From the NCBI GenBank assembly GCA_021841025.1, contig JAKBWA010000086.1, positions 16,791 to 80,790 on the forward strand: a stretch of DNA of 64,000 nucleotides. Reading direction: 5' to 3'. The notes under the pieces were generated by a model. The model ran no database searches and was not told the origin of the DNA. It was given only the letters and a program-made list of their open reading frames with translations. Of the stretch, positions 1-64,000 are shown piece after piece (the stretch's first letter is position 1; each line of letters opens with the position of its first letter). This stretch comes from Bacillota bacterium (GTDB lineage Bacteria; Bacillota; Sulfobacillia; Sulfobacillales; Sulfobacillaceae). The translations under genes were made by a program, and so were the position numbers.

Positions 1-2
1 AA

Positions 3-185
3 ATATCTGAAGAACGACGAGAAACGACAACCGTCGCGAGTGTCGCGGCTGAAATTGTCATCCGGGGATACCGGGACCCTGACTTCTGGGTGGTCACTAG
101 CAAGCAGGCAGTCGTGATGAGAAAAAGACGCCATTGCGATGGGTGTGGGCTAGCCGCCATTCAATCGGTAAAGCATCGGACGTAA
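3..185 (+). CDS. C-terminal end of an unrecognised protein (cut by left edge)
   Basis: An open frame of 60 codons runs in from the left edge and stops with TAA at 183-185. Its codon pattern and the residues near the end (a CDGCG motif preceded by a basic KRRH stretch) look like a real protein tail. I do not recognise the family. No start is visible because the gene begins before the window. The following 220 bases up to the MFS gene hold no convincing gene. Confidence 0.35.
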   Translation: MSEERRETTTVASVAAEIVIRGYRDPDFWVVTSKQAVVMRKRRHCDGCGLAAIQSVKHRT

Positions 186-407
186 GCCCTGCGATTCACG
201 ATTGGGGCCAACTCAGAAATAATTTCGACGCAGGATTCATCTTCCCGTCACGCTCACGACCAAGGCTTTTGACCGAAGCCGTTGACAGATTTTCTCCTGT
301 TAGGCGATTTTTAGGGGTCGCCCCCATCTCTCGCATAAGCTCGGGGCCAGCTTGCTCCTAAGCCGTGCGCCTTCGCAACGCACCAACTCCCGGATACCCA
401 ATAATAT

Positions 408-1622
408 TTAGGCTTTGCGCAGCGGAATCGACCAAATGATCAACCACCCCGTCAAAGCAGCCAAAGCCAAGAACAAAAATCCAAGGGAAGGACGGTGTAA
501 AGCCCACAAAGCACCGATCAACATCGTCCCGACTAACTGGCTAAGCCCTTTGCTCCCGGCAAGTTGCCCCAATCCCTTTCCCCGTTGCTCTCGACCCAAT
601 AACCCCACAGCCATAGTCTTTTGACCGGTTTCAATAAAGCCGGTTGCCAGACCCGCGACAATGAACAGAATCGGCCACAACCAGATGGGCAGACTGGGCA
701 AAAGAGCAAAGCCCAACAAGCTTATAACCCAAAGGCCATATCCGCTGAGAGTGGCGCCCTTGGACCGCCCATGATCCGCTAAAATGCCAGCGGGGTAAGC
801 CGATGCCGCATAAAATATGTTATATAAAGTATAGAGACCAAAAGCGAAAGCTTGAATGGGTATAGCCATAGCGGAAGGATGGCTTAAAAGCACGCGCATG
901 ATGAAAAAAGTAGGGGAGAGAGCACCAAGCCAGAACACGATCACACCCGTGCGAAAAACGCGGTACGTTGGCGACAACACGATTTTCGTAGAGCCGGTAT
1001 CGGGTAGGGGATGCTCTGTGACAATGGGGCTGCGAATTTCTCGCACCATGCCGCCAACGATGGCAATCGTAACCAAAGCCGGAATAGCGCTTAGCCAAAT
1101 AAGCGTGCGAGGAGAAATTACGGGGATGAGCAATGTGGCCGCAAGAGGACCGATAATGGCGCCGGCTGTATCAAATGTTTCGCGAAATCCGTAGGCTTTG
1201 CCTCGGTCATTGGGTCTAATTTCATCGGCAATCATCGTATCGCGAATAGGTCCTCTGGCTCCTCGGCCAATCCAGGCTACTGTGCGCAAGATGACGATCC
1301 ACGGCCAGTATCCCACTAACGCGATCAAGGCTTTAACCCCGGTCAGAACATAGCCGCCAAAGACGATTTGTTCTCTCTTTTTTCGGTTGCCGGCCCATCT
1401 TCCTGCCCATAATGAAGCAATGGACTGGCTAAAATTCGAAACCCCTTCGATCACTGCCAGAGCAATCACCGGCGCCCCAATGGTCAACAAAAATGCCGGA
1501 AGAACCGTGGTCACAAGCTCATGCCCCATGTCCGAAAAAAGCGAAGCTAAAGAAAACCCCCAAACATTTTGAGTTCTCCAGCTTTCCGAGGCGGTCTCTG
1601 AAGGATTTCCGCCTGGCTTCAT
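408..1622 (-). CDS. MFS transporter, probable drug or metabolite exporter
   Basis: 404-residue integral membrane protein of the major facilitator superfamily, with hydrophobic segments spaced as in a 12-helix carrier. The cytoplasmic loop at about residues 119-134 carries the RGARGPIRD..IADE stretch typical of one clade of putative exporters. It is followed by GKAYGFRETFDTAGAIIGPL, which matches the helix-5 antiporter-like region. The ATG start at 1622 sits behind an AAGGGGGA ribosome binding site. The gene stands alone on the minus strand, so context gives no clue to substrate. Family is clear from sequence; direction and substrate are unknown. Confidence 0.8.
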   Translation of the reverse strand: MKPGGNPSETASESWRTQNVWGFSLASLFSDMGHELVTTVLPAFLLTIGAPVIALAVIEGVSNFSQSIASLWAGRWAGNRKKREQIVFGGYVLTGVKALIALVGYWPWIVILRTVAWIGRGARGPIRDTMIADEIRPNDRGKAYGFRETFDTAGAIIGPLAATLLIPVISPRTLIWLSAIPALVTIAIVGGMVREIRSPIVTEHPLPDTGSTKIVLSPTYRVFRTGVIVFWLGALSPTFFIMRVLLSHPSAMAIPIQAFAFGLYTLYNIFYAASAYPAGILADHGRSKGATLSGYGLWVISLLGFALLPSLPIWLWPILFIVAGLATGFIETGQKTMAVGLLGREQRGKGLGQLAGSKGLSQLVGTMLIGALWALHRPSLGFLFLALAALTGWLIIWSIPLRKA

Positions 1623-2195
1623 AATTCATTCCCCCTTGCACAATAACATATGCTTTGCTCCCGCTTACCCGTCATTCAGCGGCTGTGCATTTTAGAAAAA
1701 TATGCATGATGGTCTAAGGATCGGTCTATCTTTCATTTTGGGCCTTGACACATCTTAATCCCCTAACAGAGGATAACGGGGAGAAGACGCGTCCCAACGC
1801 TGTCCTGATGTTTGATGTTCTCTGGTTCTTATTATCCCTTCCAGGAGTTGAAGCCCCGGGCTAACTTGCGTTCTTAATTTCTGAAGAATAGAAAAACACC
1901 TCATGGTCTATTCTCCACGCTTCCAGACTGAATGAGGTGTTATTATCGGCCATACACCGCTCTTTGGCATTTGCCCCAGTCAACACCATGACTGCAAGAC
2001 ACCATCATTTTCCCATGTTCCTCACGGTGGGTCAACACAACTAACAGCCCGGCAATCTTATGCATCCCGACTAAGAAATCAGATTGCCCTCCATATTGGC
2101 ATCTGACCCCCTCCTCTATATTTTGCTATTGTCAAGATTTGTTGGGTCAGCGAGAATAAAATCGTACCTAATTCCGATAAAAGGGGCAGTTCCTT
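1623..2195. other. 573-base gap without a convincing gene; one hairpin
   Basis: No frame here has a ribosome binding site and protein-like composition. The notable structure is an inverted repeat AACACCTCAT (1895-1904) / ATGAGGTGTT (1932-1941), with extra inner complementarity (AGAATAG / CTATTCT). Read on the minus strand the repeat is followed by a short T-run, so it could be a terminator or part of a small RNA. No matching minus-strand gene lies immediately upstream of it. Confidence 0.4.
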
Positions 2196-2654
2196 GTGAC
2201 AATTAGCGTCGAAGTTCCAGGCCTTGGACTCAAGAACTATGATCACGTGGTGTTTGATTTGAATGGAACACTCGCCACCGACGGCCGCATCAGTGAGACG
2301 ATGGCCGTAAGCCTGCAAGATCTTTCCCGGCAGGTGCAAGTTCATATCCTGACCGCAGCAACTCATGGACATGTTGACGCCATTCGGCGCATTACTGGCA
2401 TTGCTCCCGTTCTCATTCATGTTAGCGAAGACAAAATGCGATATGTTAATAACCTCGAACATGTCATCGCGGTGGGCAATGGCGCCAACGACACGCAAAT
2501 GCTGGAGGCCGCCGATTTGGCCATATGCGTACTCGGTTACGAGGGAGCATATACAAAAACTTTGCTGGCCTCAGACATTGTGGTAAGAAACGGTCAGGAA
2601 GCCATTGACCTCTTGCTAAAACCCAAACGTCTCATCGCAACCCTACGTCTCTAA
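2196..2654 (+). CDS. Soluble P-type-ATPase-like HAD protein
   Basis: 152-residue single-domain HAD-superfamily protein. Motif I is DLNGT at residues 21-25, with Asn where phosphatases have the second Asp. Motif II is around LTAAT (52-56), the motif III lysine is probably K80, and motif IV is GNGANDTQML (94-103), resembling the GDGxND hinge motif of P-type ATPases. There is no cap domain and no membrane segment. This pattern fits the small soluble P-type-ATPase group (COG4087 type), whose substrate is not settled. The GTG start has AAGGGG upstream. It converges with the fRMsr gene, overlapping it by 4 bases at the stops. Confidence 0.7.
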   Translation: MTISVEVPGLGLKNYDHVVFDLNGTLATDGRISETMAVSLQDLSRQVQVHILTAATHGHVDAIRRITGIAPVLIHVSEDKMRYVNNLEHVIAVGNGANDTQMLEAADLAICVLGYEGAYTKTLLASDIVVRNGQEAIDLLLKPKRLIATLRL

Positions 2655-3148
2655 CAATCTGTCATCAGATTCCAGTTTTCACCCAGTAATCGACTCACGG
2701 TTTCTAAGAAAACTTTTTCGGCATCATGAAAACGGTCCATCTCCGGCGCGTCCACATCCAAAGCCGCAACCACCTCGCCGCCGGAGTGGACTGGTACGAC
2801 AATTTCGGAACGAGACCGGCTATCGCAGGCAATATGCCCTGGGAATGCCATGACATTATCAACAACCAAAGTGTGAGCCCTCTGAGCTGCTTGTCCTACG
2901 ACCCCTTCACCAAACCGAATGCGGGTGCAAGCCGCCGATCCTTGGAAGGGACCCAAAACCAACATTTTTTTCTCAGGAACCACAAGATAAAAGCCCACCC
3001 AGTTAATCTTGGGAAGATATTGATTCAAGATGGCAGAAATATTGGCAAGCGTAGCGACACGGTTTCTTTCCCCTTCCATGAGACCTTCAACAAACGCCTT
3101 AACATCCTCTAACGTTGCGTTTTCAGCTAAACCCTCTTCCAATTCCAT
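2651..3148 (-). CDS. Free methionine-(R)-sulfoxide reductase, GAF fold
   Basis: 165-residue GAF-domain enzyme that reduces free methionine-R-sulfoxide and so repairs oxidised amino-acid pools. Family signatures are NWVGFYL, LGPFQGSAACTRI, AFPGHIACDSRSRSEIVVPV and a C-terminal RF..AEK.FLE. The cysteines matching E. coli Cys84 (SAAC) and Cys118 (HIAC) are present. The position of Cys94 (GVCG in E. coli) is Val (GVVG). I start at the ATG at 3148 because AAGGAG copies sit directly upstream. A longer frame from a TTG at 3187 would translate that Shine-Dalgarno tract into a Lys/Glu repeat. Confidence 0.85.
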   Translation of the reverse strand: MELEEGLAENATLEDVKAFVEGLMEGERNRVATLANISAILNQYLPKINWVGFYLVVPEKKMLVLGPFQGSAACTRIRFGEGVVGQAAQRAHTLVVDNVMAFPGHIACDSRSRSEIVVPVHSGGEVVAALDVDAPEMDRFHDAEKVFLETVSRLLGENWNLMTDC

Positions 3149-3157
3149 ATCCTTATT

Positions 3158-3177
3158 CTCCTTCTCCTTCTCCTTCT
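3158..3177 (-). repeat. Three tandem AAGGAG units at a ribosome binding site
   Basis: On the minus strand the hexamer AAGGAG is repeated three times, ending about 9 bases before the ATG of the methionine sulfoxide reductase gene. All copies can act as Shine-Dalgarno sequence. Such a short tandem tract could change copy number by slippage. Confidence 0.6.
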
Positions 3178-3379
3178 GGAATTTCAATTTATCAGGCTCC
3201 CTGTTTCCCTTAATTTTATCAAAAAATTTTCCGAACCTTTCTAAAGGCGGGGCGCATGCATCACACTGTGCCTAATTCACACCCAAGAGACATTTCTAAA
3301 TTCCTATGAGTCACCTCAAGCGCATTCCTTGAACCTCAGTCACATAACACCATTAAGCAATATGGACGTTCTCAAGATC

Positions 3380-3410
3380 AGCGCCCCTTCGTGAGAACAC
3401 TGGGGGCGCT
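3380..3410 (-). terminator. Hairpin after the MFS importer gene
   Basis: AGCGCCCC (3380-3387) pairs with GGGGCGCT (3403-3410). It lies 28 bases beyond the stop of the MFS gene on the minus strand, so it probably ends the catabolic operon. The T-tract is poor on the minus side and better (TTTAGATTT) on the plus side, so efficiency is uncertain. Confidence 0.4.
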
Positions 3411-3438
3411 TTAGATTTAAAAATACTTAATATAGAGA

Positions 3439-4800
3439 TTACTGAGAAGAAATTTCTTCTAAACTTCGCCGATTCGTTTTCGGCCCGAGCGCTCCAATGA
3501 CTACCGCAACAGCCAACATGGCCAGAGATATAAAAACGAACACTCCCATTATTCCAAAGGGCTTAAGCAATGCCACAATGATAAAACCAACAAAGGCTGA
3601 GCTTAAACGGCTCCAACTATAGGTAAATCCGACCCCTGTCGCACGAATCCGCGTGGGATAGAGTTCCGCCTGATAGGAATGAAATAACGTACTAAACCAA
3701 TTATTCAAGAGCGTTATAACGATCCCGAAGACAATGATCCACAGTGGCACACGCATTTGTGCAAACAAGATGCCACTTAAACCGATAGCCAAAGACACTA
3801 CTACGATTTGCCATTTTCTCTGCCACCGATCAGACATGATCATACCAATAATGGGACCTAAAGGATTAAACAACGCGATCACAAACGTATAAAGCAGTGA
3901 GTGAATCAACGTAACCCCTTCACTCACCAAGAGTGTCGGAACCCATGCCGCAAATCCATAAAAGCCAATCGTCTGGAACAAGTTGAAAATTAACAGCATA
4001 ATTGTTCGCGCCCGGTACGGATCTTGCCAGATCTCATGAAAATAACCCCGGGCTTCTTTCTCTTCTGCTCCATGTACGGGAAGGGGCAACACACCGACTT
4101 GTGCTTGAACTTCCTCTTCAATGCCGCTCATCACAGCATGCGCTTTCGTGACATCACCATGATTTTCATACCAACGAGGAGATTCCGGCAAGCCTAACCG
4201 AATCCACCACACCACCACCGATCCCAAGGCACCAATCAATACCACCCAGCGCCACCCTGACATAAGAAAATCGGTAGGCACGAGGGCATAGGCCAAAAAC
4301 GCCACGACGGGCACCGCCCAATAAGTAATAAACTGGCTAAATGCGATGTAATATCCGCGGCGGGAGGCTGGTGTCATTTCGCTGATATAGGTATCAATAA
4401 TGACCAGTTGCGCCCCAACCCCGAACCCAGCACACAATCTAAAGAGGTCAATCCAGAAAGCATTTGGGGAAAAAGCCATAAAAATCGTAAATAATGAATA
4501 AATCAAAAGCGAATATACGTAAGCGTTTCGTCTACCGATTTTATCACTGATATTTCCGAAAATTGATGTTCCAAAAAACATTCCAAAAAATCCGGACCCA
4601 ACAAAATACGCTAAACCGGACACGCTCATAATTTTTGCGTGAACCAGTGCTGCTCCCACGGCTCCGGCCATAAAAAGTTCATAGAATTCGAAGAGCCCAC
4701 CGGTCGATACCCGGCTCACCAATGCTCTAAAATACGGTGCTGGCGGTAACCGATTCATGCGATCAGCAATGGTGAATTCTACTACCGATGTTTCAGCCAT
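3439..4800 (-). CDS. MFS transporter, sugar/acid porter type
   Basis: 453-residue carrier with two six-helix halves. The loop between helices 2 and 3 reads GNISDKIGRRNAY, the classical MFS motif A (G..[SD]..GRR), and RLGLPESPRWY after helix 6 is the PESPR-type signature of sugar and organic-acid porters. I start at the ATG at 4800 because AGGAGGAG lies 5-6 bases before it; the ATG 18 bases upstream has none. It is the last gene of the IclR-CoA-transferase-lyase operon and is most simply the importer for that pathway's substrate, likely an organic acid. The substrate itself is inference. Confidence 0.8.
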   Translation of the reverse strand: MAETSVVEFTIADRMNRLPPAPYFRALVSRVSTGGLFEFYELFMAGAVGAALVHAKIMSVSGLAYFVGSGFFGMFFGTSIFGNISDKIGRRNAYVYSLLIYSLFTIFMAFSPNAFWIDLFRLCAGFGVGAQLVIIDTYISEMTPASRRGYYIAFSQFITYWAVPVVAFLAYALVPTDFLMSGWRWVVLIGALGSVVVWWIRLGLPESPRWYENHGDVTKAHAVMSGIEEEVQAQVGVLPLPVHGAEEKEARGYFHEIWQDPYRARTIMLLIFNLFQTIGFYGFAAWVPTLLVSEGVTLIHSLLYTFVIALFNPLGPIIGMIMSDRWQRKWQIVVVSLAIGLSGILFAQMRVPLWIIVFGIVITLLNNWFSTLFHSYQAELYPTRIRATGVGFTYSWSRLSSAFVGFIIVALLKPFGIMGVFVFISLAMLAVAVVIGALGPKTNRRSLEEISSQ

Positions 4801-4851
4801 GATTTCTCCTCCTACCATGTGTGTTTGCGTAAAATCCTCTGGGGCTTTTGT

Positions 4852-5736
4852 CTAATCGTGTTCTGAGAATTTGGGCGGCGGCAAATGCCTATCCAGTACT
4901 GCCAGCAAATCTTTTTTCACCGACTCTAAAAGCGAAACATTGATGCCGGTTTCAATTCCCTGTGCGTGGAAAAATGTCACCAGGCGTTCCGTATCGAGAT
5001 TGCCGGCAGCACCAGGGGCATAAGGACACCCCCCCAATCCGGCGAGCGCCGATTCGAATCTTTTGACCCCATATTCGTATGCCATAGCCACATTAGCCAA
5101 TACCCAGCTTAAACGGTCGTGTAAATGAATGCCGAGGGGTAGTGTTCCCGCCATCTCCTTGATTTTTACCACCCGGGATTTTACTTCCCGGGGAGTCGCG
5201 GTGCCGAGAGTATCGGCAATACTTAGTTCATCAACCCCCATTTGCAGATAGGCTTCAGTCACTCTTTCCACCTGACTCAAGGGAACCACTCCCTCAAAAG
5301 GACAGGCAAACCCCGTACTAATGGCTCCCCTGACTTGAATCCCTGCCTCATGAGCAATCCTGGTAGCCTCCTTCAATAGGGCCAGTGTCTCGGATTGTGA
5401 TCTATTCAAGTTCTCCCGGTTGTGGCTCTCAGATGCTGAAACCACGATTGTCACTGTATCAGCGCCGGCCCGAATGGCGCGCCAGGCACCTTTGGGATTG
5501 GGTACTAAAGCCACCAACTCAGCATCCAAATCCCGGACACGCCCGAACAATAGATCTCCATCAGGTAAAAGCGGAATCCACCGGGGATGCACAAAAGCCG
5601 TGACTTCAATCGCACGCATTCCTGCAGCATAAAGTCCTTTTACCAGCGCTACCTTATTTTCTAAGGGGACATATCCCGAAGCATCCTGCAGCCCATCTCT
5701 CGCGGTTACGTCCGTAATTTTGACAGATTCGATAAT
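4852..5736 (-). CDS. HMG-CoA lyase-family enzyme, ATT start
   Basis: TIM-barrel lyase that cleaves 3-hydroxy-3-methylglutaryl-CoA or a related acyl-CoA into acetyl-CoA plus a keto acid. From the proposed ATT start it has 294 residues, normal for the family. It carries RDGLQ (13-17; catalytic Arg and metal Asp), the metal motif HLHD (about 204-207) and the active-site loop GLGGCPYAPGAAGN with the catalytic Cys at about 237. The first ATG in frame (5619) would remove 39 residues including RDGLQ. An in-frame TGA lies just upstream, leaving no ATG/GTG/TTG. AGGAGG sits exactly 8 bases before ATT. The gene is co-oriented with the CoA-transferase and amidohydrolase, so it probably cleaves the CoA ester made there. 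Confidence 0.85.
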   Translation of the reverse strand: MIESVKITDVTARDGLQDASGYVPLENKVALVKGLYAAGMRAIEVTAFVHPRWIPLLPDGDLLFGRVRDLDAELVALVPNPKGAWRAIRAGADTVTIVVSASESHNRENLNRSQSETLALLKEATRIAHEAGIQVRGAISTGFACPFEGVVPLSQVERVTEAYLQMGVDELSIADTLGTATPREVKSRVVKIKEMAGTLPLGIHLHDRLSWVLANVAMAYEYGVKRFESALAGLGGCPYAPGAAGNLDTERLVTFFHAQGIETGINVSLLESVKKDLLAVLDRHLPPPKFSEHD

Positions 5737-5768
5737 ACCTCACACCTCCTTCACATCTCCTTACCGTT

Positions 5769-6863
5769 TCAGATCAGCACATCTTTAATCACTTTCCCTT
5801 GGGCCATCACCAATACCGGTCTCCACATTCCATTACCTATCACGTTGTGACCATCGAGATCATAAAATTTCACGCGGCGAGGCCAATATCGCAGCACCAC
5901 CACAGAGTTGGACGGCAAATGGGCGGAATAATACTCAAACGGTCTTTTAACAACGCCTTGGTAGAGTTCGGGCCAGGACAACCCTCCTGCCACCAGTTTC
6001 GAACAAAGAAATGCCAAGTCATATACGGGACTTTTTCTCCACGTCAATCCGGTTAGATCGGTGCTGATCATATGGGGTCGAAGGCCCTCAGCATAGAGAC
6101 GGAAAAATGTCGACCATGAAAAATGCCGAGATCCGTGCCCCACGTCCAAAATCACGCCTTTCGCAACCGTATCGAATAGAGCGTTCACTAGTCTTCTTCT
6201 CGCCGTCAAAGATCCCCTTTGTCCATGAAACACATGGGTGATTACATCACGGCCCTCAAGGGCTTCCAGGATTTCTTCCAGAGGCAAAAAGGTTCCTGTG
6301 ATATGAACCATCAGAGGAACCTTGCAGTACCTGGCCAGCCTTAAGCCCGCTTTCCACAGTCTTTGGTCCTCCGCCAGGTCATGTTGGCCCAATCGTATTT
6401 TGAGACCTGCTCTTTCGTCGCCTAAACAATTGATTGTCCTGAAGATTTCCTCTGATTGCCCGTCCGTTAAGCCGTCAAAATAGGGCACGTAAGGATGTTG
6501 GGCTAATCCATCCTTAATCACTGACAACCACACTTTGATCATCGGCAATTGACCATCTTGTGCAGAAGACGAGAAATGCTCCCATCCTCTGGTACCAGCA
6601 TCGCCAACTAGCATCACGCCAGATGACAAGAGTTCCTTTGAAGCAACGCCAATGGTTGGCAAAGTGTCATGCTCAGGCCTAACATGGACATGAAAGTCTG
6701 CCAGGCCGGGAAATACGACGTCAGTCTCCCGTAAGGTAATGATCCTATCTGGCAAATCCTTAACCGCGATGCTCATATCGCCTGGAAGAAGCGGCTCGCC
6801 GTCTTCGCTAAATCGTTGGCCCCCCTGGATCTGCCACGTTCCCACCGACCCGTCCTCCTCCAT
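5769..6863 (-). CDS. Amidohydrolase/deacetylase-family metallohydrolase
   Basis: 364-residue amidohydrolase with the dihydroorotase-like barrel. Visible ligands are HVH (about residues 58-60, in PGLADFHVHV), a probable bridging Lys in AGLKIRLG, H in LMVHITG, H in THVFHGQRG, DVGHGSRHFSW and the final Asp in ISTDLTG. These segments match the metallohydrolase branch annotated as amidohydrolase/deacetylase; substrates of that branch are mostly unknown. I start at the ATG at 6863, which overlaps the CoA-transferase stop by one base (TAATG), a translational-coupling arrangement. A GTG 27 bases upstream lacks a ribosome binding site. It may release an acid from an amide or lactone for the next enzymes; that is inference. 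Confidence 0.75.
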   Translation of the reverse strand: MEEDGSVGTWQIQGGQRFSEDGEPLLPGDMSIAVKDLPDRIITLRETDVVFPGLADFHVHVRPEHDTLPTIGVASKELLSSGVMLVGDAGTRGWEHFSSSAQDGQLPMIKVWLSVIKDGLAQHPYVPYFDGLTDGQSEEIFRTINCLGDERAGLKIRLGQHDLAEDQRLWKAGLRLARYCKVPLMVHITGTFLPLEEILEALEGRDVITHVFHGQRGSLTARRRLVNALFDTVAKGVILDVGHGSRHFSWSTFFRLYAEGLRPHMISTDLTGLTWRKSPVYDLAFLCSKLVAGGLSWPELYQGVVKRPFEYYSAHLPSNSVVVLRYWPRRVKFYDLDGHNVIGNGMWRPVLVMAQGKVIKDVLI

Positions 6864-8062
6864 TAACGAATAATCCCGGCTTCTCGCCACTGTATCAAAT
6901 CCTCAGATGATGCCTGAACGAACTCTTGGAGTACTTCATCGGTATTTTGGCCAATACTTCCACCGGACCAGCGAATGTGTCCGGGATGTCTAGACAATCG
7001 TGGTACGACCCCAAGCATGCCGACTTCTTCGTGTCCTATACCGGGGACGTGTTCTATGAGAGCGCGTGCCTTAACTTGCCTATCCTGAACAATATCTTCT
7101 GCGCTCATGACCGGTCCCGCCGGAACTCCGATTTGGGTTAAGATCTCCATGAGTTCCTCCAAAGCATATTGAGACGTCCAGTGGGCAATTATCTCATCTA
7201 ATATGGCCGCATGACGGACACGTCCGGAATTGGTCCTAAATCGCTCATCTTGCACGATATCTTCTTGATCCATAGCCTTCATTAACAAGTGAAAGGTTTT
7301 GGGACTATTAGCGCCAATAGCAATCCAGCGGTTGTCTCGGGTCGCATAGGTGTTGGAGGGTGCAGCTCGCAGCAACTGGTTTCCGGTCCGCTCTTGCACA
7401 ATGGAGGCGTTAACATATTCGGGAATCAAAGCTTCGGTAATACTCAACACAGATTCCGTTAACGCGACATCAACATGCTCGGCCTGCTGAGATGGGCCGT
7501 GATCACGTTTGTAAAGAGCGAGTAAGGCACCGATGACTGCTTGTAGAGCAGCCAACTCATCCCCTAAGGACACCCCAGTGCGAACCGGTGGCCGGTCGGG
7601 AAAACCAGTGATGTAGCGTATGCCTCCCATAGCCTCCGCAATATTCCCAAAGCCTGCCCGGTCACGGTAAGGTCCTGTGAGTCCAAATCCAGAAATACTC
7701 ACATAGATGATTTTGGGATTGAGTCGTGAGACCTGATCGTATCCCAAGTTCCATCTATCAAGCTGTCCCGGTCGTAAATTTTCAAGGATCACATCGACTT
7801 GACTGACTAACTTGCGTATAATCTCCTGACCGGCTGACGTTTTCAGATTAACCGCAATCAACCGCTTGTTGCGCGATTGCGTCATCCACCACCATGAGGA
7901 GCCCGAAGGTGCCAATTTCCCCCACTTGCGCAGGGGGTCGCCGTCTAGAGGCTCCACTTTGATCACATCAGCACCAAAATCCGCCAAAATACGTCCTGCA
8001 GAAGGCGCAGCCACCAACTGTCCCAATTCCAGTATGCGGATGCCGTCCAACGTCTGCGCCAT
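6863..8062 (-). CDS. CaiB/BaiF (family III) CoA-transferase
   Basis: 399-residue class III CoA-transferase, which moves CoA between carboxylic acids through an aspartyl-CoA intermediate. The N-terminal ILELGQLVAAPSAGRILADFGADVIKVE block is diagnostic. The catalytic Asp is predicted at residue 168 in GVSLGDELAAL, and the glycine loop lies at SISGFGLTGPYRDRAGF. The ATG at 8062 has an ideal AAGGAGGT site. It follows the IclR gene by 41 bases and is coupled to the amidohydrolase. Together with the lyase it suggests activation of a branched dicarboxylic or hydroxy acid (for example hydroxymethylglutarate- or citramalate-like) followed by C-C cleavage. The exact acid cannot be read from sequence. 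Confidence 0.88.
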   Translation of the reverse strand: MAQTLDGIRILELGQLVAAPSAGRILADFGADVIKVEPLDGDPLRKWGKLAPSGSSWWWMTQSRNKRLIAVNLKTSAGQEIIRKLVSQVDVILENLRPGQLDRWNLGYDQVSRLNPKIIYVSISGFGLTGPYRDRAGFGNIAEAMGGIRYITGFPDRPPVRTGVSLGDELAALQAVIGALLALYKRDHGPSQQAEHVDVALTESVLSITEALIPEYVNASIVQERTGNQLLRAAPSNTYATRDNRWIAIGANSPKTFHLLMKAMDQEDIVQDERFRTNSGRVRHAAILDEIIAHWTSQYALEELMEILTQIGVPAGPVMSAEDIVQDRQVKARALIEHVPGIGHEEVGMLGVVPRLSRHPGHIRWSGGSIGQNTDEVLQEFVQASSEDLIQWREAGIIR

Positions 8063-8103
8063 ATTTGACCTCCTTATCGCGTCATCACTCCCAAAGCGTT
8101 AAC

Positions 8104-8847
8104 TCACGACATGCTGGGAAAATCTTGTATAGTGTGTTCAATGAGTCTGGCTTCGTGTTGCAATGAATGGATCATGCAAGTCACCCTTTCCTGGGTAAAC
8201 CGTTGTTTAGGGCCGGAGATACTGAGAGCAGCATGCACTTCTTGGTTAACGAATATGGGCACACTAACCGAAGCTAAAATCGGATCGCGTTCCCCGAGGG
8301 TCACGGCCCAACCTTGGGCCTGAATACGCGACCAATCGGGCAACGGGTGAGACTCCCCAATCTGAGTGGCATTCACCGAGGCCGCAACCAGATCCTGACG
8401 CTCATGGGGCGCAGCCCATGCTAACAAGATTCTGCCTGCGGATCCCACGTGTAGAGGCATAGGAACCCCTACCGCTACACTGTGACGCACATCCTCCAGG
8501 CCTTCCTGCCTAACGATACACACCCGTGACGCCCCAATGCGCACGTAGACACTTGCCGTCTCACGAAATTCTCGAACCAATCGCTCTAAGCTAGGTCGAC
8601 TCAATCTCTCCAGACTCAATTGAGGCTGAACACGACTCACCCATTTAAGAAGCCTCGGCCCAGGCTGATACTCTTCTGTCAACACCCCTTTGTCCATCAA
8701 GGTCTTGAGAATGCGGTAAACGGTAGTACGCGGCAACTGCAGTTCTTTAGCAAGCATTGTAGGATTAACAAAATCTCCGGACGTCAGAGTATCCAGCAAA
8801 TCGATCATCTTGGCAATCACAGCAACATGGTTTTTATCTGTCCGCAT
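8104..8847 (-). CDS. IclR-family transcriptional regulator
   Basis: 247-residue regulator with an N-terminal winged helix-turn-helix (about residues 12-65, recognition helix around LPRTTVYRILKTL) and a C-terminal GAF-like IclR effector domain. The effector region has the usual HVGSAGRILLAW stretch and the ...ALSISGP segment near the end. It is first in the operon and transcribed in the same direction as the pathway genes, so it likely autoregulates and controls them in response to the pathway acid. A good sigma-A promoter lies just upstream (8882-8910). Family is certain; the ligand is unknown. Confidence 0.88.
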   Translation of the reverse strand: MRTDKNHVAVIAKMIDLLDTLTSGDFVNPTMLAKELQLPRTTVYRILKTLMDKGVLTEEYQPGPRLLKWVSRVQPQLSLERLSRPSLERLVREFRETASVYVRIGASRVCIVRQEGLEDVRHSVAVGVPMPLHVGSAGRILLAWAAPHERQDLVAASVNATQIGESHPLPDWSRIQAQGWAVTLGERDPILASVSVPIFVNQEVHAALSISGPKQRFTQERVTCMIHSLQHEARLIEHTIQDFPSMS

Positions 8848-8881
8848 GGCGGATACGACCTTTCATAATCCGGATACTCGC

Positions 8882-8910
8882 AGTATATATTAACTTAAAC
8901 GAAATATCAA
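8882..8910 (-). promoter_or_regulatory. Sigma-A type promoter of the IclR operon
   Basis: On the minus strand TTGATA (8910-8905) and TATACT (8887-8882) are separated by exactly 17 bases. Each matches five of six consensus positions. This predicts a short leader of about 28 bases before the IclR ATG. The AT-rich spacer could also hold the regulator's own site. Confidence 0.6.
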
Positions 8911-9315
8911 TCTATTCTGCGAATTATTAGTTTGTTAGAAGACCCGTCAAATGACGCGTGAAGTATGGAATCGCAATGACTACAAAATTTGGCAGCATAT
9001 GACCAAATAGAACAGAAACCGGCAAGTCCACACGAATTATTCGCTTCCAATTTATTGTTATTGATCAACGGTCTTTCTAGTCTCCCAAGGTCCCAGAGAC
9101 TGATAGATCGGGCAACAAAAGCTTTGGCCAAAGAATTTCTGCTGATGTTTTCATCAAAGAAAGATGTTATCTTTTGCCAACAGAACAACAAAACGACCCT
9201 GGGCACCTTTCTTGCCGCATTTTCCACACTCTTTCGCGAGCACAGAACGATAGTAAAAACTGTCATAATTCGCTACAATGGAGTTTAATTATATTCTGGG
9301 AATGGAGGAACATTC
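8911..9315. other. Gap between IclR operon and XPB helicase
   Basis: A 99-codon plus-strand frame (8989-9288) starts with TTG and has no ribosome binding site. Its composition (LFASNLLLLINGLSSLPRSQ) is protein-like but unrecognised, so I do not call it a gene. A TACAAT hexamer near 9274 may be the -10 box for the helicase operon. The opposite strand frame is rich in Cys and Asn and looks non-coding. Confidence 0.3.
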
Positions 9316-11031
9316 GTGGACCGTCTCCCCTTAATTGTTCAGTCTGACCGGACTTTGCTTCTGGAAGTCAATAATCCACTATTCGAGGAGGCCAGAGACA
9401 GTCTTGTCGGATTTGCCGAACTGGTCAAAAGCCCTGAGCATGTACACACTTACCGCATCAGTTCTCTTTCATTGTGGAATGCAGTAGCATCGGGACTCAC
9501 ACCTCCGGACATGCTGAGCCGTTTAAGCCGATATGCTCAATATCCCATACCACCCGAGGTCGCCGCTTTCATTGATGATCAAGGTCGGCGCTACGGGAAG
9601 TTGCGTCTGGAAGTCGCTCCCGACGGACATGGCTTGTGGTTAACCGGTCCGGATCCCTTGTTGCTTACCCAAATGAAAAAACATAAATCCGTGGAACCTT
9701 TTCTCGGCGAGATACTGGAATCTGGCTTCCGCATAGACCCCGCCCACCGCGGATTATTAAAACAAGCACTGGCTAAGACCGGATGGCCTGCCGATGATCG
9801 CGCCGGGTATACACCAGGGCTTCCTTTGACAGTCAAATTAAAAGACCATGATGGAAGCGGGCAAAAGTTTCAGTTGCGTCCCTACCAGCACGATGCAATC
9901 AGGTCGTTTTGGGGAGACGGGTCGGTCGATCGGGGAAGCGGAGTTATTGTGCTGCCCTGTGGCGCGGGCAAAACTCTAGTCGGTCTGGGTGCCATGGAGA
10001 AAGTACAAGCCCATACGCTCATTTTGACGACCTCCTTAGCCTCCTTGCACCAATGGCGGGACGAACTCCTGGACAAAACCTCCTTAAAGGCTGATGACAT
10101 TGGCGAATATTCGGCTCGCGTCAAATCCATAAAGCCTGTCACCTTAACCACTTACCAACTGTTGAGCCACCGGATAAAAGGAGAATATGCCCATTTTCAC
10201 GAGCTCGACTCACACGACTGGGGACTGATTATTTATGATGAAGTGCATCTGTTGCCAGCCCCAGTTTTTCGTTTGACTGCGAGTCTGCAGGCAAGGCGAC
10301 GCCTAGGTTTAACCGCAACCTTAATTCGGGAAGACGGTCATTCTGACGATGTATTTTCTTTAATCGGCCCCAAGCGGTTTGATATGGCATGGAAGGAATT
10401 AGAGCAACAAGGTTGGATCGCGCAAGCTTCTTGTCGTGAAATCCGTGTAAGCCTGCCACAGTCCTGGCGCGAGCGCTATGCTAGTGCCGAAGATACGGAC
10501 AGAGCACGGATTGCCGCTTCAAACCCAGCCAAAATCGGCACTATACTGGAAATTTTAGCTGATCACCCGGACGATCACATCCTTATCATCGGTCAATATC
10601 TCGATCAGTTAGAACAGATCCAAAAACAGCTCAATGCCCCCATCATAACAGGAAAGACACCGCCTCCCGAGCGAGAAAAGCTATACCACAAATTTCGCAC
10701 AGGAAAAATCCCTGTCTTAATTGTGTCCAAGGTGGCTAACTTTTCCATTGATTTGCCAGACGCCAACGTGGCTATTCAAGTATCAGGGGCTTTCGGCTCG
10801 CGACAAGAAGAGGCTCAGCGTTTGGGAAGAATACTGCGTCCTAAAAAAAATCGCGGCGCGGCGACTTTTTACACCATCGTTTCCGAAGACACGAAAGAAC
10901 AAGACTTTGCCCAAAAGAGGCAACTTTTTCTTTGTGAACAAGGCTACCGCTATGACATTGCCCATGCCGATGAAACCGGTGCCCCCCGTGATACCTCACA
11001 ACAAGTCATTCAATTTCCAAGGGGGATATGA
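9316..11031 (+). CDS. XPB-type superfamily 2 DNA helicase
   Basis: 571-residue bacterial XPB (ERCC3-like) helicase. The N-terminal ~190 residues form the damage-recognition/wing region. Helicase motifs follow: I PCGAGKT (about 214-220), II DEVH (308-311), III TAT (about 334-336) followed by the XPB-specific RED triplet (LIREDG), and VI QEEAQRLGRILRPK (about 497-510). The GTG start has GGAGG 8 bases upstream. Mycobacterial XPB shows 3'-5' ATP-dependent unwinding; a DNA repair or remodelling role is the family expectation. The next gene begins 3 bases after the stop, matching the pairing of mycobacterial XPB with a helicase-associated protein. Confidence 0.9.
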   Translation: MDRLPLIVQSDRTLLLEVNNPLFEEARDSLVGFAELVKSPEHVHTYRISSLSLWNAVASGLTPPDMLSRLSRYAQYPIPPEVAAFIDDQGRRYGKLRLEVAPDGHGLWLTGPDPLLLTQMKKHKSVEPFLGEILESGFRIDPAHRGLLKQALAKTGWPADDRAGYTPGLPLTVKLKDHDGSGQKFQLRPYQHDAIRSFWGDGSVDRGSGVIVLPCGAGKTLVGLGAMEKVQAHTLILTTSLASLHQWRDELLDKTSLKADDIGEYSARVKSIKPVTLTTYQLLSHRIKGEYAHFHELDSHDWGLIIYDEVHLLPAPVFRLTASLQARRRLGLTATLIREDGHSDDVFSLIGPKRFDMAWKELEQQGWIAQASCREIRVSLPQSWRERYASAEDTDRARIAASNPAKIGTILEILADHPDDHILIIGQYLDQLEQIQKQLNAPIITGKTPPPEREKLYHKFRTGKIPVLIVSKVANFSIDLPDANVAIQVSGAFGSRQEEAQRLGRILRPKKNRGAATFYTIVSEDTKEQDFAQKRQLFLCEQGYRYDIAHADETGAPRDTSQQVIQFPRGI

Positions 11032-11034
11032 ATC

Positions 11035-12783
11035 GTGGGCCTGTACTATTCATTATCATCTATTCTTGACGGTTTAGGCCCGGAACCCATGTGGCATATG
11101 ACTAAGTTTGGGCGCTACGACCGGGACACCGTCTGGTATACTCTTGTCAATGCAGAGCGCATCCGGCAAGTGTTGGAGCCATTGACAAAAAAAGAAGCGC
11201 AGGCTCTCTTGCAATTCATGATTCAGAACAATAACGTTAACATCCACAATCCCTCGGTAGCCTTGCAAAGATACAACAAAATGCTGGATCACCTGTCCCG
11301 AAATCTGGTGCTGTTTACTTCTGGCGACGGTTATACAAAAACCGTGGTACCTTTTGATTTTTATCCTCCCATTATCGATGCCTTGTTGATTGATCGCCCC
11401 CAGTCACTGGCTAGTACTGTCAGAACTCCGCGCGATCCGGCCGGCAATGGGTTTGAAGCCATACTGCCGCTCTTTCATCTCTTGAGTCAGGCCCGAAAGG
11501 AACCCTTGCCGATGACCAACCAGGGACAAGTTTACCGGCGGTCCCTTAATAAAGTGAAAAAACTGTTGTCCGATGATGTCTCTTATGACTCCCTTGAGGC
11601 CTTTGCGCATGTCGCCTATTATCACCACCTGCTGCAAAGAGGAAAAGGCCATACCCTGGAAGCCTCTTTAGATATCGAAAATTTCTTGTCCCGCGGAGTG
11701 GGTGAAATTCTAAGCCGTATTCTTCAGTATGCGTTACAACACGGTCTGCCTTTTCAAGTCATCACACTAACCATGGCTACTCTTTTAGAACCCGACCAAT
11801 GGCTTGATTTGCCCAATTTGGTGCAATGGGCGAAGAATCATCGCATCCCGGCCGCTTATGATGCCTATAGCTTATCTTATTATCTAACCAACATGGCGGA
11901 TCTGGGGATATGGGAATCCCGTGACAGAAATCTTTGGCGTCTCACGAGCCCTTATTATTATGGGTGGATCAAAGGACAACTGGAAGCCTTAAGTGAAAAA
12001 ACACTCATCATAGAACCTACCGGCGATGTGTTAGCGCCCCCTGACACTGCATTGTCCATCCTGTGGGACATTGACGGGATGGCTGAAATCAAGAAATACG
12101 ACCAAATGCGGGTATATCATATCAGCCGGCATAGCATTACCACAGCTGTCTTAGACGGCTGGGATGCCGAAATGTATGTGCACCGTTTGGAAAATATGGC
12201 GCGCGTGCCCGTTCCCAGCAATCTGAAACACAACATCTATGACTGGTTCCGCCAACTCAGTCGCCATCATTTAATTCGAGCCACAGTGCTTCACAGTGCT
12301 GTCGCCGAAGACTCGTCACAGGCTGAACGTATCTTAGGCCGCCGCGTTATCCAAAGGCTGTCTCCCACCGACTTGATTGTCGATCACAATGATGTTAAGA
12401 CACTCGTTCGCACTTTAGAAAAGTCTGGGATCCCTGTTATTCCGGTCGTTAACGAATTTGATGCCGACCACAGCAAAAAATCTGACACTCGATCCCCCCA
12501 AGTCTTAGATGATTATGATGACGATCTAGGAGGGGAAGCGAGCCGCCGTTTGACAGTGCAACGGGGAAATCCTTTAGGACTCAGTCGCAAGATTCGCCCC
12601 CTCATTGGAACCCAAGACACGCTCGTGGTTCGTTTCCGTCCAGCCAATAAATCCCAAGTTGAGTCTATCGTCTTGCGTCCCATTACCATTGATCCTATCG
12701 CCTTAAACGGAGTAACGCATGAAAATAAAGTCATTACCGTATATTTAGACCAAATTGAAAGCTATGAGGTTAATAGAACATGA
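11035..12783 (+). CDS. Helicase-associated protein, XPB partner
   Basis: 582-residue protein with a central block IIEPTGDVLAPPDTALSILWDIDGMAEIKKYD, followed by MRVYHISRHSITTAVLDGW. This resembles the helicase-C-like domain (Helicase_C_3 type) found in proteins encoded beside bacterial XPB genes. The N-terminal half is helical (winged-helix-like). Near residues 490-500 there is an acidic patch (DDYDDD). No ATP-binding motif is visible, so it is probably an accessory subunit rather than a helicase. The GTG start lies 3 bases after the helicase stop, and its stop overlaps the next ATG by 4 bases (ATGA), so all three genes should be translated together. Confidence 0.75.
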   Translation: MGLYYSLSSILDGLGPEPMWHMTKFGRYDRDTVWYTLVNAERIRQVLEPLTKKEAQALLQFMIQNNNVNIHNPSVALQRYNKMLDHLSRNLVLFTSGDGYTKTVVPFDFYPPIIDALLIDRPQSLASTVRTPRDPAGNGFEAILPLFHLLSQARKEPLPMTNQGQVYRRSLNKVKKLLSDDVSYDSLEAFAHVAYYHHLLQRGKGHTLEASLDIENFLSRGVGEILSRILQYALQHGLPFQVITLTMATLLEPDQWLDLPNLVQWAKNHRIPAAYDAYSLSYYLTNMADLGIWESRDRNLWRLTSPYYYGWIKGQLEALSEKTLIIEPTGDVLAPPDTALSILWDIDGMAEIKKYDQMRVYHISRHSITTAVLDGWDAEMYVHRLENMARVPVPSNLKHNIYDWFRQLSRHHLIRATVLHSAVAEDSSQAERILGRRVIQRLSPTDLIVDHNDVKTLVRTLEKSGIPVIPVVNEFDADHSKKSDTRSPQVLDDYDDDLGGEASRRLTVQRGNPLGLSRKIRPLIGTQDTLVVRFRPANKSQVESIVLRPITIDPIALNGVTHENKVITVYLDQIESYEVNRT

Positions 12784-13820
12784 TCGTTTGGGGGTCTCGC
12801 TGGCGGGTTCGTCCCCGATTCTTTGTTTTTCTTGCTCTCATTATTGGCCTAGGGGCGTCTCTGTTCATGGCTTCCCGTTCTTCCCGCAACCATTCTCCGA
12901 TTGCGCTTTCGAGTAAAAAGCCGGCGCAATCTCTGATTGTCCGTTGCCACACAATCCCTTCTGCCTTTTCTTTGCCTCAACCTCTCGGAAATTTACAAAC
13001 CCTTAGCGTGGACAACACCCTTATTGCCGCCGGCATTATTTCAAGACATCAACCTGTCCAAGGACTATCGGTGTCCATCACACCTCAAGGACTCGTCCAA
13101 GGACCATCTCCCGCTCTTTTGCCTGGGGGCAGCTTGATTTTGGCCCAAAGTATGTCCTGGTGGTCAGGAGGCGTCAAAGGCAAAACAGTCCAGCGAAGCG
13201 CCTTAAACTTAGAGAGCAACCGCAGCTATACCAATTTTTTGCCAGCGCCTCTAAGTCATTCGGCCGTCACCTTGTCTTCTTCTGGAACCAATCTGTTTCT
13301 TTTAGGTGGCGCCTCTCAAAAGGGTGTATCCCACCGCATTTACGAGATGAGAGAGTCATCCGGATCGTTTCATTTATGGGGGTCATTGCCAAAGGCTGTG
13401 GAAAGCCCGGCCGCAGCCAGTGGAAAAGGGTTTCTTGTTGTAGCAGGCGGCGTCTTGCCGCAAGGAGGGTTCAATTCCGATATTTGGATTTACCGGCTCT
13501 CTTCCCACCATTTGCTGACAACCCTGCACCTTCCCTATGGCATAGCGGGTTCCCGCATTGTCTATACCCAGCATCATTTCTGGTTATTAGGCGGGGAGAA
13601 AAGCCCAGGCCATTTGCTGTCATCGATCTGGCTCATTACCCCAAGTCGTCTTAGGAAAACTCCCGTTCATTTGCCGGTCCCTTTGGCTCATTTTGGAGCT
13701 GGTGTTCTCAACCACAAAATCTGGATTGTCGGAGGCACTACGAACCATGGCCCAACTGCCATCATTCGCACATTGGTCTTGAATATAGCTACGTATAGCC
13801 AAAGACGTCACGCGAAATAA
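12780..13820 (+). CDS. Membrane-anchored Kelch-like beta-propeller protein
   Basis: 346 residues. A basic N-terminus (WRVRPR) is followed by one hydrophobic segment at about residues 14-31, consistent with a signal anchor that puts the rest outside the membrane. The remainder has repeated units ending in LLGGA, VVAGGV, LLGGEK and IVGGTT, each followed by an IYEM/IWIYRL/IWLIT-type strand. That is the GG-plus-aromatic pattern of Kelch/galactose-oxidase blades. No catalytic residues are recognised. Its start overlaps the XPB-partner stop (ATGA), an odd pairing of an extracytoplasmic protein with DNA helicase genes. Function unknown. Confidence 0.65.
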   Translation: MIVWGSRWRVRPRFFVFLALIIGLGASLFMASRSSRNHSPIALSSKKPAQSLIVRCHTIPSAFSLPQPLGNLQTLSVDNTLIAAGIISRHQPVQGLSVSITPQGLVQGPSPALLPGGSLILAQSMSWWSGGVKGKTVQRSALNLESNRSYTNFLPAPLSHSAVTLSSSGTNLFLLGGASQKGVSHRIYEMRESSGSFHLWGSLPKAVESPAAASGKGFLVVAGGVLPQGGFNSDIWIYRLSSHHLLTTLHLPYGIAGSRIVYTQHHFWLLGGEKSPGHLLSSIWLITPSRLRKTPVHLPVPLAHFGAGVLNHKIWIVGGTTNHGPTAIIRTLVLNIATYSQRRHAK

Positions 13821-13929
13821 GGTGCATCTGCGGTGAATTTTGTCACGCAACAGCCCCATTCTGGTGGTTCTTTCCCCCTAGTGCCCTGTCTTCCTCATAG
13901 AATCGTCCCGCCCGGATGGCGATGTTGAT

Positions 13930-14193
13930 TCAGGGAAACGCCGCCGGATAATCCCGGACTTTCGCGTCGGGTTTGCCTGGTTTGAGACAATCCAGTGAGA
14001 TTTCTAAGACCCAATGGTCCGGTCCTGCGCTGACGCGCAGGACCGGACTGCCTTGTTTGGTGCGGTCGCCCCGAGCCGACAAGCGTTGAAAGGCAACCCG
14101 GAACATGAACCCATATTTACGCATTAAGCGGCATAATATCGTATCGTGCTCGGGCGTCACATCCAGCAAAACCCCAAAAATCGTGGTTTTCAT
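13930..14193 (-). pseudogene. tnpB: tnpB remnant with internal deletion
   Basis: The first ~40 residues (MKTTIFGVLLDVTPEHDTIL, then LMRKYGFMFRVAFQRL) match the N-terminus of IS607-associated TnpB. The frame then jumps directly to a segment ARGDRTKQGSPVLRVSAGPDHWVLEIS, which normally lies well downstream. It stops after 87 codons, whereas intact TnpB proteins have about 350-500 residues. The RuvC-like nuclease residues and zinc finger are absent. It is a dead remnant. Confidence 0.75.
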
Positions 14194-14207
14194 TCCGAGA
14201 CGCCTTC

Positions 14208-14602
14208 CTAAGCCAAGACAGCCGTCGCTTGACGTACGGTCGCACCCATCTTTTTCCCTCTACATTTGCCGTAAATCCGTGCGGAAAACGAGGTCGTGAT
14301 CGCGATCAGATCCTCGACGAGTTCTTGTTGATCATCCTTAACGGTTTGATCCATGACGGCCACGCGCACGCCGAAGGTGTGCAGAAAGGTTTCGAGATAT
14401 CCCCACCCAAGTCGTGCTAATCGGTCGCGATATTCGACAACCACCAGGCTTGTCTGGTGGTCTCGGGCCAGATCCAGCAGGCGATGCAAGCCTCGGCGCT
14501 TTTCGTTCAACCCGCTGGCGACATCGGTGAGCGCGGCGACAACCGGCCAATGGTGTTGGCCGCATAGGCTGTCAGTCGGCCCAATTGGCGATCCAAGTTC
14601 CC
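14208..14602 (-). pseudogene. tnpA: IS607 serine recombinase (tnpA), frameshifted
   Basis: The larger part reads HHWPVVAALTDVASGLNEKR, then RGLHRLLDLA, VVVEYRDRLARLGWGYLE and LIAITTSFSARIYGK, the C-terminal half of the IS607 recombinase. The preceding stretch GNLDRQLGRLTAYAA is found in another frame. Losing one C in a GCC-CAA context explains the shift. Further upstream an in-frame TGA replaces the catalytic-serine region, and the MerR-like DNA-binding domain is missing. The enzyme cannot be active. Confidence 0.8.
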
Positions 14603-14766
14603 TCACCCCGACATTTTGCCTCGGGGAAAAAACAAAGGCTGCCCGTGCTTGAGCATCTTCACAACCTCGGCCTCAAACGGGCGTCCCAATTCACTTCGTA
14701 ACGTTGTCATCCTGATGTATGTTATGCATCTTCTAATAAAAACGGAGACATTGACACCTTCATCAA

Positions 14767-15960
14767 TTAGAGTGCTTCGATAACAGCGGCAATCCCTTGC
14801 CCTCCTCCAATGCATAAGGACGCGAGGCCGAACTGTTGTCTGCGGTGCTGCATTTCCAAGGCAATTGTCAACAACAGCCTGGCCCCGGAGGCGCCGACAG
14901 GATGGCCCAGAGCAATGGCACCACCATTGACGTTAGTTCGTTCCCGCTTGAGTCCTAATTCCTTTTCCACTGCCAGATATTGCGAGGCAAATGCTTCGTT
15001 GATTTCTACCAATCCCACGTCTTCCATGTCGAGACCAGCATTTTCTAAAGCAATCTTGGACGCTGGTACGGGTCCTATGCCCATTATCCGGGGATCCACT
15101 CCGGCGATGCCGTAGCTTACCAACCGCGCTAAAGGTTTGACACCATGTGCAGATACAAAATCTCCTGTGGCCAACACGACCATAGCACTGCCGTCGTTAA
15201 TTCCGGAAGAATTTCCAGCCGTGACCGAACCCATCTCCTTAAAAGCCGGTCTAAGGGCACCTAAGGTGTCCACAGAAGTGTTGGGACGGATATGTTCATC
15301 GAGTAAAATACTCTCTATTTTCCCCTTGCGAGTCACCGTCACTTCTGTAATTTCCTCCTCTAACCGTCCACTTTCGCGTGCTTTCGCGGCTCGTTCATGA
15401 CTTAATGCGGCATAGGTGTCCTGCTCTGTACGAGAAACTTTATAGTGCTCGGCAAGATTTTCTGCCGTCATGCCCATCCCCAGGCCACAGCCAATATCCG
15501 TCAGCACCTCAAACAACCCATCAGTTAGCTGAGGAGAACCATCCTTAATGCCAAATCGGTTATTGCGCAAGAAAAAGGGAGATTGGCTCATGTTTTCGGT
15601 GCCGCCAGCTATGGCCACATTCCCTTCTCCCAGTAAAAGAGACTGAGCGGCAGAAATCACTGCCTGCAAGCCTGAACCACACAGCCGGTTTACCGTCAAC
15701 GCCGGTGATGATTCCTTGATCCCTGCACCCAAAGCAATATGTCGTGCGGTATAAGCCGCATCCACACTCGATGGAATAACATTGCCACTGACAACCAAAT
15801 CGACCGCTTCAGCCGTAAGGCCGGAGCGTTGAAGTGCCGCCAAAGCAGCAATACGTCCGAGCTCGGTTGCGTCGACACTGCGAAGAGAACCTCCATAGAT
15901 TCCAAAGGGTGTGCGGGCACCACCCAAAATATAGATTTCGGTGGATCGCGATACTAACAT
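14767..15960 (-). CDS. Acetyl-CoA acetyltransferase (thiolase)
   Basis: 397-residue thiolase that condenses two acetyl-CoA or cleaves 3-ketoacyl-CoA. The nucleophilic Cys is at about 94 (NRLCGSGLQA), the His at about 353 (GHPVGASGAR) and the second Cys at about 383 (CIGGGQG). NEAFA is also present. I start at the ATG at 15960, which follows AAGGAG by 7 bases; the longer frame adds 18 residues without a site. It is divergent from the flavin reductase gene, sharing a short promoter region. Direction (biosynthetic or degradative) cannot be told from sequence. The nearby acyl-CoA operon could supply acetoacetyl-CoA, as HMG-CoA lyase makes acetoacetate. Confidence 0.9.
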   Translation of the reverse strand: MLVSRSTEIYILGGARTPFGIYGGSLRSVDATELGRIAALAALQRSGLTAEAVDLVVSGNVIPSSVDAAYTARHIALGAGIKESSPALTVNRLCGSGLQAVISAAQSLLLGEGNVAIAGGTENMSQSPFFLRNNRFGIKDGSPQLTDGLFEVLTDIGCGLGMGMTAENLAEHYKVSRTEQDTYAALSHERAAKARESGRLEEEITEVTVTRKGKIESILLDEHIRPNTSVDTLGALRPAFKEMGSVTAGNSSGINDGSAMVVLATGDFVSAHGVKPLARLVSYGIAGVDPRIMGIGPVPASKIALENAGLDMEDVGLVEINEAFASQYLAVEKELGLKRERTNVNGGAIALGHPVGASGARLLLTIALEMQHRRQQFGLASLCIGGGQGIAAVIEAL

Positions 15961-16029
15961 ATACGGACTCCTTCCCCTTATCATTGCCGCGGTCAAGACT
16001 GGTTCACTGTACACGCCATTTTCTTTTTC

Positions 16030-16058
16030 TTGACCTCATGATACCATGATGACGTTAT
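16030..16058 (+). promoter_or_regulatory. Possible promoter of the flavin reductase gene
   Basis: TTGACC (16030-16035) and CGTTAT (16053-16058) are 17 bases apart, about 17 bases before the ATG at 16075. The spacer contains an ATGAT..ATGAT repeat. The -35 is good, the -10 weak. Confidence 0.35.
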
Positions 16059-16074
16059 CGAGAAAGGAAAGTTT

Positions 16075-16560
16075 ATGAACACCAAAAACTATCGCGAGGT
16101 TTTAGGACATTTTGCCACGGGCGTAACCATTGTCATGGCTGAAATTGCGGGGGATATTCACGGCATGACGGCCAATTCCTTTACATCCGTGTCGCTGGAG
16201 CCGCCTCTTATTTTGGTGGCAGTGGATCACAAGGCGCGAATGTTACAGGGCATTTCCCGCAACCGGCCTATGACAATCAGCATTCTCAAAGACACCCAAA
16301 AGGCTTTAAGCCAGTTGTTTGCTGACCCCAATCCTTCCCGCGATCCGTTTGAAGGACTTCATCTCGAGCGGGCCCAAAATGGCATTCCTTATTTGGCTGA
16401 TGCTTTGGCCTTTCTAGCCGTGCGGATCACGGACGTATATTCCCAGGGCGACCATGATCTCGCCATCTGCCAAGCAGAAGAACTCAAAACGCTCAGCCAT
16501 GATGGTCCTTTGCTATTCTTTCAAGGCCGCTACTATGCCGTGGACGGTTCTACCCCTTAA
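16075..16560 (+). CDS. Flavin reductase-like FMN-binding protein
   Basis: 161-residue split-barrel flavoprotein of the HpaC/DIM6-NTAB group. Typical segments are FATGVTIVMA, GMTANSFTSVSLEPPLILVAVD (flavin-binding) and the C-terminal DHDLAICQAEEL...GPLLFFQGRYY, where canonical members have DH.i..G.V. Such proteins supply reduced flavin to a monooxygenase or act on their own. No partner oxygenase is adjacent; the nearest flavoenzyme gene is the nitronate monooxygenase-like one at 18.7-19.6 kb. The ATG has AAAGGAAA upstream. It converges with the next small gene, overlapping by 4 bases. Confidence 0.85.
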   Translation: MNTKNYREVLGHFATGVTIVMAEIAGDIHGMTANSFTSVSLEPPLILVAVDHKARMLQGISRNRPMTISILKDTQKALSQLFADPNPSRDPFEGLHLERAQNGIPYLADALAFLAVRITDVYSQGDHDLAICQAEELKTLSHDGPLLFFQGRYYAVDGSTP

Positions 16561-16829
16561 TTTTCAAAACGGGGTAGATCCTCCAAATCATTTTCCTCCA
16601 CCACAATGCCTCCCAAGGGGAGCTTGCCCCCATGGCGCGCAATTTGGCGCTTGATCGCCGCATCGATAACAGGCCGAATAATCTTGGGGCGAAAAGCCGT
16701 ATAACCCAGTGCCTGGAGTACCCTCTTAGGAATGACTACACGACAATGCAATAAATCCACGGAGGTATTAGCAATAATCTTATCGGGATTGGAGCGGTCA
16801 ACACTGACAAGCACAATATCCATAGTCAT
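16557..16829 (-). CDS. Small conserved-looking protein, unknown function
   Basis: 90 residues, mixed alpha/beta, with a hydrophobic start (MDIVLVSVDRSNPDKIIANTSV) and the segment VVIPKRVLQALGYTAF. I do not recognise a family and see no signal or membrane segment. An AAAGGA site precedes two possible ATGs (16829 and 16823); spacing favours the second. It is transcribed alone between the flavin reductase and glycosyltransferase genes. Confidence 0.55.
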   Translation of the reverse strand: MTMDIVLVSVDRSNPDKIIANTSVDLLHCRVVIPKRVLQALGYTAFRPKIIRPVIDAAIKRQIARHGGKLPLGGIVVEENDLEDLPRFEN

Positions 16830-16924
16830 GTTCCTTTCTTCCTCACGTTTCTTTGCAAACTATTGTCTAAAAGTTGAGCTCTCGTTTTTCCGTCCCATGT
16901 TGGCTGTATGCACCACCACAGATT

Positions 16925-17965
16925 CTACTCCGCCATAATGCGTTCGTACAAAGTCATCATGGTATTTAAATTGTCGTGAAAATTGTAATGGGTTGCAACC
17001 CATGCAGGCCCATGAGAACCCATCTTACGAATAGCATGGGGATGGTCCACAGCCCATTGTAAGATTCGGCTCCACGTCGCGATGTTTCCCGGCTCTACAA
17101 ACAAACCCGTCTCGTTCTCCCGGATGACTTCAGTTAATCCGCCCAGACGGTGTGCAATGGCCGTTCGGCCTAAAGCCATCATTTCCAAAGGAGCCACCCC
17201 AAAAGACTCGCGTCTAGAAGCATAGAGTCCCACATCGGCCCAAGCGAGGGTGTCGGGCAGATGTTCTGGGTCGATCTTTCCCATCCATTCGATATGACTA
17301 TTGAGTCCAAAGGTTGTGGCTAAATTCTTTAAGGTTTGCTCCTGACTCCCTTTCCCCAAAATGCGTCCGCTATAAGGCCCTTTCACGTCTCTCAAAGCTT
17401 TCAGAATCAAGTCTATGCCATAGACATTTTCCAAGGCTTTGTTAATCACAAACCGCAAGGGACCATCGTGAGGAGGATGCGGAACAAACCGCGCTAAATC
17501 TATTCCAAAAGGGACAATGTAAAGAGGTTTTGAGGTATACTGCCCCGTGATCTGCCCCAGATATTCGCTGGAACACGTAATGACCCTGGCCTGAGCTAAG
17601 ATCCACCGGGTCACATTACGGGTGATTATCCCACGGCTTTGGGGAAAGCATTCTATGTCAGCCCCCCACACAGACAAGACCAAGGGTGAGAGCTTCGCCA
17701 AGGCCGCTAAGAGTCCATAGTGAGAAATGTAGTGAGCATGGACGATGTCTGCTTTGAATTTGGCCACTTCACGGCGAATCTGCTGAACAGAGTTAAATAC
17801 CTCCCGTCTAAACGTCAGAGGAGGCGGCAACAGATGCACACGATCATTAAAGTCGGTCCACGGTCTGGGAGACCAAATATGGATATCATGGCCTCTGGCA
17901 ACCAGGCCCTGGGCCCACCTTCTGGTGTGAACACTCTGAGCATCGGCTATCATCGCAATTCGCAT
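16925..17965 (-). CDS. Glycosyltransferase family 4
   Basis: 346-residue GT-B glycosyltransferase. The N-terminus (MRIAMIADAQSVHTRRWAQG..RGH) and ADIVHAHYISHYG belong to the acceptor domain. The C-terminal donor domain has the RESFGVAPLEMMALGR signature (E-x7-E) and AHRLGGLTEVI..NETGLFVEPG. It retains GT4 residues for a nucleotide-sugar donor. Acceptor and sugar are unknown, probably a surface polysaccharide or glycolipid. The ATG directly abuts the stop of the guanylate-kinase-like gene, with AGGATGAG inside that gene as ribosome binding site, so it is the last gene of a four-gene operon. Confidence 0.88.
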   Translation of the reverse strand: MRIAMIADAQSVHTRRWAQGLVARGHDIHIWSPRPWTDFNDRVHLLPPPLTFRREVFNSVQQIRREVAKFKADIVHAHYISHYGLLAALAKLSPLVLSVWGADIECFPQSRGIITRNVTRWILAQARVITCSSEYLGQITGQYTSKPLYIVPFGIDLARFVPHPPHDGPLRFVINKALENVYGIDLILKALRDVKGPYSGRILGKGSQEQTLKNLATTFGLNSHIEWMGKIDPEHLPDTLAWADVGLYASRRESFGVAPLEMMALGRTAIAHRLGGLTEVIRENETGLFVEPGNIATWSRILQWAVDHPHAIRKMGSHGPAWVATHYNFHDNLNTMMTLYERIMAE

Positions 17966-18643
17966 TTAGCGCTCATCCTGCAATTCGTGAATCATTTCGT
18001 CCAATTGATGCCGTCCAGCCCGTCTAAGCCGTTCCACCCCGATAATGTCTTTGACCCGGACCACACATTGCTCCAAGTTATCGTTTTTCACCACATAATC
18101 ATAACTCTTGGCGTGGCGCAGTTGCTCCACAGCGTTATTCAGGCGTGCATGCAGGTTCGACACTTGAGATCGGGATAAAATCCGCTTTTTCAATTCATCC
18201 AAGCTTGGAGGCATCAAAAAAATGGAGATAACTTGGCTCCAGCGCTCTTGGTATTTAATGCGACCTTTATAATCTAGCTCAATAATGCCATCATAGCCCG
18301 GAACAAAGAGTTCACGGGGAGATCCGTAATAATGGTCCCGGTACACATTCTCATACTCAAAAATTTTTCCCTGCTCCACAAGTCGTAAAAATTGCGGGAC
18401 TGAAACAAAATGATAATCAAAACCATCCACTTCCCCCTCGCGGGGAGAGCGTGTGGTAAAAGTCACAACCTTTTTCAAAGTCGGATCATCGTTTAATATG
18501 GCCCGCATCACAGAACCCTTCCCGGCCCCGGAAGGTCCGGTAAAAATGAATAATATTGGCGCTACTGTGTCCGTGTCATATCTCCCTTTCGTTCTGTCGG
18601 CTTTATGGCTAGCCCGGCTAACTGGATAGAGTCTAAATTCCAC
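17966..18643 (-). CDS. Guanylate kinase-like protein
   Basis: P-loop kinase of the guanylate kinase family: GPSGAGKGSV (P-loop), TTRSPREGEVDGFDYHFVS (GMP-binding Arg and Tyr), FEYENVYRDHYYGSPRE and LDYKGR. In canonical Gmk the last two read FLEWAEVHGNYYGT and IDVQGA, so this copy is divergent in the GMP lid. It may phosphorylate GMP to GDP or act on another nucleotide. The only in-frame ordinary start is a GTG at 18643 without a ribosome binding site, giving about 30 extra N-terminal residues. An AAAGGGAG lies nearer the P-loop but no standard start follows it in frame. Start uncertain. It lies between a nitronate-monooxygenase-like gene and a GT4 gene. Confidence 0.75.
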   Translation of the reverse strand: MEFRLYPVSRASHKADRTKGRYDTDTVAPILFIFTGPSGAGKGSVMRAILNDDPTLKKVVTFTTRSPREGEVDGFDYHFVSVPQFLRLVEQGKIFEYENVYRDHYYGSPRELFVPGYDGIIELDYKGRIKYQERWSQVISIFLMPPSLDELKKRILSRSQVSNLHARLNNAVEQLRHAKSYDYVVKNDNLEQCVVRVKDIIGVERLRRAGRHQLDEMIHELQDER

Positions 18644-18655
18644 GACATAGGCTAA

Positions 18656-19606
18656 TCAGCCCATGATAGCGTTAAGCCGTTTCCATACTGCTTCGGCCTG
18701 TTTTTCAATGCGAGTCATCAGTTCTTGAACCGAGGGAATGTCTTCAATCAATCCGGTGACTTGTCCTCCCCAGGCAAATCCTTCTTCCCATAATCCTTCT
18801 AAGGCTGCTGCCCGGTTTTTGTCGCCAGAGATATATGGAAGCAGTTCCTCCAATGAGGCCTTTGGCTCATGTGCCAGGATGGTATCAACATAAGGAGAGG
18901 GCAGAACGCGCCCGGGCAAACCAATGGACTTTTCAATAATACGCGTTTCATTTTCCTGCGTGGCCATAAGACGCTCTTTGTAGGACGGATGAGCCGGACA
19001 CTCGGTGGTGGCAACAAAGCGGGTTCCCATCTCGATACCCTCGGCGCCCAGAGCCAGTGCGGCCACCAACCCTTGTCCATCTGCAATTCCGCCGGACGCC
19101 ACGACTGGAATCTTGATGGATTCGACGACACGCCGGGTCAGAACCATAGTGCTGGTGTCATCTCGTCCCAAGTGTCCACCACCTTCTACCCCGACAGCTA
19201 CTACCAGAGATGCTCCCAGCCTCTCAGCATTTCTGGCCGCTCGTACTCCCGCCACCAGTACAATCAAAGGAATCCCTTGATTCACAATGCGAGGCGCATA
19301 CGGCTTGGGATTTCCACCCGTAAGGGAGATTGCCGAAACCCGTTCTTCGAGAGCTACCTCCAGCAAGTCATCAATGGGGCGGTGTCCCATGGCAAAATTG
19401 ACGCCAAACGGCTTGTCGGTTATCTCCCGCACGCGCCGGATTTCTTCCCGCAACTCTTTTGGTCCTTCCAAAGTTGTTGCCGTAATCTGTCCCAGACCGC
19501 CCGCAAGAGAAACTTGAGCGGCCAAAGGGGCCCGGGCAAGATAGGCCAACCCTCCTTGAATAATGGGTACTTGGATGTGCAAGAGTTCTGTCAGACGGGT
19601 GCGCAT
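18656..19606 (-). CDS. Nitronate monooxygenase-like FMN enzyme
   Basis: 316-residue TIM-barrel flavoprotein of the 2-nitropropane dioxygenase/FabK group. Markers are PIIQGGLAYLARAPLAAQVS, the FMN-binding GVEGGGHLGRDD, IPVVASGGIADGQG and ALGAEGIEMGTRF. The GGH histidine, thought to be the active-site base, is present. These enzymes oxidise alkyl nitronates with oxygen, or in FabK reduce enoyl-ACP. The length and loop pattern fit the nitronate monooxygenase side, but I cannot exclude a reductase. The ATG overlaps the HIT-protein stop by one base (TGATG), so the two are coupled. Confidence 0.82.
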   Translation of the reverse strand: MRTRLTELLHIQVPIIQGGLAYLARAPLAAQVSLAGGLGQITATTLEGPKELREEIRRVREITDKPFGVNFAMGHRPIDDLLEVALEERVSAISLTGGNPKPYAPRIVNQGIPLIVLVAGVRAARNAERLGASLVVAVGVEGGGHLGRDDTSTMVLTRRVVESIKIPVVASGGIADGQGLVAALALGAEGIEMGTRFVATTECPAHPSYKERLMATQENETRIIEKSIGLPGRVLPSPYVDTILAHEPKASLEELLPYISGDKNRAAALEGLWEEGFAWGGQVTGLIEDIPSVQELMTRIEKQAEAVWKRLNAIMG

Positions 19607-19998
19607 CACGCTAATGCCTCCCTGATTTTTTCTGCCATCGCGCTTAATTCGGGGGAGGTAGCGGGGGTCTGCTGGCGAAAATCCAAATCAGACATTGACG
19701 ACGCGGGTATCAAGTGTAAATGCGCATGAGGCACGTCAAATCCCGCTACGACAGCTGCCACTCTTTCACAGCCGGTTACGGTCTTTAACGCGTGGGAGAT
19801 AGGCTGGGCGAACACGAGAATTTCTTGCAAAAGATCCTCCGACATGTCAAAAAAATGATCCACTTCTTCTTTCGTTACAACCAAGGTGTGTCCCGGCCTC
19901 ACGGGACGAATATCCAAAAAGGCTAAAAACCGCTCATTTTCCCGAATTCGAAAACTAGGCAGTTCCATCTTCACAATGCGTGAGAACACTGAACCCAT
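19606..19998 (-). CDS. HIT-family nucleotide hydrolase
   Basis: 130-residue histidine-triad protein. The catalytic triad reads HAHLHLIP near residues 91-98, preceded by VAGFDVP. FLDIRPVRPGHTLVV is the standard N-terminal nucleotide-pocket motif. Members hydrolyse adenosine 5'-phosphoramidate, AMP-lysine or dinucleoside polyphosphates. The ATG has GAGGAGAG upstream. It heads the operon HIT - nitronate monooxygenase - guanylate-kinase-like - GT4. Confidence 0.9.
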   Translation of the reverse strand: MGSVFSRIVKMELPSFRIRENERFLAFLDIRPVRPGHTLVVTKEEVDHFFDMSEDLLQEILVFAQPISHALKTVTGCERVAAVVAGFDVPHAHLHLIPASSMSDLDFRQQTPATSPELSAMAEKIREALA

Positions 19999-20157
19999 AA
20001 CAATCTCTCCTCTTCATTGCTTGAAATTAATTCTTGTTTCGCAATCCTTCTGAAAGAATACTTTCCCTCTCATTTTCACCGTCAATCAAATCTAATACAA
20101 ACCTTACTGAGATTTTCGCGACAGGGTTCTCACGGCCCGTTTTCCTATGCCTACTGA

Positions 20158-20173
20158 CTTATGATATCATAAG
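20158..20173. promoter_or_regulatory. Perfect 16-base palindrome, possible operator
   Basis: CTTATGATATCATAAG is fully self-complementary and lies about 160 bases before the HIT-gene start. A dimeric regulator could bind it. No dedicated regulator gene lies next to it. Confidence 0.3.
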
Positions 20174-20643
20174 CCGACTGCGTGGTCGTAAGCCTGGTCC
20201 CATTCTCGCGAATTCGTGAAGGCATTGGCGTAATCCCAAGAAATTCGAGCACATCGTGTCCCAGAAATCATAACGGTCAATCTTTTTCCCTCAGAATATG
20301 ATGAAGAGTCTCGTCAAAGAAATGACGGACATAACCACAAGAGCCGCATGGTTTTGTTTTTCCGTGGCTCATCCCAAGAGCCTGGGAGAAAAACGCTCCC
20401 TTCCCTCGCCGGCCTGCCTTCGGTAATCCTTCTGCAAGGTTGGGCACAGAGCCTAGAAATTTTGGGGCAACGGCAGCGAAAAATTGTTGTTTATTCCTTA
20501 ATTGCACTCACTGTAGCAGCAAAAAAGTAGACTAGAAGATGGATGGATCCAAGAGCCCTATAGTAGTTTTCATGTCCGGTTTGATCAGGGAGTAACAGGG
20601 CTTAGGGAATCACACGATGAGACCCTATTGCCTCTGTCACTAA

Positions 20644-20841
20644 AAGAAAGATGTTTGGCTCTGGGGAAACTTCGCCGCGATAATCGCATTGCCTACTGTC
20701 ATTCCAGCGGTAAAGAAAGCGTTTCTTAATGAATCGAAAAGATATCCTAATCCTTTGGGGTTTACTCGCCTTGGGCAGAAAATGCCGTGGATTATGGCCA
20801 TGTTTTCGGTTAATCCCGGCGTTCTTTGGATCATTCTATAG
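20644..20841 (+). pseudogene. Fragment resembling the end of a membrane protein
   Basis: Between two stops one frame reads KKDVWLWGNFAAIIALPTVI, then PAVKKAFLNES and, near the end, MPWIMAMFSVNPGVLWIIL. This is hydrophobic and amphipathic as in a transporter C-terminus. There is no start codon with a ribosome binding site, and the frame upstream is closed by TAA. I read it as the remains of a lost gene. Family not recognised. Confidence 0.3.
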
Positions 20842-20993
20842 ATCAAATTCCATCATTAATTTGATCCAAGCCAGTAATCGCTTCGAAATCTTCCGCACTC
20901 AATTTTCATCGCCTCCCCCAACGCCCGCTATTCACCACCCCCCTCGTGAATGATATCTCCCGCCCCGCCACGAGAAATTCAGCGCTCAGGCCG

Positions 20994-21728
20994 CTATAGT
21001 TCCAAAAGAGCGCCAGCCGCGTAATCGCACAGGACAATGACGCCGGGATGTTCTTGCAAGATGGAAGCCGGCACCCGGGAAGTTACGGGGCCATGAAGCG
21101 CTTCAGCTAAAATGGCACTTTTACTCTGTCCCAATGCCACCAAAATGATAGTTCGGGCTTGAAAAATTGTCGCAATGCCCATGGTCACGGCCTTTTCCGG
21201 CACCTTTCGCCAGTCGCCCCCAAAAGCTTGCTGGTTAGCACGGCGCGTGTCATCGGTGAGAGTTACTTCATGAGTCTTGCTGTCCCAAGGTGTCCCGGGT
21301 TCGTTGAATCCAATGTGTCCATTGCGTCCGATCCCTAATAACTGCCAGTCAATGCCTCCCGATGCCGTAATGACGTCATCATATTTGGCAAAGTCGGGAG
21401 AAAAGTCGGGCCAAGGGAAAAAACTCTGCTCCCGGGACATGTCGGCGGGTTCAAAGAAATGCCCGCGCATAAATCTTCGAAACGAACCGGGATCTGATTC
21501 ATCAAGCCCGACATACTCATCCAAATTGAAAGTTCTCACGCCACGGAGGTTCAATTGTTTTTGACGAACCATCCGCACCATTTCCTCATATATCGGTATC
21601 ATGGTAAACCCTGTCGCCAACCCCAATTGAGAATAAGGGTAGGTTTTAATCTGACTCCCGAGGAGATCCAGAACCCGTTTGGCAACTTCTTGTGCCTGGC
21701 TATAAATTTCAATCTTCACCACATTCAC
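20994..21728 (-). CDS. nagB: Glucosamine-6-phosphate deaminase
   Basis: 244-residue NagB, converting glucosamine-6-phosphate to fructose-6-phosphate and ammonia, the step that feeds amino sugars into glycolysis. Active-site blocks are GLATGFT (phosphate loop), FNLDEYVGL (catalytic Asp), GIGRNGHIGFNEPG (His and Glu) and the C-terminal SRVPASILQEHP. Several GTG codons (21728, 21722, 21719) follow GAGG, so the exact start is uncertain by three residues. It begins 6 bases after the NagZ stop, in one operon with NagZ. Confidence 0.92.
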   Translation of the reverse strand: MNVVKIEIYSQAQEVAKRVLDLLGSQIKTYPYSQLGLATGFTMIPIYEEMVRMVRQKQLNLRGVRTFNLDEYVGLDESDPGSFRRFMRGHFFEPADMSREQSFFPWPDFSPDFAKYDDVITASGGIDWQLLGIGRNGHIGFNEPGTPWDSKTHEVTLTDDTRRANQQAFGGDWRKVPEKAVTMGIATIFQARTIILVALGQSKSAILAEALHGPVTSRVPASILQEHPGVIVLCDYAAGALLEL

Positions 21729-21734
21729 CTCGTG

Positions 21735-23342
21735 TCAGTCATTCGGTATTTCACATGCTTTGTATCCGGGCGCATAGTCTTCAACCTGCACCGCCAGCCG
21801 TCCTTCAGCCTCTTGTCCCAAAAGCGCCCCCACCGCTGCCTTCATCATCCATGGCGTTCGTTCATAGAGAGCATACACCCGTTTCGCTCCGCGTTTCTTA
21901 AACCAAGGGAATAAGTAGGGCGTACGCACAAGCCACACGGCCGAATGAGGATGGTCCCCAAGCAGTGTCCCCACCCGCTCGTCCGCGGGAGTCAATTGGC
22001 TTGAGAGGTAGATAAGCCAATCGAACTTTTCCGCCTTATTCGCCGCAGAAATGGCCTCGTCTACGGTTGCGAGCTCAATATTCACCTCGCCAAACACAAA
22101 GCCTAAAGACTCCGGTAATGCCTTTGCCGATTCCGACCCTTGCACCATCATGATCGGAGCATTTGCATCATAAATCACGTAAACGGAAGATGGGGAAGGA
22201 AAAGGGGCATTGGCCCGAGACTTCTCTATTTCTTCTGCTTGGCGATGAAGACAGCTCAGAGCCTTGCAGGATAATTTTTCCTGCAAATTCAAGGCCCGGG
22301 CCATTTCTCGCTTCATCTCGTCGGGAGGAATTTCCCTGGGCATTGCGAGCCCAGCTTTTAGTTTGGCAATCCGGGCACTGGCCTCTTCCAATCGCGACAG
22401 GGGGAGAACTCCTTGAGTCAGAGCCTCATAAATGGCATTCATCGCTTGTTTTTGCCATTCCATGCGGTGAGAAATCATGATCATATCCGCCCCGGCGGCT
22501 AAGGCCATGACGGCTCCCCGCCCCACTCCCACGGTTCTAGAAATCGCTTCCATTTCAAGACAATCGGTAGTTACAACCCCCCTAAAACCTAGCTCTTCTC
22601 GCAACAAGTCTTGCAAAACCGCGCGCGACAGCGTAGCCGGATGCAGGGAATCCAACTGATCGAACACAATGTGTGCCGTCATCAGCACCGGTATTCCCCC
22701 ATCAATGGCCGCCTCAAAGGGGACTAATTCGACTTCCTTCATGCGCTTAAGATCATGGTTGATATAGGGCAAATCCCGATGCGAATCCACCGAGGTATCC
22801 CCGTGGCCGGGAAAATGCTTGCCACAGGCAAGAACGCCAGATTTCTTGAGTCCTCGCACCATGGCCAGTCCCAAAGGTGTCACCCGCCCAGGCGAATCGC
22901 TAAATGAACGCACACCGATTACCGGATTCAACGGATTATTGTTAATATCCAGCACCGGTGCCAAATTCATATTAATACCCGCCTGTGCCAACAATTTTCC
23001 CGTCATTTCCGCAGCTTCATAGACAAGGCCGGCATCTTGAGTTGCCCCGAGCGCCATATTGCCTGGCAAGCCGGGAACATCAGGGCTCATCCGGGAAACC
23101 ATGCCGTTTTCTTGATCCGTAGCAATGATCAAGGGCTGGGTCTGTCCGTGATCTCTTGCCAGCTTTTGTAAGGTAGCCGTCAGTTCGGCAATTTGTCCAT
23201 AAGACAGAATATTGCGAGCGAAGAGAATAATATTACCCACATAATATTCCTCAATAAGTTCCTGAACTTGCGCATCAAGATAAGGACTCGGGAATCCACA
23301 GATCATAACCTGACCAATTAAGCGCTTTAACTCATCCGACAA
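21735..23342 (-). CDS. nagZ: Beta-N-acetylhexosaminidase, GH3
   Basis: 535-residue glycoside hydrolase family 3 enzyme that removes N-acetylglucosamine from cell-wall fragments. KHFPGHGDTSVDSHRDLP holds the mobile-loop catalytic Asp/His pair (DSH, about 186-188) typical of NagZ. The nucleophile is Asp260 in TTDCLEMEAI. After the barrel (to about 340) comes a ~190-residue C-terminal domain, as in Bacillus NagZ. No signal peptide is seen, so it acts in the cytosol on imported fragments. The TTG start has GAGG 8 bases upstream. With NagB, the serine hydrolase and the peptide-type importer it forms a cell-wall salvage set. Confidence 0.9.
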   Translation of the reverse strand: MSDELKRLIGQVMICGFPSPYLDAQVQELIEEYYVGNIILFARNILSYGQIAELTATLQKLARDHGQTQPLIIATDQENGMVSRMSPDVPGLPGNMALGATQDAGLVYEAAEMTGKLLAQAGINMNLAPVLDINNNPLNPVIGVRSFSDSPGRVTPLGLAMVRGLKKSGVLACGKHFPGHGDTSVDSHRDLPYINHDLKRMKEVELVPFEAAIDGGIPVLMTAHIVFDQLDSLHPATLSRAVLQDLLREELGFRGVVTTDCLEMEAISRTVGVGRGAVMALAAGADMIMISHRMEWQKQAMNAIYEALTQGVLPLSRLEEASARIAKLKAGLAMPREIPPDEMKREMARALNLQEKLSCKALSCLHRQAEEIEKSRANAPFPSPSSVYVIYDANAPIMMVQGSESAKALPESLGFVFGEVNIELATVDEAISAANKAEKFDWLIYLSSQLTPADERVGTLLGDHPHSAVWLVRTPYLFPWFKKRGAKRVYALYERTPWMMKAAVGALLGQEAEGRLAVQVEDYAPGYKACEIPND

Positions 23343-23679
23343 TCTCCCTACCTCACTTCCTCATGGCCATTACCTGCCACACGCATTTAAAAAGATTGAT
23401 GCCCTGGTTCTTCCTCTGAGACTAAAACGCCGCCAGTGTCTTGCAAAATGGTAAAGAGATGACTGATAAAGAAACGGGGCGACCGATTCTCCCCGCTGTT
23501 TGGGGCCTCTACCCTCCCCATGCGGTGTCAAAATGCCAAGACTATCCTTAGGAACTACCAGGATCTTCAGCCCGGCCATGGGCCACAGAGGCATTGTCGA
23601 CGGCGCATTTTTCTCTCTACAATCATCTTCACAATCATCTTCGCTGTACCCTCGCATTTTCTCTTTAAGATCAGGCTCT
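23343..23679. other. 337-base gap between NagZ and serine hydrolase genes
   Basis: No gene is supported. A minus-strand open frame overlaps the serine hydrolase end but has no ribosome binding site and ends in a basic low-complexity tail. The DNA contains a 12-base tandem repeat (GAAGATGATTGT twice on the minus strand). Confidence 0.4.
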
Positions 23680-24741
23680 TTAACCAAATAGACAGGCAGC
23701 CGCCGCATTATGAAAACGGCGGCGAAAATCCTGAATCTCCACTTGCCTGCCAAAGTGAACCCGGTTGGTTAATAGCACGGCCCAGTAACCCGAGCGGCGA
23801 TCAAACACCACAGACGTTCCGGTAAATCCCGTGTGACTGGCCGTTGTGGGAGGCCATAAGTCTCCAGCAATGTCATAGCTGTCTCCCCGGAGGACAAAAC
23901 CCCATCCGCGATTTCCACCCAATCCCTGGGTATGGCATTTTATTGCACTTTCTTTGACAATTTCACACAACACACCGCCTCTCCCGGTCCACATCGCCAG
24001 ATAAGGAACCAAGTCGGAAGCTTTGGCAAATAGTCCCGCATGCCCGGCTATTCCACCCATGGCTCGTGCATTTTCATCATGAACCACTCCCGCCAAAACC
24101 TGGTTGTCAATGACTTCAGTCGCCGCAAAATTTCCATCCGAGGCAGCAGGGATAAACCGGGTATGATTCATGCCCAAGGGCTTGAAGATCCGCGACGTGC
24201 AAAATGTGCTCAAATCTTCTCCCGTGACCTGAGCCACCACTGAACCTAACAGCATAAACCCCAGATCGCTGTACAGGACTCTCGTGCCTGGCTCAAAGAC
24301 TAAAGGTTCTTGAGCCGCCATGTTTATAATGGCCTCACGGTCTTGCGCCAAACGGTAAAAAGGTTGATGAGACACTAAACCTGCGGTATGTGTTAATAAG
24401 TGAAAAATCCGCACGTGACTTTTCATGCCGCTTTGAAACGCGGGAAAGTACCGAGACAAGGGAGCATCGAGTGCTAATCGTCCCTCTTCCACCAATAACA
24501 GCACTGCAGGCAGCGTGGCCACAACTTTAGTCAATGACGCCAAATCAAAAATGGTATCAACTTCCATTTTTCGGCTGTGCTGGACAACTTGGGCTTCTCC
24601 CTCGTGATATTGCCACAAAACCTCGTTCATCCGACCAACCTGAGCTACGGCTCCCGGTATCAATCTTGCTTGAACCCCATCATGAATCACTTGTCTAAGA
24701 ACATGAAATCGATCCGTTCTCACCGCCTCCTTATTGGCCAT
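23680..24741 (-). CDS. Serine hydrolase, class C beta-lactamase fold
   Basis: 353-residue penicillin-binding-protein-like hydrolase. Catalytic motifs are SLTK (SxxK, about residues 69-72), YSD in LYSDLGF (in place of YxN) and SHTGFTG (in place of KTG). No signal peptide is visible from the ATG at 24741, so it may be cytosolic like Bacillus proteins encoded beside nagZ in muropeptide operons. It could be an esterase, amidase or carboxypeptidase on cell-wall peptides. The longer frame from a TTG at 24789 has no ribosome binding site; that of the ATG is also weak, so the start is uncertain. Confidence 0.82.
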   Translation of the reverse strand: MANKEAVRTDRFHVLRQVIHDGVQARLIPGAVAQVGRMNEVLWQYHEGEAQVVQHSRKMEVDTIFDLASLTKVVATLPAVLLLVEEGRLALDAPLSRYFPAFQSGMKSHVRIFHLLTHTAGLVSHQPFYRLAQDREAIINMAAQEPLVFEPGTRVLYSDLGFMLLGSVVAQVTGEDLSTFCTSRIFKPLGMNHTRFIPAASDGNFAATEVIDNQVLAGVVHDENARAMGGIAGHAGLFAKASDLVPYLAMWTGRGGVLCEIVKESAIKCHTQGLGGNRGWGFVLRGDSYDIAGDLWPPTTASHTGFTGTSVVFDRRSGYWAVLLTNRVHFGRQVEIQDFRRRFHNAAAACLFG

Positions 24742-24892
24742 TAGCACTTCGCGCTTGGGGGGCAAAGATTTATCAACCTGTCCCCACAATAGGCAATCTA
24801 TCCCGTCACGTCACTAAAGGCCTAATTTCTTTATGTCGCCTTTACCTCTAATCCTATGCCATCTCGCATGACGTGCTGGTGTGATCCCCATC

Positions 24893-25888
24893 TTATTTCA
24901 TTGTGGCCACGACCCGTCTTACCACAGGAAAATGGCAAGCATAAGCATGGCCTGCGCCTTGCAAAACCGGGCGTTCTTTTTGGCATTTGGCTTGCGCAAA
25001 CGGACAGCGGGGCTCGTAAATACAAGCCGTGTCGGGTACTTGTTCCTGGTCGTTTCCACGTAAAGGGATAAAGCGGTCAGGTCCCGGATCTTCCAATCCT
25101 TTGAGAACCGGTACTGCGCTTAATAACGCTTGCGTGTAGGGATGGTGTGGCTGAGAAATGATTTCATCAGTGGGGCCCGATTCAACTACCTGGCCTTTAT
25201 ATATGACAAATAACTGGCCATCCTCCCCGACGTAACGAGCGGAAGCCACATCGTGCGTAATGAAGAAGAGAGATATCCCAAATTCTTGACGCAAGTCTTT
25301 CAAAAGCTTCAAAACACCGAGACGCAGTGACACGTCAATCATCGACACCGCCTCGTCCGCCACCAGCACCTTCGGCTCTACCGTCAGTGCCCGAGCGATG
25401 ACAATGCGCTGACGTTGTCCTCCGGACAACATATGGGGATATTTATTCAAAACACTTCCGGGATCCATGCCCACTCTCAGCAAGACCTCATGGACCCGGC
25501 TTTGAATCCATGCGCCATTCTTGCCCCGTTCCCGGGCAATCACCTTTAAAGGGTCCTCTAAGCTTTGTTCTATGGTTCTTGCCGGATTTAAGGCTTGATA
25601 CGGATCTTGCTGAATCAACTGCACTTGCCGCAAGAAAGTGCGCCGTTCGGCTGGAGGCAATGTCATCACATTGACTCTTTGGATCCAAATATCGCCTGAA
25701 GTGGGAACTTCCAGACCGGCCAAGATGCGTCCCACAGTGGTTTTTCCTGACCCCGACTCCCCAATTAAAGATAAAGCACCACCACCGGGAATTGAAAAAC
25801 TCATGTGACTCACAGCTTCTATGGCATCATGCCCCAAAACCCCTTTTTTGGCCGTAAACACTTTCACCAAATTTTTCACATCAATCAT
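24893..25888 (-). CDS. Opp/Dpp-type ABC transporter ATPase (second subunit)
   Basis: 331-residue ATPase with Walker A GESGSGKTT, signature LSGGQRQR, Walker B VLVADEA and switch His (FITHD). The C-terminal CIYEPRCPFAQAKCQKERP carries the four-Cys motif of oligopeptide-importer ATPases. It drives uptake with the other ATPase and the two permeases. The ATG at 25888 overlaps the preceding gene by 8 bases and has GGGGGA upstream. The longer frame would translate the other gene's end out of frame. Gene order on the minus strand is binding protein, permease, permease, ATPase, ATPase. Confidence 0.9.
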   Translation of the reverse strand: MIDVKNLVKVFTAKKGVLGHDAIEAVSHMSFSIPGGGALSLIGESGSGKTTVGRILAGLEVPTSGDIWIQRVNVMTLPPAERRTFLRQVQLIQQDPYQALNPARTIEQSLEDPLKVIARERGKNGAWIQSRVHEVLLRVGMDPGSVLNKYPHMLSGGQRQRIVIARALTVEPKVLVADEAVSMIDVSLRLGVLKLLKDLRQEFGISLFFITHDVASARYVGEDGQLFVIYKGQVVESGPTDEIISQPHHPYTQALLSAVPVLKGLEDPGPDRFIPLRGNDQEQVPDTACIYEPRCPFAQAKCQKERPVLQGAGHAYACHFPVVRRVVATMK

Positions 25889-26885
25889 GTTCTGTCCCCC
25901 GAAAACATGCCACATAACGATCAGAACCGATAGCCTCATATATGGGACGAGAGTTTTCACACTTGGGCAACCGCTTTGGACAACGGCTGGCAAATAAGCA
26001 GCCCGGAACCTTAAGCGCGGCTACATCCGGTGGAGATCCAGACAACGCGATGGCCTGATCCAAAGGTCCAGAAATACGAGGGATCGCTCTGATCAAACCT
26101 TGGGTATAGGGGTGCAAAGGATGCGCCAAGATTTCTTCGGTCGATCCCGCCTCGGCCAGTTCTCCTCCGTACATGACCACCACGTTATCCGCCAAATCAG
26201 CTACCACTCCCATATCATGGCTAATCAATATCGTGGTCAAATGACGCTCTTGGTGAATTTGACGAACAATCTCGAGGACCGACGCTTGAGAAATCATATC
26301 TAAAGCCGTGGTTGGCTCATCCAAAATGACGACCTGTGCTTCCAAAACCAATGCCAGCATAATCCCCACTCTTTGGCGCATTCCTCCCGACAGCTCATGC
26401 TGGTAGGACAAAAGAATTCGTTCGGCGTCCATCCCCATTCGCTCCAGCAATTCTTTGGCTCGGCGCAGTAAAGCTCGCAAATCCTTGATGTTGTGGGATC
26501 TCCCTAAATCCAGCACCTGTTTGCCCACACGGATAAGCGGGTTCAGGGAATTTTGCGACGCCTGAAACACAAAGCCTATGTCACGGCCACGGACTTTCTG
26601 ACGGATTTTTTTATCAATCGTCAGCATGTCCCCGGCGCCGTCCACTACAACTGAACCTTTCACGATACGTCCTGGTTTGGGAACGGCATTCATTAGAGCC
26701 ATGGCTAAAGTGGACTTCCCGGATCCTGATTCCCCTATGATTCCCGTAATTTTGCCAGGGGCAATTGCCATACTCACCCCGTTAACAGCCGGTATCTCAC
26801 CTTGGTTCGTCTGGTAAATGACATGTAAGTCTCTAATTTGCATGCCCCGAGGATGAAAATCCCGGGCCTCGAATTCCAAAGCCAA
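25881..26885 (-). CDS. Opp/Dpp-type ABC transporter ATPase (first subunit)
   Basis: 334-residue ATPase: Walker A GESGSGKST, signature LSGGMRQR, Walker B VVILDEPT and ISHD. The C-terminus has CLFASRCPKRLPKCENSRP, the same four-Cys motif as its partner. The ATG start lies 2 bases after the permease stop, with AAAGGAGGCG inside the permease end, so translation is coupled. Substrate specificity is set by the binding protein at 28.9-30.7 kb. Confidence 0.9.
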   Translation of the reverse strand: MALEFEARDFHPRGMQIRDLHVIYQTNQGEIPAVNGVSMAIAPGKITGIIGESGSGKSTLAMALMNAVPKPGRIVKGSVVVDGAGDMLTIDKKIRQKVRGRDIGFVFQASQNSLNPLIRVGKQVLDLGRSHNIKDLRALLRRAKELLERMGMDAERILLSYQHELSGGMRQRVGIMLALVLEAQVVILDEPTTALDMISQASVLEIVRQIHQERHLTTILISHDMGVVADLADNVVVMYGGELAEAGSTEEILAHPLHPYTQGLIRAIPRISGPLDQAIALSGSPPDVAALKVPGCLFASRCPKRLPKCENSRPIYEAIGSDRYVACFRGTEHD

Positions 26886-26887
26886 TG

Positions 26888-27802
26888 CTACGCCTCCTTT
26901 AAGCGAGGGTTGAATAGTTCATCCACGGCGTCCAAAAACAGCACCACGCCCAGGGTCAGCACCAACAGCGCAATCAAGGGGGAGAGCAAGTACGGCAATG
27001 CTTGCACACTCGACATGGCTCCTGCGGAAAACACGGCAAGGTTCAGCATCACACCCCAATTATTCGCTTGAAAGGGAACGACTCCCAGGAAAAAGAGACC
27101 CACTTCGGCATAAATACTGCCCGTAATGGCTAACAAGAGATTCATGGCAATATATGACGCGATGTTCGGCAAAATTTCTTTGAACAAGATGTGAAAGGGG
27201 GACAAACCCAAAGTCCGAGCCGCTTCAATAAACCCTCGTTCTCTAAGAGACAAGGTCTGGGACCGGACGGCCCGGGCCAATCCTCCCCACCCGGTAATAC
27301 CGAGCACAAATCCCATCGCCACAGGCTGTCCGAAATTCCACACGGTCGATAGCACCACCAACAAAGGAAAGCCCGGGATGGTTAGAATGAAATCGGTGAT
27401 TCGCATAATAACGGAATCGGACCATCCTACATAATAACCTGACACCAGCCCCAGAACGGTTCCAATGACCACCGTAAAGAGGGCCGCCATAAATGCAGCA
27501 AAGAGTACATAGCGTGCCCCGGTTACGATTAAGGCCAGATTGCTGGTCCCCTCAAAATCCGTACCTAAAGGGTATTTCCAGCTAATCGGCGCGTAAATCG
27601 CGTTAGGATTAATGGGAAGATTCCGGGGATAGAGATACGGCCCCGCGATTGCCATTAGGGTAAAGAAGAGAATAATAACTAGTCCCACCATACGTCCCGG
27701 TTTCTTGGCAATCACTCGCCAGGCTGTATGCAAAAAGGTCGCGCGATTTTTCGGGACATGGGGTATTTTGGATGATACGGGTGTTGATTCGGCCACAGAC
27801 AT
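26888..27802 (-). CDS. Opp/Dpp-type ABC permease (OppC-like)
   Basis: 304-residue inner-membrane permease with about six helices. The N-terminal soluble stretch is followed by a helix (IILFFTLMAIAGPYLYPRNLP). The conserved EAA loop reads EAARTLGLSPFHILFKEILPN. GTDFEGTSNL corresponds to the GTD..GRD motif of OppC. The ATG follows GGAGGTGAT. It begins 6 bases after the OppB-like stop. Confidence 0.88.
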   Translation of the reverse strand: MSVAESTPVSSKIPHVPKNRATFLHTAWRVIAKKPGRMVGLVIILFFTLMAIAGPYLYPRNLPINPNAIYAPISWKYPLGTDFEGTSNLALIVTGARYVLFAAFMAALFTVVIGTVLGLVSGYYVGWSDSVIMRITDFILTIPGFPLLVVLSTVWNFGQPVAMGFVLGITGWGGLARAVRSQTLSLRERGFIEAARTLGLSPFHILFKEILPNIASYIAMNLLLAITGSIYAEVGLFFLGVVPFQANNWGVMLNLAVFSAGAMSSVQALPYLLSPLIALLVLTLGVVLFLDAVDELFNPRLKEA

Positions 27803-27808
27803 TCCCCA

Positions 27809-28798
27809 TCACCTCCGGATTCTGGGATCGACAACGGAATACAAGAAATCGGCAAATATATTGGATATAATCACGGCGACTGTGATTAAAAGAAAGGCTC
27901 CACTCATCAAAGGGTAGTCTCGGGAACTTATCGCGTGGAGCAATAAATTTCCCAGTCCCGGGTAATCAAATATGTCTTCAATGAACAAGGAACCGCCAAA
28001 CATGAAGCCGATAGAAAGTGCCAAGACTGTAAATAACGGCAAAATCGCATTATGCGCGATATATTTTACCTGTGTCCACGTTTTGAGGCCCCGGACTTCA
28101 GAAGCGAGAATGAAGTCGTCTCCTAATACCGTGATCACACTGGATTTCATGGTCAGCATCCACCCTCCATAACTCGACAAGGCGTAAGTCGCCACCGGCA
28201 ATATGGCATGTCGAGCCAAAGAAGACAGAAAAGGCCAGTTGAATCCCGGCGTCAAAGATGCGTTATAAGGGGCACCAAAGGGCAGAATCACCCACAGCGT
28301 AGTAAAGACATATGCCAAGAACAGTCCCATAACAAATTGGGGAATTCCATGAAGAATGGACCCGGACAGTGACAGGGCGCTGCCTGTCACCGACGAGCGT
28401 TTAATAGCAGCAATCACGCCCGCCAAAATTCCCACCACAAAGCTGGCAATCAATCCCGTCAGGACTAAAATAATAGTCCAAGGCGCAGCTGCCAAAATGA
28501 TGTGAAGGACTGGCACCCCGTCGTAGGAAATGGATCTGCCCAGATTGAAGTGGAGAATTTGGTTGATATAAAGCAAGTATTGCTGCCACAGTGGTTGATG
28601 AGGGATAAACCCATACATCACACGCACTTGATCCATCGCTTGAACCGGTGTCATGCCGTGCAGTATGAGGTCGTTATACTTTGCTGCAACCGGATTTCCC
28701 GGCATAAGCCGCACCAAAAAGAAAGTAAAGGTCGCCACCACCAAAACCATGACAATCCCTGCTAAAATCCTTTTGCCGAGGCGAATCAGAATTTGCAT
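27809..28798 (-). CDS. Opp/Dpp-type ABC permease (OppB-like)
   Basis: 329-residue permease. The N-terminal helix (ILAGIVMVLVVATFTFFLVRLMPGNP) and YGFIPHQPLWQQYLLYINQILHFNLGRSI are OppB hallmarks. The cytoplasmic EAA-type loop appears as ASEVRGLKTWTQVKYIAHNAILP. I start at the ATG at 28798 because AAGGAGGG lies 4-5 bases upstream. The longer frame adds 16 residues without support. Confidence 0.88.
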   Translation of the reverse strand: MQILIRLGKRILAGIVMVLVVATFTFFLVRLMPGNPVAAKYNDLILHGMTPVQAMDQVRVMYGFIPHQPLWQQYLLYINQILHFNLGRSISYDGVPVLHIILAAAPWTIILVLTGLIASFVVGILAGVIAAIKRSSVTGSALSLSGSILHGIPQFVMGLFLAYVFTTLWVILPFGAPYNASLTPGFNWPFLSSLARHAILPVATYALSSYGGWMLTMKSSVITVLGDDFILASEVRGLKTWTQVKYIAHNAILPLFTVLALSIGFMFGGSLFIEDIFDYPGLGNLLLHAISSRDYPLMSGAFLLITVAVIISNIFADFLYSVVDPRIRR

Positions 28799-28871
28799 TC
28801 GACCCTCCTTATTCCGACGACTGGTGCCGGATCGTCCCCAAGACACCAGTCCATCTCATGCCGACAACCCA

Positions 28872-30677
28872 TCATTTGGGTTTAACATACCCTCGCATCA
28901 TCCAAACTCCTGGAGGATTGTTGAGAAGCCCCGGATTATGCACAGGATAGTCGGTAAACCGATTCGTATTCACGAACTGCACGTTAATATAGTTCCACAA
29001 GGTAATCATAGGCAGGCTGGCGTTGGCCGCCAAAGCCAGCTTTTGCACAATCGGGCGCTGCTGGCTCGGAGTAAGATTGTTGAGATCATAGGTTAGACGG
29101 CCGGGATCCACGACCTGACCGTTTGGCAATTTGACAGTTCTCGGCGCATCCAGCCAGTTGCCTTCGGTAGTGTTGCTATAGGGATAGCGAACTAAATGGC
29201 CTCCGACCACATTGTAGCCATCATTCGCTCCCCAAATTCGCTGATAAGTCGGATAGGCCTCAGGCCCCAACGCATTAAGCCAAAATGCTATGGGATATTT
29301 ATCCAACGCAATTTCTTTCAAATATTGTGAGTAGCTGCTCACAATCGACGGATGCGTGGGAATACCAAAGGCAGTCATTTCACTGGAAATCACTTTGGAA
29401 GCCTCAATCCAGTCACTAAACCCGTTTACCGTGTAAATCGTAGCGGTCCACGGCTTGCCGTTGGGCATCATCCACTGCCCATGAACTTTATGAAACCCTG
29501 CTTTTTCCAGTTCACGCGCTGCTAATGAAGGATTATAGCTATAAGGGTTTAGCTGTTTGATTTGAGATGGCGTTAACCACTTGCCAGTCGCCACGTCGAC
29601 CATGCCGGTTGAATATTTTGACACTGTGCCCACGACCGGTTCCGCGACTTTCTGCACGGCTTGACGGTTTATAATATGGGCCAACGCATAGCGCACATTG
29701 GAAATTCCATAGGGATATATGCCTTGGTTGAAGGCTAGGGCAGCTCCCACATAAGAGGGCGAGACCACCTTTTCATTTCCCTTGGTTTTGAGAATTTGGT
29801 GGAGAATATTGGATGGCATGGCCGTAAAAGGCGCCATATCCAGCTGCCCGCCAATGAGATAATTCCAAATTTGTTGATTGCCTGTATAATTGCGGAAGAC
29901 GACTTGCTTGACAGAAATGCCCTTCGCGTCATAGAAGTCCGGATTTTTCACTAACAAAGCTTCTCCCGGATTGAGGTTCTTCAACACAAAAGGTCCTGCA
30001 GAAATGTCCTTGGGCGGTGCAAATGCTGCAACCGTTTTGCCGAGATTGGTCAATTTGGTTTCTGCCTTCTTGGCCAAAGCAATCTTGGCAGGATTCTTGC
30101 CGGTATATAAGGACTGGTCAATCGTAGTCCAAATATTGGGCCCAAGAACTTTGTCATATTCGAATGCGGGAATTATGGGCTGCTGCATTAAATTGTTGAA
30201 GAAGAGATTATAGTCCTGGTGAGGAACTTGATTAAATTGCATTTTCGCGGGAGAAAGGATTTTGACACTTCCTAAGTAGAAGGATTGGGCAGTGCCTTGA
30301 GTAAAGGCCGCAGCCATCGACGCTTTTACGTCCTCCGCGGTGACAGGCTTCCCGTTAGACCATTTCGCGCCGGGCTGAAGCCAGATGGTGACAGTTCTTC
30401 CTCCGTTGGAAATTTTCCACTTCTTTGCAAGTCCAGGATAAAAGGAATTAGGGTTGGTCGCAGAATTGGTCGTCCATCCCAGTTGCATTTGATCGAATCC
30501 AATCCAGTTGTTGCCATTTGTGTTGAAGGGATTCATTGGCGCTCCCGTAGTAATCGGATGAGCCTCGTCTATAGTCGTAAAAGTCGACGATGATGCACTT
30601 GTCGGGGAGGAGGCGCCGCATCCTGCCGCCAGTACGCCCACGCTGGCAACCAACGCCAGCTTTGAGAGTGTCTTCAT
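28872..30677 (-). CDS. Peptide/muropeptide-binding lipoprotein of the ABC importer
   Basis: 601-residue family 5 solute-binding protein. The signal sequence MKTLSKLALVASVGVLAAGC ends in a lipobox with the lipidated Cys at residue 20, followed by a Ser/Thr-rich linker, so it is anchored outside the membrane. The body has the usual WSNGKPVTAEDVKASM segment and INRQAV-type motif of peptide-binding proteins. I start at the ATG at 30677 behind AAGGAGAGAG. It is the first gene of the importer operon. Neighbouring NagZ, NagB and the MurR-like regulator suggest it takes up cell-wall fragments or amino-sugar oligomers, which is inference. Confidence 0.9.
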   Translation of the reverse strand: MKTLSKLALVASVGVLAAGCGASSPTSASSSTFTTIDEAHPITTGAPMNPFNTNGNNWIGFDQMQLGWTTNSATNPNSFYPGLAKKWKISNGGRTVTIWLQPGAKWSNGKPVTAEDVKASMAAAFTQGTAQSFYLGSVKILSPAKMQFNQVPHQDYNLFFNNLMQQPIIPAFEYDKVLGPNIWTTIDQSLYTGKNPAKIALAKKAETKLTNLGKTVAAFAPPKDISAGPFVLKNLNPGEALLVKNPDFYDAKGISVKQVVFRNYTGNQQIWNYLIGGQLDMAPFTAMPSNILHQILKTKGNEKVVSPSYVGAALAFNQGIYPYGISNVRYALAHIINRQAVQKVAEPVVGTVSKYSTGMVDVATGKWLTPSQIKQLNPYSYNPSLAARELEKAGFHKVHGQWMMPNGKPWTATIYTVNGFSDWIEASKVISSEMTAFGIPTHPSIVSSYSQYLKEIALDKYPIAFWLNALGPEAYPTYQRIWGANDGYNVVGGHLVRYPYSNTTEGNWLDAPRTVKLPNGQVVDPGRLTYDLNNLTPSQQRPIVQKLALAANASLPMITLWNYINVQFVNTNRFTDYPVHNPGLLNNPPGVWMMRGYVKPK

Positions 30678-30754
30678 AAAATTCTCTCTCCTTATCGGCA
30701 AAATCCTTATGGAAAGCCATAATTAACATAATTTTCCGAAAAAATTCTCAATAC

Positions 30755-30774
30755 AAAGTTTTGCCTAACTTTGG
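30755..30774. promoter_or_regulatory. Putative MurR operator, copy 1
   Basis: AAGTTTTGCCTAACTT is an inverted repeat (AAGTT, 6-base gap, AACTT). A near copy in reverse orientation lies 100 bases away, closer to the regulator gene. This copy is about 80 bases upstream of the binding-protein start. Confidence 0.4.
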
Positions 30775-30856
30775 CGTCGATAAAACTATGGTTTTTTACG
30801 TGGTTTATGTTATCATATTTCAAAAATCTAACCAATAAGCTGAAATAAAAATTCAT

Positions 30857-30876
30857 GCGAAGTTGGCAAAACTCAC
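30857..30876. promoter_or_regulatory. Putative MurR operator, copy 2
   Basis: GAAGTTGGCAAAACTC matches, in reverse complement, the core AGTTTTGCC(T)AACTT of the first copy. It lies about 40 bases before the RpiR-family regulator gene, a sensible place for autoregulation. Confidence 0.4.
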
Positions 30877-30915
30877 AAACAATATGCGACTAACGAAAAG
30901 GAGGAGGCTGGCACC

Positions 30916-31812
30916 TTGGCTATTTCCGGTGTTCTTAATCGCCTCAGCAGCACACTGCCGACACTGGCCAATTCGGAAGCTCGGATTGCGCGCTGGATTC
31001 TCGAAAATCCCAGGCAGCTCGTCGATCTAACGGTCAAAGATCTGGCACATATTACCGGAAGCAGTCAAGCGGCTGTCATCAGGCTGTGCAAGTCTATCCA
31101 AGTTTCCGGCTACCAAGGTCTAAAAGTCTCGGTAGTCGCGGACATTGCCCGGGAAGAGAGGCCAACCGGATCCCGCTTTCTCGAAATCGATCCCAATACA
31201 CCCTTGTCTAGCTCCATTCAGTCGCTTAAACGGCACACTATTATGGGCATCAACCGTACCCTGAATGATATGCGTGAAAGCGACATTGACCGGATGGTGC
31301 AACACCTAAAACAAGCTCGTTGGATTGTAGCCTACGGAATTGGCGCATCAGCCGTTGTGGTGAAAGATTTTCAACAAAAGTTGTGGCGCTTAGGTCTTCC
31401 GGTCTTTTGTACGGAAGACTTTCATATCATGGCGACCATTGTGGGGCAACTGACCAAAGATGACATATTTATGGCCGTATCCTATTCTGGAGAAACTGCC
31501 GAAGTTCTGGAACTAACACAACTAGCTCACAAACGTGGAGCCTTTGTCACCGTCCTCACACGATTTGACAGAAAAAATCCTTTGGCCAGACTCGCTGATT
31601 TGCCAATTTATATATATGCCTACGAAGCGTCCCCGAGAATCGGCGCCAGTTCCTCCCTAATCTCTTCCCTAACAGCCATGAGCGCTTTGCTATTTGCCTT
31701 GGCCAATACCTTTGCCGAGAGTGCTCAAGCCAAACTATCCGATACTTTGGATGCGGTACGTTCGCATCGCGTCACTTTGCCTTCTTCCGATACGCCCGAT
31801 GGCGAGATATGA
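30916..31812 (+). CDS. RpiR/MurR-family regulator with SIS domain
   Basis: 298-residue regulator. The N-terminal helix-turn-helix (about residues 1-75; ITGSSQAAVIRLCKSIQVSGYQGLK) is the RpiR type. The C-terminal SIS domain (about 130-260; YGIGASAVVVKDFQQKL and VSYSGETAEVLEL) binds phospho-sugars. Proteins of this family sense N-acetylmuramic acid 6-phosphate or related sugars in cell-wall recycling operons. The TTG start has AAGGAGGAGG 9-10 bases upstream. It is divergent from the ABC operon and likely represses or activates it through the two AAGTT..AACTT sites between them. Confidence 0.88.
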   Translation: MAISGVLNRLSSTLPTLANSEARIARWILENPRQLVDLTVKDLAHITGSSQAAVIRLCKSIQVSGYQGLKVSVVADIAREERPTGSRFLEIDPNTPLSSSIQSLKRHTIMGINRTLNDMRESDIDRMVQHLKQARWIVAYGIGASAVVVKDFQQKLWRLGLPVFCTEDFHIMATIVGQLTKDDIFMAVSYSGETAEVLELTQLAHKRGAFVTVLTRFDRKNPLARLADLPIYIYAYEASPRIGASSSLISSLTAMSALLFALANTFAESAQAKLSDTLDAVRSHRVTLPSSDTPDGEI

Positions 31813-31887
31813 TATCATCAACACTATGAGTTTGGTGTTTGCTAGAATGACTCAACAACAAAACTACTCGAACCGGAGGGCAGTGTT

Positions 31888-31974
31888 ATGCTATGGATTA
31901 TCGGCGGCATCGCCATGGTGGTAGCCTTGTTAATCGGACTCCGCTTCATGGCCGACCACAAGGAAGAACCCTAA
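31888..31974 (+). CDS. 28-residue single-helix membrane peptide
   Basis: A very short frame with a good ribosome binding site (GGAGGG, 7-base spacer, ATG). It encodes about 17 hydrophobic residues (LWIIGGIAMVVALLIGL) followed by a charged tail (RFMADHKEEP), the layout of a small membrane protein. It follows the regulator gene by 75 bases on the same strand. Just after it lies a perfect hairpin GCATGGCT-CA-AGCCATGC (31983-32000), then a 12-base palindrome AACACGCGTGTT (32002-32013). No known family recognised. Confidence 0.55.
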   Translation: MLWIIGGIAMVVALLIGLRFMADHKEEP

Positions 31975-32544
31975 TGCCTGCCGCATGGCTCAAGCCATGC
32001 CAACACGCGTGTTAGTAAATTGCGTAACCAAAATAGCACTTTAAACTTGATGAATGAAGACAACCGGCTATGAGCTGTCAGTCTTGAGACCTCTTCGGCG
32101 TGCTTTATGGCTCTAGAGATTTCGTACGCTTACAAAGAGGGCGACAAATTGTTTTTCTCCATATCGGGAACACAGTGCCTGAGGGTAAAGGATGGCGCTT
32201 GGTATTTTCCTCACACAATGGTCTTTAAGATGACTTAATTCCTTGTCTATAAACCGCCCGAAGATGTGAGGGACATTTTTTCGTTTTCGTTTCACGCGTT
32301 AACCTAAGAAGAACATATAGAAATGCTCAGTGATATAGTGAAAAGGAAAATGAAAAGGCGTTATTCGAGGACAATCGACCGTATTTTGAGATGAAGATTC
32401 GCTGAAATCTTCGTCTTGATGTTGTGAGTGAAATTCAGCTCACAGTGTCAATCGCTTCTAACATGGGCCTTTCGACCTGGTTTACCGTAATACGAGACAA
32501 ATTGCCCTCATTGTCGGATTTCCTCTTGTTGTGTATTTTAATTG
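31975..32544. other. Gap with several hairpins, no gene supported
   Basis: Contains the hairpin at 31983-32000 and the palindrome at 32002-32013 after the small membrane peptide. A GAAGATT..AATCTTC hairpin lies near 32393-32412. A weak 60-codon minus-strand frame (32113-32295) has no ribosome binding site. The right end is the promoter and 5' hairpin of the next gene. Confidence 0.4.
32511..32539 (+). promoter_or_regulatory. Possible promoter of the O-antigen ligase-type gene
   Basis: TTGTCG (32511-32516) and TATTTT (32534-32539) are 17 bases apart. The predicted RNA would start about at the foot of the following hairpin. Both boxes match four of six consensus positions, so this is tentative. 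Confidence 0.35.
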
Positions 32545-32569
32545 GGTATGTTCGCATTGCGAGCATACC
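32545..32569 (+). promoter_or_regulatory. 5' hairpin directly before the ribosome binding site
   Basis: GGTATGTTCGC and GCGAGCATACC pair over 11 positions (one G-U or mismatch) around a 3-base ATT loop. It ends 5 bases before the AAGGAGGG site of the next gene. It may protect the mRNA 5' end or tune translation. Confidence 0.5.
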
Positions 32570-32589
32570 ATTACAAGGAGGGCTCGCCA

Positions 32590-33990
32590 CTGAGCGGTAC
32601 AAAAACAATACGGTGGATTTGGCTAACTCTCATAGGCCTCTATGTGTTGACGGCCCCTTTTGAAGGCTATTGGGTTGTGCCTGGTTTTCACGGACATTCC
32701 TGGGTCTCATTATTTCAGCGCATCTTACTCTTTCCGTTGCCCGCAGTGACGCTGTACTTGGTCCTGCGGCGAAAAGACCGTCTGGCCATGCTCCCTTTGG
32801 GCCTTATAACAGCCTGGATCATTTGGGTTCTTTTCACTTTCGTGCTATTCAGCCCCCATAGCTATTATTACCTGTATTACACATGGGAACAAATCGCGGG
32901 ATTTTTGCTCATCTTGAGCTTCTGGTACTTAGCTCGGTTCCAAAGCTTTTCCCGCATTACAACCATTGCCAGTCTTTTGATCTATTATGGGGCTACCTTA
33001 TTCCTAAGCCAATGGGAAATTCAAACCCATCATCATCTGGGAGCTTCCACGGAACATCATACCGCTATTCCGACGGCTTTCTCTTATGGGCCCAACCACT
33101 TAGGAGCGGCCGTGGCATTGATTATTCCGTTCGTTTCCCTTCTTTTCCTCCTAAAACGTTCGTGGTGGGTGCTTGCGGCAAGCATCCTTTTTTCTTTGTG
33201 GGGGATTTATATCTTATACAAGACGGGAAGCCGGGCAGGAGAACTCGCTGTCATGCTGGAGGCCATCGGCCTGGCAGTGCTATTGCCGAAACGATGGAAA
33301 TATTATGCCATAGCGTCCATAGGGGCTCTTTTCGTCATCATTGGGGCTGCTTTATTCCTTGTGGTCCATCTCCCTGCCACTGACATGCCTTTTGCTTTGG
33401 TTAAATTTCGCCACCTTGCTCACATTTTTAACGGGGCAGCTTCTCACTCGTCCTCCCAAGGCCCCGGTTCCTTCAAAATACGGATAGCTCTTCTTGAAAG
33501 CGGGTTTCGTGCCTTATGGCATCATCCTTGGGGATTGGGGCCCCGCGGCGCCGAGGGCTACTATGCCTATTATGTGCACCATAAAAGTCCATATAACACG
33601 TATGGTGTGATCGATGCTCACAACATGTGGTTGGAAGTCGCAATAGATTTCGGTTGGCTGGGTATTAGCTTGTACACCGGTTTCTATGGTCTATTGCTGC
33701 TAGGACTTTACCGCCTCCGCCGCCACACCGACGCGACCCTGCGCTATATTTCGTGGGCGGGATTTCCTGCCTTAATTGGATTTGTCATTGGATCCCTTTC
33801 ACCTTCCAGTGTCATGATCGGATTCAATATCATGTGGATTGTGTACGGTCTTGCCATGATGGCGATATATCAAAACGCGCAACTTATTAAAACAGCCCCT
33901 CATTATCCTTCAGATATCCGCACCTCTGGCTTTGTCCGAACAGACATGACCTCACTCCCCTTTGGGTTTCATCATTCCTCTCACAAATAG
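32590..33990 (+). CDS. O-antigen ligase/polymerase-type membrane protein, CTG start
   Basis: 466-residue polytopic protein with about ten hydrophobic helices and the Wzy_C/WaaL hallmark. That hallmark is an extracytoplasmic loop with SRAGELAV (KTGSRAGE) and, after it, DAHNMWLEVAIDFGWLGI. Such proteins transfer or polymerise lipid-linked glycans outside the membrane. The likely start is CTG at 32590, preceded by AAGGAGGG with a 7-base spacer. The in-frame TTG and ATG further upstream (32542, 32548) fall in the hairpin and have no site. The gene is isolated on the plus strand, with no other glycan genes next to it. Confidence 0.78.
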   Translation: MSGTKTIRWIWLTLIGLYVLTAPFEGYWVVPGFHGHSWVSLFQRILLFPLPAVTLYLVLRRKDRLAMLPLGLITAWIIWVLFTFVLFSPHSYYYLYYTWEQIAGFLLILSFWYLARFQSFSRITTIASLLIYYGATLFLSQWEIQTHHHLGASTEHHTAIPTAFSYGPNHLGAAVALIIPFVSLLFLLKRSWWVLAASILFSLWGIYILYKTGSRAGELAVMLEAIGLAVLLPKRWKYYAIASIGALFVIIGAALFLVVHLPATDMPFALVKFRHLAHIFNGAASHSSSQGPGSFKIRIALLESGFRALWHHPWGLGPRGAEGYYAYYVHHKSPYNTYGVIDAHNMWLEVAIDFGWLGISLYTGFYGLLLLGLYRLRRHTDATLRYISWAGFPALIGFVIGSLSPSSVMIGFNIMWIVYGLAMMAIYQNAQLIKTAPHYPSDIRTSGFVRTDMTSLPFGFHHSSHK

Positions 33991-34014
33991 CCAGATCAAA
34001 ATTTGATGCTGCCC

Positions 34015-34611
34015 CTACAATGATTTCAGAAACTCCCGCACATATTGCTCGATCAATTCACGGTCAGGACCCTCCCAGATTTTTTGAGCATGACGTCCTC
34101 CTGGCATCTGTTTTAACATCCGGGGTTCCGGAGCTTCGCGAAAGACCTCTAAGGTCTGATCATGCATCATTTCACTTTCACTGACAATAAATAGCTTGGG
34201 AATGCTGCCCAGCCGACTGGCCATTTCATCACTGATCGCCACCGTAGACCAGGTAATCACGGCTCGGAATTGTTGTGGATCTTTCGCTACCGCGCGCAAA
34301 ACGCCTCCACCGCCCCGAGAAGCGCCTAAAGCCACCACGTCCTTTTTTCTACGCCGGAGCTCTTGACACACAGCCAGCACATCATACTCAATAGCGTCTA
34401 ACCCCAAACTTCCCACGGTAGATGCCCCGTATCCGCGAAAGTTGGGAATAGCCACACTATATCCTTCTTCCCAAAGGGTTTGTCCGTAGGGGATAAAACT
34501 GTCCCGGGCAAAAGCCTTCCCGTGACATAAGATAACGGCAAGCGGTCCTCCGGATAAATAGTGCGTTTCAATTTCTGCTCCATCCTCCGTTTTCACAATA
34601 AATTGATCCAT
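34015..34611 (-). CDS. Alpha/beta hydrolase
   Basis: 198-residue small alpha/beta hydrolase. The nucleophile elbow is GASRGG (Ser in G-x-S-x-G), the oxyanion segment is ILCHGKAF and the C-terminal His lies in GGRHAQ. The Asp or Glu is probably in the FIVSESEMMHD segment. RGYGAST after the second strand resembles dienelactone-hydrolase or acyl-peptidase types. Substrate unknown. The ATG at 34611 is chosen; GTG and TTG codons up to 34623 share the same AAGGGG but with poor spacing. Confidence 0.78.
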   Translation of the reverse strand: MDQFIVKTEDGAEIETHYLSGGPLAVILCHGKAFARDSFIPYGQTLWEEGYSVAIPNFRGYGASTVGSLGLDAIEYDVLAVCQELRRRKKDVVALGASRGGGGVLRAVAKDPQQFRAVITWSTVAISDEMASRLGSIPKLFIVSESEMMHDQTLEVFREAPEPRMLKQMPGGRHAQKIWEGPDRELIEQYVREFLKSL

Positions 34612-35062
34612 TTTCTTCAACACCCCTTGGCAACGAATAGTGGCAATCCTCCATTTTAAATAAAAAGGACGGCTCCAAGAAAATTTTAGGCAAAGACCTG
34701 GTCTTGCCCAAAGATCGTTCGTACATCACAATTCAAAAAACGGTATTCCTCTCTATTCGCCTCTTCCCGGCCTATCATGATATCCCCCATGCCCATTGAA
34801 TGCCGTCAAGTCACTCCAACCAGATGGGGAGCATGGCCTCCGAACAATCCTCACTCCTGGGAAAGATGAGCCTTTAAACCAAGCATAGATCAGCATGAGG
34901 CACAGTGTCTTGCCATGAAGATATCAATTAAGTCGAGTTCACCTACAACCGTGATCTATCATCATAAGCATTGGCTTTGCTGCTCAAGTTTCCTTATTAA
35001 TTCCTCTTATTATTTCCTGCCCTTTTTCCTCATTATGGTTCTTGTGAAACCCCCAATACATC
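34612..35062. other. Gap without a gene
   Basis: A 121-codon plus-strand frame from 34915 crosses the terminator and runs antisense to the small gene at 35122, so it is not a gene. Nothing else protein-like or clearly structured is seen in this stretch. Confidence 0.4.
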
Positions 35063-35110
35063 CCAACAAAACAACAAAGCAGCTCCATAGCTTAAGGGAG
35101 CTGCTTTGTT
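35063..35110 (-). terminator. Strong intrinsic terminator
   Basis: AACAAAGCAGCTCC (35073-35086) and GGAGCTGCTTTGTT (35097-35110) form a perfect 14-base-pair stem with a 10-base loop. On the minus strand it is followed by a T-rich tract (GTTTTGTT). It ends the transcript of the 29-residue gene and the EcsC-like gene. Confidence 0.75.
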
Positions 35111-35121
35111 ATCGCGGTCCT

Positions 35122-35211
35122 TTATTCATCGGTATCAAACCATACCCGCATGACATCAAACCATTCTTCCAGTTTCTCTTCCGTTTCCGGCCGCCTTTCG
35201 TCTTCCCTCAT
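35122..35211 (-). CDS. 29-residue acidic peptide, unknown function
   Basis: Short frame with an ideal ribosome binding site (AAGGAGG, 8-base spacer, ATG at 35211). It encodes a highly charged, amphipathic helix-like peptide (MREDERRPETEEKLEEWFDV, then MRVWFDTDE). The strong terminator begins 12 bases after its stop, which supports a real short gene at the end of a transcript. It lies 34 bases after the EcsC-like gene. Family not recognised. Confidence 0.55.
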   Translation of the reverse strand: MREDERRPETEEKLEEWFDVMRVWFDTDE

Positions 35212-35245
35212 TCTTCGCACCTCCTTGCATTGAGAAATCCGTTGG

Positions 35246-35905
35246 TTATAGTCTTATTGTCTTCTGCCACACCCTCCTAAGGCTAGGGCCTGAGCGCGAA
35301 TGACCAGAATTTCGGAGTGAACGGTTCTTACAGACGCATGAAGTGCATGCTTGGGTTACCCAGGCAGTTTCCCGCAACTCACCCCGAATCTTCGCTATGA
35401 TTTGATCAGCCCACTTTAACTCCTGTCCCCACCCCATCAAGAGCAACTGGCCGACAGTTCTGGACACACGCCGCCACACCAAAGCTTCAGGATTTTTTGG
35501 CCAGATAACCTGATTGAAGTGGTTCATGAAAAGACGGCTAATATCCCGTTGTGTATGCTGATTTCTCATATCCAATCCATAGCACCAGCCCGCATCAACA
35601 GTCCATTTCAGCAAAATCACGGCCAAAAGGGGCAAACCCACCAAGGGAGCCAAAGGCCCCGTCACGGTACTGATCCCCATTTCTGCTATAACACAAAGAC
35701 GACACGGGCCGCGCAAACGGCTCACCTTCTCCTCTCTTAAAGCCTGGGGGAGAGCCTGAACATCGTGATAACACTCGACAGGGTATCCGGCATCACGATA
35801 AAATTGCCACAAGCGTTCGGGACTTGACAGCATCACACTTTTTCTCACGATCGTGTCCAGTTGGACATGGCTTAGCATCCTGGCAGTTTCGGCAGATATG
35901 GACAT
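35246..35905 (-). CDS. Hypothetical protein, possibly EcsC-like
   Basis: 219 residues. A central hydrophobic stretch (GISTVTGPLAPLVGLPLLAVILLKWTVDAGWCYGLD, split here as about residues 76-112) resembles the membrane-associated core of EcsC-family proteins, where a helix ends in YG.D. The rest is basic with scattered Cys (CRLC, CTSCVC) and ends in an Arg/Ser-rich tail. The ATG has AAAGGGGGGA upstream. It is divergent from the small 36003 gene. Function unknown; the family link is tentative. Confidence 0.5.
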   Translation of the reverse strand: MSISAETARMLSHVQLDTIVRKSVMLSSPERLWQFYRDAGYPVECYHDVQALPQALREEKVSRLRGPCRLCVIAEMGISTVTGPLAPLVGLPLLAVILLKWTVDAGWCYGLDMRNQHTQRDISRLFMNHFNQVIWPKNPEALVWRRVSRTVGQLLLMGWGQELKWADQIIAKIRGELRETAWVTQACTSCVCKNRSLRNSGHSRSGPSLRRVWQKTIRL

Positions 35906-36002
35906 AAGGTCTATCCCCCCCTTTGTACCATCTTTCGTGTTAGCATACGAATGGAGGGATAAAAAGGTGAGGGAAAAATTTTAAGTCAAAGGTGATGAGA
36001 TT

Positions 36003-36380
36003 ATGGGATTTGGACCAAAAGCACCGGACCCCGAATCAGGGGTAAAAGCTGTCATCGACTTAATTACTCTCTTGTACCCGCAACTGGCGACGCCCTCCGT
36101 CAAATTTTGGCTTCAAGCCATATGCGAACCCCTGCTACTTGCTCGTGCCCCTCTTGCCTTTGAGACTATTGACCGGTTTCTGTCCCATCGCGAATTTCGC
36201 CAGCATATTCTTGAAAATCCCAGCATTTCAGAGAAATGGCGGGATTTATGGGCCCAGTATCCGGGATCAATTGACCCCCAGAAGCTGGACAAAGATTTAG
36301 CCTGGCTCATTCGTGACCGGCTAGCGGCACAACACGACGACACCCCCGGTGCCTCTAAACCTCCGGATGAGGACATGTAA
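36003..36380 (+). CDS. Hypothetical 125-residue protein
   Basis: A mostly helical soluble protein (KAVIDLITLLYPQLATPSVKFWLQAICEPLLLARAPLAFETI) with a hydrophilic C-terminal tail (DDTPGASKPPDEDM). No family recognised. The ATG follows AAAGGTGATGAG. It is divergent from the EcsC-like gene, sharing about 100 bases of promoter region, and convergent with the aminotransferase gene 11 bases away. Confidence 0.5.
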   Translation: MGFGPKAPDPESGVKAVIDLITLLYPQLATPSVKFWLQAICEPLLLARAPLAFETIDRFLSHREFRQHILENPSISEKWRDLWAQYPGSIDPQKLDKDLAWLIRDRLAAQHDDTPGASKPPDEDM

Positions 36381-36391
36381 TCTTGCCCGTC

Positions 36392-37546
36392 TCACAACCC
36401 CAGAGAGTTCAGAGCCTCCAGAAGTCGATCGATATCTTCTTGCGTGTTAAATACCCCTAAGGCTACCCGGATGCCCTGATAGGACGGAACAGGTTTAACC
36501 ACGATATGACGAGCCCATAGTTCATCGGCTAGATGGGATCCCCATTTGGGACAGCGCATCGTCACCAAAGCACTTGGACGATAATCGGAGGTAGGCGGAT
36601 TCACAATCTCAATGCCTGACATGTGATCGATTTCTTGTCTCAGTACTTGAGCCAGCCCAGCCTGATAGCGGGACTGATTCAAGAACCCCTCCTCTTCAAA
36701 ATAATCCCAGGTGATGGACCATCCCACAACCCGGGGCCAGGCCCGGCTGCCAAATTCCAGCGCCTGCCCGTTGTCGAGTTCCAAAGGCCAACTTCCCTTC
36801 TCTAGGTCATGGGCATCAAAATGCCCATCATCCACAGGCCACAACGTGGCCAATTCCCCGAGCCTCGTCGCCCTGACCCATAGGCCGGCCCACCCCGGTG
36901 GCGCCATCATCCATTTGTGGCCGCAAAACACGTAATAGTCTGCACCGGTTTCAATGGGATTCACCGTAATATTGCCCAGTGACTGGGCTCCATCTACCAA
37001 AAAACGGGTTTGAGGATGTCTTCGGATGATTGTTCCCAGTTTTTCAACGGGCAGCCGCCACCCCGTTAAATATGACACATGGCTCACAGCCACCAGTTTT
37101 GTGCGGGGACTAAGATATTTTTGCAGTTGCTCCGCTAAGGATTCTTCGCTGTCCACACGCAGAACCTTGACCGTTATGCCAAAACGCCGAATTAGGGATG
37201 CGACAGTAAAAAGCAGGGCCGGATGTTCATGGTCGGTGGTAACTAGTTCATCCCCTTCCTTCCAACTCAGTCCCCAAATAACCCGCAATATCCCTTGGCT
37301 GTTGTTTTCGACCAGGCTGACCGTACCCCGGGGCATTGCCTTCTCGATGCGTTTGGCAAATTGCCGTGACTTCTCGCGAGCTTCCTCGTAATACGGCACA
37401 TGTCCCGGCCCCATTTCCTGCCATTTAATTTCCGCAGCACATGCAGCGGCAGACACCGGCGTAGGAGTCGGACCCAGAGTAGCAGTATTCAAGTATGTCT
37501 GATGTAACGCTGCGGGAATCAATAGTCGCAAATCATGTCCATACAC
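36392..37546 (-). CDS. Class V aminotransferase (NifS/isopenicillin epimerase-like)
   Basis: 384-residue PLP enzyme of fold type I, class V. The PLP lysine lies in FCGHKWMMAPPGWAGL, the cofactor-ring Asp in FLVDGAQSLG and YLNTATLGPTPTPV is the N-terminal substrate loop. The usual cysteine-desulfurase active-site Cys loop is not seen. It fits the isopenicillin-N-epimerase-like subgroup, which has varied lyase or aminotransferase roles. The next gene on the same strand is the M14 carboxypeptidase, 60 bases upstream. Substrate unknown. Confidence 0.82.
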   Translation of the reverse strand: MYGHDLRLLIPAALHQTYLNTATLGPTPTPVSAAACAAEIKWQEMGPGHVPYYEEAREKSRQFAKRIEKAMPRGTVSLVENNSQGILRVIWGLSWKEGDELVTTDHEHPALLFTVASLIRRFGITVKVLRVDSEESLAEQLQKYLSPRTKLVAVSHVSYLTGWRLPVEKLGTIIRRHPQTRFLVDGAQSLGNITVNPIETGADYYVFCGHKWMMAPPGWAGLWVRATRLGELATLWPVDDGHFDAHDLEKGSWPLELDNGQALEFGSRAWPRVVGWSITWDYFEEEGFLNQSRYQAGLAQVLRQEIDHMSGIEIVNPPTSDYRPSALVTMRCPKWGSHLADELWARHIVVKPVPSYQGIRVALGVFNTQEDIDRLLEALNSLGL

Positions 37547-37605
37547 CTAATTCTCCCCCAATCACAAAATACCCGCATGAGTGCGAGTCCCACAAACTCT
37601 CGGAT

Positions 37606-39294
37606 CTACGAGTCCAGAACCACTTGGAAGTAAACCCGGCCGCCTTTCGGCGCACTCACACTCAGTTGCAATGTACTGCCGGGTTCCGTTTCCACCACCC
37701 ACTCAATCTGAATCCGGTTGGCTGCCGGCGGCTCTTGCTGGTCCATACTGCCATAGCCCTTTAAATGGCCCAAATACTGGGGAGATTCCCCGGAAATCAT
37801 GCGGTAGGAGCCTTCAAGACGCGCTATCAAGCCTTGGTTGCGCTTCATTGTTCCACCTTTGTGAGTGCTTGAGGTGGGCAAAAATCCCTGGTTGGTCACC
37901 AAAGCTGCAATTCTGTAAATATTCTTCCCTAATTTTTCCACCTGCACAGAAGACAAATCGAGTTCCGGGGTCGACAATCCTAGAATGGTTAAAAACCGTC
38001 CGACTCTCTCGCATTCTTCCTCTAAAAAGGATAATGGAGGGTTTTGTATGACAAATTTCGGATCAATACCCCCAATCTCTACGGGGCCTAAATCAGGGTG
38101 ATAAAAAGGGGACCACGGAAAAAATCCAGCCGCACCGATCTTGTGATCCACAAAAGCTAAGATTTTTCGCCAATCCTCTTCTCTTTCCTCATCACTCAAT
38201 TTCATCAAACCCTGGACACCATGTTCGGCATATCCTCTAGCCCCCGCATGACGGGGAAGATCCCACATCTCCACGGTAAAGCTTAAAATTCCTTGATGTT
38301 CATACATCCAATCATCAGCGGCTCCCGGCATCAAGACCCCTTCATGCCCATTGTGAAAGGTTTCAAAATTTGATTTAGCAAAGTATCCACTGGCCTGGGC
38401 CCCTTCTGCCGCCACCCGGGTAAAAAGCGAACGATCCGTGAGATTCATCGTGGTATCGGGTCCTAAGGAGGGTTGTCGCAGAATCACTCCTCCTGACGTA
38501 TGCAAGGCCGCATAGACCGCTATATTCGGATGCTTCACGACATAATTGGCCAAAGCATAAAGTTCGGGCTCGGATAAAGGAAACGGACCGGCCCCCTTCT
38601 CCTGATCCTCGCCCGCCCAGCGCACCGGAAAATTCCGGTTGAAGTCCATTCCTTGAGGAACCGATAATGGGAAATGTTTGCTGACAAAATCCTGAGCATG
38701 GTGATCCGCCTGATTAAGCCGTCCTTCGGGAAAAACATGATAGTATTGACCGCCAAATTCGCCCGGCCGGCGCCGCCTCATTAACCGCGGTTCTTTCTCG
38801 TCTATAGCAAAAGCACCATCTTCTGCAGGCAGTCGTATGCTTAAGATATGTCCATTGTGGTCGATATCATCCAATATCCAGCCGGGTAAGGCTTCCGGAT
38901 AGGGATATAAATGGGGGCTGGATCGAAGCCGCAAGGGCGTATTCAGATATTCTTCCGCTCCGTCCACCGCGATGCGGGGAATAACGTAAATGCACCGGCT
39001 GTCCAAAAGCCTGGTCACGGCAGGAGACAGGTGATAATTTTCCAGTAGCCCCCCAACCCACTGCATTATTGCAGCATTTCCCGCAACCTCACCTGCATGA
39101 ATGTTGGCATCAATTAAAACCCCAGGCTTAACATGGGCCAAAGACACCGGCGATGAAATGACAAGAGCCCATATCGTTCGGCCTCTGCGGCTTTTCCCCA
39201 AGTCTTCCCTCGCTAAAAGTTCTGGATAGGCCTCTTGCCATTTCGTCAACATGTCTTCTATCGCATCATATGTCCAATACTTTGCCGTTGCCAA
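37606..39294 (-). CDS. Zinc carboxypeptidase, M14 family
   Basis: 562-residue metallopeptidase. Zinc ligands are H and E of IDANIHAGEVAG (HxxE) and the His of ALHTSGG. DFNRNFPVRW gives the substrate-carboxylate Asn-Arg pair and the catalytic Glu lies in FTVEMWDLP. A C-terminal beta-sandwich of about 100 residues follows. No signal peptide is seen from the chosen start. I start at the TTG at 39294 because AAGGAGG lies 7 bases upstream; the longer frame adds 31 basic residues without a site. Probably trims peptides from the C-terminus. Confidence 0.85.
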   Translation of the reverse strand: MATAKYWTYDAIEDMLTKWQEAYPELLAREDLGKSRRGRTIWALVISSPVSLAHVKPGVLIDANIHAGEVAGNAAIMQWVGGLLENYHLSPAVTRLLDSRCIYVIPRIAVDGAEEYLNTPLRLRSSPHLYPYPEALPGWILDDIDHNGHILSIRLPAEDGAFAIDEKEPRLMRRRRPGEFGGQYYHVFPEGRLNQADHHAQDFVSKHFPLSVPQGMDFNRNFPVRWAGEDQEKGAGPFPLSEPELYALANYVVKHPNIAVYAALHTSGGVILRQPSLGPDTTMNLTDRSLFTRVAAEGAQASGYFAKSNFETFHNGHEGVLMPGAADDWMYEHQGILSFTVEMWDLPRHAGARGYAEHGVQGLMKLSDEEREEDWRKILAFVDHKIGAAGFFPWSPFYHPDLGPVEIGGIDPKFVIQNPPLSFLEEECERVGRFLTILGLSTPELDLSSVQVEKLGKNIYRIAALVTNQGFLPTSSTHKGGTMKRNQGLIARLEGSYRMISGESPQYLGHLKGYGSMDQQEPPAANRIQIEWVVETEPGSTLQLSVSAPKGGRVYFQVVLDS

Positions 39295-39534
39295 CGATTG
39301 TCCTCCTTCACCGTATAGACCTAGATTCTCATGCCGTCGACCCATTTTATCTGTTTTGCGGCATTTTCTCAGTCCAAGTCTCATCACTTAGCTCCCGTTT
39401 GATCGGACCAGTTCTTAAATTCGCTTGGTGACATCAAAATTCCTCTAATTTGTCGGGGGCTTTGAACTTTGCTTGACGTCAAAACCGATTTTCGTCATGA
39501 TGGACCATAGCGAAAGAATGGAGCGAAGTCGACC

Positions 39535-40383
39535 ATGAGACGTATTGGGTGTCATCTTAGTGTGGCCAAAGGTTTTGTCAAGGCTGTGGACAACGCCCCA
39601 AAACTGGGAGCCACGTGTTTTCAATATTTTACGAAGAATCCCCGCGGATTTCGTGGGGCCAAGCCTCTTAATGTCGTCGACGCACATGAAGGGCGGGACC
39701 GCGCGGAAGATCTGAATTTACTCACCGTGGGGCACACACCGTATTTAATCAATCTCGCATCGCCAGATGACGAGCTGTTTAACTTGTCCGTTGACGCGTT
39801 GGTACAGGATCTCGTGATTGGCGAGACCCGCGGCTCTTACGGCGTAATTGTTCACTGCGGAAAACCTAAGGACAAAGGAGTCGAATGGGGCATATCGCGT
39901 ATGCACAATGCTCTTTCCGAGGTTTTAGGCAGAGATAAGACTGAACAGACTATGATCCTGCTCGAAAATACCGCTGGCCAAGGCTCCGAAATCGGCACAA
40001 CCGTGGATCAGTTGCTGGCCATCATTGATCCCTTTCCCCGAAGCAAAGTCGGATTTTGCTTAGATACTCAGCACGCCTTCGCCGCCGGAGTTCTCGAGCC
40101 AGGCAATATTCAAGCATTTGAAGGATTTCGGCATCCCGCTTTTATGGAAGGGTTAAAGGCTATTCATTTAAATGACAGTAAAGTACCGGAGGGTGCTAAG
40201 AAGGATCGGCATGAACTCATTGGTCAGGGCTATATGGGCATGGAAATGATCGCCGAAATTTTGAAAGAACCTCGTTGGGGATCTATCCCCTTTTACTTGG
40301 AAACCCCTGTGCAAGCCGAAGCCCAATATGCCGACGAAATCCGACGTTGTCGTGACGTTCTTAGCTCAGAGGACGCCACATGA
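39535..40383 (+). CDS. nfo: Endonuclease IV (AP endonuclease)
   Basis: 282-residue TIM-barrel AP endonuclease that cuts DNA 5' to abasic sites in base-excision repair. Zinc-ligand blocks are GCHLSVAKG (His), VGHTPYLINLASP (His), ILLENTAGQG (Glu), FCLDTQHAFAAG (Asp, His), IHLNDSK (Asp) and DRHELIGQG (His), all intact. FQYFTKNPRGFRG is the DNA-binding loop. The ATG has GGAGCGAAG upstream. It is followed, 50 bases on, by a lipid-kinase-like gene on the same strand. Confidence 0.93.
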   Translation: MRRIGCHLSVAKGFVKAVDNAPKLGATCFQYFTKNPRGFRGAKPLNVVDAHEGRDRAEDLNLLTVGHTPYLINLASPDDELFNLSVDALVQDLVIGETRGSYGVIVHCGKPKDKGVEWGISRMHNALSEVLGRDKTEQTMILLENTAGQGSEIGTTVDQLLAIIDPFPRSKVGFCLDTQHAFAAGVLEPGNIQAFEGFRHPAFMEGLKAIHLNDSKVPEGAKKDRHELIGQGYMGMEMIAEILKEPRWGSIPFYLETPVQAEAQYADEIRRCRDVLSSEDAT

Positions 40384-40433
40384 CGGAGATCTTTGCACAG
40401 GTATATTCATTTGATGGGGGAATCCCGTAATTT

Positions 40434-41384
40434 ATGGCAGCGCGGATCATTTACAATCCCACAGCCGGTAATGGCAAAGCGGTAAAGGTGTTGGAGAAGG
40501 TCAGACCTTATCTGGAAAAATTTGATGTGGAGATTATCGAAACTGAGGGCCCGGGACACGCCACCCTATTAGCTCGTGAAATCTCGGATATTGATGATAT
40601 GGCCGTCATTTCATTAGGTGGAGATGGTACCCATCATGAAGTCATCAACGGGTTAATGCCAGCCGGCAAAGCGATATTTAGCGTTATCCCCGCTGGAACC
40701 GGGAATGACTTTGTGCGCATGCTCCACTACCCCGAAACGGTCAGCCAAGTCGTCGAGGTAGCCCTTAAGGGCCCTTACCGCTGGTTTGACCTAGGGCACA
40801 TCGATGGTCAGTATGGTCAATATTTTCTCACTGTAGCCGGAGCCGGATTTGACGCGGAAGTGGCTGGGTGGGTCAATCAAAGAAAAAAACAGGGCAACGG
40901 CACCTGGGTTTTTATTCGCGGAATTCTTTATAACGCGTTTGGCTATCGCCCTCAGCCAATGACTCTGGTTTCGCCTGGTGTCAACCGTTCCCAAAACACA
41001 TTCATGATCGTCATTGGCAACACACAGTATTATGCAGGAGGTATGAAAATTTGTCCCGAAGCAGACCCTCACGACGGAGCCTTCCAAATCGTCTGGGTCG
41101 AAAGCATCAGTCCTTGGCAGGTATTTCCTTTGTTGGCTCGGGTGTTTCGGGGCAATCACGTCCACCGCAAGGTCGTCACGACGTTTTCTGCCGAGACGCT
41201 GAAAGTGGAGGGGCCGAAAGAGTTGTGGGTGCATGCCGATGGTGAATTGGTGGGCCATTTGCCCGTCTCCATTCGAACTGTGCCGAAAGCCATCCGTGTT
41301 CGCTTAGGAAGCGTGGCATCTCAGGCAAAGCCCCGCCCCCTCCATAGATTGGAAAGAAAAGCTGAGTCAACAACCCCGTCTTAA
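40434..41384 (+). CDS. Diacylglycerol/lipid kinase (DagK/YegS family)
   Basis: 316-residue lipid kinase. The nucleotide-binding GGDGT lies in VISLGGDGTHHEVINGL, with IYNPTAGNGKA at the N-terminus and the conserved PAGTGNDFVRML. The C-terminal part has AGGMKICPEADPHDG and LWVHADGE, both typical. It phosphorylates diacylglycerol or a related lipid, recycling lipid from envelope polymer synthesis. The ATG has only a modest GGGGGA site. Basic low-complexity tail at the C-terminus. Confidence 0.87.
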   Translation: MAARIIYNPTAGNGKAVKVLEKVRPYLEKFDVEIIETEGPGHATLLAREISDIDDMAVISLGGDGTHHEVINGLMPAGKAIFSVIPAGTGNDFVRMLHYPETVSQVVEVALKGPYRWFDLGHIDGQYGQYFLTVAGAGFDAEVAGWVNQRKKQGNGTWVFIRGILYNAFGYRPQPMTLVSPGVNRSQNTFMIVIGNTQYYAGGMKICPEADPHDGAFQIVWVESISPWQVFPLLARVFRGNHVHRKVVTTFSAETLKVEGPKELWVHADGELVGHLPVSIRTVPKAIRVRLGSVASQAKPRPLHRLERKAESTTPS

Positions 41385-41638
41385 AGTTAGAGTTATAATG
41401 AGGTTCTCAGCCTGGAAAAGACAATGAGGCGAGAGAGGATAATACGGGCAAAGTGCCACAGTCCTTGGAAAACGCGGACTGAGCCCCAGGAACACTCTTT
41501 GCTTGTTGTCCTCTCCTGGCGCCGAGGAAATAATTATCGATATCCGTTAAGATCAGAAAGGAGAAGCGGGAAGAGCGTGGAGACCGGACAATTTATGGTT
41601 GCTGGTTTCTGAGTATCCTCATATTCCGCGCCAGCAAA
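41385..41638. other. Gap before the glucosidase gene
   Basis: A 62-codon open frame ends at 41612. Its only good ribosome binding site (AAAGGAGAAG) would serve just its last 11 codons (GTG at 41577), so it might be a leader peptide or nothing. No Shine-Dalgarno precedes the glucosidase ATG, so a very short leader or leaderless mRNA is possible. Confidence 0.3.
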
Positions 41639-42877
41639 ATGATGTTTTGGCCGCAAAACACCACCCCCTTCCTATGGGGTGTAGCAACGTCCAGCCACCA
41701 AGTTGAAGGCGGGAATAACAATGACTGGACACAATGGGAAAACGCCGGGAAGGTAACAGAGAAATCGGGGGATAGCTCTTTACATTACCACAAGTACAGG
41801 GAGGATTTGCAGTTATTTTCCCAGATTGGGGTGAATGCCTACCGCTATTCTTTAGAATGGAGCCGCATTGAGCCCAAACCCGGCCAATTTGATCACAAGG
41901 CCTTAGACCACTACCGAGAGATGACGCAAGATGTCCTTCGTCACCACATGGAACCTTTAATCACCCTGCATCACTTTACCCTGCCCCCATGGTTTGCTAA
42001 ACAAGGGGGGTTCTTCCATCCGGAGGCTGCTAATCTTTTTGGGCGTTATGTGCAAAAGGTCGTGGACACCTTGGGTAATTTATGCCGCTTTTATGTCACC
42101 ATCAATGAACCCATGGTGTATGCGGTCATGGGTTATGGAACCGGGCAATGGCCGCCCGGGCACAAAAGTCTCAAAGAATTGTGGCAAATTGGTCCCCGAT
42201 TGCTCGCCTGTCACCAGGAAGCCTATCACCGCGTGAAATCCCAGCGTCCTGATGCCATGGTGGGACTCTCCCATCATTTGCTGGCCTTTTCGCCTTATGA
42301 TACCTACTCCCGCCTTGATCGGATCAATGCCCGGATCATGCATTATTTGTTTAACGAGCGCTTTATCCAATGGACTCGCAGCACAGCCGACTTTATCGGT
42401 GTAAATTACTATTCACAGCAATATGCCAGCCATCGGCAATTCTTAGTTCCCATCTTGCATAAGCCAGGCGCCACGCCTCTTACCGACATGGAATGGGAAA
42501 TTCATCCCGAGCGTCTGGAAGAATTGTTAGTAGCACTAAAGTCCTTTGACAAACCCTTGATCATTACTGAAAACGGCATTGCCACCTCCGATGATGCCCT
42601 CAGACAGCAATTTATCCTGGACCATTTAACAGCCATCAGCCATGCGCAAAATCGAGGCGCCATCGTGCGCGGCTATTTTTACTGGTCCGCCTTAGACAAT
42701 TTCGAGTGGGCAGAAGGATATCGTCCCCGATTTGGTCTGATTGAGGTCGATTACACAACACAGAATCGCACGTTACGAGACAGTGCGTATTTATATCGCC
42801 GTATTATCGATGCCAATCAGGGGCACTGGCCTATCAATATCCCGCCAAAACCGGAACAACCGGTGTCCGTTCTTTAA
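41639..42877 (+). CDS. Family 1 glycoside hydrolase (beta-glucosidase/galactosidase)
   Basis: 412-residue GH1 TIM barrel. The acid/base Glu lies in YVTINEPMVYA and the nucleophile Glu in LIITENGIA. Substrate-binding blocks include FLWGVATSSHQVEGG, YRYSLEWSRIEP, LHHFTLPPWF and GYFYWSALDNFEWAEGY. It hydrolyses beta-linked glucose or galactose from small glycosides; no signal peptide, so cytosolic. The length is slightly short for the family (about 450). Two consecutive ATGs (41639, 41642) lack a Shine-Dalgarno sequence. No sugar transporter or regulator lies next to it. Confidence 0.9.
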   Translation: MMFWPQNTTPFLWGVATSSHQVEGGNNNDWTQWENAGKVTEKSGDSSLHYHKYREDLQLFSQIGVNAYRYSLEWSRIEPKPGQFDHKALDHYREMTQDVLRHHMEPLITLHHFTLPPWFAKQGGFFHPEAANLFGRYVQKVVDTLGNLCRFYVTINEPMVYAVMGYGTGQWPPGHKSLKELWQIGPRLLACHQEAYHRVKSQRPDAMVGLSHHLLAFSPYDTYSRLDRINARIMHYLFNERFIQWTRSTADFIGVNYYSQQYASHRQFLVPILHKPGATPLTDMEWEIHPERLEELLVALKSFDKPLIITENGIATSDDALRQQFILDHLTAISHAQNRGAIVRGYFYWSALDNFEWAEGYRPRFGLIEVDYTTQNRTLRDSAYLYRRIIDANQGHWPINIPPKPEQPVSVL

Positions 42878-43017
42878 TACAGCGGGTGAAAGATCTCTAA
42901 TTCACACCACAGGGTTGACTTTGCCGAGTTCTCAAAACTCAGAGGCTTTGGCGGAGTCTTTCAGTTCTGGTCACGGGGTGAGAGAATCACAGGGGTTCTT
43001 ATGCTTTGCCGGTGGTC

Positions 43018-43998
43018 CTAACTCACCCGAGAGGAATTGTTAAGAATTTTGGCCGGATCGAGAATAAAAGGACCGTCTCGCACGACCATAAGTGTCACCG
43101 ATTCCCCGGGCCGCAATACCACCGTACGCTCTCCATCCAGCGCCAAGGACCCGCCTTCATCTCGTCTCCATACCACCGGCCGCCCCAATGGCACTTCTTT
43201 GGCATGGTTCACATAAAAAGGCGTGATGAGTCCAGGTGCCAATACGGCCAGGGTTTCGTCCCCCGGTGGTCCGCCATTTAAGACGATTTCGGTGGCAACG
43301 TCATCTTCCGGTCCAATGGGATGGATAAATCCTCCGACATTAGATAGACCGGGGCGAATGGGATCGGCTAGTGTCAAGAAAAGCCTTTCCACATCTTCGG
43401 CGTGCCAGACGGCTAAAGCTCCGGTATAAGTTTGATGCACCAAAGCCACATCAACCAAGGCTAATTCTTCATGGCCGGTTTGCTGCTTGACGTGTATCAA
43501 TTTGGCCCGGTAACCGACTTCCAAAGGATCGTCCCCCCGCGCCACATAAAGTGCCGCAGCATATCCAGCCGCTGTCTGATCTCCTGTCCAACAGGCCACA
43601 TTATTTGTGCCACCAGCAATGGGCAAGATCGGAATGCCGAGGTGAGCCTGGGCAATGTTGCGCTGCGTTCCGTCTCCGCCTACGCTCATAATGACGTGGG
43701 CTCCATTTTGTTGCAGCCGCAGCGCCCAGTCTATCGTGGAATTTCCATTGCTGGGTTCCTTTTCTCCATCAACCAGCCGAACCCGCAGCAATTTCCCCAG
43801 TTCATAAAATGCGTAACGGCCAAATCCCTCATAATCGTCGATCATCAACACTTCGGTGCCAGGAATTCCCGCTAGTCCCGCAAAAATTCTTCGTACCACC
43901 AACATTTTTTCAGGCGCCGACTGCAACGACGCCGCTGCCACTAACCGTCTGATATCACGGCCGGCCATGGGGTTGACAATTAAACCAATCGTGGGCAT
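43018..43998 (-). CDS. ATP-NAD kinase-like protein (AcoX type)
   Basis: 326-residue protein of the NAD-kinase/diacylglycerol-kinase superfamily. GLIVNPMAGRDIRRLVA at the N-terminus, VIMSVGGDGTQRNIAQAH (GGDGT motif) and LPIAGGTNNVACW resemble AcoX, a protein linked to acetoin catabolic operons whose activity is not established. No acetoin dehydrogenase genes are visible here. The ATG is 12 bases after the MarR-family stop on the same strand, so the two are probably co-transcribed. Confidence 0.8.
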   Translation of the reverse strand: MPTIGLIVNPMAGRDIRRLVAAASLQSAPEKMLVVRRIFAGLAGIPGTEVLMIDDYEGFGRYAFYELGKLLRVRLVDGEKEPSNGNSTIDWALRLQQNGAHVIMSVGGDGTQRNIAQAHLGIPILPIAGGTNNVACWTGDQTAAGYAAALYVARGDDPLEVGYRAKLIHVKQQTGHEELALVDVALVHQTYTGALAVWHAEDVERLFLTLADPIRPGLSNVGGFIHPIGPEDDVATEIVLNGGPPGDETLAVLAPGLITPFYVNHAKEVPLGRPVVWRRDEGGSLALDGERTVVLRPGESVTLMVVRDGPFILDPAKILNNSSRVS

Positions 43999-44010
43999 TA
44001 ACCACTCACC

Positions 44011-44451
44011 TTATTGTTCCTCGGCCGAAACCGGGGGTATGAGTTTGTTCAGCAAAAATATCAGTTGGTCCTGCTCGTGTGCCGTCAGTTTGCACTGGGC
44101 CTCCTGGGCGAGAATTTTTACTCGTTCCGCACGTTGCCGGGCCAATAAACCTAATCCCTCTTCCGACAGTCGCAGCCAGACCAGACGCCGGTCCTGGGGA
44201 TCCCGCTCTTTATTTAACAGATGTTTTTGCACTAAAGCGTCAACCGCCCGAGTAGCGGTTGGCGCAGAAACTTGGAGATGTTTAGCCATATCCATCAGAG
44301 TTAACGTTTGACGGTCCCGTATCAAGTACAAAATGTGATACTGGGTCGGTGTAATATGTTCCGGCGCCCGATCTTTCGCGAATGAACGGGCCATCATGCG
44401 CAATACACGAAACAGGGCGTCAAATAATGATTCCGCCTTTTCTTGATCCAC
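44011..44451 (-). CDS. MarR-family transcriptional regulator
   Basis: 146-residue winged-helix regulator. The recognition region reads LTLMDMAKHLQVSAPTATRAVDALVQKHLLNKERDPQDRRLVWLRL, whose DxR wing motif (DPQDRRL) is typical of MarR. I start at the GTG at 44451, which has GGGAGGAG 6 bases upstream. The longest frame would add 79 residues running through a promoter-like region. It probably controls itself and the AcoX-like gene. An inverted repeat about 85-110 bases upstream may be its operator. Confidence 0.85.
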   Translation of the reverse strand: MDQEKAESLFDALFRVLRMMARSFAKDRAPEHITPTQYHILYLIRDRQTLTLMDMAKHLQVSAPTATRAVDALVQKHLLNKERDPQDRRLVWLRLSEEGLGLLARQRAERVKILAQEAQCKLTAHEQDQLIFLLNKLIPPVSAEEQ

Positions 44452-44788
44452 AATTTTCTCCTCCCGACACGATAGCATCAGCATACCATCAAAGGTGAGG
44501 GACGAATAGAGTTTCTGGCAAAACCTGAAAATCTTGAGAACTTTGTCAATCACCCAAAGTTCTTGATGCTTTAGAGGGTGGGGGCCAAGGACTCTGTCCC
44601 CCTTCCCCCTCCACCTTCTTAATTTTTCGCCCATGCTGGTGTGTGAGTGGGGACTTGCATGAAATCTCCCTCGTCTTAATAAAAACACCGGAACGTGAAT
44701 TTGGTATCGTTTATATTTAAGAGACTATTGAGAGTGTGTCAATGAACGACTCCAGCCATAGGCGGCGGGAAAGGATAGGTGCATTTCG
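44452..44788. other. Divergent promoter region, MarR and P1 peptidase genes
   Basis: 337 bases without a full gene. It contains the inverted repeat at 44537-44563. A 16-codon frame (44742-44792) has only a weak site, but its TGA overlaps the GTG of the peptidase gene (GTGA), so it could be a coupling leader peptide. Confidence 0.4.
44537..44563. promoter_or_regulatory. Inverted repeat, possible MarR operator
   Basis: AGAACTTTG (44537-44545) and CAAAGTTCT (44555-44563) are perfect 9-base inverted repeats with a 9-base gap, a spacing suited to a MarR dimer. It lies upstream of the MarR gene at 44451. Confidence 0.4.
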
Positions 44789-45754
44789 GTGACAAAAATT
44801 CAGGGCTATGACATATATCCCAGTATCATTAAAATCCCTCAAGTCGGCGTGGGTACTGTGAGTGATCACATCAAAGAAACGGGTTCGACCGCGTTATTGC
44901 TCCCTCCGGGATCCCGCGCGGCAGTTGATGTGGCAGGAGGGGCCCCAGCCACTCGGGAGACTCCGGTACTCGATCCGGCCAATCTCGTCGCCGGCCCCGA
45001 TGCCATCATCCTCAGTGGCGGCAGTGCTCTAGGACTGGAGACAGCCGATGGCGCAGCAAAGGTTTTGCGACGCTATCATCGCGGGTTTCCCGTGGCAAAT
45101 ATTCATATCCCCATTGTCGTGGCCGCTTGCATCTTTGATCTCGGCTATGGCCAGCCTCAACCGCCCACATGGGAAGATGGACAAAAGGCTATGCAAGAAG
45201 CTCTGAACAACCCGGCTTCGGGCCCTATAGCGGAAGGATCCGAGGGGGCCGGAACCGGGGCCACGGTCGGAAAGTCTTTGGGGCCAGAATTAGCGATGAA
45301 AGGAGGCCAGGCAGCCGTCAGCCTCATCACTTCCACAGGTCTTGTGGTCGCCGCATTAATGGTGGTCAATGCCATGGGCAGCATTTTTGATGATGACGGC
45401 CGAATTTTGGCGGGTCCCCAAGACAAAAAAGGCAAAGCCCAACCCACAAGTCCAGCCATGTGGGAGAAGAATCCTGACGTGCTGTCCCCGGGAGAATCCA
45501 CGACTATCGGCGCCATTATTACCAATGGACGATTGTCTAAGGCCGAACTACTCCGTGTTTGCCGCATGGGACATGATGGTCTGGCTCGGGCTATCGACCC
45601 GGTGCATACACCTTGGGATGGAGACACTCTGTTTGCCGTGTCGGCCGGAGACTTCCAAACTGCTCCCGTAATTGTTGGAGCCCTGGCTGCCCACGCCGTG
45701 TCTTTAGCCATCAGACGAGCCGTCGTATTAGCGAATAAGCCGTCCAACACCTAA
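44789..45754 (+). CDS. P1-family (S58/DmpA-like) aminopeptidase
   Basis: 321-residue N-terminal-nucleophile hydrolase of the P1/DmpA family. Conserved blocks are VGVGTVSDHIKETGSTALLLP, ILSGGSALGLETADG, GSEGAGTGATVGK and the nucleophile region ESTTIGAIITNG, where autocleavage normally produces an alpha and a beta chain. The C-terminal GDTLFAVSAG is also typical. Members release N-terminal D- or beta-amino residues or act on other amides. The GTG start has AAAGGATAGG upstream. It is divergent from the MarR gene and may be under its control. Confidence 0.85.
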   Translation: MTKIQGYDIYPSIIKIPQVGVGTVSDHIKETGSTALLLPPGSRAAVDVAGGAPATRETPVLDPANLVAGPDAIILSGGSALGLETADGAAKVLRRYHRGFPVANIHIPIVVAACIFDLGYGQPQPPTWEDGQKAMQEALNNPASGPIAEGSEGAGTGATVGKSLGPELAMKGGQAAVSLITSTGLVVAALMVVNAMGSIFDDDGRILAGPQDKKGKAQPTSPAMWEKNPDVLSPGESTTIGAIITNGRLSKAELLRVCRMGHDGLARAIDPVHTPWDGDTLFAVSAGDFQTAPVIVGALAAHAVSLAIRRAVVLANKPSNT

Positions 45755-45883
45755 ATCGCCCTTTTTCCCGTGCTAAGAGAAAGCGCTTCCGGCTTTTTTC
45801 CCGGTTCTGATAGACCCGGCATCTGAAATTGGTTGAAGACGACGCCAAGATTTTCTGAAGGATCTTGAACCCTTCCTTGTCAG

Positions 45884-45913
45884 AAAAATTCCCGGGGGAT
45901 ATCCGCCCGGGAA
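45884..45913 (-). terminator. Intrinsic terminator of the SsuABC-type operon
   Basis: TTCCCGGG (45889-45896) pairs with CCCGGGAA (45906-45913). On the minus strand the stem is followed by TTTTT (45888-45884). It begins 11 bases after the ATPase stop. Confidence 0.75.
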
Positions 45914-45923
45914 CAAGTAACTA

Positions 45924-46703
45924 TCAGTGCGCGACTTTTGATTTGTCTGACGGTCGGAGAATATTCAGCACGGCCTTTTTATACCGCAGAAACTCAGGTG
46001 AAAGGCTCACATCCCATTGCCTCGGTCTGCCTAAGTCGATAGGAATGTCGGAGGCAATCTTGCCGGGTCTCGCTGTCATTACTACGACCCTGTCAGCCAG
46101 GACAATGGCTTCCTCCACATCATGAGTAATAAACAGAACCGTGGGGCGTAAACGTTCCCATAAGGACAGCAAAAAACGCTGCATTTCTGTGCGCGTCTGC
46201 GCGTCCAACGCACCAAAAGGTTCATCCATGAGCAGGATTTCCGGTTCGGTAATCAGGGCTCGCGCTATGGCCGCCCGTTGCTGCATGCCGCCCGAAAGCT
46301 GATAGGGATAATGCTTTTCAAATCCCGTAAGGCCCACAGTATCGATAATGGCACGAACCTTTTCCTGATGCTGCGGTTTTTTCCCTTCACGCAAAGTCAG
46401 CCCTAAAGCAACATTGTCGAACACACTCATCCACGGAAACAACGAGGGCTGTTGAAATACGACCACCCGTTCCGGCCCCGGCTTATCCACAATGTTTCCG
46501 TCCAGTGCAATTTGCCCCTGACTCGGACGTTCGAACCCGGCCAGCATGTTCAGTATGGTCGTTTTCCCGCAGCCCGATGGCCCGACAATGCAGAGAAATT
46601 CCCCATCGTCCATCGAGAGGTCAACATGGTCTACAGCCAACACCGGCGGCGATCCACGCTGGGTAGGGGGATAGAATTTGGTTAAACTTGTCAGTTCAAT
46701 CAC
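45924..46703 (-). CDS. SsuB/TauB-type ABC transporter ATPase
   Basis: 259-residue ATPase: Walker [11 protein letters not shown]-loop [11 protein letters not shown], signature [15 protein letters not shown], Walker [13 protein letters not shown] and FITHDVEEA. The pattern is that of nitrate/sulfonate/taurine importers. It is the last gene of a three-gene operon (permease, binding protein, ATPase) behind a c-di-AMP riboswitch. The operon ends at the terminator 11 bases on. The substrate cannot be read from the ATPase. Confidence 0.88.
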
Positions 46704-46740
46704 GACGCCACTCCTTCATGAACAGCCATAGGTTCATTCT

Positions 46741-47805
46741 CTAAGATCCGCTCTTGTGGGATTTTTTGTAAACACTCTCGGCAAAAGCAGGATCCACATA
46801 TTGACTGATATGACTCGGCACACTCGTAATCTGTCCCGTCTGTTTCAACCACGTCGCGGCCGAGGACAAGGACTTCGTCACGAGTGAGGTTTTGACCGTA
46901 CTTGGGGTCCCCATTCGCCGGGACGTCAGTTCCTGAGACAAGGTCGTGAATTTCAACCCCTGCGCCTGGGACTTGGCTTCTTGAGGCGTGATTCCATTCA
47001 GTTTAGCGATATCTTGGTAAGATTTCGTCGGATGAGCATAAAAGAACTTTACGCCGGCTTCCTCCGCTTGAATAAACTGGTCCACCAATTTCGGATTTTT
47101 ACTGGCAAAATGGGAGTTCACGACTGCCAAATTGAAAATTGGCGCTTGATTCACCTGATTTTGGTCGTAAATCAGAAAACGGCCGTGATCCTTCTGCATT
47201 TCATTGCTAAAGGGAGCCCAAGTGTATGCCGCATTGATTTGTCCAGTCTTCCATGCGGACACCATATTAGGCGGAGCCATATTCCTGATGTGGACCGACG
47301 AAACGGGAATATGGTGCATTTTCAAGGCCGTATCCAATTCAAACGGCGAGGTGGAACCTGACACCAAGGCCACCGTTTTCCCTTCCAAATTTCGCAAGGA
47401 GTGAATGTGGCTGCCCTTTTTCACCACAAGGCCTTCGGCAGTGGTATAGCGCTCCATGGCCCACACCACTTTTAGAGGCACTCCCCGGGCAATGGCGGAC
47501 GCCGTGGGAGGATTCCCCAAGGTCGTCATGAAATCCAGGGATCCAGATGCCAGGGACGTCAGAGCATCTGGTCCCGAAGAAAAATATTTGAGCACAACGT
47601 GAGCATGCAGGTATTTTTGAAAAAACTTTTGTTCAATAGCAACCGATTCTGGATCCGGAGCGTTTTCATAGCCAATGGTGACTGTGGGCTTGTGGCCAGC
47701 CGCAGATGTTGTGCCGCAACCGGCCAAAGACGCCACCAGCGGCAAAGTGGCAGCTCCGATTAATAATATTCTCCGTGATGGTTTATGCCCTATAAATGCA
47801 CGCAA
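46741..47805 (-). CDS. SsuA/TauA-type substrate-binding lipoprotein
   Basis: 354 residues. A twin-basic N-terminus (PSRRILLIGAATLPLVASLAGC) carries a lipobox (LAGC, Cys at about residue 30), so it is lipid-anchored outside the cell. The body has VTIGYENAPDPESVAIEQKFF and SGSLDFMTTLGNPPTASAIARGVPLKVV, the start of the nitrate/sulfonate/taurine-binding fold. The TTG start has AAAGGGGGA 6 bases upstream. It lies 119 bases after the permease and 37 bases before the ATPase gene. Ligand may be a sulfonate, taurine or another small osmolyte; see the riboswitch finding. Confidence 0.87.
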   Translation of the reverse strand: MRAFIGHKPSRRILLIGAATLPLVASLAGCGTTSAAGHKPTVTIGYENAPDPESVAIEQKFFQKYLHAHVVLKYFSSGPDALTSLASGSLDFMTTLGNPPTASAIARGVPLKVVWAMERYTTAEGLVVKKGSHIHSLRNLEGKTVALVSGSTSPFELDTALKMHHIPVSSVHIRNMAPPNMVSAWKTGQINAAYTWAPFSNEMQKDHGRFLIYDQNQVNQAPIFNLAVVNSHFASKNPKLVDQFIQAEEAGVKFFYAHPTKSYQDIAKLNGITPQEAKSQAQGLKFTTLSQELTSRRMGTPSTVKTSLVTKSLSSAATWLKQTGQITSVPSHISQYVDPAFAESVYKKSHKSGS

Positions 47806-47924
47806 TCAAAATCCCCCTTTGAATGTTATCCGGTATCCGGGTAAGCACATGCCAAAATGGCATCTCACCATCCTCTTAATGCGTGTCGCAATTAAGAAAA
47901 TGTTCTTGGCCCTTTTGTCGTTAT

Positions 47925-48779
47925 TTAGGCCTTCCCTTTCCAAGGTGTGACACGGTGCTCAATACCGCGAATAATCAATTCCATGCCGTAACCCAAACAC
48001 CCAATGATCACAATCCCTACGAAAACCACACCAATTTGGAGTTCGTTCCCTGCGGATTCAATCATCCAGCCCAGACCTTTAGATGCCGCGATCATCTCCG
48101 CTGCCACAAGACAAGTCCACGCAATTCCAATGCCTACCCGCATACCGGTAAAAATTTCGGGCAAAGCCGAAGGAAAAATGACATAGCGAAACAATTGCCC
48201 CTTGTTGGCGCCTAAGCATTGGGCCGCTCGGATACGCGTTTCCTGGGCGCTTTTCACACCACTCATGGCACTGATGATGATAATAGGGATGGTACAAAAG
48301 AAAATTAGCACGACTTTCGAGGTCTCCCCAATTCCGAACCAAACTATCATGACCGGAATATAAGCTAAAGGCGGAATGGGACGCAAGAACTGCAAGAGCG
48401 GATCAATGGCTAAAAACACCCAGTCAGTGGAGGCCATCCAAAACCCAATGGGAATGCCAATCGCAACAGCGGCCAAAAAACCGGCGGCAATTCGTCCCAT
48501 ACTGTAGAGGGTACTTGTCAAAAGGGGAACTCCACTATACCCCGCTACAGCCACTGTAATGAAATCATGGGCCACCGATCCTGGCGATGGCAACGCTGTG
48601 GATGATACCATGTGAAGAGCCGTCACCAGCCACCATAAAGCAATAACGATTCCCGCCACCAACCACGGTACATAACCTTTATAAGGTTTCTTGTCTGCTA
48701 CCCAAGTGCTTGGTTCGCTCTCTGGAGTGGCGAGAGTCAGTTCGTCTTCCTCTTCGGAACGCACCCATGAATAACCCAT
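47925..48779 (-). CDS. SsuC/TauC-type ABC permease
   Basis: 284-residue permease with about six helices after a ~35-residue acidic cytoplasmic N-terminus. The EAA-type loop reads RIRAAQCLGANKGQLFRYVIFPSALPEIFTG. LPSPGSVAHDF and FLRPIPPLAYIPVMIVWFGIGE are SsuC hallmarks. The ATG has AAGGAGGT upstream. It is the first gene after the c-di-AMP riboswitch and its terminator. Confidence 0.88.
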   Translation of the reverse strand: MGYSWVRSEEEDELTLATPESEPSTWVADKKPYKGYVPWLVAGIVIALWWLVTALHMVSSTALPSPGSVAHDFITVAVAGYSGVPLLTSTLYSMGRIAAGFLAAVAIGIPIGFWMASTDWVFLAIDPLLQFLRPIPPLAYIPVMIVWFGIGETSKVVLIFFCTIPIIIISAMSGVKSAQETRIRAAQCLGANKGQLFRYVIFPSALPEIFTGMRVGIGIAWTCLVAAEMIAASKGLGWMIESAGNELQIGVVFVGIVIIGCLGYGMELIIRGIEHRVTPWKGKA

Positions 48780-48844
48780 ATCAGGCGTACCTCCTTAGCA
48801 AGTCAGTGTCTCATCTCCTATCAATCGATAAATCGCCAAATCTT

Positions 48845-48872
48845 AAAAAAAATCCCGGGCTAGCCCGGGCTA
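48845..48872 (-). terminator. Attenuator terminator of the riboswitch
   Basis: TAGCCCGGGCTAGCCCGGGA can fold with CCCGGG pairing to CCCGGG around a CTAG loop. It is followed on the minus strand by eight T residues. It sits between the aptamer and the permease gene, 65 bases before the ATG, so binding of the ligand can decide read-through. Confidence 0.85.
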
Positions 48873-48875
48873 CAA

Positions 48876-49008
48876 GTCCAAGCTTTCCATGCCGACGAGG
48901 TAAGCTGACGGGCTAGGGCGGAAAGCTGCCCCCTTAACGTACGCCCCACAAATTGGGTCCCCCGTTCGTGTCGAACACGATTTGGCGATTTGTTCAATTG
49001 TTCGGCTC
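48876..49008 (-). promoter_or_regulatory. c-di-AMP (ydaO/yuaA-type) riboswitch aptamer
   Basis: Minus-strand RNA carries the conserved blocks of the ydaO class in order. These are GAGCCGAAC at the 5' end, CGGGGGACCCA, TGGGGCG, and CCCGTCAGCTTACCTCGT followed by CGGCA. The terminal helix is GCCGA with TCGGC, and AGCTTTCC (before the CCCGTCAG block) can pair with GGAAAGCT after it. These match the family consensus I know (GGGGGACCCA..TGGGGTGAA..CCCGTCAGCTAACCTCGT). The class binds cyclic di-AMP and usually turns genes off through a downstream terminator, exactly as placed here. It controls the SsuABC-type importer. Confidence 0.85.
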
Positions 49009-49229
49009 ATTTCTATAATATGAGCCCAAGAAATGATTTTTCACATATAGGTTATCACGAATGGCATTGTGTTGGCAATTTTCCGATCGATTTTCATAAA
49101 TTCCTTTGCCGTGATTTCAGTATCTTACCGATTGACAAAATCGCTGTAACGCAATAAATTCTCTCCATAACCTCTAAAGTTCGGTAATATAACAAGTATG
49201 GGATTTTTAATCACAACGGAGGTCGTGTT

Positions 49230-49868
49230 TTGCCCCTATATAAAGATGTTCTATTAGTTCGGCACGGCGAAAGTGAAGCCAACCTTTCTGGTCAGCTTGC
49301 CCACCACACTTGGGATCCGCCTCTCACTCCGAAGGGCGTTTTTCAGTCCGAGCGTTTGGCAAAACAGCTCATCGCTGCCCCAGTTCGTTATATCGTCACA
49401 AGCCCCTTGCTGCGCGCACAAGAAACGGTAGCACCCTTAAGCCGTGTTCATCATATTCAGCCCGTTATTCTTGAGGATCTTGCCGAGGTGGATTTAGGTA
49501 AATGGGACGGGCGGCGACTTCAAGATCTCGCAACGGCTAATCTTCCTGATTTTCAGGCCTGGCGGCAAGATCCTGAAGCCAATCCTCCTCCAGGCGGAGA
49601 AAATATCGTGGCCGTGGGCGAACGCGTTCTTTCTACGCTGGCAAATTTTTTGGAAAATTGCCAGCCGTCCACTCTGACCGTCGCAGCGACCCATGCTGAT
49701 TGCATCAAGGGAGCCGTATTGGTGGTCCTTCAGGCGCGCGGACCCGCCTCCCGGCGCATGTGGGTTCCCAATGCCGGACAACTCCTCTTGCGCCATTTCG
49801 ACCAGGACGCTTGGTCTATCATTTTTTCACCACTCTGCCAAAGAGGTGAAGAAGACCATTGGGACTAA
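49230..49868 (+). CDS. Histidine phosphatase (phosphoglycerate mutase-like)
   Basis: 212-residue histidine phosphatase. The phospho-accepting His lies in LLVRHGESEANLSGQ and the second catalytic His in VAATHADCIKG, with EDLAEVDLGKWDG and VTSPLLRAQET in between. It could be a broad-specificity phosphatase of the GpmB/CobC type rather than a true mutase. The TTG start has CGGAGG upstream. It is divergent from the SsuABC-type operon. Confidence 0.85.
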   Translation: MPLYKDVLLVRHGESEANLSGQLAHHTWDPPLTPKGVFQSERLAKQLIAAPVRYIVTSPLLRAQETVAPLSRVHHIQPVILEDLAEVDLGKWDGRRLQDLATANLPDFQAWRQDPEANPPPGGENIVAVGERVLSTLANFLENCQPSTLTVAATHADCIKGAVLVVLQARGPASRRMWVPNAGQLLLRHFDQDAWSIIFSPLCQRGEEDHWD

Positions 49869-49903
49869 AAGAGCATGCCAAAAGCCACTCCGACAGCTTG
49901 TCG

Positions 49904-50197
49904 TTAGATAACCCGATCATCAAGGGGCAGATCCCACAGTAAACACTGCATCAGTTCTCGTGTCTTGAGCATATCTCTGGATCTGGGGGAACGCAAAAAA
50001 TATAGTGCGGGTTGCCCAGGACTACGATACACAAAGATTTGGTTCTCCTCTGCCAGCCTTTCGATGATGGGGATAACGATATCAGGCCCAAGACGGGTGC
50101 AGCCCATTATCGTGGCGATTGTTGCTGCCCGGGTTCGGTAGTACAAAGCCCACAGAACTCGTTCAGTATAGCTGTCTAGATTCTCCCACTCGTCCAT
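49904..50197 (-). CDS. Small winged-helix-like protein
   Basis: 97 residues, acidic N-terminus (MDEWENLDSYTERVLWALYY) then a helix-turn-helix-like stretch (AATIATIMGCTRLGPDIVIPIIERLAEENQIFVYRS). This suggests a DNA-binding winged helix. The ATG at 50197 has GGGGGA 6 bases upstream. It converges with the phosphatase gene and is divergent from the metal/cobalamin-type importer. Family not certain; it could regulate either neighbour. Confidence 0.5.
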   Translation of the reverse strand: MDEWENLDSYTERVLWALYYRTRAATIATIMGCTRLGPDIVIPIIERLAEENQIFVYRSPGQPALYFLRSPRSRDMLKTRELMQCLLWDLPLDDRVI

Positions 50198-50337
50198 GTC
50201 TGATCCCCCGCTAGGTCGAGCATCCCTTGCGTCTTTTCTTTACCATACCCCGTTCCCTGGCCGTTGTGCAAGGCAGCCCAGGTTTTCTTGTAATTCAAAG
50301 AACTTCATCTTACACTCTCAGTATGATCGGGTTGGGT

Positions 50338-50352
50338 ACACAATAATTGTGT
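50338..50352. promoter_or_regulatory. Perfect 15-base inverted repeat before the importer
   Basis: ACACAAT-A-ATTGTGT lies 10 bases downstream of a TATGAT hexamer (50322-50327), that is around the predicted transcription start of the FecB/BtuF-type operon. This position suits a repressor operator, perhaps iron-, zinc- or cobalamin-responsive. It does not match the usual Fur box well. Confidence 0.45.
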
Positions 50353-50396
50353 TTCCCCACAAATACAAATCAGAACCAAAAGAGAGGAAGTAAGAA

Positions 50397-51359
50397 TTGA
50401 ACAAGTTTATCAAGACCCTGCGCGGATTTGGGGTCGGATTGGGTGTGATCTGGTTAGCAGGTTGTGGCAGCATCTCTGCTCAAGGTGTTCACCCCCAAAG
50501 TCATGCCCTAAAAGTCGTGGATGACACTGGTCGGACGGTGACACTCCGCCATCCTGCTACCAGAATTGTCACAATTGCTCCCAGTAATACGGAAATTGCA
50601 TTGGACCTCGGGTTAAAAAAAGACATCGTGGGAACGGATGCAATGAGCTTTGAATATACTCCGCCTCCTTGGTCTCAGGAACTGAAAGGGCTGCACAATA
50701 TCGGTCCATCCTTTCCGGCCGTCAGCATTGAGCGCATCGTCGCCACCAAACCCAATCTTGTCTTGGCCATTCCCGGAGTTAAAGGTCTGTCTCAATTACA
50801 GCATTTTCATATCCCCGTAATTATTTTAAGCCCGCAAAACATTCCGGGTGTCTATCACGACATTCAAATTGTGGGCAAAGCCACGGGACGCAGCCCTCAG
50901 GCGAAGAAGGTCATCGCCCATCTCAAATCTCAATTGACCACTCTTCACAACTTAGTGCAAAAAGAATCTCATCATCGGCCGACGGTCTTTTTGGACTTGG
51001 GTCAATTGTACTCTGCGGGCCCTGACAGTTACTTAAACAATCTGATTACCATGGCTGGCGGCAAAAATATTGCGGGACAATTTACACACAAAGCCTACCC
51101 GCAACTGACTGCGGAGCAAATCGTCAAGGCCAATCCTGAGGATATCGTTTATGATCCTTCGGATGCCAGCCAGCATATTATCGCCAAGCTTCCCGGATTT
51201 GCCCATATACGGGCCGTTCGTAACCATCATGTCATTCGGATGACTCAACCGTCCTATATCGACCAGCCCTCACCCGCCCTAGCCATGGGTCTGGCCGAAC
51301 TGATCCACCTCATTCATCCCCGCGTGGTCTTACCCCATGATCTCTCTCACGCGGGTTAA
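50397..51359 (+). CDS. Siderophore/cobalamin-type ABC binding lipoprotein
   Basis: 320 residues. The signal peptide ends in LAGC (lipidated Cys at about residue 23). The body has VVDDTGRTVTLRHPATRIVTIAPSNTEIALDLGL, the FecB/BtuF/FepB fold start, and AGGKNIAG...YPQLTAEQIVKANPEDIVYDPS typical of BtuF/FhuD proteins. It captures Fe-siderophore, heme or cobalamin; no riboswitch for cobalamin is visible upstream. The TTG start follows GAGAGGAAG. Its end overlaps the permease gene by 23 bases. Confidence 0.87.
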   Translation: MNKFIKTLRGFGVGLGVIWLAGCGSISAQGVHPQSHALKVVDDTGRTVTLRHPATRIVTIAPSNTEIALDLGLKKDIVGTDAMSFEYTPPPWSQELKGLHNIGPSFPAVSIERIVATKPNLVLAIPGVKGLSQLQHFHIPVIILSPQNIPGVYHDIQIVGKATGRSPQAKKVIAHLKSQLTTLHNLVQKESHHRPTVFLDLGQLYSAGPDSYLNNLITMAGGKNIAGQFTHKAYPQLTAEQIVKANPEDIVYDPSDASQHIIAKLPGFAHIRAVRNHHVIRMTQPSYIDQPSPALAMGLAELIHLIHPRVVLPHDLSHAG

Positions 51360-52329
51360 GCAGTGGTTCCTCCCTGTGGCATTGCTCATTTTGGCCTTGG
51401 TACTGGGACTCGGTTATGGACCGGTGGATTTGAGCTGGCGGCAGCTGCTCACAAGTATTGAGGCACCCGGACTCCCCACCACATCCAATGTGATCATCTG
51501 GGACATTCGGTTGCCGCGCCTCATTGCCGCAGCCTTGGTTGGCGGAAGTTTGGCTTTGGCGGGAGCCATAATGCAAGCTCTATTTAAGAATCCTTTAGCC
51601 GACCCGTATATTATTGGCGCGTCTTCTGGTGCGGGCTTCGGTGCAGTTATGGTATCTCTGTTGTGGCCAGCCTCCCAGGCCCTAAGCTTAGGAGCCTTTT
51701 TGGGATCACTGGGCGCCGTGTTTGCTGCCTATTTCCTGGCTCAAGGTCAGGGACGGGTCCACATGTTAACCCTTATTCTTATCGGATATGCTCTGTCGTT
51801 AGTCTTGGGAGCCTTTACCACGTTTGCCATGTTGGCTGATCGGCAAACCATGTCTCAAATTTTTGCTTGGGAGCTAGGCGGTATTCACGGAATCGGATGG
51901 CATCATCTGGTATGGCCTTCGGTAATCATGACAGGAAGTGCCATACTGGTTTTTGCCACGGCCCCCGAATTGAATGCGTATTACTTAGGTGAAGAACAGG
52001 CTCATTATCTCGGTGTCAATGTCGTGTTCACGCAAAGCTGGCTATTGATCTTAGCCAGCTTGTTGACCGCCATGGCTGTCTATTTAGCGGGACTCATCGG
52101 ATTTGTGGGCCTCGTGATCCCACATATTGTAAGACGTCTTTACGGATCCGATCACACCGCCATGCTGCCCTTAGTATTCTTTATTGGAGCCGTCTTTCTT
52201 GTTGGCGCCGACATCATTGCCGAACATGTTCCGAGCGTCGGCACAGTGCCATTGGGTCTTGTCAGTGCCGCCATCGGCGGACCGTATTTCATCTATCTGC
52301 TCATCCACACGAGGGCGGTCAACTCATGA
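51337..52329 (+). CDS. FecCD-type ABC permease
   Basis: 330-residue permease with about ten helices. Family motifs are RLPRLIAAALVGGSLALAGAIMQALFKNPLADPYIIGASSGAG, MLADRQTMSQIFAWELGGI and GLIGFVGLVIPHIVRRLYGSDH. It imports metal chelates or cobalamin with the adjacent binding protein and ATPase. Its ATG lies inside the end of the binding-protein gene and its stop overlaps the ATPase ATG (ATGA), so translation is chained. Confidence 0.9.
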   Translation: MISLTRVKQWFLPVALLILALVLGLGYGPVDLSWRQLLTSIEAPGLPTTSNVIIWDIRLPRLIAAALVGGSLALAGAIMQALFKNPLADPYIIGASSGAGFGAVMVSLLWPASQALSLGAFLGSLGAVFAAYFLAQGQGRVHMLTLILIGYALSLVLGAFTTFAMLADRQTMSQIFAWELGGIHGIGWHHLVWPSVIMTGSAILVFATAPELNAYYLGEEQAHYLGVNVVFTQSWLLILASLLTAMAVYLAGLIGFVGLVIPHIVRRLYGSDHTAMLPLVFFIGAVFLVGADIIAEHVPSVGTVPLGLVSAAIGGPYFIYLLIHTRAVNS

Positions 52330-53120
52330 CAACCATACCTTTGACAATGGATAATCTCAGCTTTAAGTGGACGAACAATAGGAGCATTATAGGCCCTTTG
52401 TCCGGCGTATTATCGCCAGGTCACATCACAGCCCTTATCGGCCCCAACGGTGCCGGGAAGTCCACTGTACTAAGATTATTGGGAGCGTTCTTAAAACCCC
52501 TTTCGGGAACGATTCGCTATGGGGATCAGAACCTGTCCCGGCTATCTCCTTCAGCCCGAGCTCGCATATTAACCCTCGTCCCCCAAGTTCTGCCAATAGG
52601 CTTTGATCTCAATGTGCGCGAACTGTTATCTTTGGGGACTTATGTTCACCATTCTTGGACCGAGCGCATTTTTCATCCTCGGCCTCTTTCCGAATTGGAT
52701 AATGTGATCGTACGATTGCAACTCCAAAAGCTGGTAGACAAACCCTATAACCAGCTTTCCGGAGGTGAAGCCCAAAGGGCTTTGCTAGGCATGGCGCTCG
52801 TTCAAGATACCCCAGTCCTCTTGCTGGATGAGCCCACCGCTCATCTGGATCCCGGTCATGCCCAGACCCTCATCGCCTATCTGAAAGAATTAGCCCGGGT
52901 GGATCGAAAAATTATTGTCGTGGCTTATCATGATTTGGCGACTGTTGGCCTATTTGCGGATACAATTTGGTTAATGGATAAAGGACAGGTTGTAATAAAC
53001 GGTCCAGCCCAGAACATTCTTGAATCAAACAAAATTTCGGAAATCTACCAAACCCATCTCACCGTCACACAACACCCCGTTTCAAAGCGAACCGTCATTC
53101 TCCCACAAGATAACTCATAA
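52326..53120 (+). CDS. FecE/BtuD-type ABC ATPase
   Basis: 264-residue ATPase: Walker A GPNGAGKST, Q-loop LVPQ, signature LSGGEAQRALLGMAL, Walker B PVLLLDEPTAHLDPG and the switch His in VAYHDL (in place of the usual THD). It energises the FecCD-type permease. Its stop overlaps the end of the minus-strand glycosyltransferase gene by 6 bases. Confidence 0.9.
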   Translation: MTTIPLTMDNLSFKWTNNRSIIGPLSGVLSPGHITALIGPNGAGKSTVLRLLGAFLKPLSGTIRYGDQNLSRLSPSARARILTLVPQVLPIGFDLNVRELLSLGTYVHHSWTERIFHPRPLSELDNVIVRLQLQKLVDKPYNQLSGGEAQRALLGMALVQDTPVLLLDEPTAHLDPGHAQTLIAYLKELARVDRKIIVVAYHDLATVGLFADTIWLMDKGQVVINGPAQNILESNKISEIYQTHLTVTQHPVSKRTVILPQDNS

Positions 53121-54953
53121 AAGTAAATTCAATGTATCTATTGCTCTTTGGGCGCTCTTCACCCATGACCATTCTTTTGCCACCTGAAGAGCTGCTTGTC
53201 CTTTACGGGCAACGTCTTCGGTATGACTTATTGTCCATCTCAATGTATCCACTAACATATCGATTTTGGGTTCATGGAAATACGATGGTTTATTTTCATT
53301 CATTCCTAATTCGGCCATCTGACACGACTGTCGAACACTGGGAATCTTCCAGCCAACGGTGTCATCGACAAAATCATCGGCTCCGGCTTGGTCGGTCACG
53401 ATTACCGGCACTCCACAAGCCATCGCTTCCAGCGCCGGAAGGCAAAATCCTTCTGCTCTAAAAGGTTGAACAAGAACGTTTGCACTGCGGTATAGCGCTG
53501 GCATCTGTACCTCGGCCAATTCTTCTCGAACACGCCGAATTCTCGGTGCATGCGACAACGCACTGAGGCGATCAATCTGATCACCCATATTCTGGTTCTT
53601 ATATACGCTTTGCGACCCAAAGTCACGAATGACCAGTTGTACGGGATCTGCGCGAGTAAAGGCCTTAAAATATGCTTGGATAAGGATGTCAATGCCCTTC
53701 CGGTGAATAAATCCCCCTACGAACAAAAAGGTAAAAAATTCTGAGGAGATCAGCTGACTACCCTGAGGTTGGTATAATTGGGTATCAACTCCATTAGGCA
53801 CGACATGAACGTTAGGGATCTGGTTCTCCTCATAGATTTCTTTGACGCGATTAGATGGTACCCAGACCTGCTGCGCTGCCATTAATCCTTCAACCCACTG
53901 AGTCGGTACCCCCCCATATTCCCATGGCTGAATCATGATCACACGGGAATCTGTTCCTGCCCATCTGGGCGGGTAAGAATGCCGTATAACAGCCCATGGA
54001 TTAGAATTTAATTGCATAAGGTGACTTTGCATCAAGAACCCTTGCGTATAATTCTGCGGAGGTTCTTCACGGTTGTCGAGAGGAAGCCAACTATAGTTTC
54101 GAGTCTCGTCGCATCTTGCCATCGACGGTAACAAATTGCGGTTGACCGTGGCCAAACTGTGGCTTTGCAGGGCAGCACCTTCCAAAACTACCTCCGGACG
54201 TTCGATTCTGGGAAGTACACGACGAGGAGACCCTAGAACATCAATAAACCCGTATTTAGTCCAAAATTTCTGAAATGTTAGGCTTGCCTCTTGTTGCGTT
54301 CTCAGCGACAACATGTCAGGCACCCGTTGTAAGGACTGCGAGCCATAATGAACCAATCGGAAACCTGGAAAAACCCAGTTCTGATACCCGTGAAATGCCA
54401 CTTGCACGCACCAATCATCATCCTCATGCCAATATCCTGGCGCAAAATCCGGCGAGACTCTCTCCACTGCTTCCCAACAATCACGCGTCATAAGATGTAC
54501 AAATCCCGTAATGATATCGGCACGTCGAGGAACTGCCCCCGGATAAACCGCAATTAATTTTCTTTCATCTCCCGCGTACTCGATGTCAAATCCTTGAGCC
54601 CCTACAACTCCTACATGATCGTGGCGAGACACAAACTCAATGATGGGAACATCCCAATTGAGAAATACTTCAATGTCGTTATCAACGATGGCAATATAAT
54701 CTCCTACGTCGGTACTATGATCAGATAAGAATTTTTTGCCAAAATAAGGGCCCAAGTTCCTGTCGGAACGAAAAATTTCAAATTGCTGTGGGAATTTCTC
54801 TTGAAGAGCACTCATCCACTCCCATGTGTCGTCTTGAGAACCATTGTCAAGCAAATGAAATTTTACCTGTTCATGGGTGCGGGTCATGAAAGACTCAACT
54901 GCTCGCATGGTGCTATTTAGAGAATTATAGGCGATCATAAATATGGAAATCAT
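53115..54953 (-). CDS. Two-domain glycosyltransferase (GT2 + GT4)
   Basis: 612 residues with two transferase domains. The N-terminal GT2 (about 1-220) has ISIFMIAYNSLNST, HLLDNGSQDDT, YIAIVDNDIEVF (DxD-type metal site) and YWHEDDDWCVQVAFHGY. The C-terminal GT4 (about 310-600) has ALVVPNGVD-like VHVVPNGVDTQLY, FLFVGGFIHRKGIDIL and FRAEGFCLPALEAMACGVPVIVTD (E-x7-E). It can therefore add two sugars in sequence. The ATG at 54953 lies 12 bases after the neighbouring GT gene. Position next to fliS, fliD and flagellin suggests filament glycosylation, which is inference. Confidence 0.85.
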   Translation of the reverse strand: MISIFMIAYNSLNSTMRAVESFMTRTHEQVKFHLLDNGSQDDTWEWMSALQEKFPQQFEIFRSDRNLGPYFGKKFLSDHSTDVGDYIAIVDNDIEVFLNWDVPIIEFVSRHDHVGVVGAQGFDIEYAGDERKLIAVYPGAVPRRADIITGFVHLMTRDCWEAVERVSPDFAPGYWHEDDDWCVQVAFHGYQNWVFPGFRLVHYGSQSLQRVPDMLSLRTQQEASLTFQKFWTKYGFIDVLGSPRRVLPRIERPEVVLEGAALQSHSLATVNRNLLPSMARCDETRNYSWLPLDNREEPPQNYTQGFLMQSHLMQLNSNPWAVIRHSYPPRWAGTDSRVIMIQPWEYGGVPTQWVEGLMAAQQVWVPSNRVKEIYEENQIPNVHVVPNGVDTQLYQPQGSQLISSEFFTFLFVGGFIHRKGIDILIQAYFKAFTRADPVQLVIRDFGSQSVYKNQNMGDQIDRLSALSHAPRIRRVREELAEVQMPALYRSANVLVQPFRAEGFCLPALEAMACGVPVIVTDQAGADDFVDDTVGWKIPSVRQSCQMAELGMNENKPSYFHEPKIDMLVDTLRWTISHTEDVARKGQAALQVAKEWSWVKSAQRAIDTLNLLL

Positions 54954-54965
54954 AACGTTAACTCC

Positions 54966-56216
54966 TTAAGCAAGAGGATACAATGATTTGTTGAGCGCTT
55001 CTTGACACAAACTGCGAACTTTTTCCTCTAAGGAAGTCGTATTAGGAAGCGTCGACAGAGTCTCAAAAATCTTCTGAGGCGTGAGAACCATAGTCAGTCG
55101 TTGATATATAACGAAGGGTTCAGTATTGGATACAAAGTCAAAATATTCCTGCCATGCGGGGAAAAAGGCGGGCTTTAATTGAATGGCTTTCAGGTAGTAG
55201 GCTTCGGATAAAGTCATTTTTCCTTGTAATCGGCTGACACGTGCTAGTTGCCACAGAGCCTTGAACGTCCCTACGCCCAACTCCGATTGTAAATAGTTTT
55301 TGGGGGTCCCTAACGCTATCGATTTCTTAAAGCACTCTTCGGCCTTCTCCGGCAACCCTTCGTCGACAAACACCAGTCCTTCCCAATAAACTAGGTCTGT
55401 GTAGTCCGGGAAAAGGATCAAGGCCGCCCTCACAGTTTGATGGACTTTTCGAAAATCTCTAACACCTATGTAGATCTTCGCCAATGTCATCCAAAATAAC
55501 GGCTGAAGAGGTGCCATAGGGTGAATCAAATCCATGGCTCTTTGTATATTCTTAATGGCTTCATCGTGCCGTTCTAAAGGAATCAGAGTTTGCGCTCGCT
55601 GCCAATACAAATAAGCTTTCCATTCCGCTTGGGCAGCTTCAGTCAAGCTTTGATCCAAAAGATCCAAGTTCCTCTCAAGTTTCTTTCTGTCAACCATGAC
55701 TGCATTGAGATATCCATAGTGCATCAATCGCACGTCTAGCGGCTCCAAAATCATACCTGCACGGCTTATCGAAGGAACGATCTGCTCATGAACCCTTCCT
55801 TCCCAGCGCACACGGGGGCTATTGCGAAATAGTCGCGTCACTCGGGCTTCCGCCAGGTCTTCAGCGCGATCGGTAAGAGATATAATCCGTAAATTATAGG
55901 CATCGGCAGTGGGTTCAGTCACCGCCTTCATCAGCTTGTCCTTGTCGTCAGCCAACAGCACTTCGTCAGCATCGATCATAAGAATCCAAGGACTTTTAGC
56001 TTCTTCTAGAGCCCAGTTTCGAGCCCGAGCAAAGTCCCGGGGCCACGGCCGAGAGATAACCCGTGCGCCCTCACTTTGAGCTAGTTTAATCGTTGCATCC
56101 TCACTGCCCGTGTCAACTACGACAATATCATTAGTGATGTCACGGACCGATTGCAGGCATTGGCTGATAAACCGTTCTTCATTGCGGACGATAAGAGCGA
56201 CGGAAATTTCGTTCAT
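54966..56216 (-). CDS. GT2 glycosyltransferase with TPR repeats
   Basis: 416 residues. The N-terminal GT2 domain (about 1-200) has ISVALIVRNEERFISQCLQSV, VVVDTGSEDATI, ILMIDADEVL (DxD) and WEGRVHEQI. The C-terminal part (about 200-400) is a run of tetratricopeptide-like helices (HDEAIKNIQRAMDLI, LPEKAEECFKKSIALG, LSEAYYLKAIQLKPAF). The ATG at 56216 overlaps the fliS stop (ATGA), so it is translationally coupled to the flagellin chaperone gene. The TPR part may hold the acceptor protein, plausibly flagellin. Confidence 0.83.
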   Translation of the reverse strand: MNEISVALIVRNEERFISQCLQSVRDITNDIVVVDTGSEDATIKLAQSEGARVISRPWPRDFARARNWALEEAKSPWILMIDADEVLLADDKDKLMKAVTEPTADAYNLRIISLTDRAEDLAEARVTRLFRNSPRVRWEGRVHEQIVPSISRAGMILEPLDVRLMHYGYLNAVMVDRKKLERNLDLLDQSLTEAAQAEWKAYLYWQRAQTLIPLERHDEAIKNIQRAMDLIHPMAPLQPLFWMTLAKIYIGVRDFRKVHQTVRAALILFPDYTDLVYWEGLVFVDEGLPEKAEECFKKSIALGTPKNYLQSELGVGTFKALWQLARVSRLQGKMTLSEAYYLKAIQLKPAFFPAWQEYFDFVSNTEPFVIYQRLTMVLTPQKIFETLSTLPNTTSLEEKVRSLCQEALNKSLYPLA

Positions 56217-56617
56217 CCCGACCACCCTAATGCAGCGGCTTGACGGTTATCAGGCATTTTAAGGCGCTGATCCAATTGTCGAATGAGATCTGTCACGATG
56301 TGAATGACCTCGTCCAACCTCTTAGCATCGTGACGGCTCATAACTTCGTTAAGATATTCCCACATTCCCCGGTGCAACGTTTTGAAATGTTGTCCTGCCT
56401 CAGTACTGGTATCCACCACATCATGCAAAGCCGTAATGATCCACTGTGCGTGAGTTCCTTGATTGACCAATTGATCCCACTTCTGTTGCTCCAGCGCACG
56501 CTTCATCACTAACAGGTCTCGGTACACGGCGCGGTAAAGCTCTCTTCCCAGATAGTCAGGATTGTCTGAAAGTACCTGGCTTTGTTGATAGGCACTCAAA
56601 GAAGCATTCATGTCCAT
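56213..56617 (-). CDS. fliS: Flagellin export chaperone FliS-like
   Basis: 134 residues, all-helical, beginning MDMNASLSAYQQSQVLSDNP and running through LGRELYRAVYRDLLVMKRALEQ to LNEVMSRHDAKRLDEVIHIVTDLIRQL. This is the FliS pattern of a flexible N-terminus followed by a four-helix bundle. FliS keeps flagellin unfolded before export. The sequence is divergent, and the identification rests partly on its place directly after fliD. The ATG has GGGTGGGGA upstream; the gene overlaps the TPR-glycosyltransferase. Confidence 0.72.
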   Translation of the reverse strand: MDMNASLSAYQQSQVLSDNPDYLGRELYRAVYRDLLVMKRALEQQKWDQLVNQGTHAQWIITALHDVVDTSTEAGQHFKTLHRGMWEYLNEVMSRHDAKRLDEVIHIVTDLIRQLDQRLKMPDNRQAAALGWSG

Positions 56618-56633
56618 AGCTCAGTCCCCACCC

Positions 56634-58064
56634 TTATCCGCCTTGTTGATTGTTACTTTGCTGTGTAAAAGACTTGAACGCATTTTCTGATTGCGCCAGT
56701 GATGTCATTGTCTTAACAAACGCACTATATTGAGCCTTAGCATTAGCAATAGCTTGAGTGATCTCTTGCTTCACATTCGAAATTTGTTGATTAATTTGAT
56801 GTTCCTGGTTCGAATCACTGGTAATGGCATCAGCAGTCACTCCCGGTGTGCTGGTTTGGCTAAAATTCTGAATCATGGGGGATATTTGGTTTGACAATTG
56901 GTGAAAAAATTGTTGTACACCGGACAAATTTGACTGTAATGCCGACGTCAGGGTGCTGGAATTCACGGTAAAGGTTGATGTCTTAAAGTTGTAGCTAATA
57001 CCTAGACTCCCTAAGGACATCCCTTGGGAATTTCGGTAATCTACCAATTGCGAGGCCACCTGATTTAAATCCATCATAGGAACGGGTGAGTTAATCACTT
57101 GATTGTTATTGAATTGATAGGATCCGGAACTGTTGGAGGTAGAAGTAGACCCCAGATTCACGGCATACGCCAAATTTTGCGTATCCTTCACCCATTGATT
57201 AAAGTCCCGAAACACCGACGAGATGCTTTGGGTATCCTGCGAATAGTTGGGGGAAATAATTACATCCGTACTCCCTGTCGACGCCAACGACAACGTTACG
57301 TTGGGTATGAGGTTAGAATACAAGTTCGTAGAATTAGACACCGTCGCTCCTTGGTAAGACACTAGCGCCACCGTTGCCTGCTGTACTTGATTCAATTTAT
57401 ATCCGGAAGACGTGCTCGAAAAGATGCCTACATCGGACAAGGCCACTGTTCCGCTCGTATAATTAATGGCCTGGTCGGTTTGAGTGCCATAAAGTTTCAA
57501 GTAGTAGTTGCTCCCCGATTGTGCTGCTTGAGCATCGACCGGTGCACCACTTCGGTTAATATCGCTGACCAATTGATTAAGAGTGGTCGTAGAATTGACG
57601 GCGATGGAAACCGTACTTCCCCCCACGACAAAGGCTACTGTCGCCGTGGACAAGTTCAACGCCGCATTGGGATTTGTAATAGCAATTGCTGTCGATGCCG
57701 TCCCATCTATCTCTGTTTGGGCCAATTGATCCACTTTCACCGAATACGTTCCGGCGGGCGCCTGCCCGTCCGCAGCGGCCGTAGCCACATTCGGATCCGA
57801 TGTACTGGCTTGCATGGTTTGCAATCCCGTCGAGGCGAGATTATTGAAACCACTTAAAACGGAACCGGCATCCCCCTGCAGGGTGGTCCAAGCTGAGCTA
57901 TCATTCTGTAGTGTTGAGAGTTGTTGCTGAAGTGTGTTAAGTTGCTGGGTTAAAGGTTCAATCGCCAAACTTTCCATATTGGTTAGTGAAAGGTCTGACA
58001 ACATCTGCGCAGCAACATTGTTACTACCGTATACTCCTGCCCAATTCACAGCTACGCCAGACAT
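56634..58064 (-). CDS. fliD: Flagellar filament cap protein FliD
   Basis: 476-residue hook-associated protein 2. The N-terminus (LTNMESLAIEPLTQQLNTLQQQLSTLQNDSSAW) forms the coiled coil D0 region. The middle has the D2-D3 beta domains with Ser/Thr/Asn-rich sequence and SVKVDQLAQTE. The C-terminal coiled coil (NQEHQINQQISNVKQEITQAIANAKAQYSAFVKTMTSLAQSENAF) is typical. FliD caps the growing filament and folds flagellin. I start at the ATG at 58064 behind GGAGGG; a 21-codon leader frame ends 13 bases inside the gene. It is divergent from the flagellin gene. Confidence 0.88.
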   Translation of the reverse strand: MSGVAVNWAGVYGSNNVAAQMLSDLSLTNMESLAIEPLTQQLNTLQQQLSTLQNDSSAWTTLQGDAGSVLSGFNNLASTGLQTMQASTSDPNVATAAADGQAPAGTYSVKVDQLAQTEIDGTASTAIAITNPNAALNLSTATVAFVVGGSTVSIAVNSTTTLNQLVSDINRSGAPVDAQAAQSGSNYYLKLYGTQTDQAINYTSGTVALSDVGIFSSTSSGYKLNQVQQATVALVSYQGATVSNSTNLYSNLIPNVTLSLASTGSTDVIISPNYSQDTQSISSVFRDFNQWVKDTQNLAYAVNLGSTSTSNSSGSYQFNNNQVINSPVPMMDLNQVASQLVDYRNSQGMSLGSLGISYNFKTSTFTVNSSTLTSALQSNLSGVQQFFHQLSNQISPMIQNFSQTSTPGVTADAITSDSNQEHQINQQISNVKQEITQAIANAKAQYSAFVKTMTSLAQSENAFKSFTQQSNNQQGG

Positions 58065-58117
58065 GGAGTATCCCTCCATTGTCCGGAAAGTCGCAATAAT
58101 TGACCCCTCATCATCAT
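58052..58117 (-). CDS. 21-residue leader peptide overlapping fliD
   Basis: A perfect ribosome binding site (AAGGAGG, 8-base spacer) precedes three consecutive ATG codons (58117, 58114, 58111). The frame encodes MMMRGQLLRLSGQWRDTPCLA and stops with TAG 13 bases inside fliD, so ribosomes leaving it could re-initiate at the fliD ATG. The fliD site GGAGGG is inside this frame. It may serve translational coupling rather than encode a functional peptide. Confidence 0.5.
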   Translation of the reverse strand: MMMRGQLLRLSGQWRDTPCLA

Positions 58118-58125
58118 GATGTATT

Positions 58126-58162
58126 CCTCCTTGAATGACGATCTCCCGATCCTTCAGGAGAT
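58126..58162 (-). promoter_or_regulatory. CsrA-like hairpin and Shine-Dalgarno in the fliD leader
   Basis: On the minus strand GATATCTCC-TGAAGGATCG-GGAGATC forms a hairpin (58162-58141) with AAGGAT in the loop, the arrangement CsrA prefers. Eight bases further lies the Shine-Dalgarno AAGGAGG (58132-58126), a possible second CsrA site. Binding to both would block translation of the leader frame. Confidence 0.45.
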
Positions 58163-58242
58163 ATCAAAGTTTTTGCTAATGTCATTTTAACTACGTCCCA
58201 ACAGGTCCGCAAAATTTTAAGTAATTAATTGGGAATAAAAAT

Positions 58243-58271
58243 TTGCTCTGGATAACAATGCCCCGTACACT
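58243..58271 (+). promoter_or_regulatory. Possible flagellin promoter
   Basis: TTGCTC (58243-58248) and TACACT (58266-58271) are 17 bases apart, about 90 bases before the flagellin ATG. The match to sigma-A is moderate and I see no convincing sigma-D (TAAA..GCCGATAA) boxes. The predicted start falls at the foot of the hairpin at 58275-58298. Confidence 0.3.
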
Positions 58272-58274
58272 AGA

Positions 58275-58298
58275 GAATGAAATCGCAGGATTTCATTT
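58275..58298 (+). promoter_or_regulatory. 5' hairpin in the flagellin leader
   Basis: AATGAAATC (58276-58284) and GATTTCATT (58289-58297) are perfect inverted repeats around GCAG. The loop edge reads GCAGGAT, so a GGA is partly exposed, as in CsrA sites. The flagellin Shine-Dalgarno TCAAGGAGGA at about 58341-58350 holds further GGA triplets. Confidence 0.45.
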
Positions 58299-58357
58299 TC
58301 GCAGAATTACTGGGTTTCGATGGAGCGAAACTTAATCAACTCAAGGAGGAAATCTCG

Positions 58358-59524
58358 ATGATTATCAATACCAACGTCTCGGCCTTATTTGCCGAAAACG
58401 CCCTTAATAACACGACAAATTCTTTAACCAATCTTGAACAGCAAATGTCTACCGGCTATCAAATTAATTCACCGGGAAACAACCCGGCGGGTCTCGCTAT
58501 TTCCACGCTGATGAGCGGGGAATTAGGCGGAATCAATGCGGCAGTTAGTAATGCTCACCAGGCTTTAAACCTGTTGGACACGGCCAATGGCGGTATCCAA
58601 AACGACGTACAAATTGTTACCCAAATCCAGCAGCTTGCTACGCAGGCTTCCAATAGCACAGAGACAACCCAGGACCAAAAAGATTTGCAATCACAAATCA
58701 ATAGCTTATTATCCCAATTGGATAGCAATGCCCAATCCGTAAACTACAACAACAAAGTTCTTCTGCAGGGCAATTATGGAGCCAATATTACATCATTTAC
58801 CAGCAACGCTCCCGGAGCAACGGTCGCGCTTGGAGCAGACAGCGGCAACGCGGCTAGTGCGCAATATAGCGTTTCCATTCAGTATAATTCCACCACAGAT
58901 TTAGCAACCGTCACTTTAAATAATGGCACCCAAACTCTTGGCACCATTTCTTTAAATCACATCGCTTCAACAGCGACAACAGCTACCGCGCAATTTGTGG
59001 CTGGAACGAAAAACGACTCAGGCGCAGCATCGTTTGTAGTCAATTTCAATCCCAGTAGCGTAACCGCAAACCTCAGCTCCACAGTTACCAGCATCGCCTT
59101 AACATTTTCCGTGGCAGCCGCCACTAATGCCTTAACGTTCCAAGTGGGTCCGAAAAACAATGCGGCTAACCAGGTCCAAACTCAATTAGGCAGTTTCACC
59201 AGTTTAAGCCTCGGATTATCCAACATGAACGTTGTTGGTGCAACCAATGCGCAAAATGCCATTACACAAGCCAACAACGCCTTGTCTATGTTAACAAATG
59301 CCCAAGGCCAAATCGGTGCACAACAAGACCAACTAAATTACACGATTCAAAATCTCAACACGGAAAATACCAACCTGCAAGCAGCTAAAGCCACGATTAT
59401 GGACGCAAACATGTCACAGGTCATGAGTAACTTTTCCCGGGAACAGATCCTCCAACAAACAGGATTGCAGGCCCTGTCGTCGGCAAATTCACTTCCCGGT
59501 TTAGTCTTGAAGTTGCTCGGTTAA
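58358..59524 (+). CDS. Flagellin
   Basis: 388-residue filament subunit. The conserved N-terminal D0/D1 part is MIINTNVSALFAENALNNTT, followed by LEQQMSTGYQINSPGNNPAGLAIS. The C-terminal part (TQANNALSMLTNAQGQIGAQQDQLNYTIQNL, then MDANMSQVMSNFSREQILQQTGLQALSSANSL) packs against it. The middle (about 160-300) is a variable Thr/Ser/Ala-rich domain, the usual surface target for glycosylation. I start at the ATG at 58358, which has AAGGAGG 8 bases upstream; the longer frame adds 27 residues without a site. It is divergent from fliD and ends at a hairpin. Confidence 0.95.
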   Translation: MIINTNVSALFAENALNNTTNSLTNLEQQMSTGYQINSPGNNPAGLAISTLMSGELGGINAAVSNAHQALNLLDTANGGIQNDVQIVTQIQQLATQASNSTETTQDQKDLQSQINSLLSQLDSNAQSVNYNNKVLLQGNYGANITSFTSNAPGATVALGADSGNAASAQYSVSIQYNSTTDLATVTLNNGTQTLGTISLNHIASTATTATAQFVAGTKNDSGAASFVVNFNPSSVTANLSSTVTSIALTFSVAAATNALTFQVGPKNNAANQVQTQLGSFTSLSLGLSNMNVVGATNAQNAITQANNALSMLTNAQGQIGAQQDQLNYTIQNLNTENTNLQAAKATIMDANMSQVMSNFSREQILQQTGLQALSSANSLPGLVLKLLG

Positions 59525-59537
59525 ATGATTGAAAAAC

Positions 59538-59567
59538 TGCCCGCCGAGGTCTTGACCTGGGCGGGCA
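59538..59567 (+). terminator. Terminator-like hairpin after flagellin
   Basis: TGCCCGCC pairs with GGCGGGCA, with an inner AGGT/ACCT extension, 14 bases after the flagellin stop. It lacks a long T-run afterwards, so it may also act as an mRNA 3' stabiliser. Confidence 0.5.
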
Positions 59568-59576
59568 TCTCATGTC

Positions 59577-59655
59577 GAAGTGAAATCCGGTCTCCCTTCC
59601 ATTCGATGTGGCGCATATTGCCTCATCAATCCCCATTCAAAGGCCATGGAAATCT
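59577..59655 (-). pseudogene. Degenerate copy of the rmlD 3' end
   Basis: Reading the minus strand gives WGLMRQYAPHRMEGRPDFT, which lines up with GGLVTQYAPYRMEKGRDFT at the end of the intact RmlD gene (60231-61073). The DNA of the two segments is clearly related over about 75 bases. Only the last ~25 codons are left, with no start. Confidence 0.6.
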
Positions 59656-59981
59656 CAGATATGATGAGCCGGAGCCGTAACATCCATGACACCAGAAAAT
59701 TCCCCGTTCCTGACTTAACTCCCTTGCCGGCATTAGAAATACTTGCTGTGACAACAGATTGTCCGCATTGGTCTCTTGCGAATCAGTTTATGAAGGGAAA
59801 AATCCGTTAACTCCGCACATCCGATCCTCGAGAAGGGAAACGTCTGAAGATAAGGTTTAGCTTCATCCACCTTCGTCAGGTTAAGACCGTTCGCGACAAG
59901 CAGCCTATTATAGGCTCGATCATAGAACAGAACACCTCTTCGTAAGACAAAGATACCCCGGCAAAAATTAATCCGATCTAT

Positions 59982-60230
59982 TTATTCCCTAATTATTGAA
60001 TAATGATTCATCATCATTTCAATCATTTTTTGATGAATCCTCGAAGCTAACGCATAAGCCATTGCGGAATCAAATAAAGTAGCAGAGCCGAAATCAAACA
60101 CCGCTACAATTTCAGTCTTAGTTTCGTCGAGCAAAATGTTCTTTGCACCAAAATCTCCGTGGGCCAAATCCATCGGCGCTGTTAAGCCCTCGGATAAACT
60201 GCCCCACAGAACTAACAGGCCACAAAGTTC
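59982..60230 (-). pseudogene. C-terminal fragment of an APH-family phosphotransferase
   Basis: The frame directly following the RmlD stop reads LAHGDFGAKNILLDETKTEI, then VAVFDFGSATLFDSAMAYALA. This holds the Brenner HGDxxxxN motif and the DFG-like metal site of aminoglycoside/choline phosphotransferases. The N-terminal ATP-binding half is missing, and the only ATG (60173) has a poor site. It is in the same frame as rmlD, separated only by its TAA. A truncated gene is most likely; a short functional protein is unlikely. Confidence 0.55.
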
Positions 60231-61073
60231 TTAAAATAACGGGGTGAAATCCCGTCCCTTTTCCATGCGGTATGGCGCATATTGTGTAACCAATCCCCCG
60301 TTCAAAGGACGTGGGGCCGGCAAATGAAAAGATTCTGTAGTCACGGGCTCTATCAAATTCACATCATAGCCAAACGCACGCGCAATACGGCGGGTTAATT
60401 CATAACGTGTCAAGCGCTCTGGCCCTGCAATATGCAAAATTCCTTCGAATCCATCTTGCACAGCCTGCCATGCCATTTTCACCAAGCCTTCCCCGGGAGT
60501 CGGGGTATTCCATTGGTCGGTCACAGCCTTTATGGGATTCTTCTTCTTCAACTGTTCCACCACGCGGTAGACAAAGTTCCGGGGATTCTCATCCTGACTG
60601 TAAATCCAAGCCGGACGAATAATCAGGGCATGAGAAATCTCTGTAAGCAGGTATTGCTCGATTTCCCCTTTATGTTGTCCATAGACCTGAATGGGATGGA
60701 CAGGGGCCTTCTCGTTATAGGGCCCGTTCTCCCCATCAAAGACATAGTCGGTTGAAAAAAAGACGACCCGTGCTCCTCGTTTTGCTGCGGACAGCGCCAC
60801 ATGCCTTGGGGCCTCAACATTGTGAAGATAACTCCCTTCCGGCTCCCTTTGACACTGGTCGACATTCGCCATAGCTGCCGGGATCCACACAACATGAACT
60901 TTTAACGCATCAAAGAAGTCGTGAACATCTTGACGCCTGGTGATATCCAGCTTAATCAAAGAGGGTTCGGGATGCTGATAATAGGTTCCTGTCACGTCTT
61001 CTCCCAGACGAGTCAATGTCCTGTGCAAATGGCCTCCCACCTGGCCAGAAGCCCCGATTATGACATGTTGCAT
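60231..61073 (-). CDS. rmlD: dTDP-4-dehydrorhamnose reductase-like protein
   Basis: 280-residue extended short-chain dehydrogenase. The NAD(P)-binding GASGQVGGHL is at the N-terminus, FFSTDYVFDGENGPYNEKAP holds the catalytic region, and the YGQHKGEIEQ segment provides the Tyr-x3-Lys. ALIIRPAWIY and LHIAGPERLTRYEL are RmlD-type. It makes dTDP-L-rhamnose or a similar deoxysugar in RmlD systems; rmlA-C are not in the window. I start at the ATG at 61073 (AAAAGGGG 10 bases upstream). The longest frame would add about 130 residues, mostly antisense-like readings of the NifX-like gene, and is rejected. Confidence 0.82.
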   Translation of the reverse strand: MQHVIIGASGQVGGHLHRTLTRLGEDVTGTYYQHPEPSLIKLDITRRQDVHDFFDALKVHVVWIPAAMANVDQCQREPEGSYLHNVEAPRHVALSAAKRGARVVFFSTDYVFDGENGPYNEKAPVHPIQVYGQHKGEIEQYLLTEISHALIIRPAWIYSQDENPRNFVYRVVEQLKKKNPIKAVTDQWNTPTPGEGLVKMAWQAVQDGFEGILHIAGPERLTRYELTRRIARAFGYDVNLIEPVTTESFHLPAPRPLNGGLVTQYAPYRMEKGRDFTPLF

Positions 61074-61125
61074 CCTTGTCATTCCCCTTTTACGTAGTTC
61101 AATTCCGAAGGATTTAACCGTTTTG

Positions 61126-61461
61126 TTATTCCTGGGCCAGATGTTCGATGACAGCGCGGGCATTTCCACTAGCGCCGAGATGGCTTCGAAGCCGCATAGA
61201 TTCCAGCATTCTGACCATGCCCTGACCCATGTGATTACAAGCCACATCCGTGACTTGGTTGTCGAGGAGAAATTTCGCCACCCTAGCGTGATGTTGTCCT
61301 TCACCATTCTGATCGTGCAAAATGTCCCAGTGAACATCCACTTCTTCCCAACTGGTAATCCGGTTTTCATCCACCGTTGCCAAAGCAACCCGTGCGACCC
61401 TTCCCCAACGGGAGTCCACTTGTCCATTGACATCAACAGGAATACAAATAACACGTGCCAT
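61126..61461 (-). CDS. NifX/NifB-C-terminal-like protein (dinitrogenase cofactor family)
   Basis: 111 residues with the dinitrogenase Fe-Mo-cofactor-binding fold. It opens with MARVICIPVDVNGQVDSRWGRVARVALATVD and contains HHARVAKFLLDNQVTDVACNHMGQGMVRMLE. The usual GRC.. metal-contact motif is not obvious, but NHMGQGM occupies the corresponding place. Family members outside nitrogenase operons are of unknown role. The ATG has GAGGTG upstream. It lies 17 bases after the MBL-fold gene and 52 before rmlD. Confidence 0.72.
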   Translation of the reverse strand: MARVICIPVDVNGQVDSRWGRVARVALATVDENRITSWEEVDVHWDILHDQNGEGQHHARVAKFLLDNQVTDVACNHMGQGMVRMLESMRLRSHLGASGNARAVIEHLAQE

Positions 61462-61478
61462 CTGGTCACACCTCTTTA

Positions 61479-62417
61479 TTAAAGTTTTCCGGCCTCTTTT
61501 TTCTGTATGTAGACCAAAATCCCTTGACTATTCAACATGAGATCCACGGCCAGAGGATCTGTGCTTTCCACTTTGTGTCCCAGACGATCTAAGTCCTGGG
61601 CAATAATCTGCGACAACGCTTGATAAATCAAATCATATGTCACATAAGCCGGTAACTGTTTAATCAACTCGTTGATATAGTGCACTCCCTTGCGGGAAAA
61701 GTCAAAAGCTTCACTCGCTGGTTCACTGGTTCCAAAGTGGGTATGGAAAATCCGCTGTGGCTTCAAACTTTCCAGACGGTCCAAAGAATTCGCCATCACC
61801 ATGGGATCAAAATCTGAAGGGGATGTGGTAGGAAAACCATAAATAAAGTCCCATCCCGTATACCCTGGATGATACCTTATGCCCATCATATCGCCGGCAA
61901 AAATTGCACGGCTTACGTTATCCTTAATACACAGATGGTGCTTGGCATGGCCTGGCGTATGATAAAAAGTGAGCGTGTGCCGGCCTAGGCGCAAAATTCC
62001 TTCATCTTCTTCTGCCACCACCCGCTCTCCTGGTACCGGAATTAAGGGGCCAAATAATGCGTCCGTCTCTTCTCCATAAACCTGGCGTGCGCCTTTCTCT
62101 AACCGGGAAGGGTCAATAAGATGTCTGGCTCCCAAAGGATGGGCATGCAAAATGGCTTGCGAACTTCTTTCCATCATCTGACCCGCTCCTCCGGCGTGAT
62201 CGAGATGAACATGCGTGATGATAAGATGGTCGATGTCCTGAGGCTTGAGTTCCAGTTGAGCTAATCCGTCAAGCAGCACTTGATGACTCTTGGAAGAGCC
62301 GGTATCCACCAATGCGATTTCCTTGTCCTTAATCACATACGCGCTGGAACGAAACGGCCTTCCTTCTTCAAACAAATCAATTCCATAGATATCAGAGCCG
62401 TAATCCACAATGGACAT
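61479..62417 (-). CDS. MBL-fold metallohydrolase
   Basis: 312-residue metallo-beta-lactamase-fold hydrolase. Metal ligands are THVHLDHAGG (HxHxDH), TPGHAKHH, FAGDMMG (Asp) and FHTHFGTS (His). The SSAYVIKDKEIALVDTGS strand pair opens the fold. Domain order and length fit the glyoxalase-II/arylsulfatase-like MBL group, substrate unknown. I start at the ATG at 62417 behind AAGGGGG; the longer frame adds 17 residues without a site. Between it and the GT2 gene lie 274 bases with no supported gene. Confidence 0.85.
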   Translation of the reverse strand: MSIVDYGSDIYGIDLFEEGRPFRSSAYVIKDKEIALVDTGSSKSHQVLLDGLAQLELKPQDIDHLIITHVHLDHAGGAGQMMERSSQAILHAHPLGARHLIDPSRLEKGARQVYGEETDALFGPLIPVPGERVVAEEDEGILRLGRHTLTFYHTPGHAKHHLCIKDNVSRAIFAGDMMGIRYHPGYTGWDFIYGFPTTSPSDFDPMVMANSLDRLESLKPQRIFHTHFGTSEPASEAFDFSRKGVHYINELIKQLPAYVTYDLIYQALSQIIAQDLDRLGHKVESTDPLAVDLMLNSQGILVYIQKKEAGKL

Positions 62418-62691
62418 TATTGGTTCCCCCTTTTCCATTGGTCCATCCAAAATCTCCTTCCTGGTCACAATCCCTCGCCTGCTTGCCCCAAGGGCCAGCT
62501 CCCAGGCTTCTTGAGTCCTTGGGCACTGACCTTGAGACCTTGGCCAAAATACTGGATCCCTCGTACACTGAAAGCCAAGCCACGGATCGACCGGCCCTCA
62601 GGATTTTCCTTTTTGGGCTAAACCCTAATTTTCCCGCACGTTCCATCATATTCCAAATATCCCAAAAGATCTCCTGCAATCATAGCAAACT

Positions 62692-63651
62692 TCATTTTTC
62701 GTGGAAAGATTGACGGGATTGAAAAGGTTTTCGCCATTTATGGCGAATCATTCGAATCTCCCGCTGCTGTTTTAGCACCAGGGCCCACGTGGCCCACACT
62801 TCATGCCGCTGCCAGGGGTTGCCGCCAGATCCCTTCAGCGCAAATAGACTGTAATGCGCCGTAGAGGTGAGAGCGGTTAATAGAGGATAATACTTCCACA
62901 ATAACAGAAGCCGCGCTCTTTCTGCCAAATGATGACGTTTGTTCCCATCTTGAGGATCTGAATGCCCCACGTGGTGCAGAACAATCGATGCAGGTTCAAA
63001 TATCACCTGATATCCCAAAGCGCGGATTCGGATGCCAATTTCCGTATCATCGTGCCACTTGGGCAGTGTCTCATCAAGCGGCCAGATACTTTCCAGCCCC
63101 TTGCGGCGGATCACCATCCCGCAACCCATAGCATAATCAACCGGCTTGCCCCGCCATGCCCTCACCTGCTCTTGAAAACTGTTCAAATCCTCGCCCCACA
63201 ACCTGTCACGACCGTGGCCCCAATGATCCAAAAACGACCCCGCGCCGTTAATTGTATCCCCCGAGGCCATTAACACCAGTGGCGCTATGGCTCCCGTTTC
63301 CGGACTTTGGGCCAGCCAATCCACTGCAGCCGAAAGCCAGTTTGGGGCCGCCTGTGCATCACTGTCCAAAAACGCAAGGGCCTTGCCGCGGGCCGCACGA
63401 ATCCCGCGATTGCGTCCTCCGGCCACTCCATAATTTTCAGAAAGACTCAGAACATTGACTCGCGTGTCATCAAACTTTTGCACGACCTGCAGACTGTTAT
63501 CCGTTGAACCGTTGTCTACGACAATACATTCAAGCGGTCTGGGATCCAACCTCAGGACAGATTCCACCGCTTGAGCCAGCACGTCTTCTCCGTTGTAATT
63601 GACAATGATCACTGAAACGTCTTGGACCGTTAATCTTCTATTTTCTGCCAT
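62692..63651 (-). CDS. GT2 glycosyltransferase
   Basis: 319-residue family 2 glycosyltransferase. VSVIIVNYNGEDVLAQAVESVL and ECIVVDNGSTDNSL open the fold. ALAFLDSDAQAA (DxD) binds metal and nucleotide sugar, and LPKWHDDTEIGIRIRALGYQ is the acceptor-base (ED-type) region. C-terminal hydrophobic helix around LLLLWKYYPLLTALTSTAHYSLFAL may touch the membrane. Rhamnosyltransferase-like, fitting the nearby RmlD gene. I start at the ATG at 63651, which overlaps the preceding GT4 gene by 14 bases; the longer frame reads out of frame through that gene. Confidence 0.87.
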   Translation of the reverse strand: MAENRRLTVQDVSVIIVNYNGEDVLAQAVESVLRLDPRPLECIVVDNGSTDNSLQVVQKFDDTRVNVLSLSENYGVAGGRNRGIRAARGKALAFLDSDAQAAPNWLSAAVDWLAQSPETGAIAPLVLMASGDTINGAGSFLDHWGHGRDRLWGEDLNSFQEQVRAWRGKPVDYAMGCGMVIRRKGLESIWPLDETLPKWHDDTEIGIRIRALGYQVIFEPASIVLHHVGHSDPQDGNKRHHLAERARLLLLWKYYPLLTALTSTAHYSLFALKGSGGNPWQRHEVWATWALVLKQQREIRMIRHKWRKPFQSRQSFHEK

Positions 63652-64000
63652 GCGCCACCTCATGATAAAGAGATGCGTGCTGTCTGTACGTATTTTCCCA
63701 GGTGGGAAGAAGCGTTCGGTCAATTTCGATAGGATGAGCCAATAATTCAAGAATCTTGGCGGCCCAGGCTTCGACATCGTTCTTCTCTCCTTCTTGGGCA
63801 TTCAGTACATAAAGTCCCAGGATGTGATGATCGCTTGCGCCCCCAGTGGGAGACGAAATGACTGGACATCCTTGCCACAAAGCCTCAAAGCTGCCTAGGC
63901 CAAATCCCTCATAGTGAGACGGCGCAAGATATACCGACGCCCCGTGGTATAATTTGACCGTGTCTTCATCTGACACGTAACCGAGAATATGCACACGGTC
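63638..64000 (-). CDS. GT4 glycosyltransferase, C-terminal part (runs off the right edge)
   Basis: The last 120 codons of a family 4 glycosyltransferase. VHILGYVSDEDTVKLYHGASVYLAPSHYEGFGLGSFEALWQGCPVI contains the donor-site E-x7-E signature (EGFGLGSFE). The gene continues to the right beyond 64000, so its start and acceptor domain are not visible. It is upstream of the GT2 gene on the same strand, probably in one operon for a surface glycan. Confidence 0.85.
   Translation of the reverse strand, partial: DRVHILGYVSDEDTVKLYHGASVYLAPSHYEGFGLGSFEALWQGCPVISSPTGGASDHHILGLYVLNAQEGEKNDVEAWAAKILELLAHPIEIDRTLLPTWENTYRQHASLYHEVAHGRK

Follow-up and report, generated by a model that had tools for sequence, protein, structure and literature searches.

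A gene for an HMG-CoA lyase-family enzyme in a Sulfobacillaceae genome has no canonical start codon in front of its conserved N-terminus, and it probably encodes a functional enzyme with a real AUU or AUC start, AUC being the less likely of the two. The gene lies on the minus strand of a 64,000-nucleotide stretch of contig JAKBWA010000086.1, referred to here as the window. The gene and the parts of its start region are as follows, in window coordinates.

4852..5736, minus strand: HMG-CoA lyase-family gene, 294 sense codons from ATT or 293 from ATC
5734..5736, minus strand: ATT, the likeliest start codon, 8 nt past AGGAGG, the modal spacing of the genome
5731..5733, minus strand: ATC, alternative start codon, sequence-aligned with the ATG of close orthologues
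5743..5751, minus strand: extended Shine-Dalgarno (SD) sequence AAGGAGGTG, a 9-nt anti-SD match
5750-5745, minus strand: AGGAGG core of the SD, 8 nt before ATT and 11 nt before ATC
5742-5740, minus strand: in-frame TGA, which excludes every start further upstream
5617..5619, minus strand: ATG, first in-frame canonical start, without a usable SD and at a cost of 39 residues
4852-4854, minus strand: TAG, stop codon

The lyase and its start region

After the TGA, the frame reads GGT ATT ATC GAA TCT GTC AAA ATT ACG GAC, and no in-frame ATG, GTG or TTG occurs between the TGA and the ATG at 5619, which lies 39 codons downstream of the ATT at 5736. A sequence-only reading of this DNA had held that the TGA leaves only ATT or ATC as a start, which the sequence and coordinates bear out. 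The same reading placed AGGAGG 8 bases before the ATT; this spacing is correct, and the match even extends to AAGGAGGTG.

The protein read from this frame passes the curated cut-off of NCBIfam NF004283 (PRK05692; 287.7 bits, cut-off 246), matches Pfam PF00682 (HMGL-like) with 140.8 bits and aligns over residues 4-286 with PDB 1ydo (2.4e-61). The hallmarks of HMG-CoA lyases are present, namely the N-terminal Arg-Asp, the HxH metal site and a Cys-containing G-loop, GLGGCPYAPGASGN, and its RDGLQ, HLHD and GLGGCPYAPGAAGN motifs align with 1ydo, 6nds and 1ydn. A start at 5619 would remove an N-terminus that includes the conserved VKITDVTARDGLQ; the Arg-Asp pair in this motif is retained only if translation starts upstream of that codon. 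Two more HMGL-family genes of the same genome (L002 on C106 and L003 on C116), at ~40% identity, have an ATG in frame.

The lyase gene belongs to an operon within a conserved cluster.

8104..8847, minus strand: IclR-family regulator, head of the conserved cluster (PF01614, PF09339; synteny)
6863..8062, minus strand: CoA-transferase family III gene, same operon (PF02515, 384 bits; synteny)
5769..6890, minus strand: amidohydrolase/deacetylase-like gene, same operon, upstream of the lyase (profile matches below curated cut-offs; synteny)
3439..4818, minus strand: MFS transporter gene, same operon, downstream of the lyase (PF07690, PF00083; synteny)

The CoA-transferase III and MFS neighbours fit the use of an imported acid by the predicted HMG-CoA lyase, although its substrate could possibly be something related to HMG-CoA instead. 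In a congener, G006, two near-alike CoA-transferase/amidohydrolase/HMGL/MFS operons (L008 at G006:C1:208988 and L013 at 499155) lie ~290 kb apart.

The assembly contains no 16S gene, so we assumed a generic Bacillota-type anti-SD tail. With this tail, the lyase SD has a duplex energy of -16.3 kcal/mol, above that of 97.7% of this genome's genes; only 2.3% have an SD as strong. The 90 nt around the start are less structured than expected from shuffling: folding was as strong or stronger in 194 of 200 shuffles. Among the 637 AGGAGG-type sites of this genome, a spacing of 7-8 nt was found in 264 (41%) and one of 11 nt in 37 (6%). The commoner spacing favours ATT over ATC, and both codons may be used.

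Orthologues, coding signal and known systems

Searches of the genus, family and class, together with a named-genome collection, yielded 13 distinct lyase orthologues. The order IclR, CoA-transferase III, amidohydrolase-like, HMGL, MFS is kept in most orthologous loci with flanking sequence, so the compared genes are true orthologues. The sequence-only reading had suggested comparing the start codon in related genomes: an ATG was present at the aligned place or within a few codons of it in all 13 orthologues, and the non-canonical start was conserved in none (0/13). The change of start codon is therefore specific to this genome. SD duplex energies of the orthologues ranged from -9.4 to -17.6 kcal/mol. 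An exact-pattern scan of viral contigs, aimed at a second sequencing of the same species, gave no match.

Two orthologues, L054 and L055, read GGAGGTGTGAGG followed by A ATG GAA/GAT, whereas the window reads GGAGGTGTGAGG followed by T ATT ATC GAA. The spacer from SD to start, TGTGAGG(A/T), is common to the ATT of the window and the ATG of both orthologues. By alignment, the SD and its 8-nt spacer match up, with replacement of the ATG and a gain of three bases; ATC is the codon aligned by sequence and ATT the codon at the conserved spacing.

Constraint on the N-terminus was visible against the closest relative, G003. Over residues 3-39 of the lyase, the two genomes are separated by 17 synonymous and 4 nonsynonymous changes (dN/dS 0.042), compared with a dN/dS of 0.126 for the remainder of the gene. 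The low ratio in these 37 codons before 5619 indicates constraint on protein rather than on DNA, and hence that the N-terminus is translated. The earlier claim of a conserved N-terminus, in frame and intact upstream of the first ATG, holds in light of these constrained codons and the collinear PDB alignment.

To place the lyase among the genes of its genome, 1405 gene-like ORFs were screened in 1.82 Mb, including the window, of the 3.39 Mb genome. The lyase had by a wide margin the strongest coding signal before a first canonical start among these ORFs (11.6 bits; the next had 8.1). Together with an SD whose strength is equalled in only 2.3% of genes, this top signal shows that the lyase pattern is not due to chance. 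A strict screen of the 1.82 Mb asked for a strong SD, followed by ATT, ATC or ATA and then 15 or more codons of coding sequence before the canonical start. Besides the lyase, it retained two loci, a sigH-like sigma factor gene and a cyanophycinase gene. Fifteen control codon sets, including CTG, ACG, AAG and AGG, returned no further locus in this screen, with the lyase and cyanophycinase recurring at neighbouring codons. A wider SD screen recovered infC, an internal positive control. Weaker candidates such as L136, L098, L187 and L202 were dropped, as their extra N-terminus scores negative and a canonical start follows closely.

AUU, AUC and AUA initiate translation weakly, and IF3 discriminates against them. 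The AUU or AUC start of infC, found in E. coli and Streptomyces, is conserved, and in E. coli it is autoregulatory. Like infC, the lyase has a near-cognate start behind an SD that differs from AUG only in its third base. Unlike infC, it has such a start in this genome alone and does not encode a translation factor. The sequence-only reading had described ATT starts as known mainly from infC, a view now out of date: non-canonical starts have been reported for pcnB, for S. aureus cvfC1 (AUU), ccpN and citZ (both AUA) and for Listeria rnhC (ATC) (PMC13009471, PMC13068326), and also arise in the rsbW mutants described below. Taken alone, the lyase is a single-genome case of an already known type of start (infC, pcnB, ccpN, rsbW mutants).

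In S. aureus, AUU and AUA starts with extended SDs reach ~10% of AUG efficiency (PMC13009471). As proposed for the lyase, an extended SD offsets the weak codon in ccpN, cvfC1 and citZ. The last of these is a metabolic gene whose AUA start is confined to one strain lineage (PMC13009471). It thus resembles the lyase in encoding a metabolic enzyme and in having a non-canonical start limited to one lineage, and conservation of the codon is not universal among known cases. The S. aureus starts were located by ribosome profiling and tested in reporters, whereas that of the lyase is predicted from sequence. In Streptomyces, sigR starts with GTC after an extensive ribosome-binding site, AGGAGGTG; it is repressed by IF3 and has been misannotated by gene callers (PMC5472188). 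The extensive binding site ahead of a non-canonical start that misleads gene callers is shared with the lyase, but sigR differs in its GTC codon, its conservation across Streptomyces and its demonstrated IF3 repression. In Listeria, six conserved genes have fixed non-canonical starts, and changes of the rsbW start from ATG to ATA or ATT were acquired under selection (PMC13068326). The rsbW mutants parallel the lyase in a one-lineage, third-base change of an ATG start as a means of lowering expression; unlike the lyase, they arose under laboratory selection and their effect was measured.

We suggest that the ancestral lyase gene had an AUG at this place, which was replaced in this genome. The 9-nt SD match, lying in an unstructured region, would position the initiator tRNA at this near-cognate codon. 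The strong SD would thereby rescue the weak AUU or AUC, at a lowered output of full-length enzyme, perhaps one-tenth of that from AUG. We infer both initiation at the ATT or ATC itself and its efficiency. Initiation would be expected to be sensitive to IF3, and IF3 control of this start is plausible. The stop codon of the amidohydrolase-like gene lies 32 nt before the ATT, so reinitiation could help.

Possible error, start loss or internal initiation

An ATG at or beside this column in every relative could also mean that the true genome has a normal start, an ATG at 5731-5733 whose G was read as C through a sequencing or assembly error. A single C to G change at the ATC restores the relatives' ATG GAA TCx GTC, and the non-ATG lyase start is known from one assembly only, a draft of 118 contigs that, also lacking a 16S gene, is probably metagenome-derived. 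However, the site is also set apart from those of the relatives by a change of 3 bases in length and by its stronger SD, and the neighbouring genes align with G003 unbroken over nearly their full length. Random errors would also yield CTG, ACG, AAG and AGG starts, none of which the screen found in 1.82 Mb, while further AUU, AUC and AUA (AUH) starts of this genome recur in independent genomes. An error at this site is thus unlikely.

The restriction of the change to this genome would likewise fit a recent mutation that destroyed the start codon, leaving little or no enzyme and a pseudogene in the making, with the two distant HMGL-family paralogues (~40% identity, in-frame ATG) remaining. Against this, the ORF runs for 294 codons without a stop or frameshift, its catalytic and other active-site residues are kept and dN/dS is low, although a very recent loss would look identical. 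A very strong and optimally spaced SD also still precedes the ATT. We regard start loss as somewhat less probable than an error in the assembly.

Translation from the ATG at 5619 into a 255-residue protein is very improbable. Although no canonical start comes earlier in the frame, this ATG has no SD at usable spacing, a protein begun there would lack the first strand, which carries the conserved Arg-Asp, and the constraint on the 37 codons ahead of it would have no explanation. A frameshift from the out-of-frame GTG at 5743 was rejected, as this codon lies ~1 nt from the SD and no slippery site is present. The sequence-only reading, in which the enzyme starts at ATT or ATC and standard callers truncate it, agrees with the homology, the N-terminal constraint, the SD and its spacing.

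AUU, AUC and AUA starts elsewhere in the family

Four further genes of this genome have starts of this kind.

G000:C59, start at 2455, minus strand: sigH-like sigma factor gene (L208; congeners L209-L215)
G000:C8:18987, plus strand: cyanophycinase gene (L220; relatives L221-L226, L228-L250)
G000:C19:10897, plus strand: ferritin-like two-domain gene (L251; congeners L252-L256)
G000:C102:5517, plus strand: infC (L029; family members L059-L087)

In each of the eight genus genomes, the sigH-like gene reads ATT TCG at this position, after GGGGGAGG or GGAGGAG, and in four of them no in-frame canonical start lies upstream. For the cyanophycinase, the codon before GPLLIIGG is ATA, ATC or ATT in 7/7 alignable genus members; it is never ATG, and it lies 8-9 nt past GGAGG in most of the family. 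Across the 25 aligned family members, 20 have ATA, ATC or ATT with the ATG two codons earlier either absent or abutting the SD, while the other five have that ATG at normal spacing. In some members, a TTG or GTG further upstream, ahead of the SD, is a possible alternative start. Five of six congeners start the ferritin-like gene with ATC or ATT, and its paralogues (L257-L259) have GTG. The infC start is ATT in this genome, and most family members use either ATT or ATC; an ATG or GTG lies two codons upstream in four family genomes.

Doublets of AUH codons (ATT ATC, ATC ATC, ATT ATT) recur at the non-canonical starts, including that of the window (5731-5736). They were seen in infC (L059, L061, L075, L080, L081, L084, L086, L087), in the cyanophycinase (L228, L235, L247, L248, L250) and in the ferritin-like gene (L252, L255).

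The sigH-like, cyanophycinase, ferritin-like and infC starts are conserved across independent assemblies, which excludes sequencing error as their cause and shows AUH starts to be in use in this lineage, with initiation at AUU, AUC and AUA recurrent in the family. The conserved starts of the cyanophycinase, sigH-like and ferritin-like genes are a stronger result than the single-genome lyase case. They raise the prior for an AUH start in the lyase, short of proof. More speculatively, infC, the sigH-like, cyanophycinase and ferritin-like genes and others might form a conserved AUH set whose joint output is set by the level of IF3, with the lyase a recent recruit in one species; we consider this possible but doubtful.

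Gene callers weigh only ATG, GTG and TTG, so they would either clip the catalytic N-terminus from a functional metalloenzyme such as this or declare the gene broken. Our results suggest that one bacterial family uses AUU, AUC and AUA starts in several conserved genes. In the cyanophycinase, most family members retain a non-AUG start codon whose third base drifts between T, C and A, a pattern that selection for a weak start might produce.
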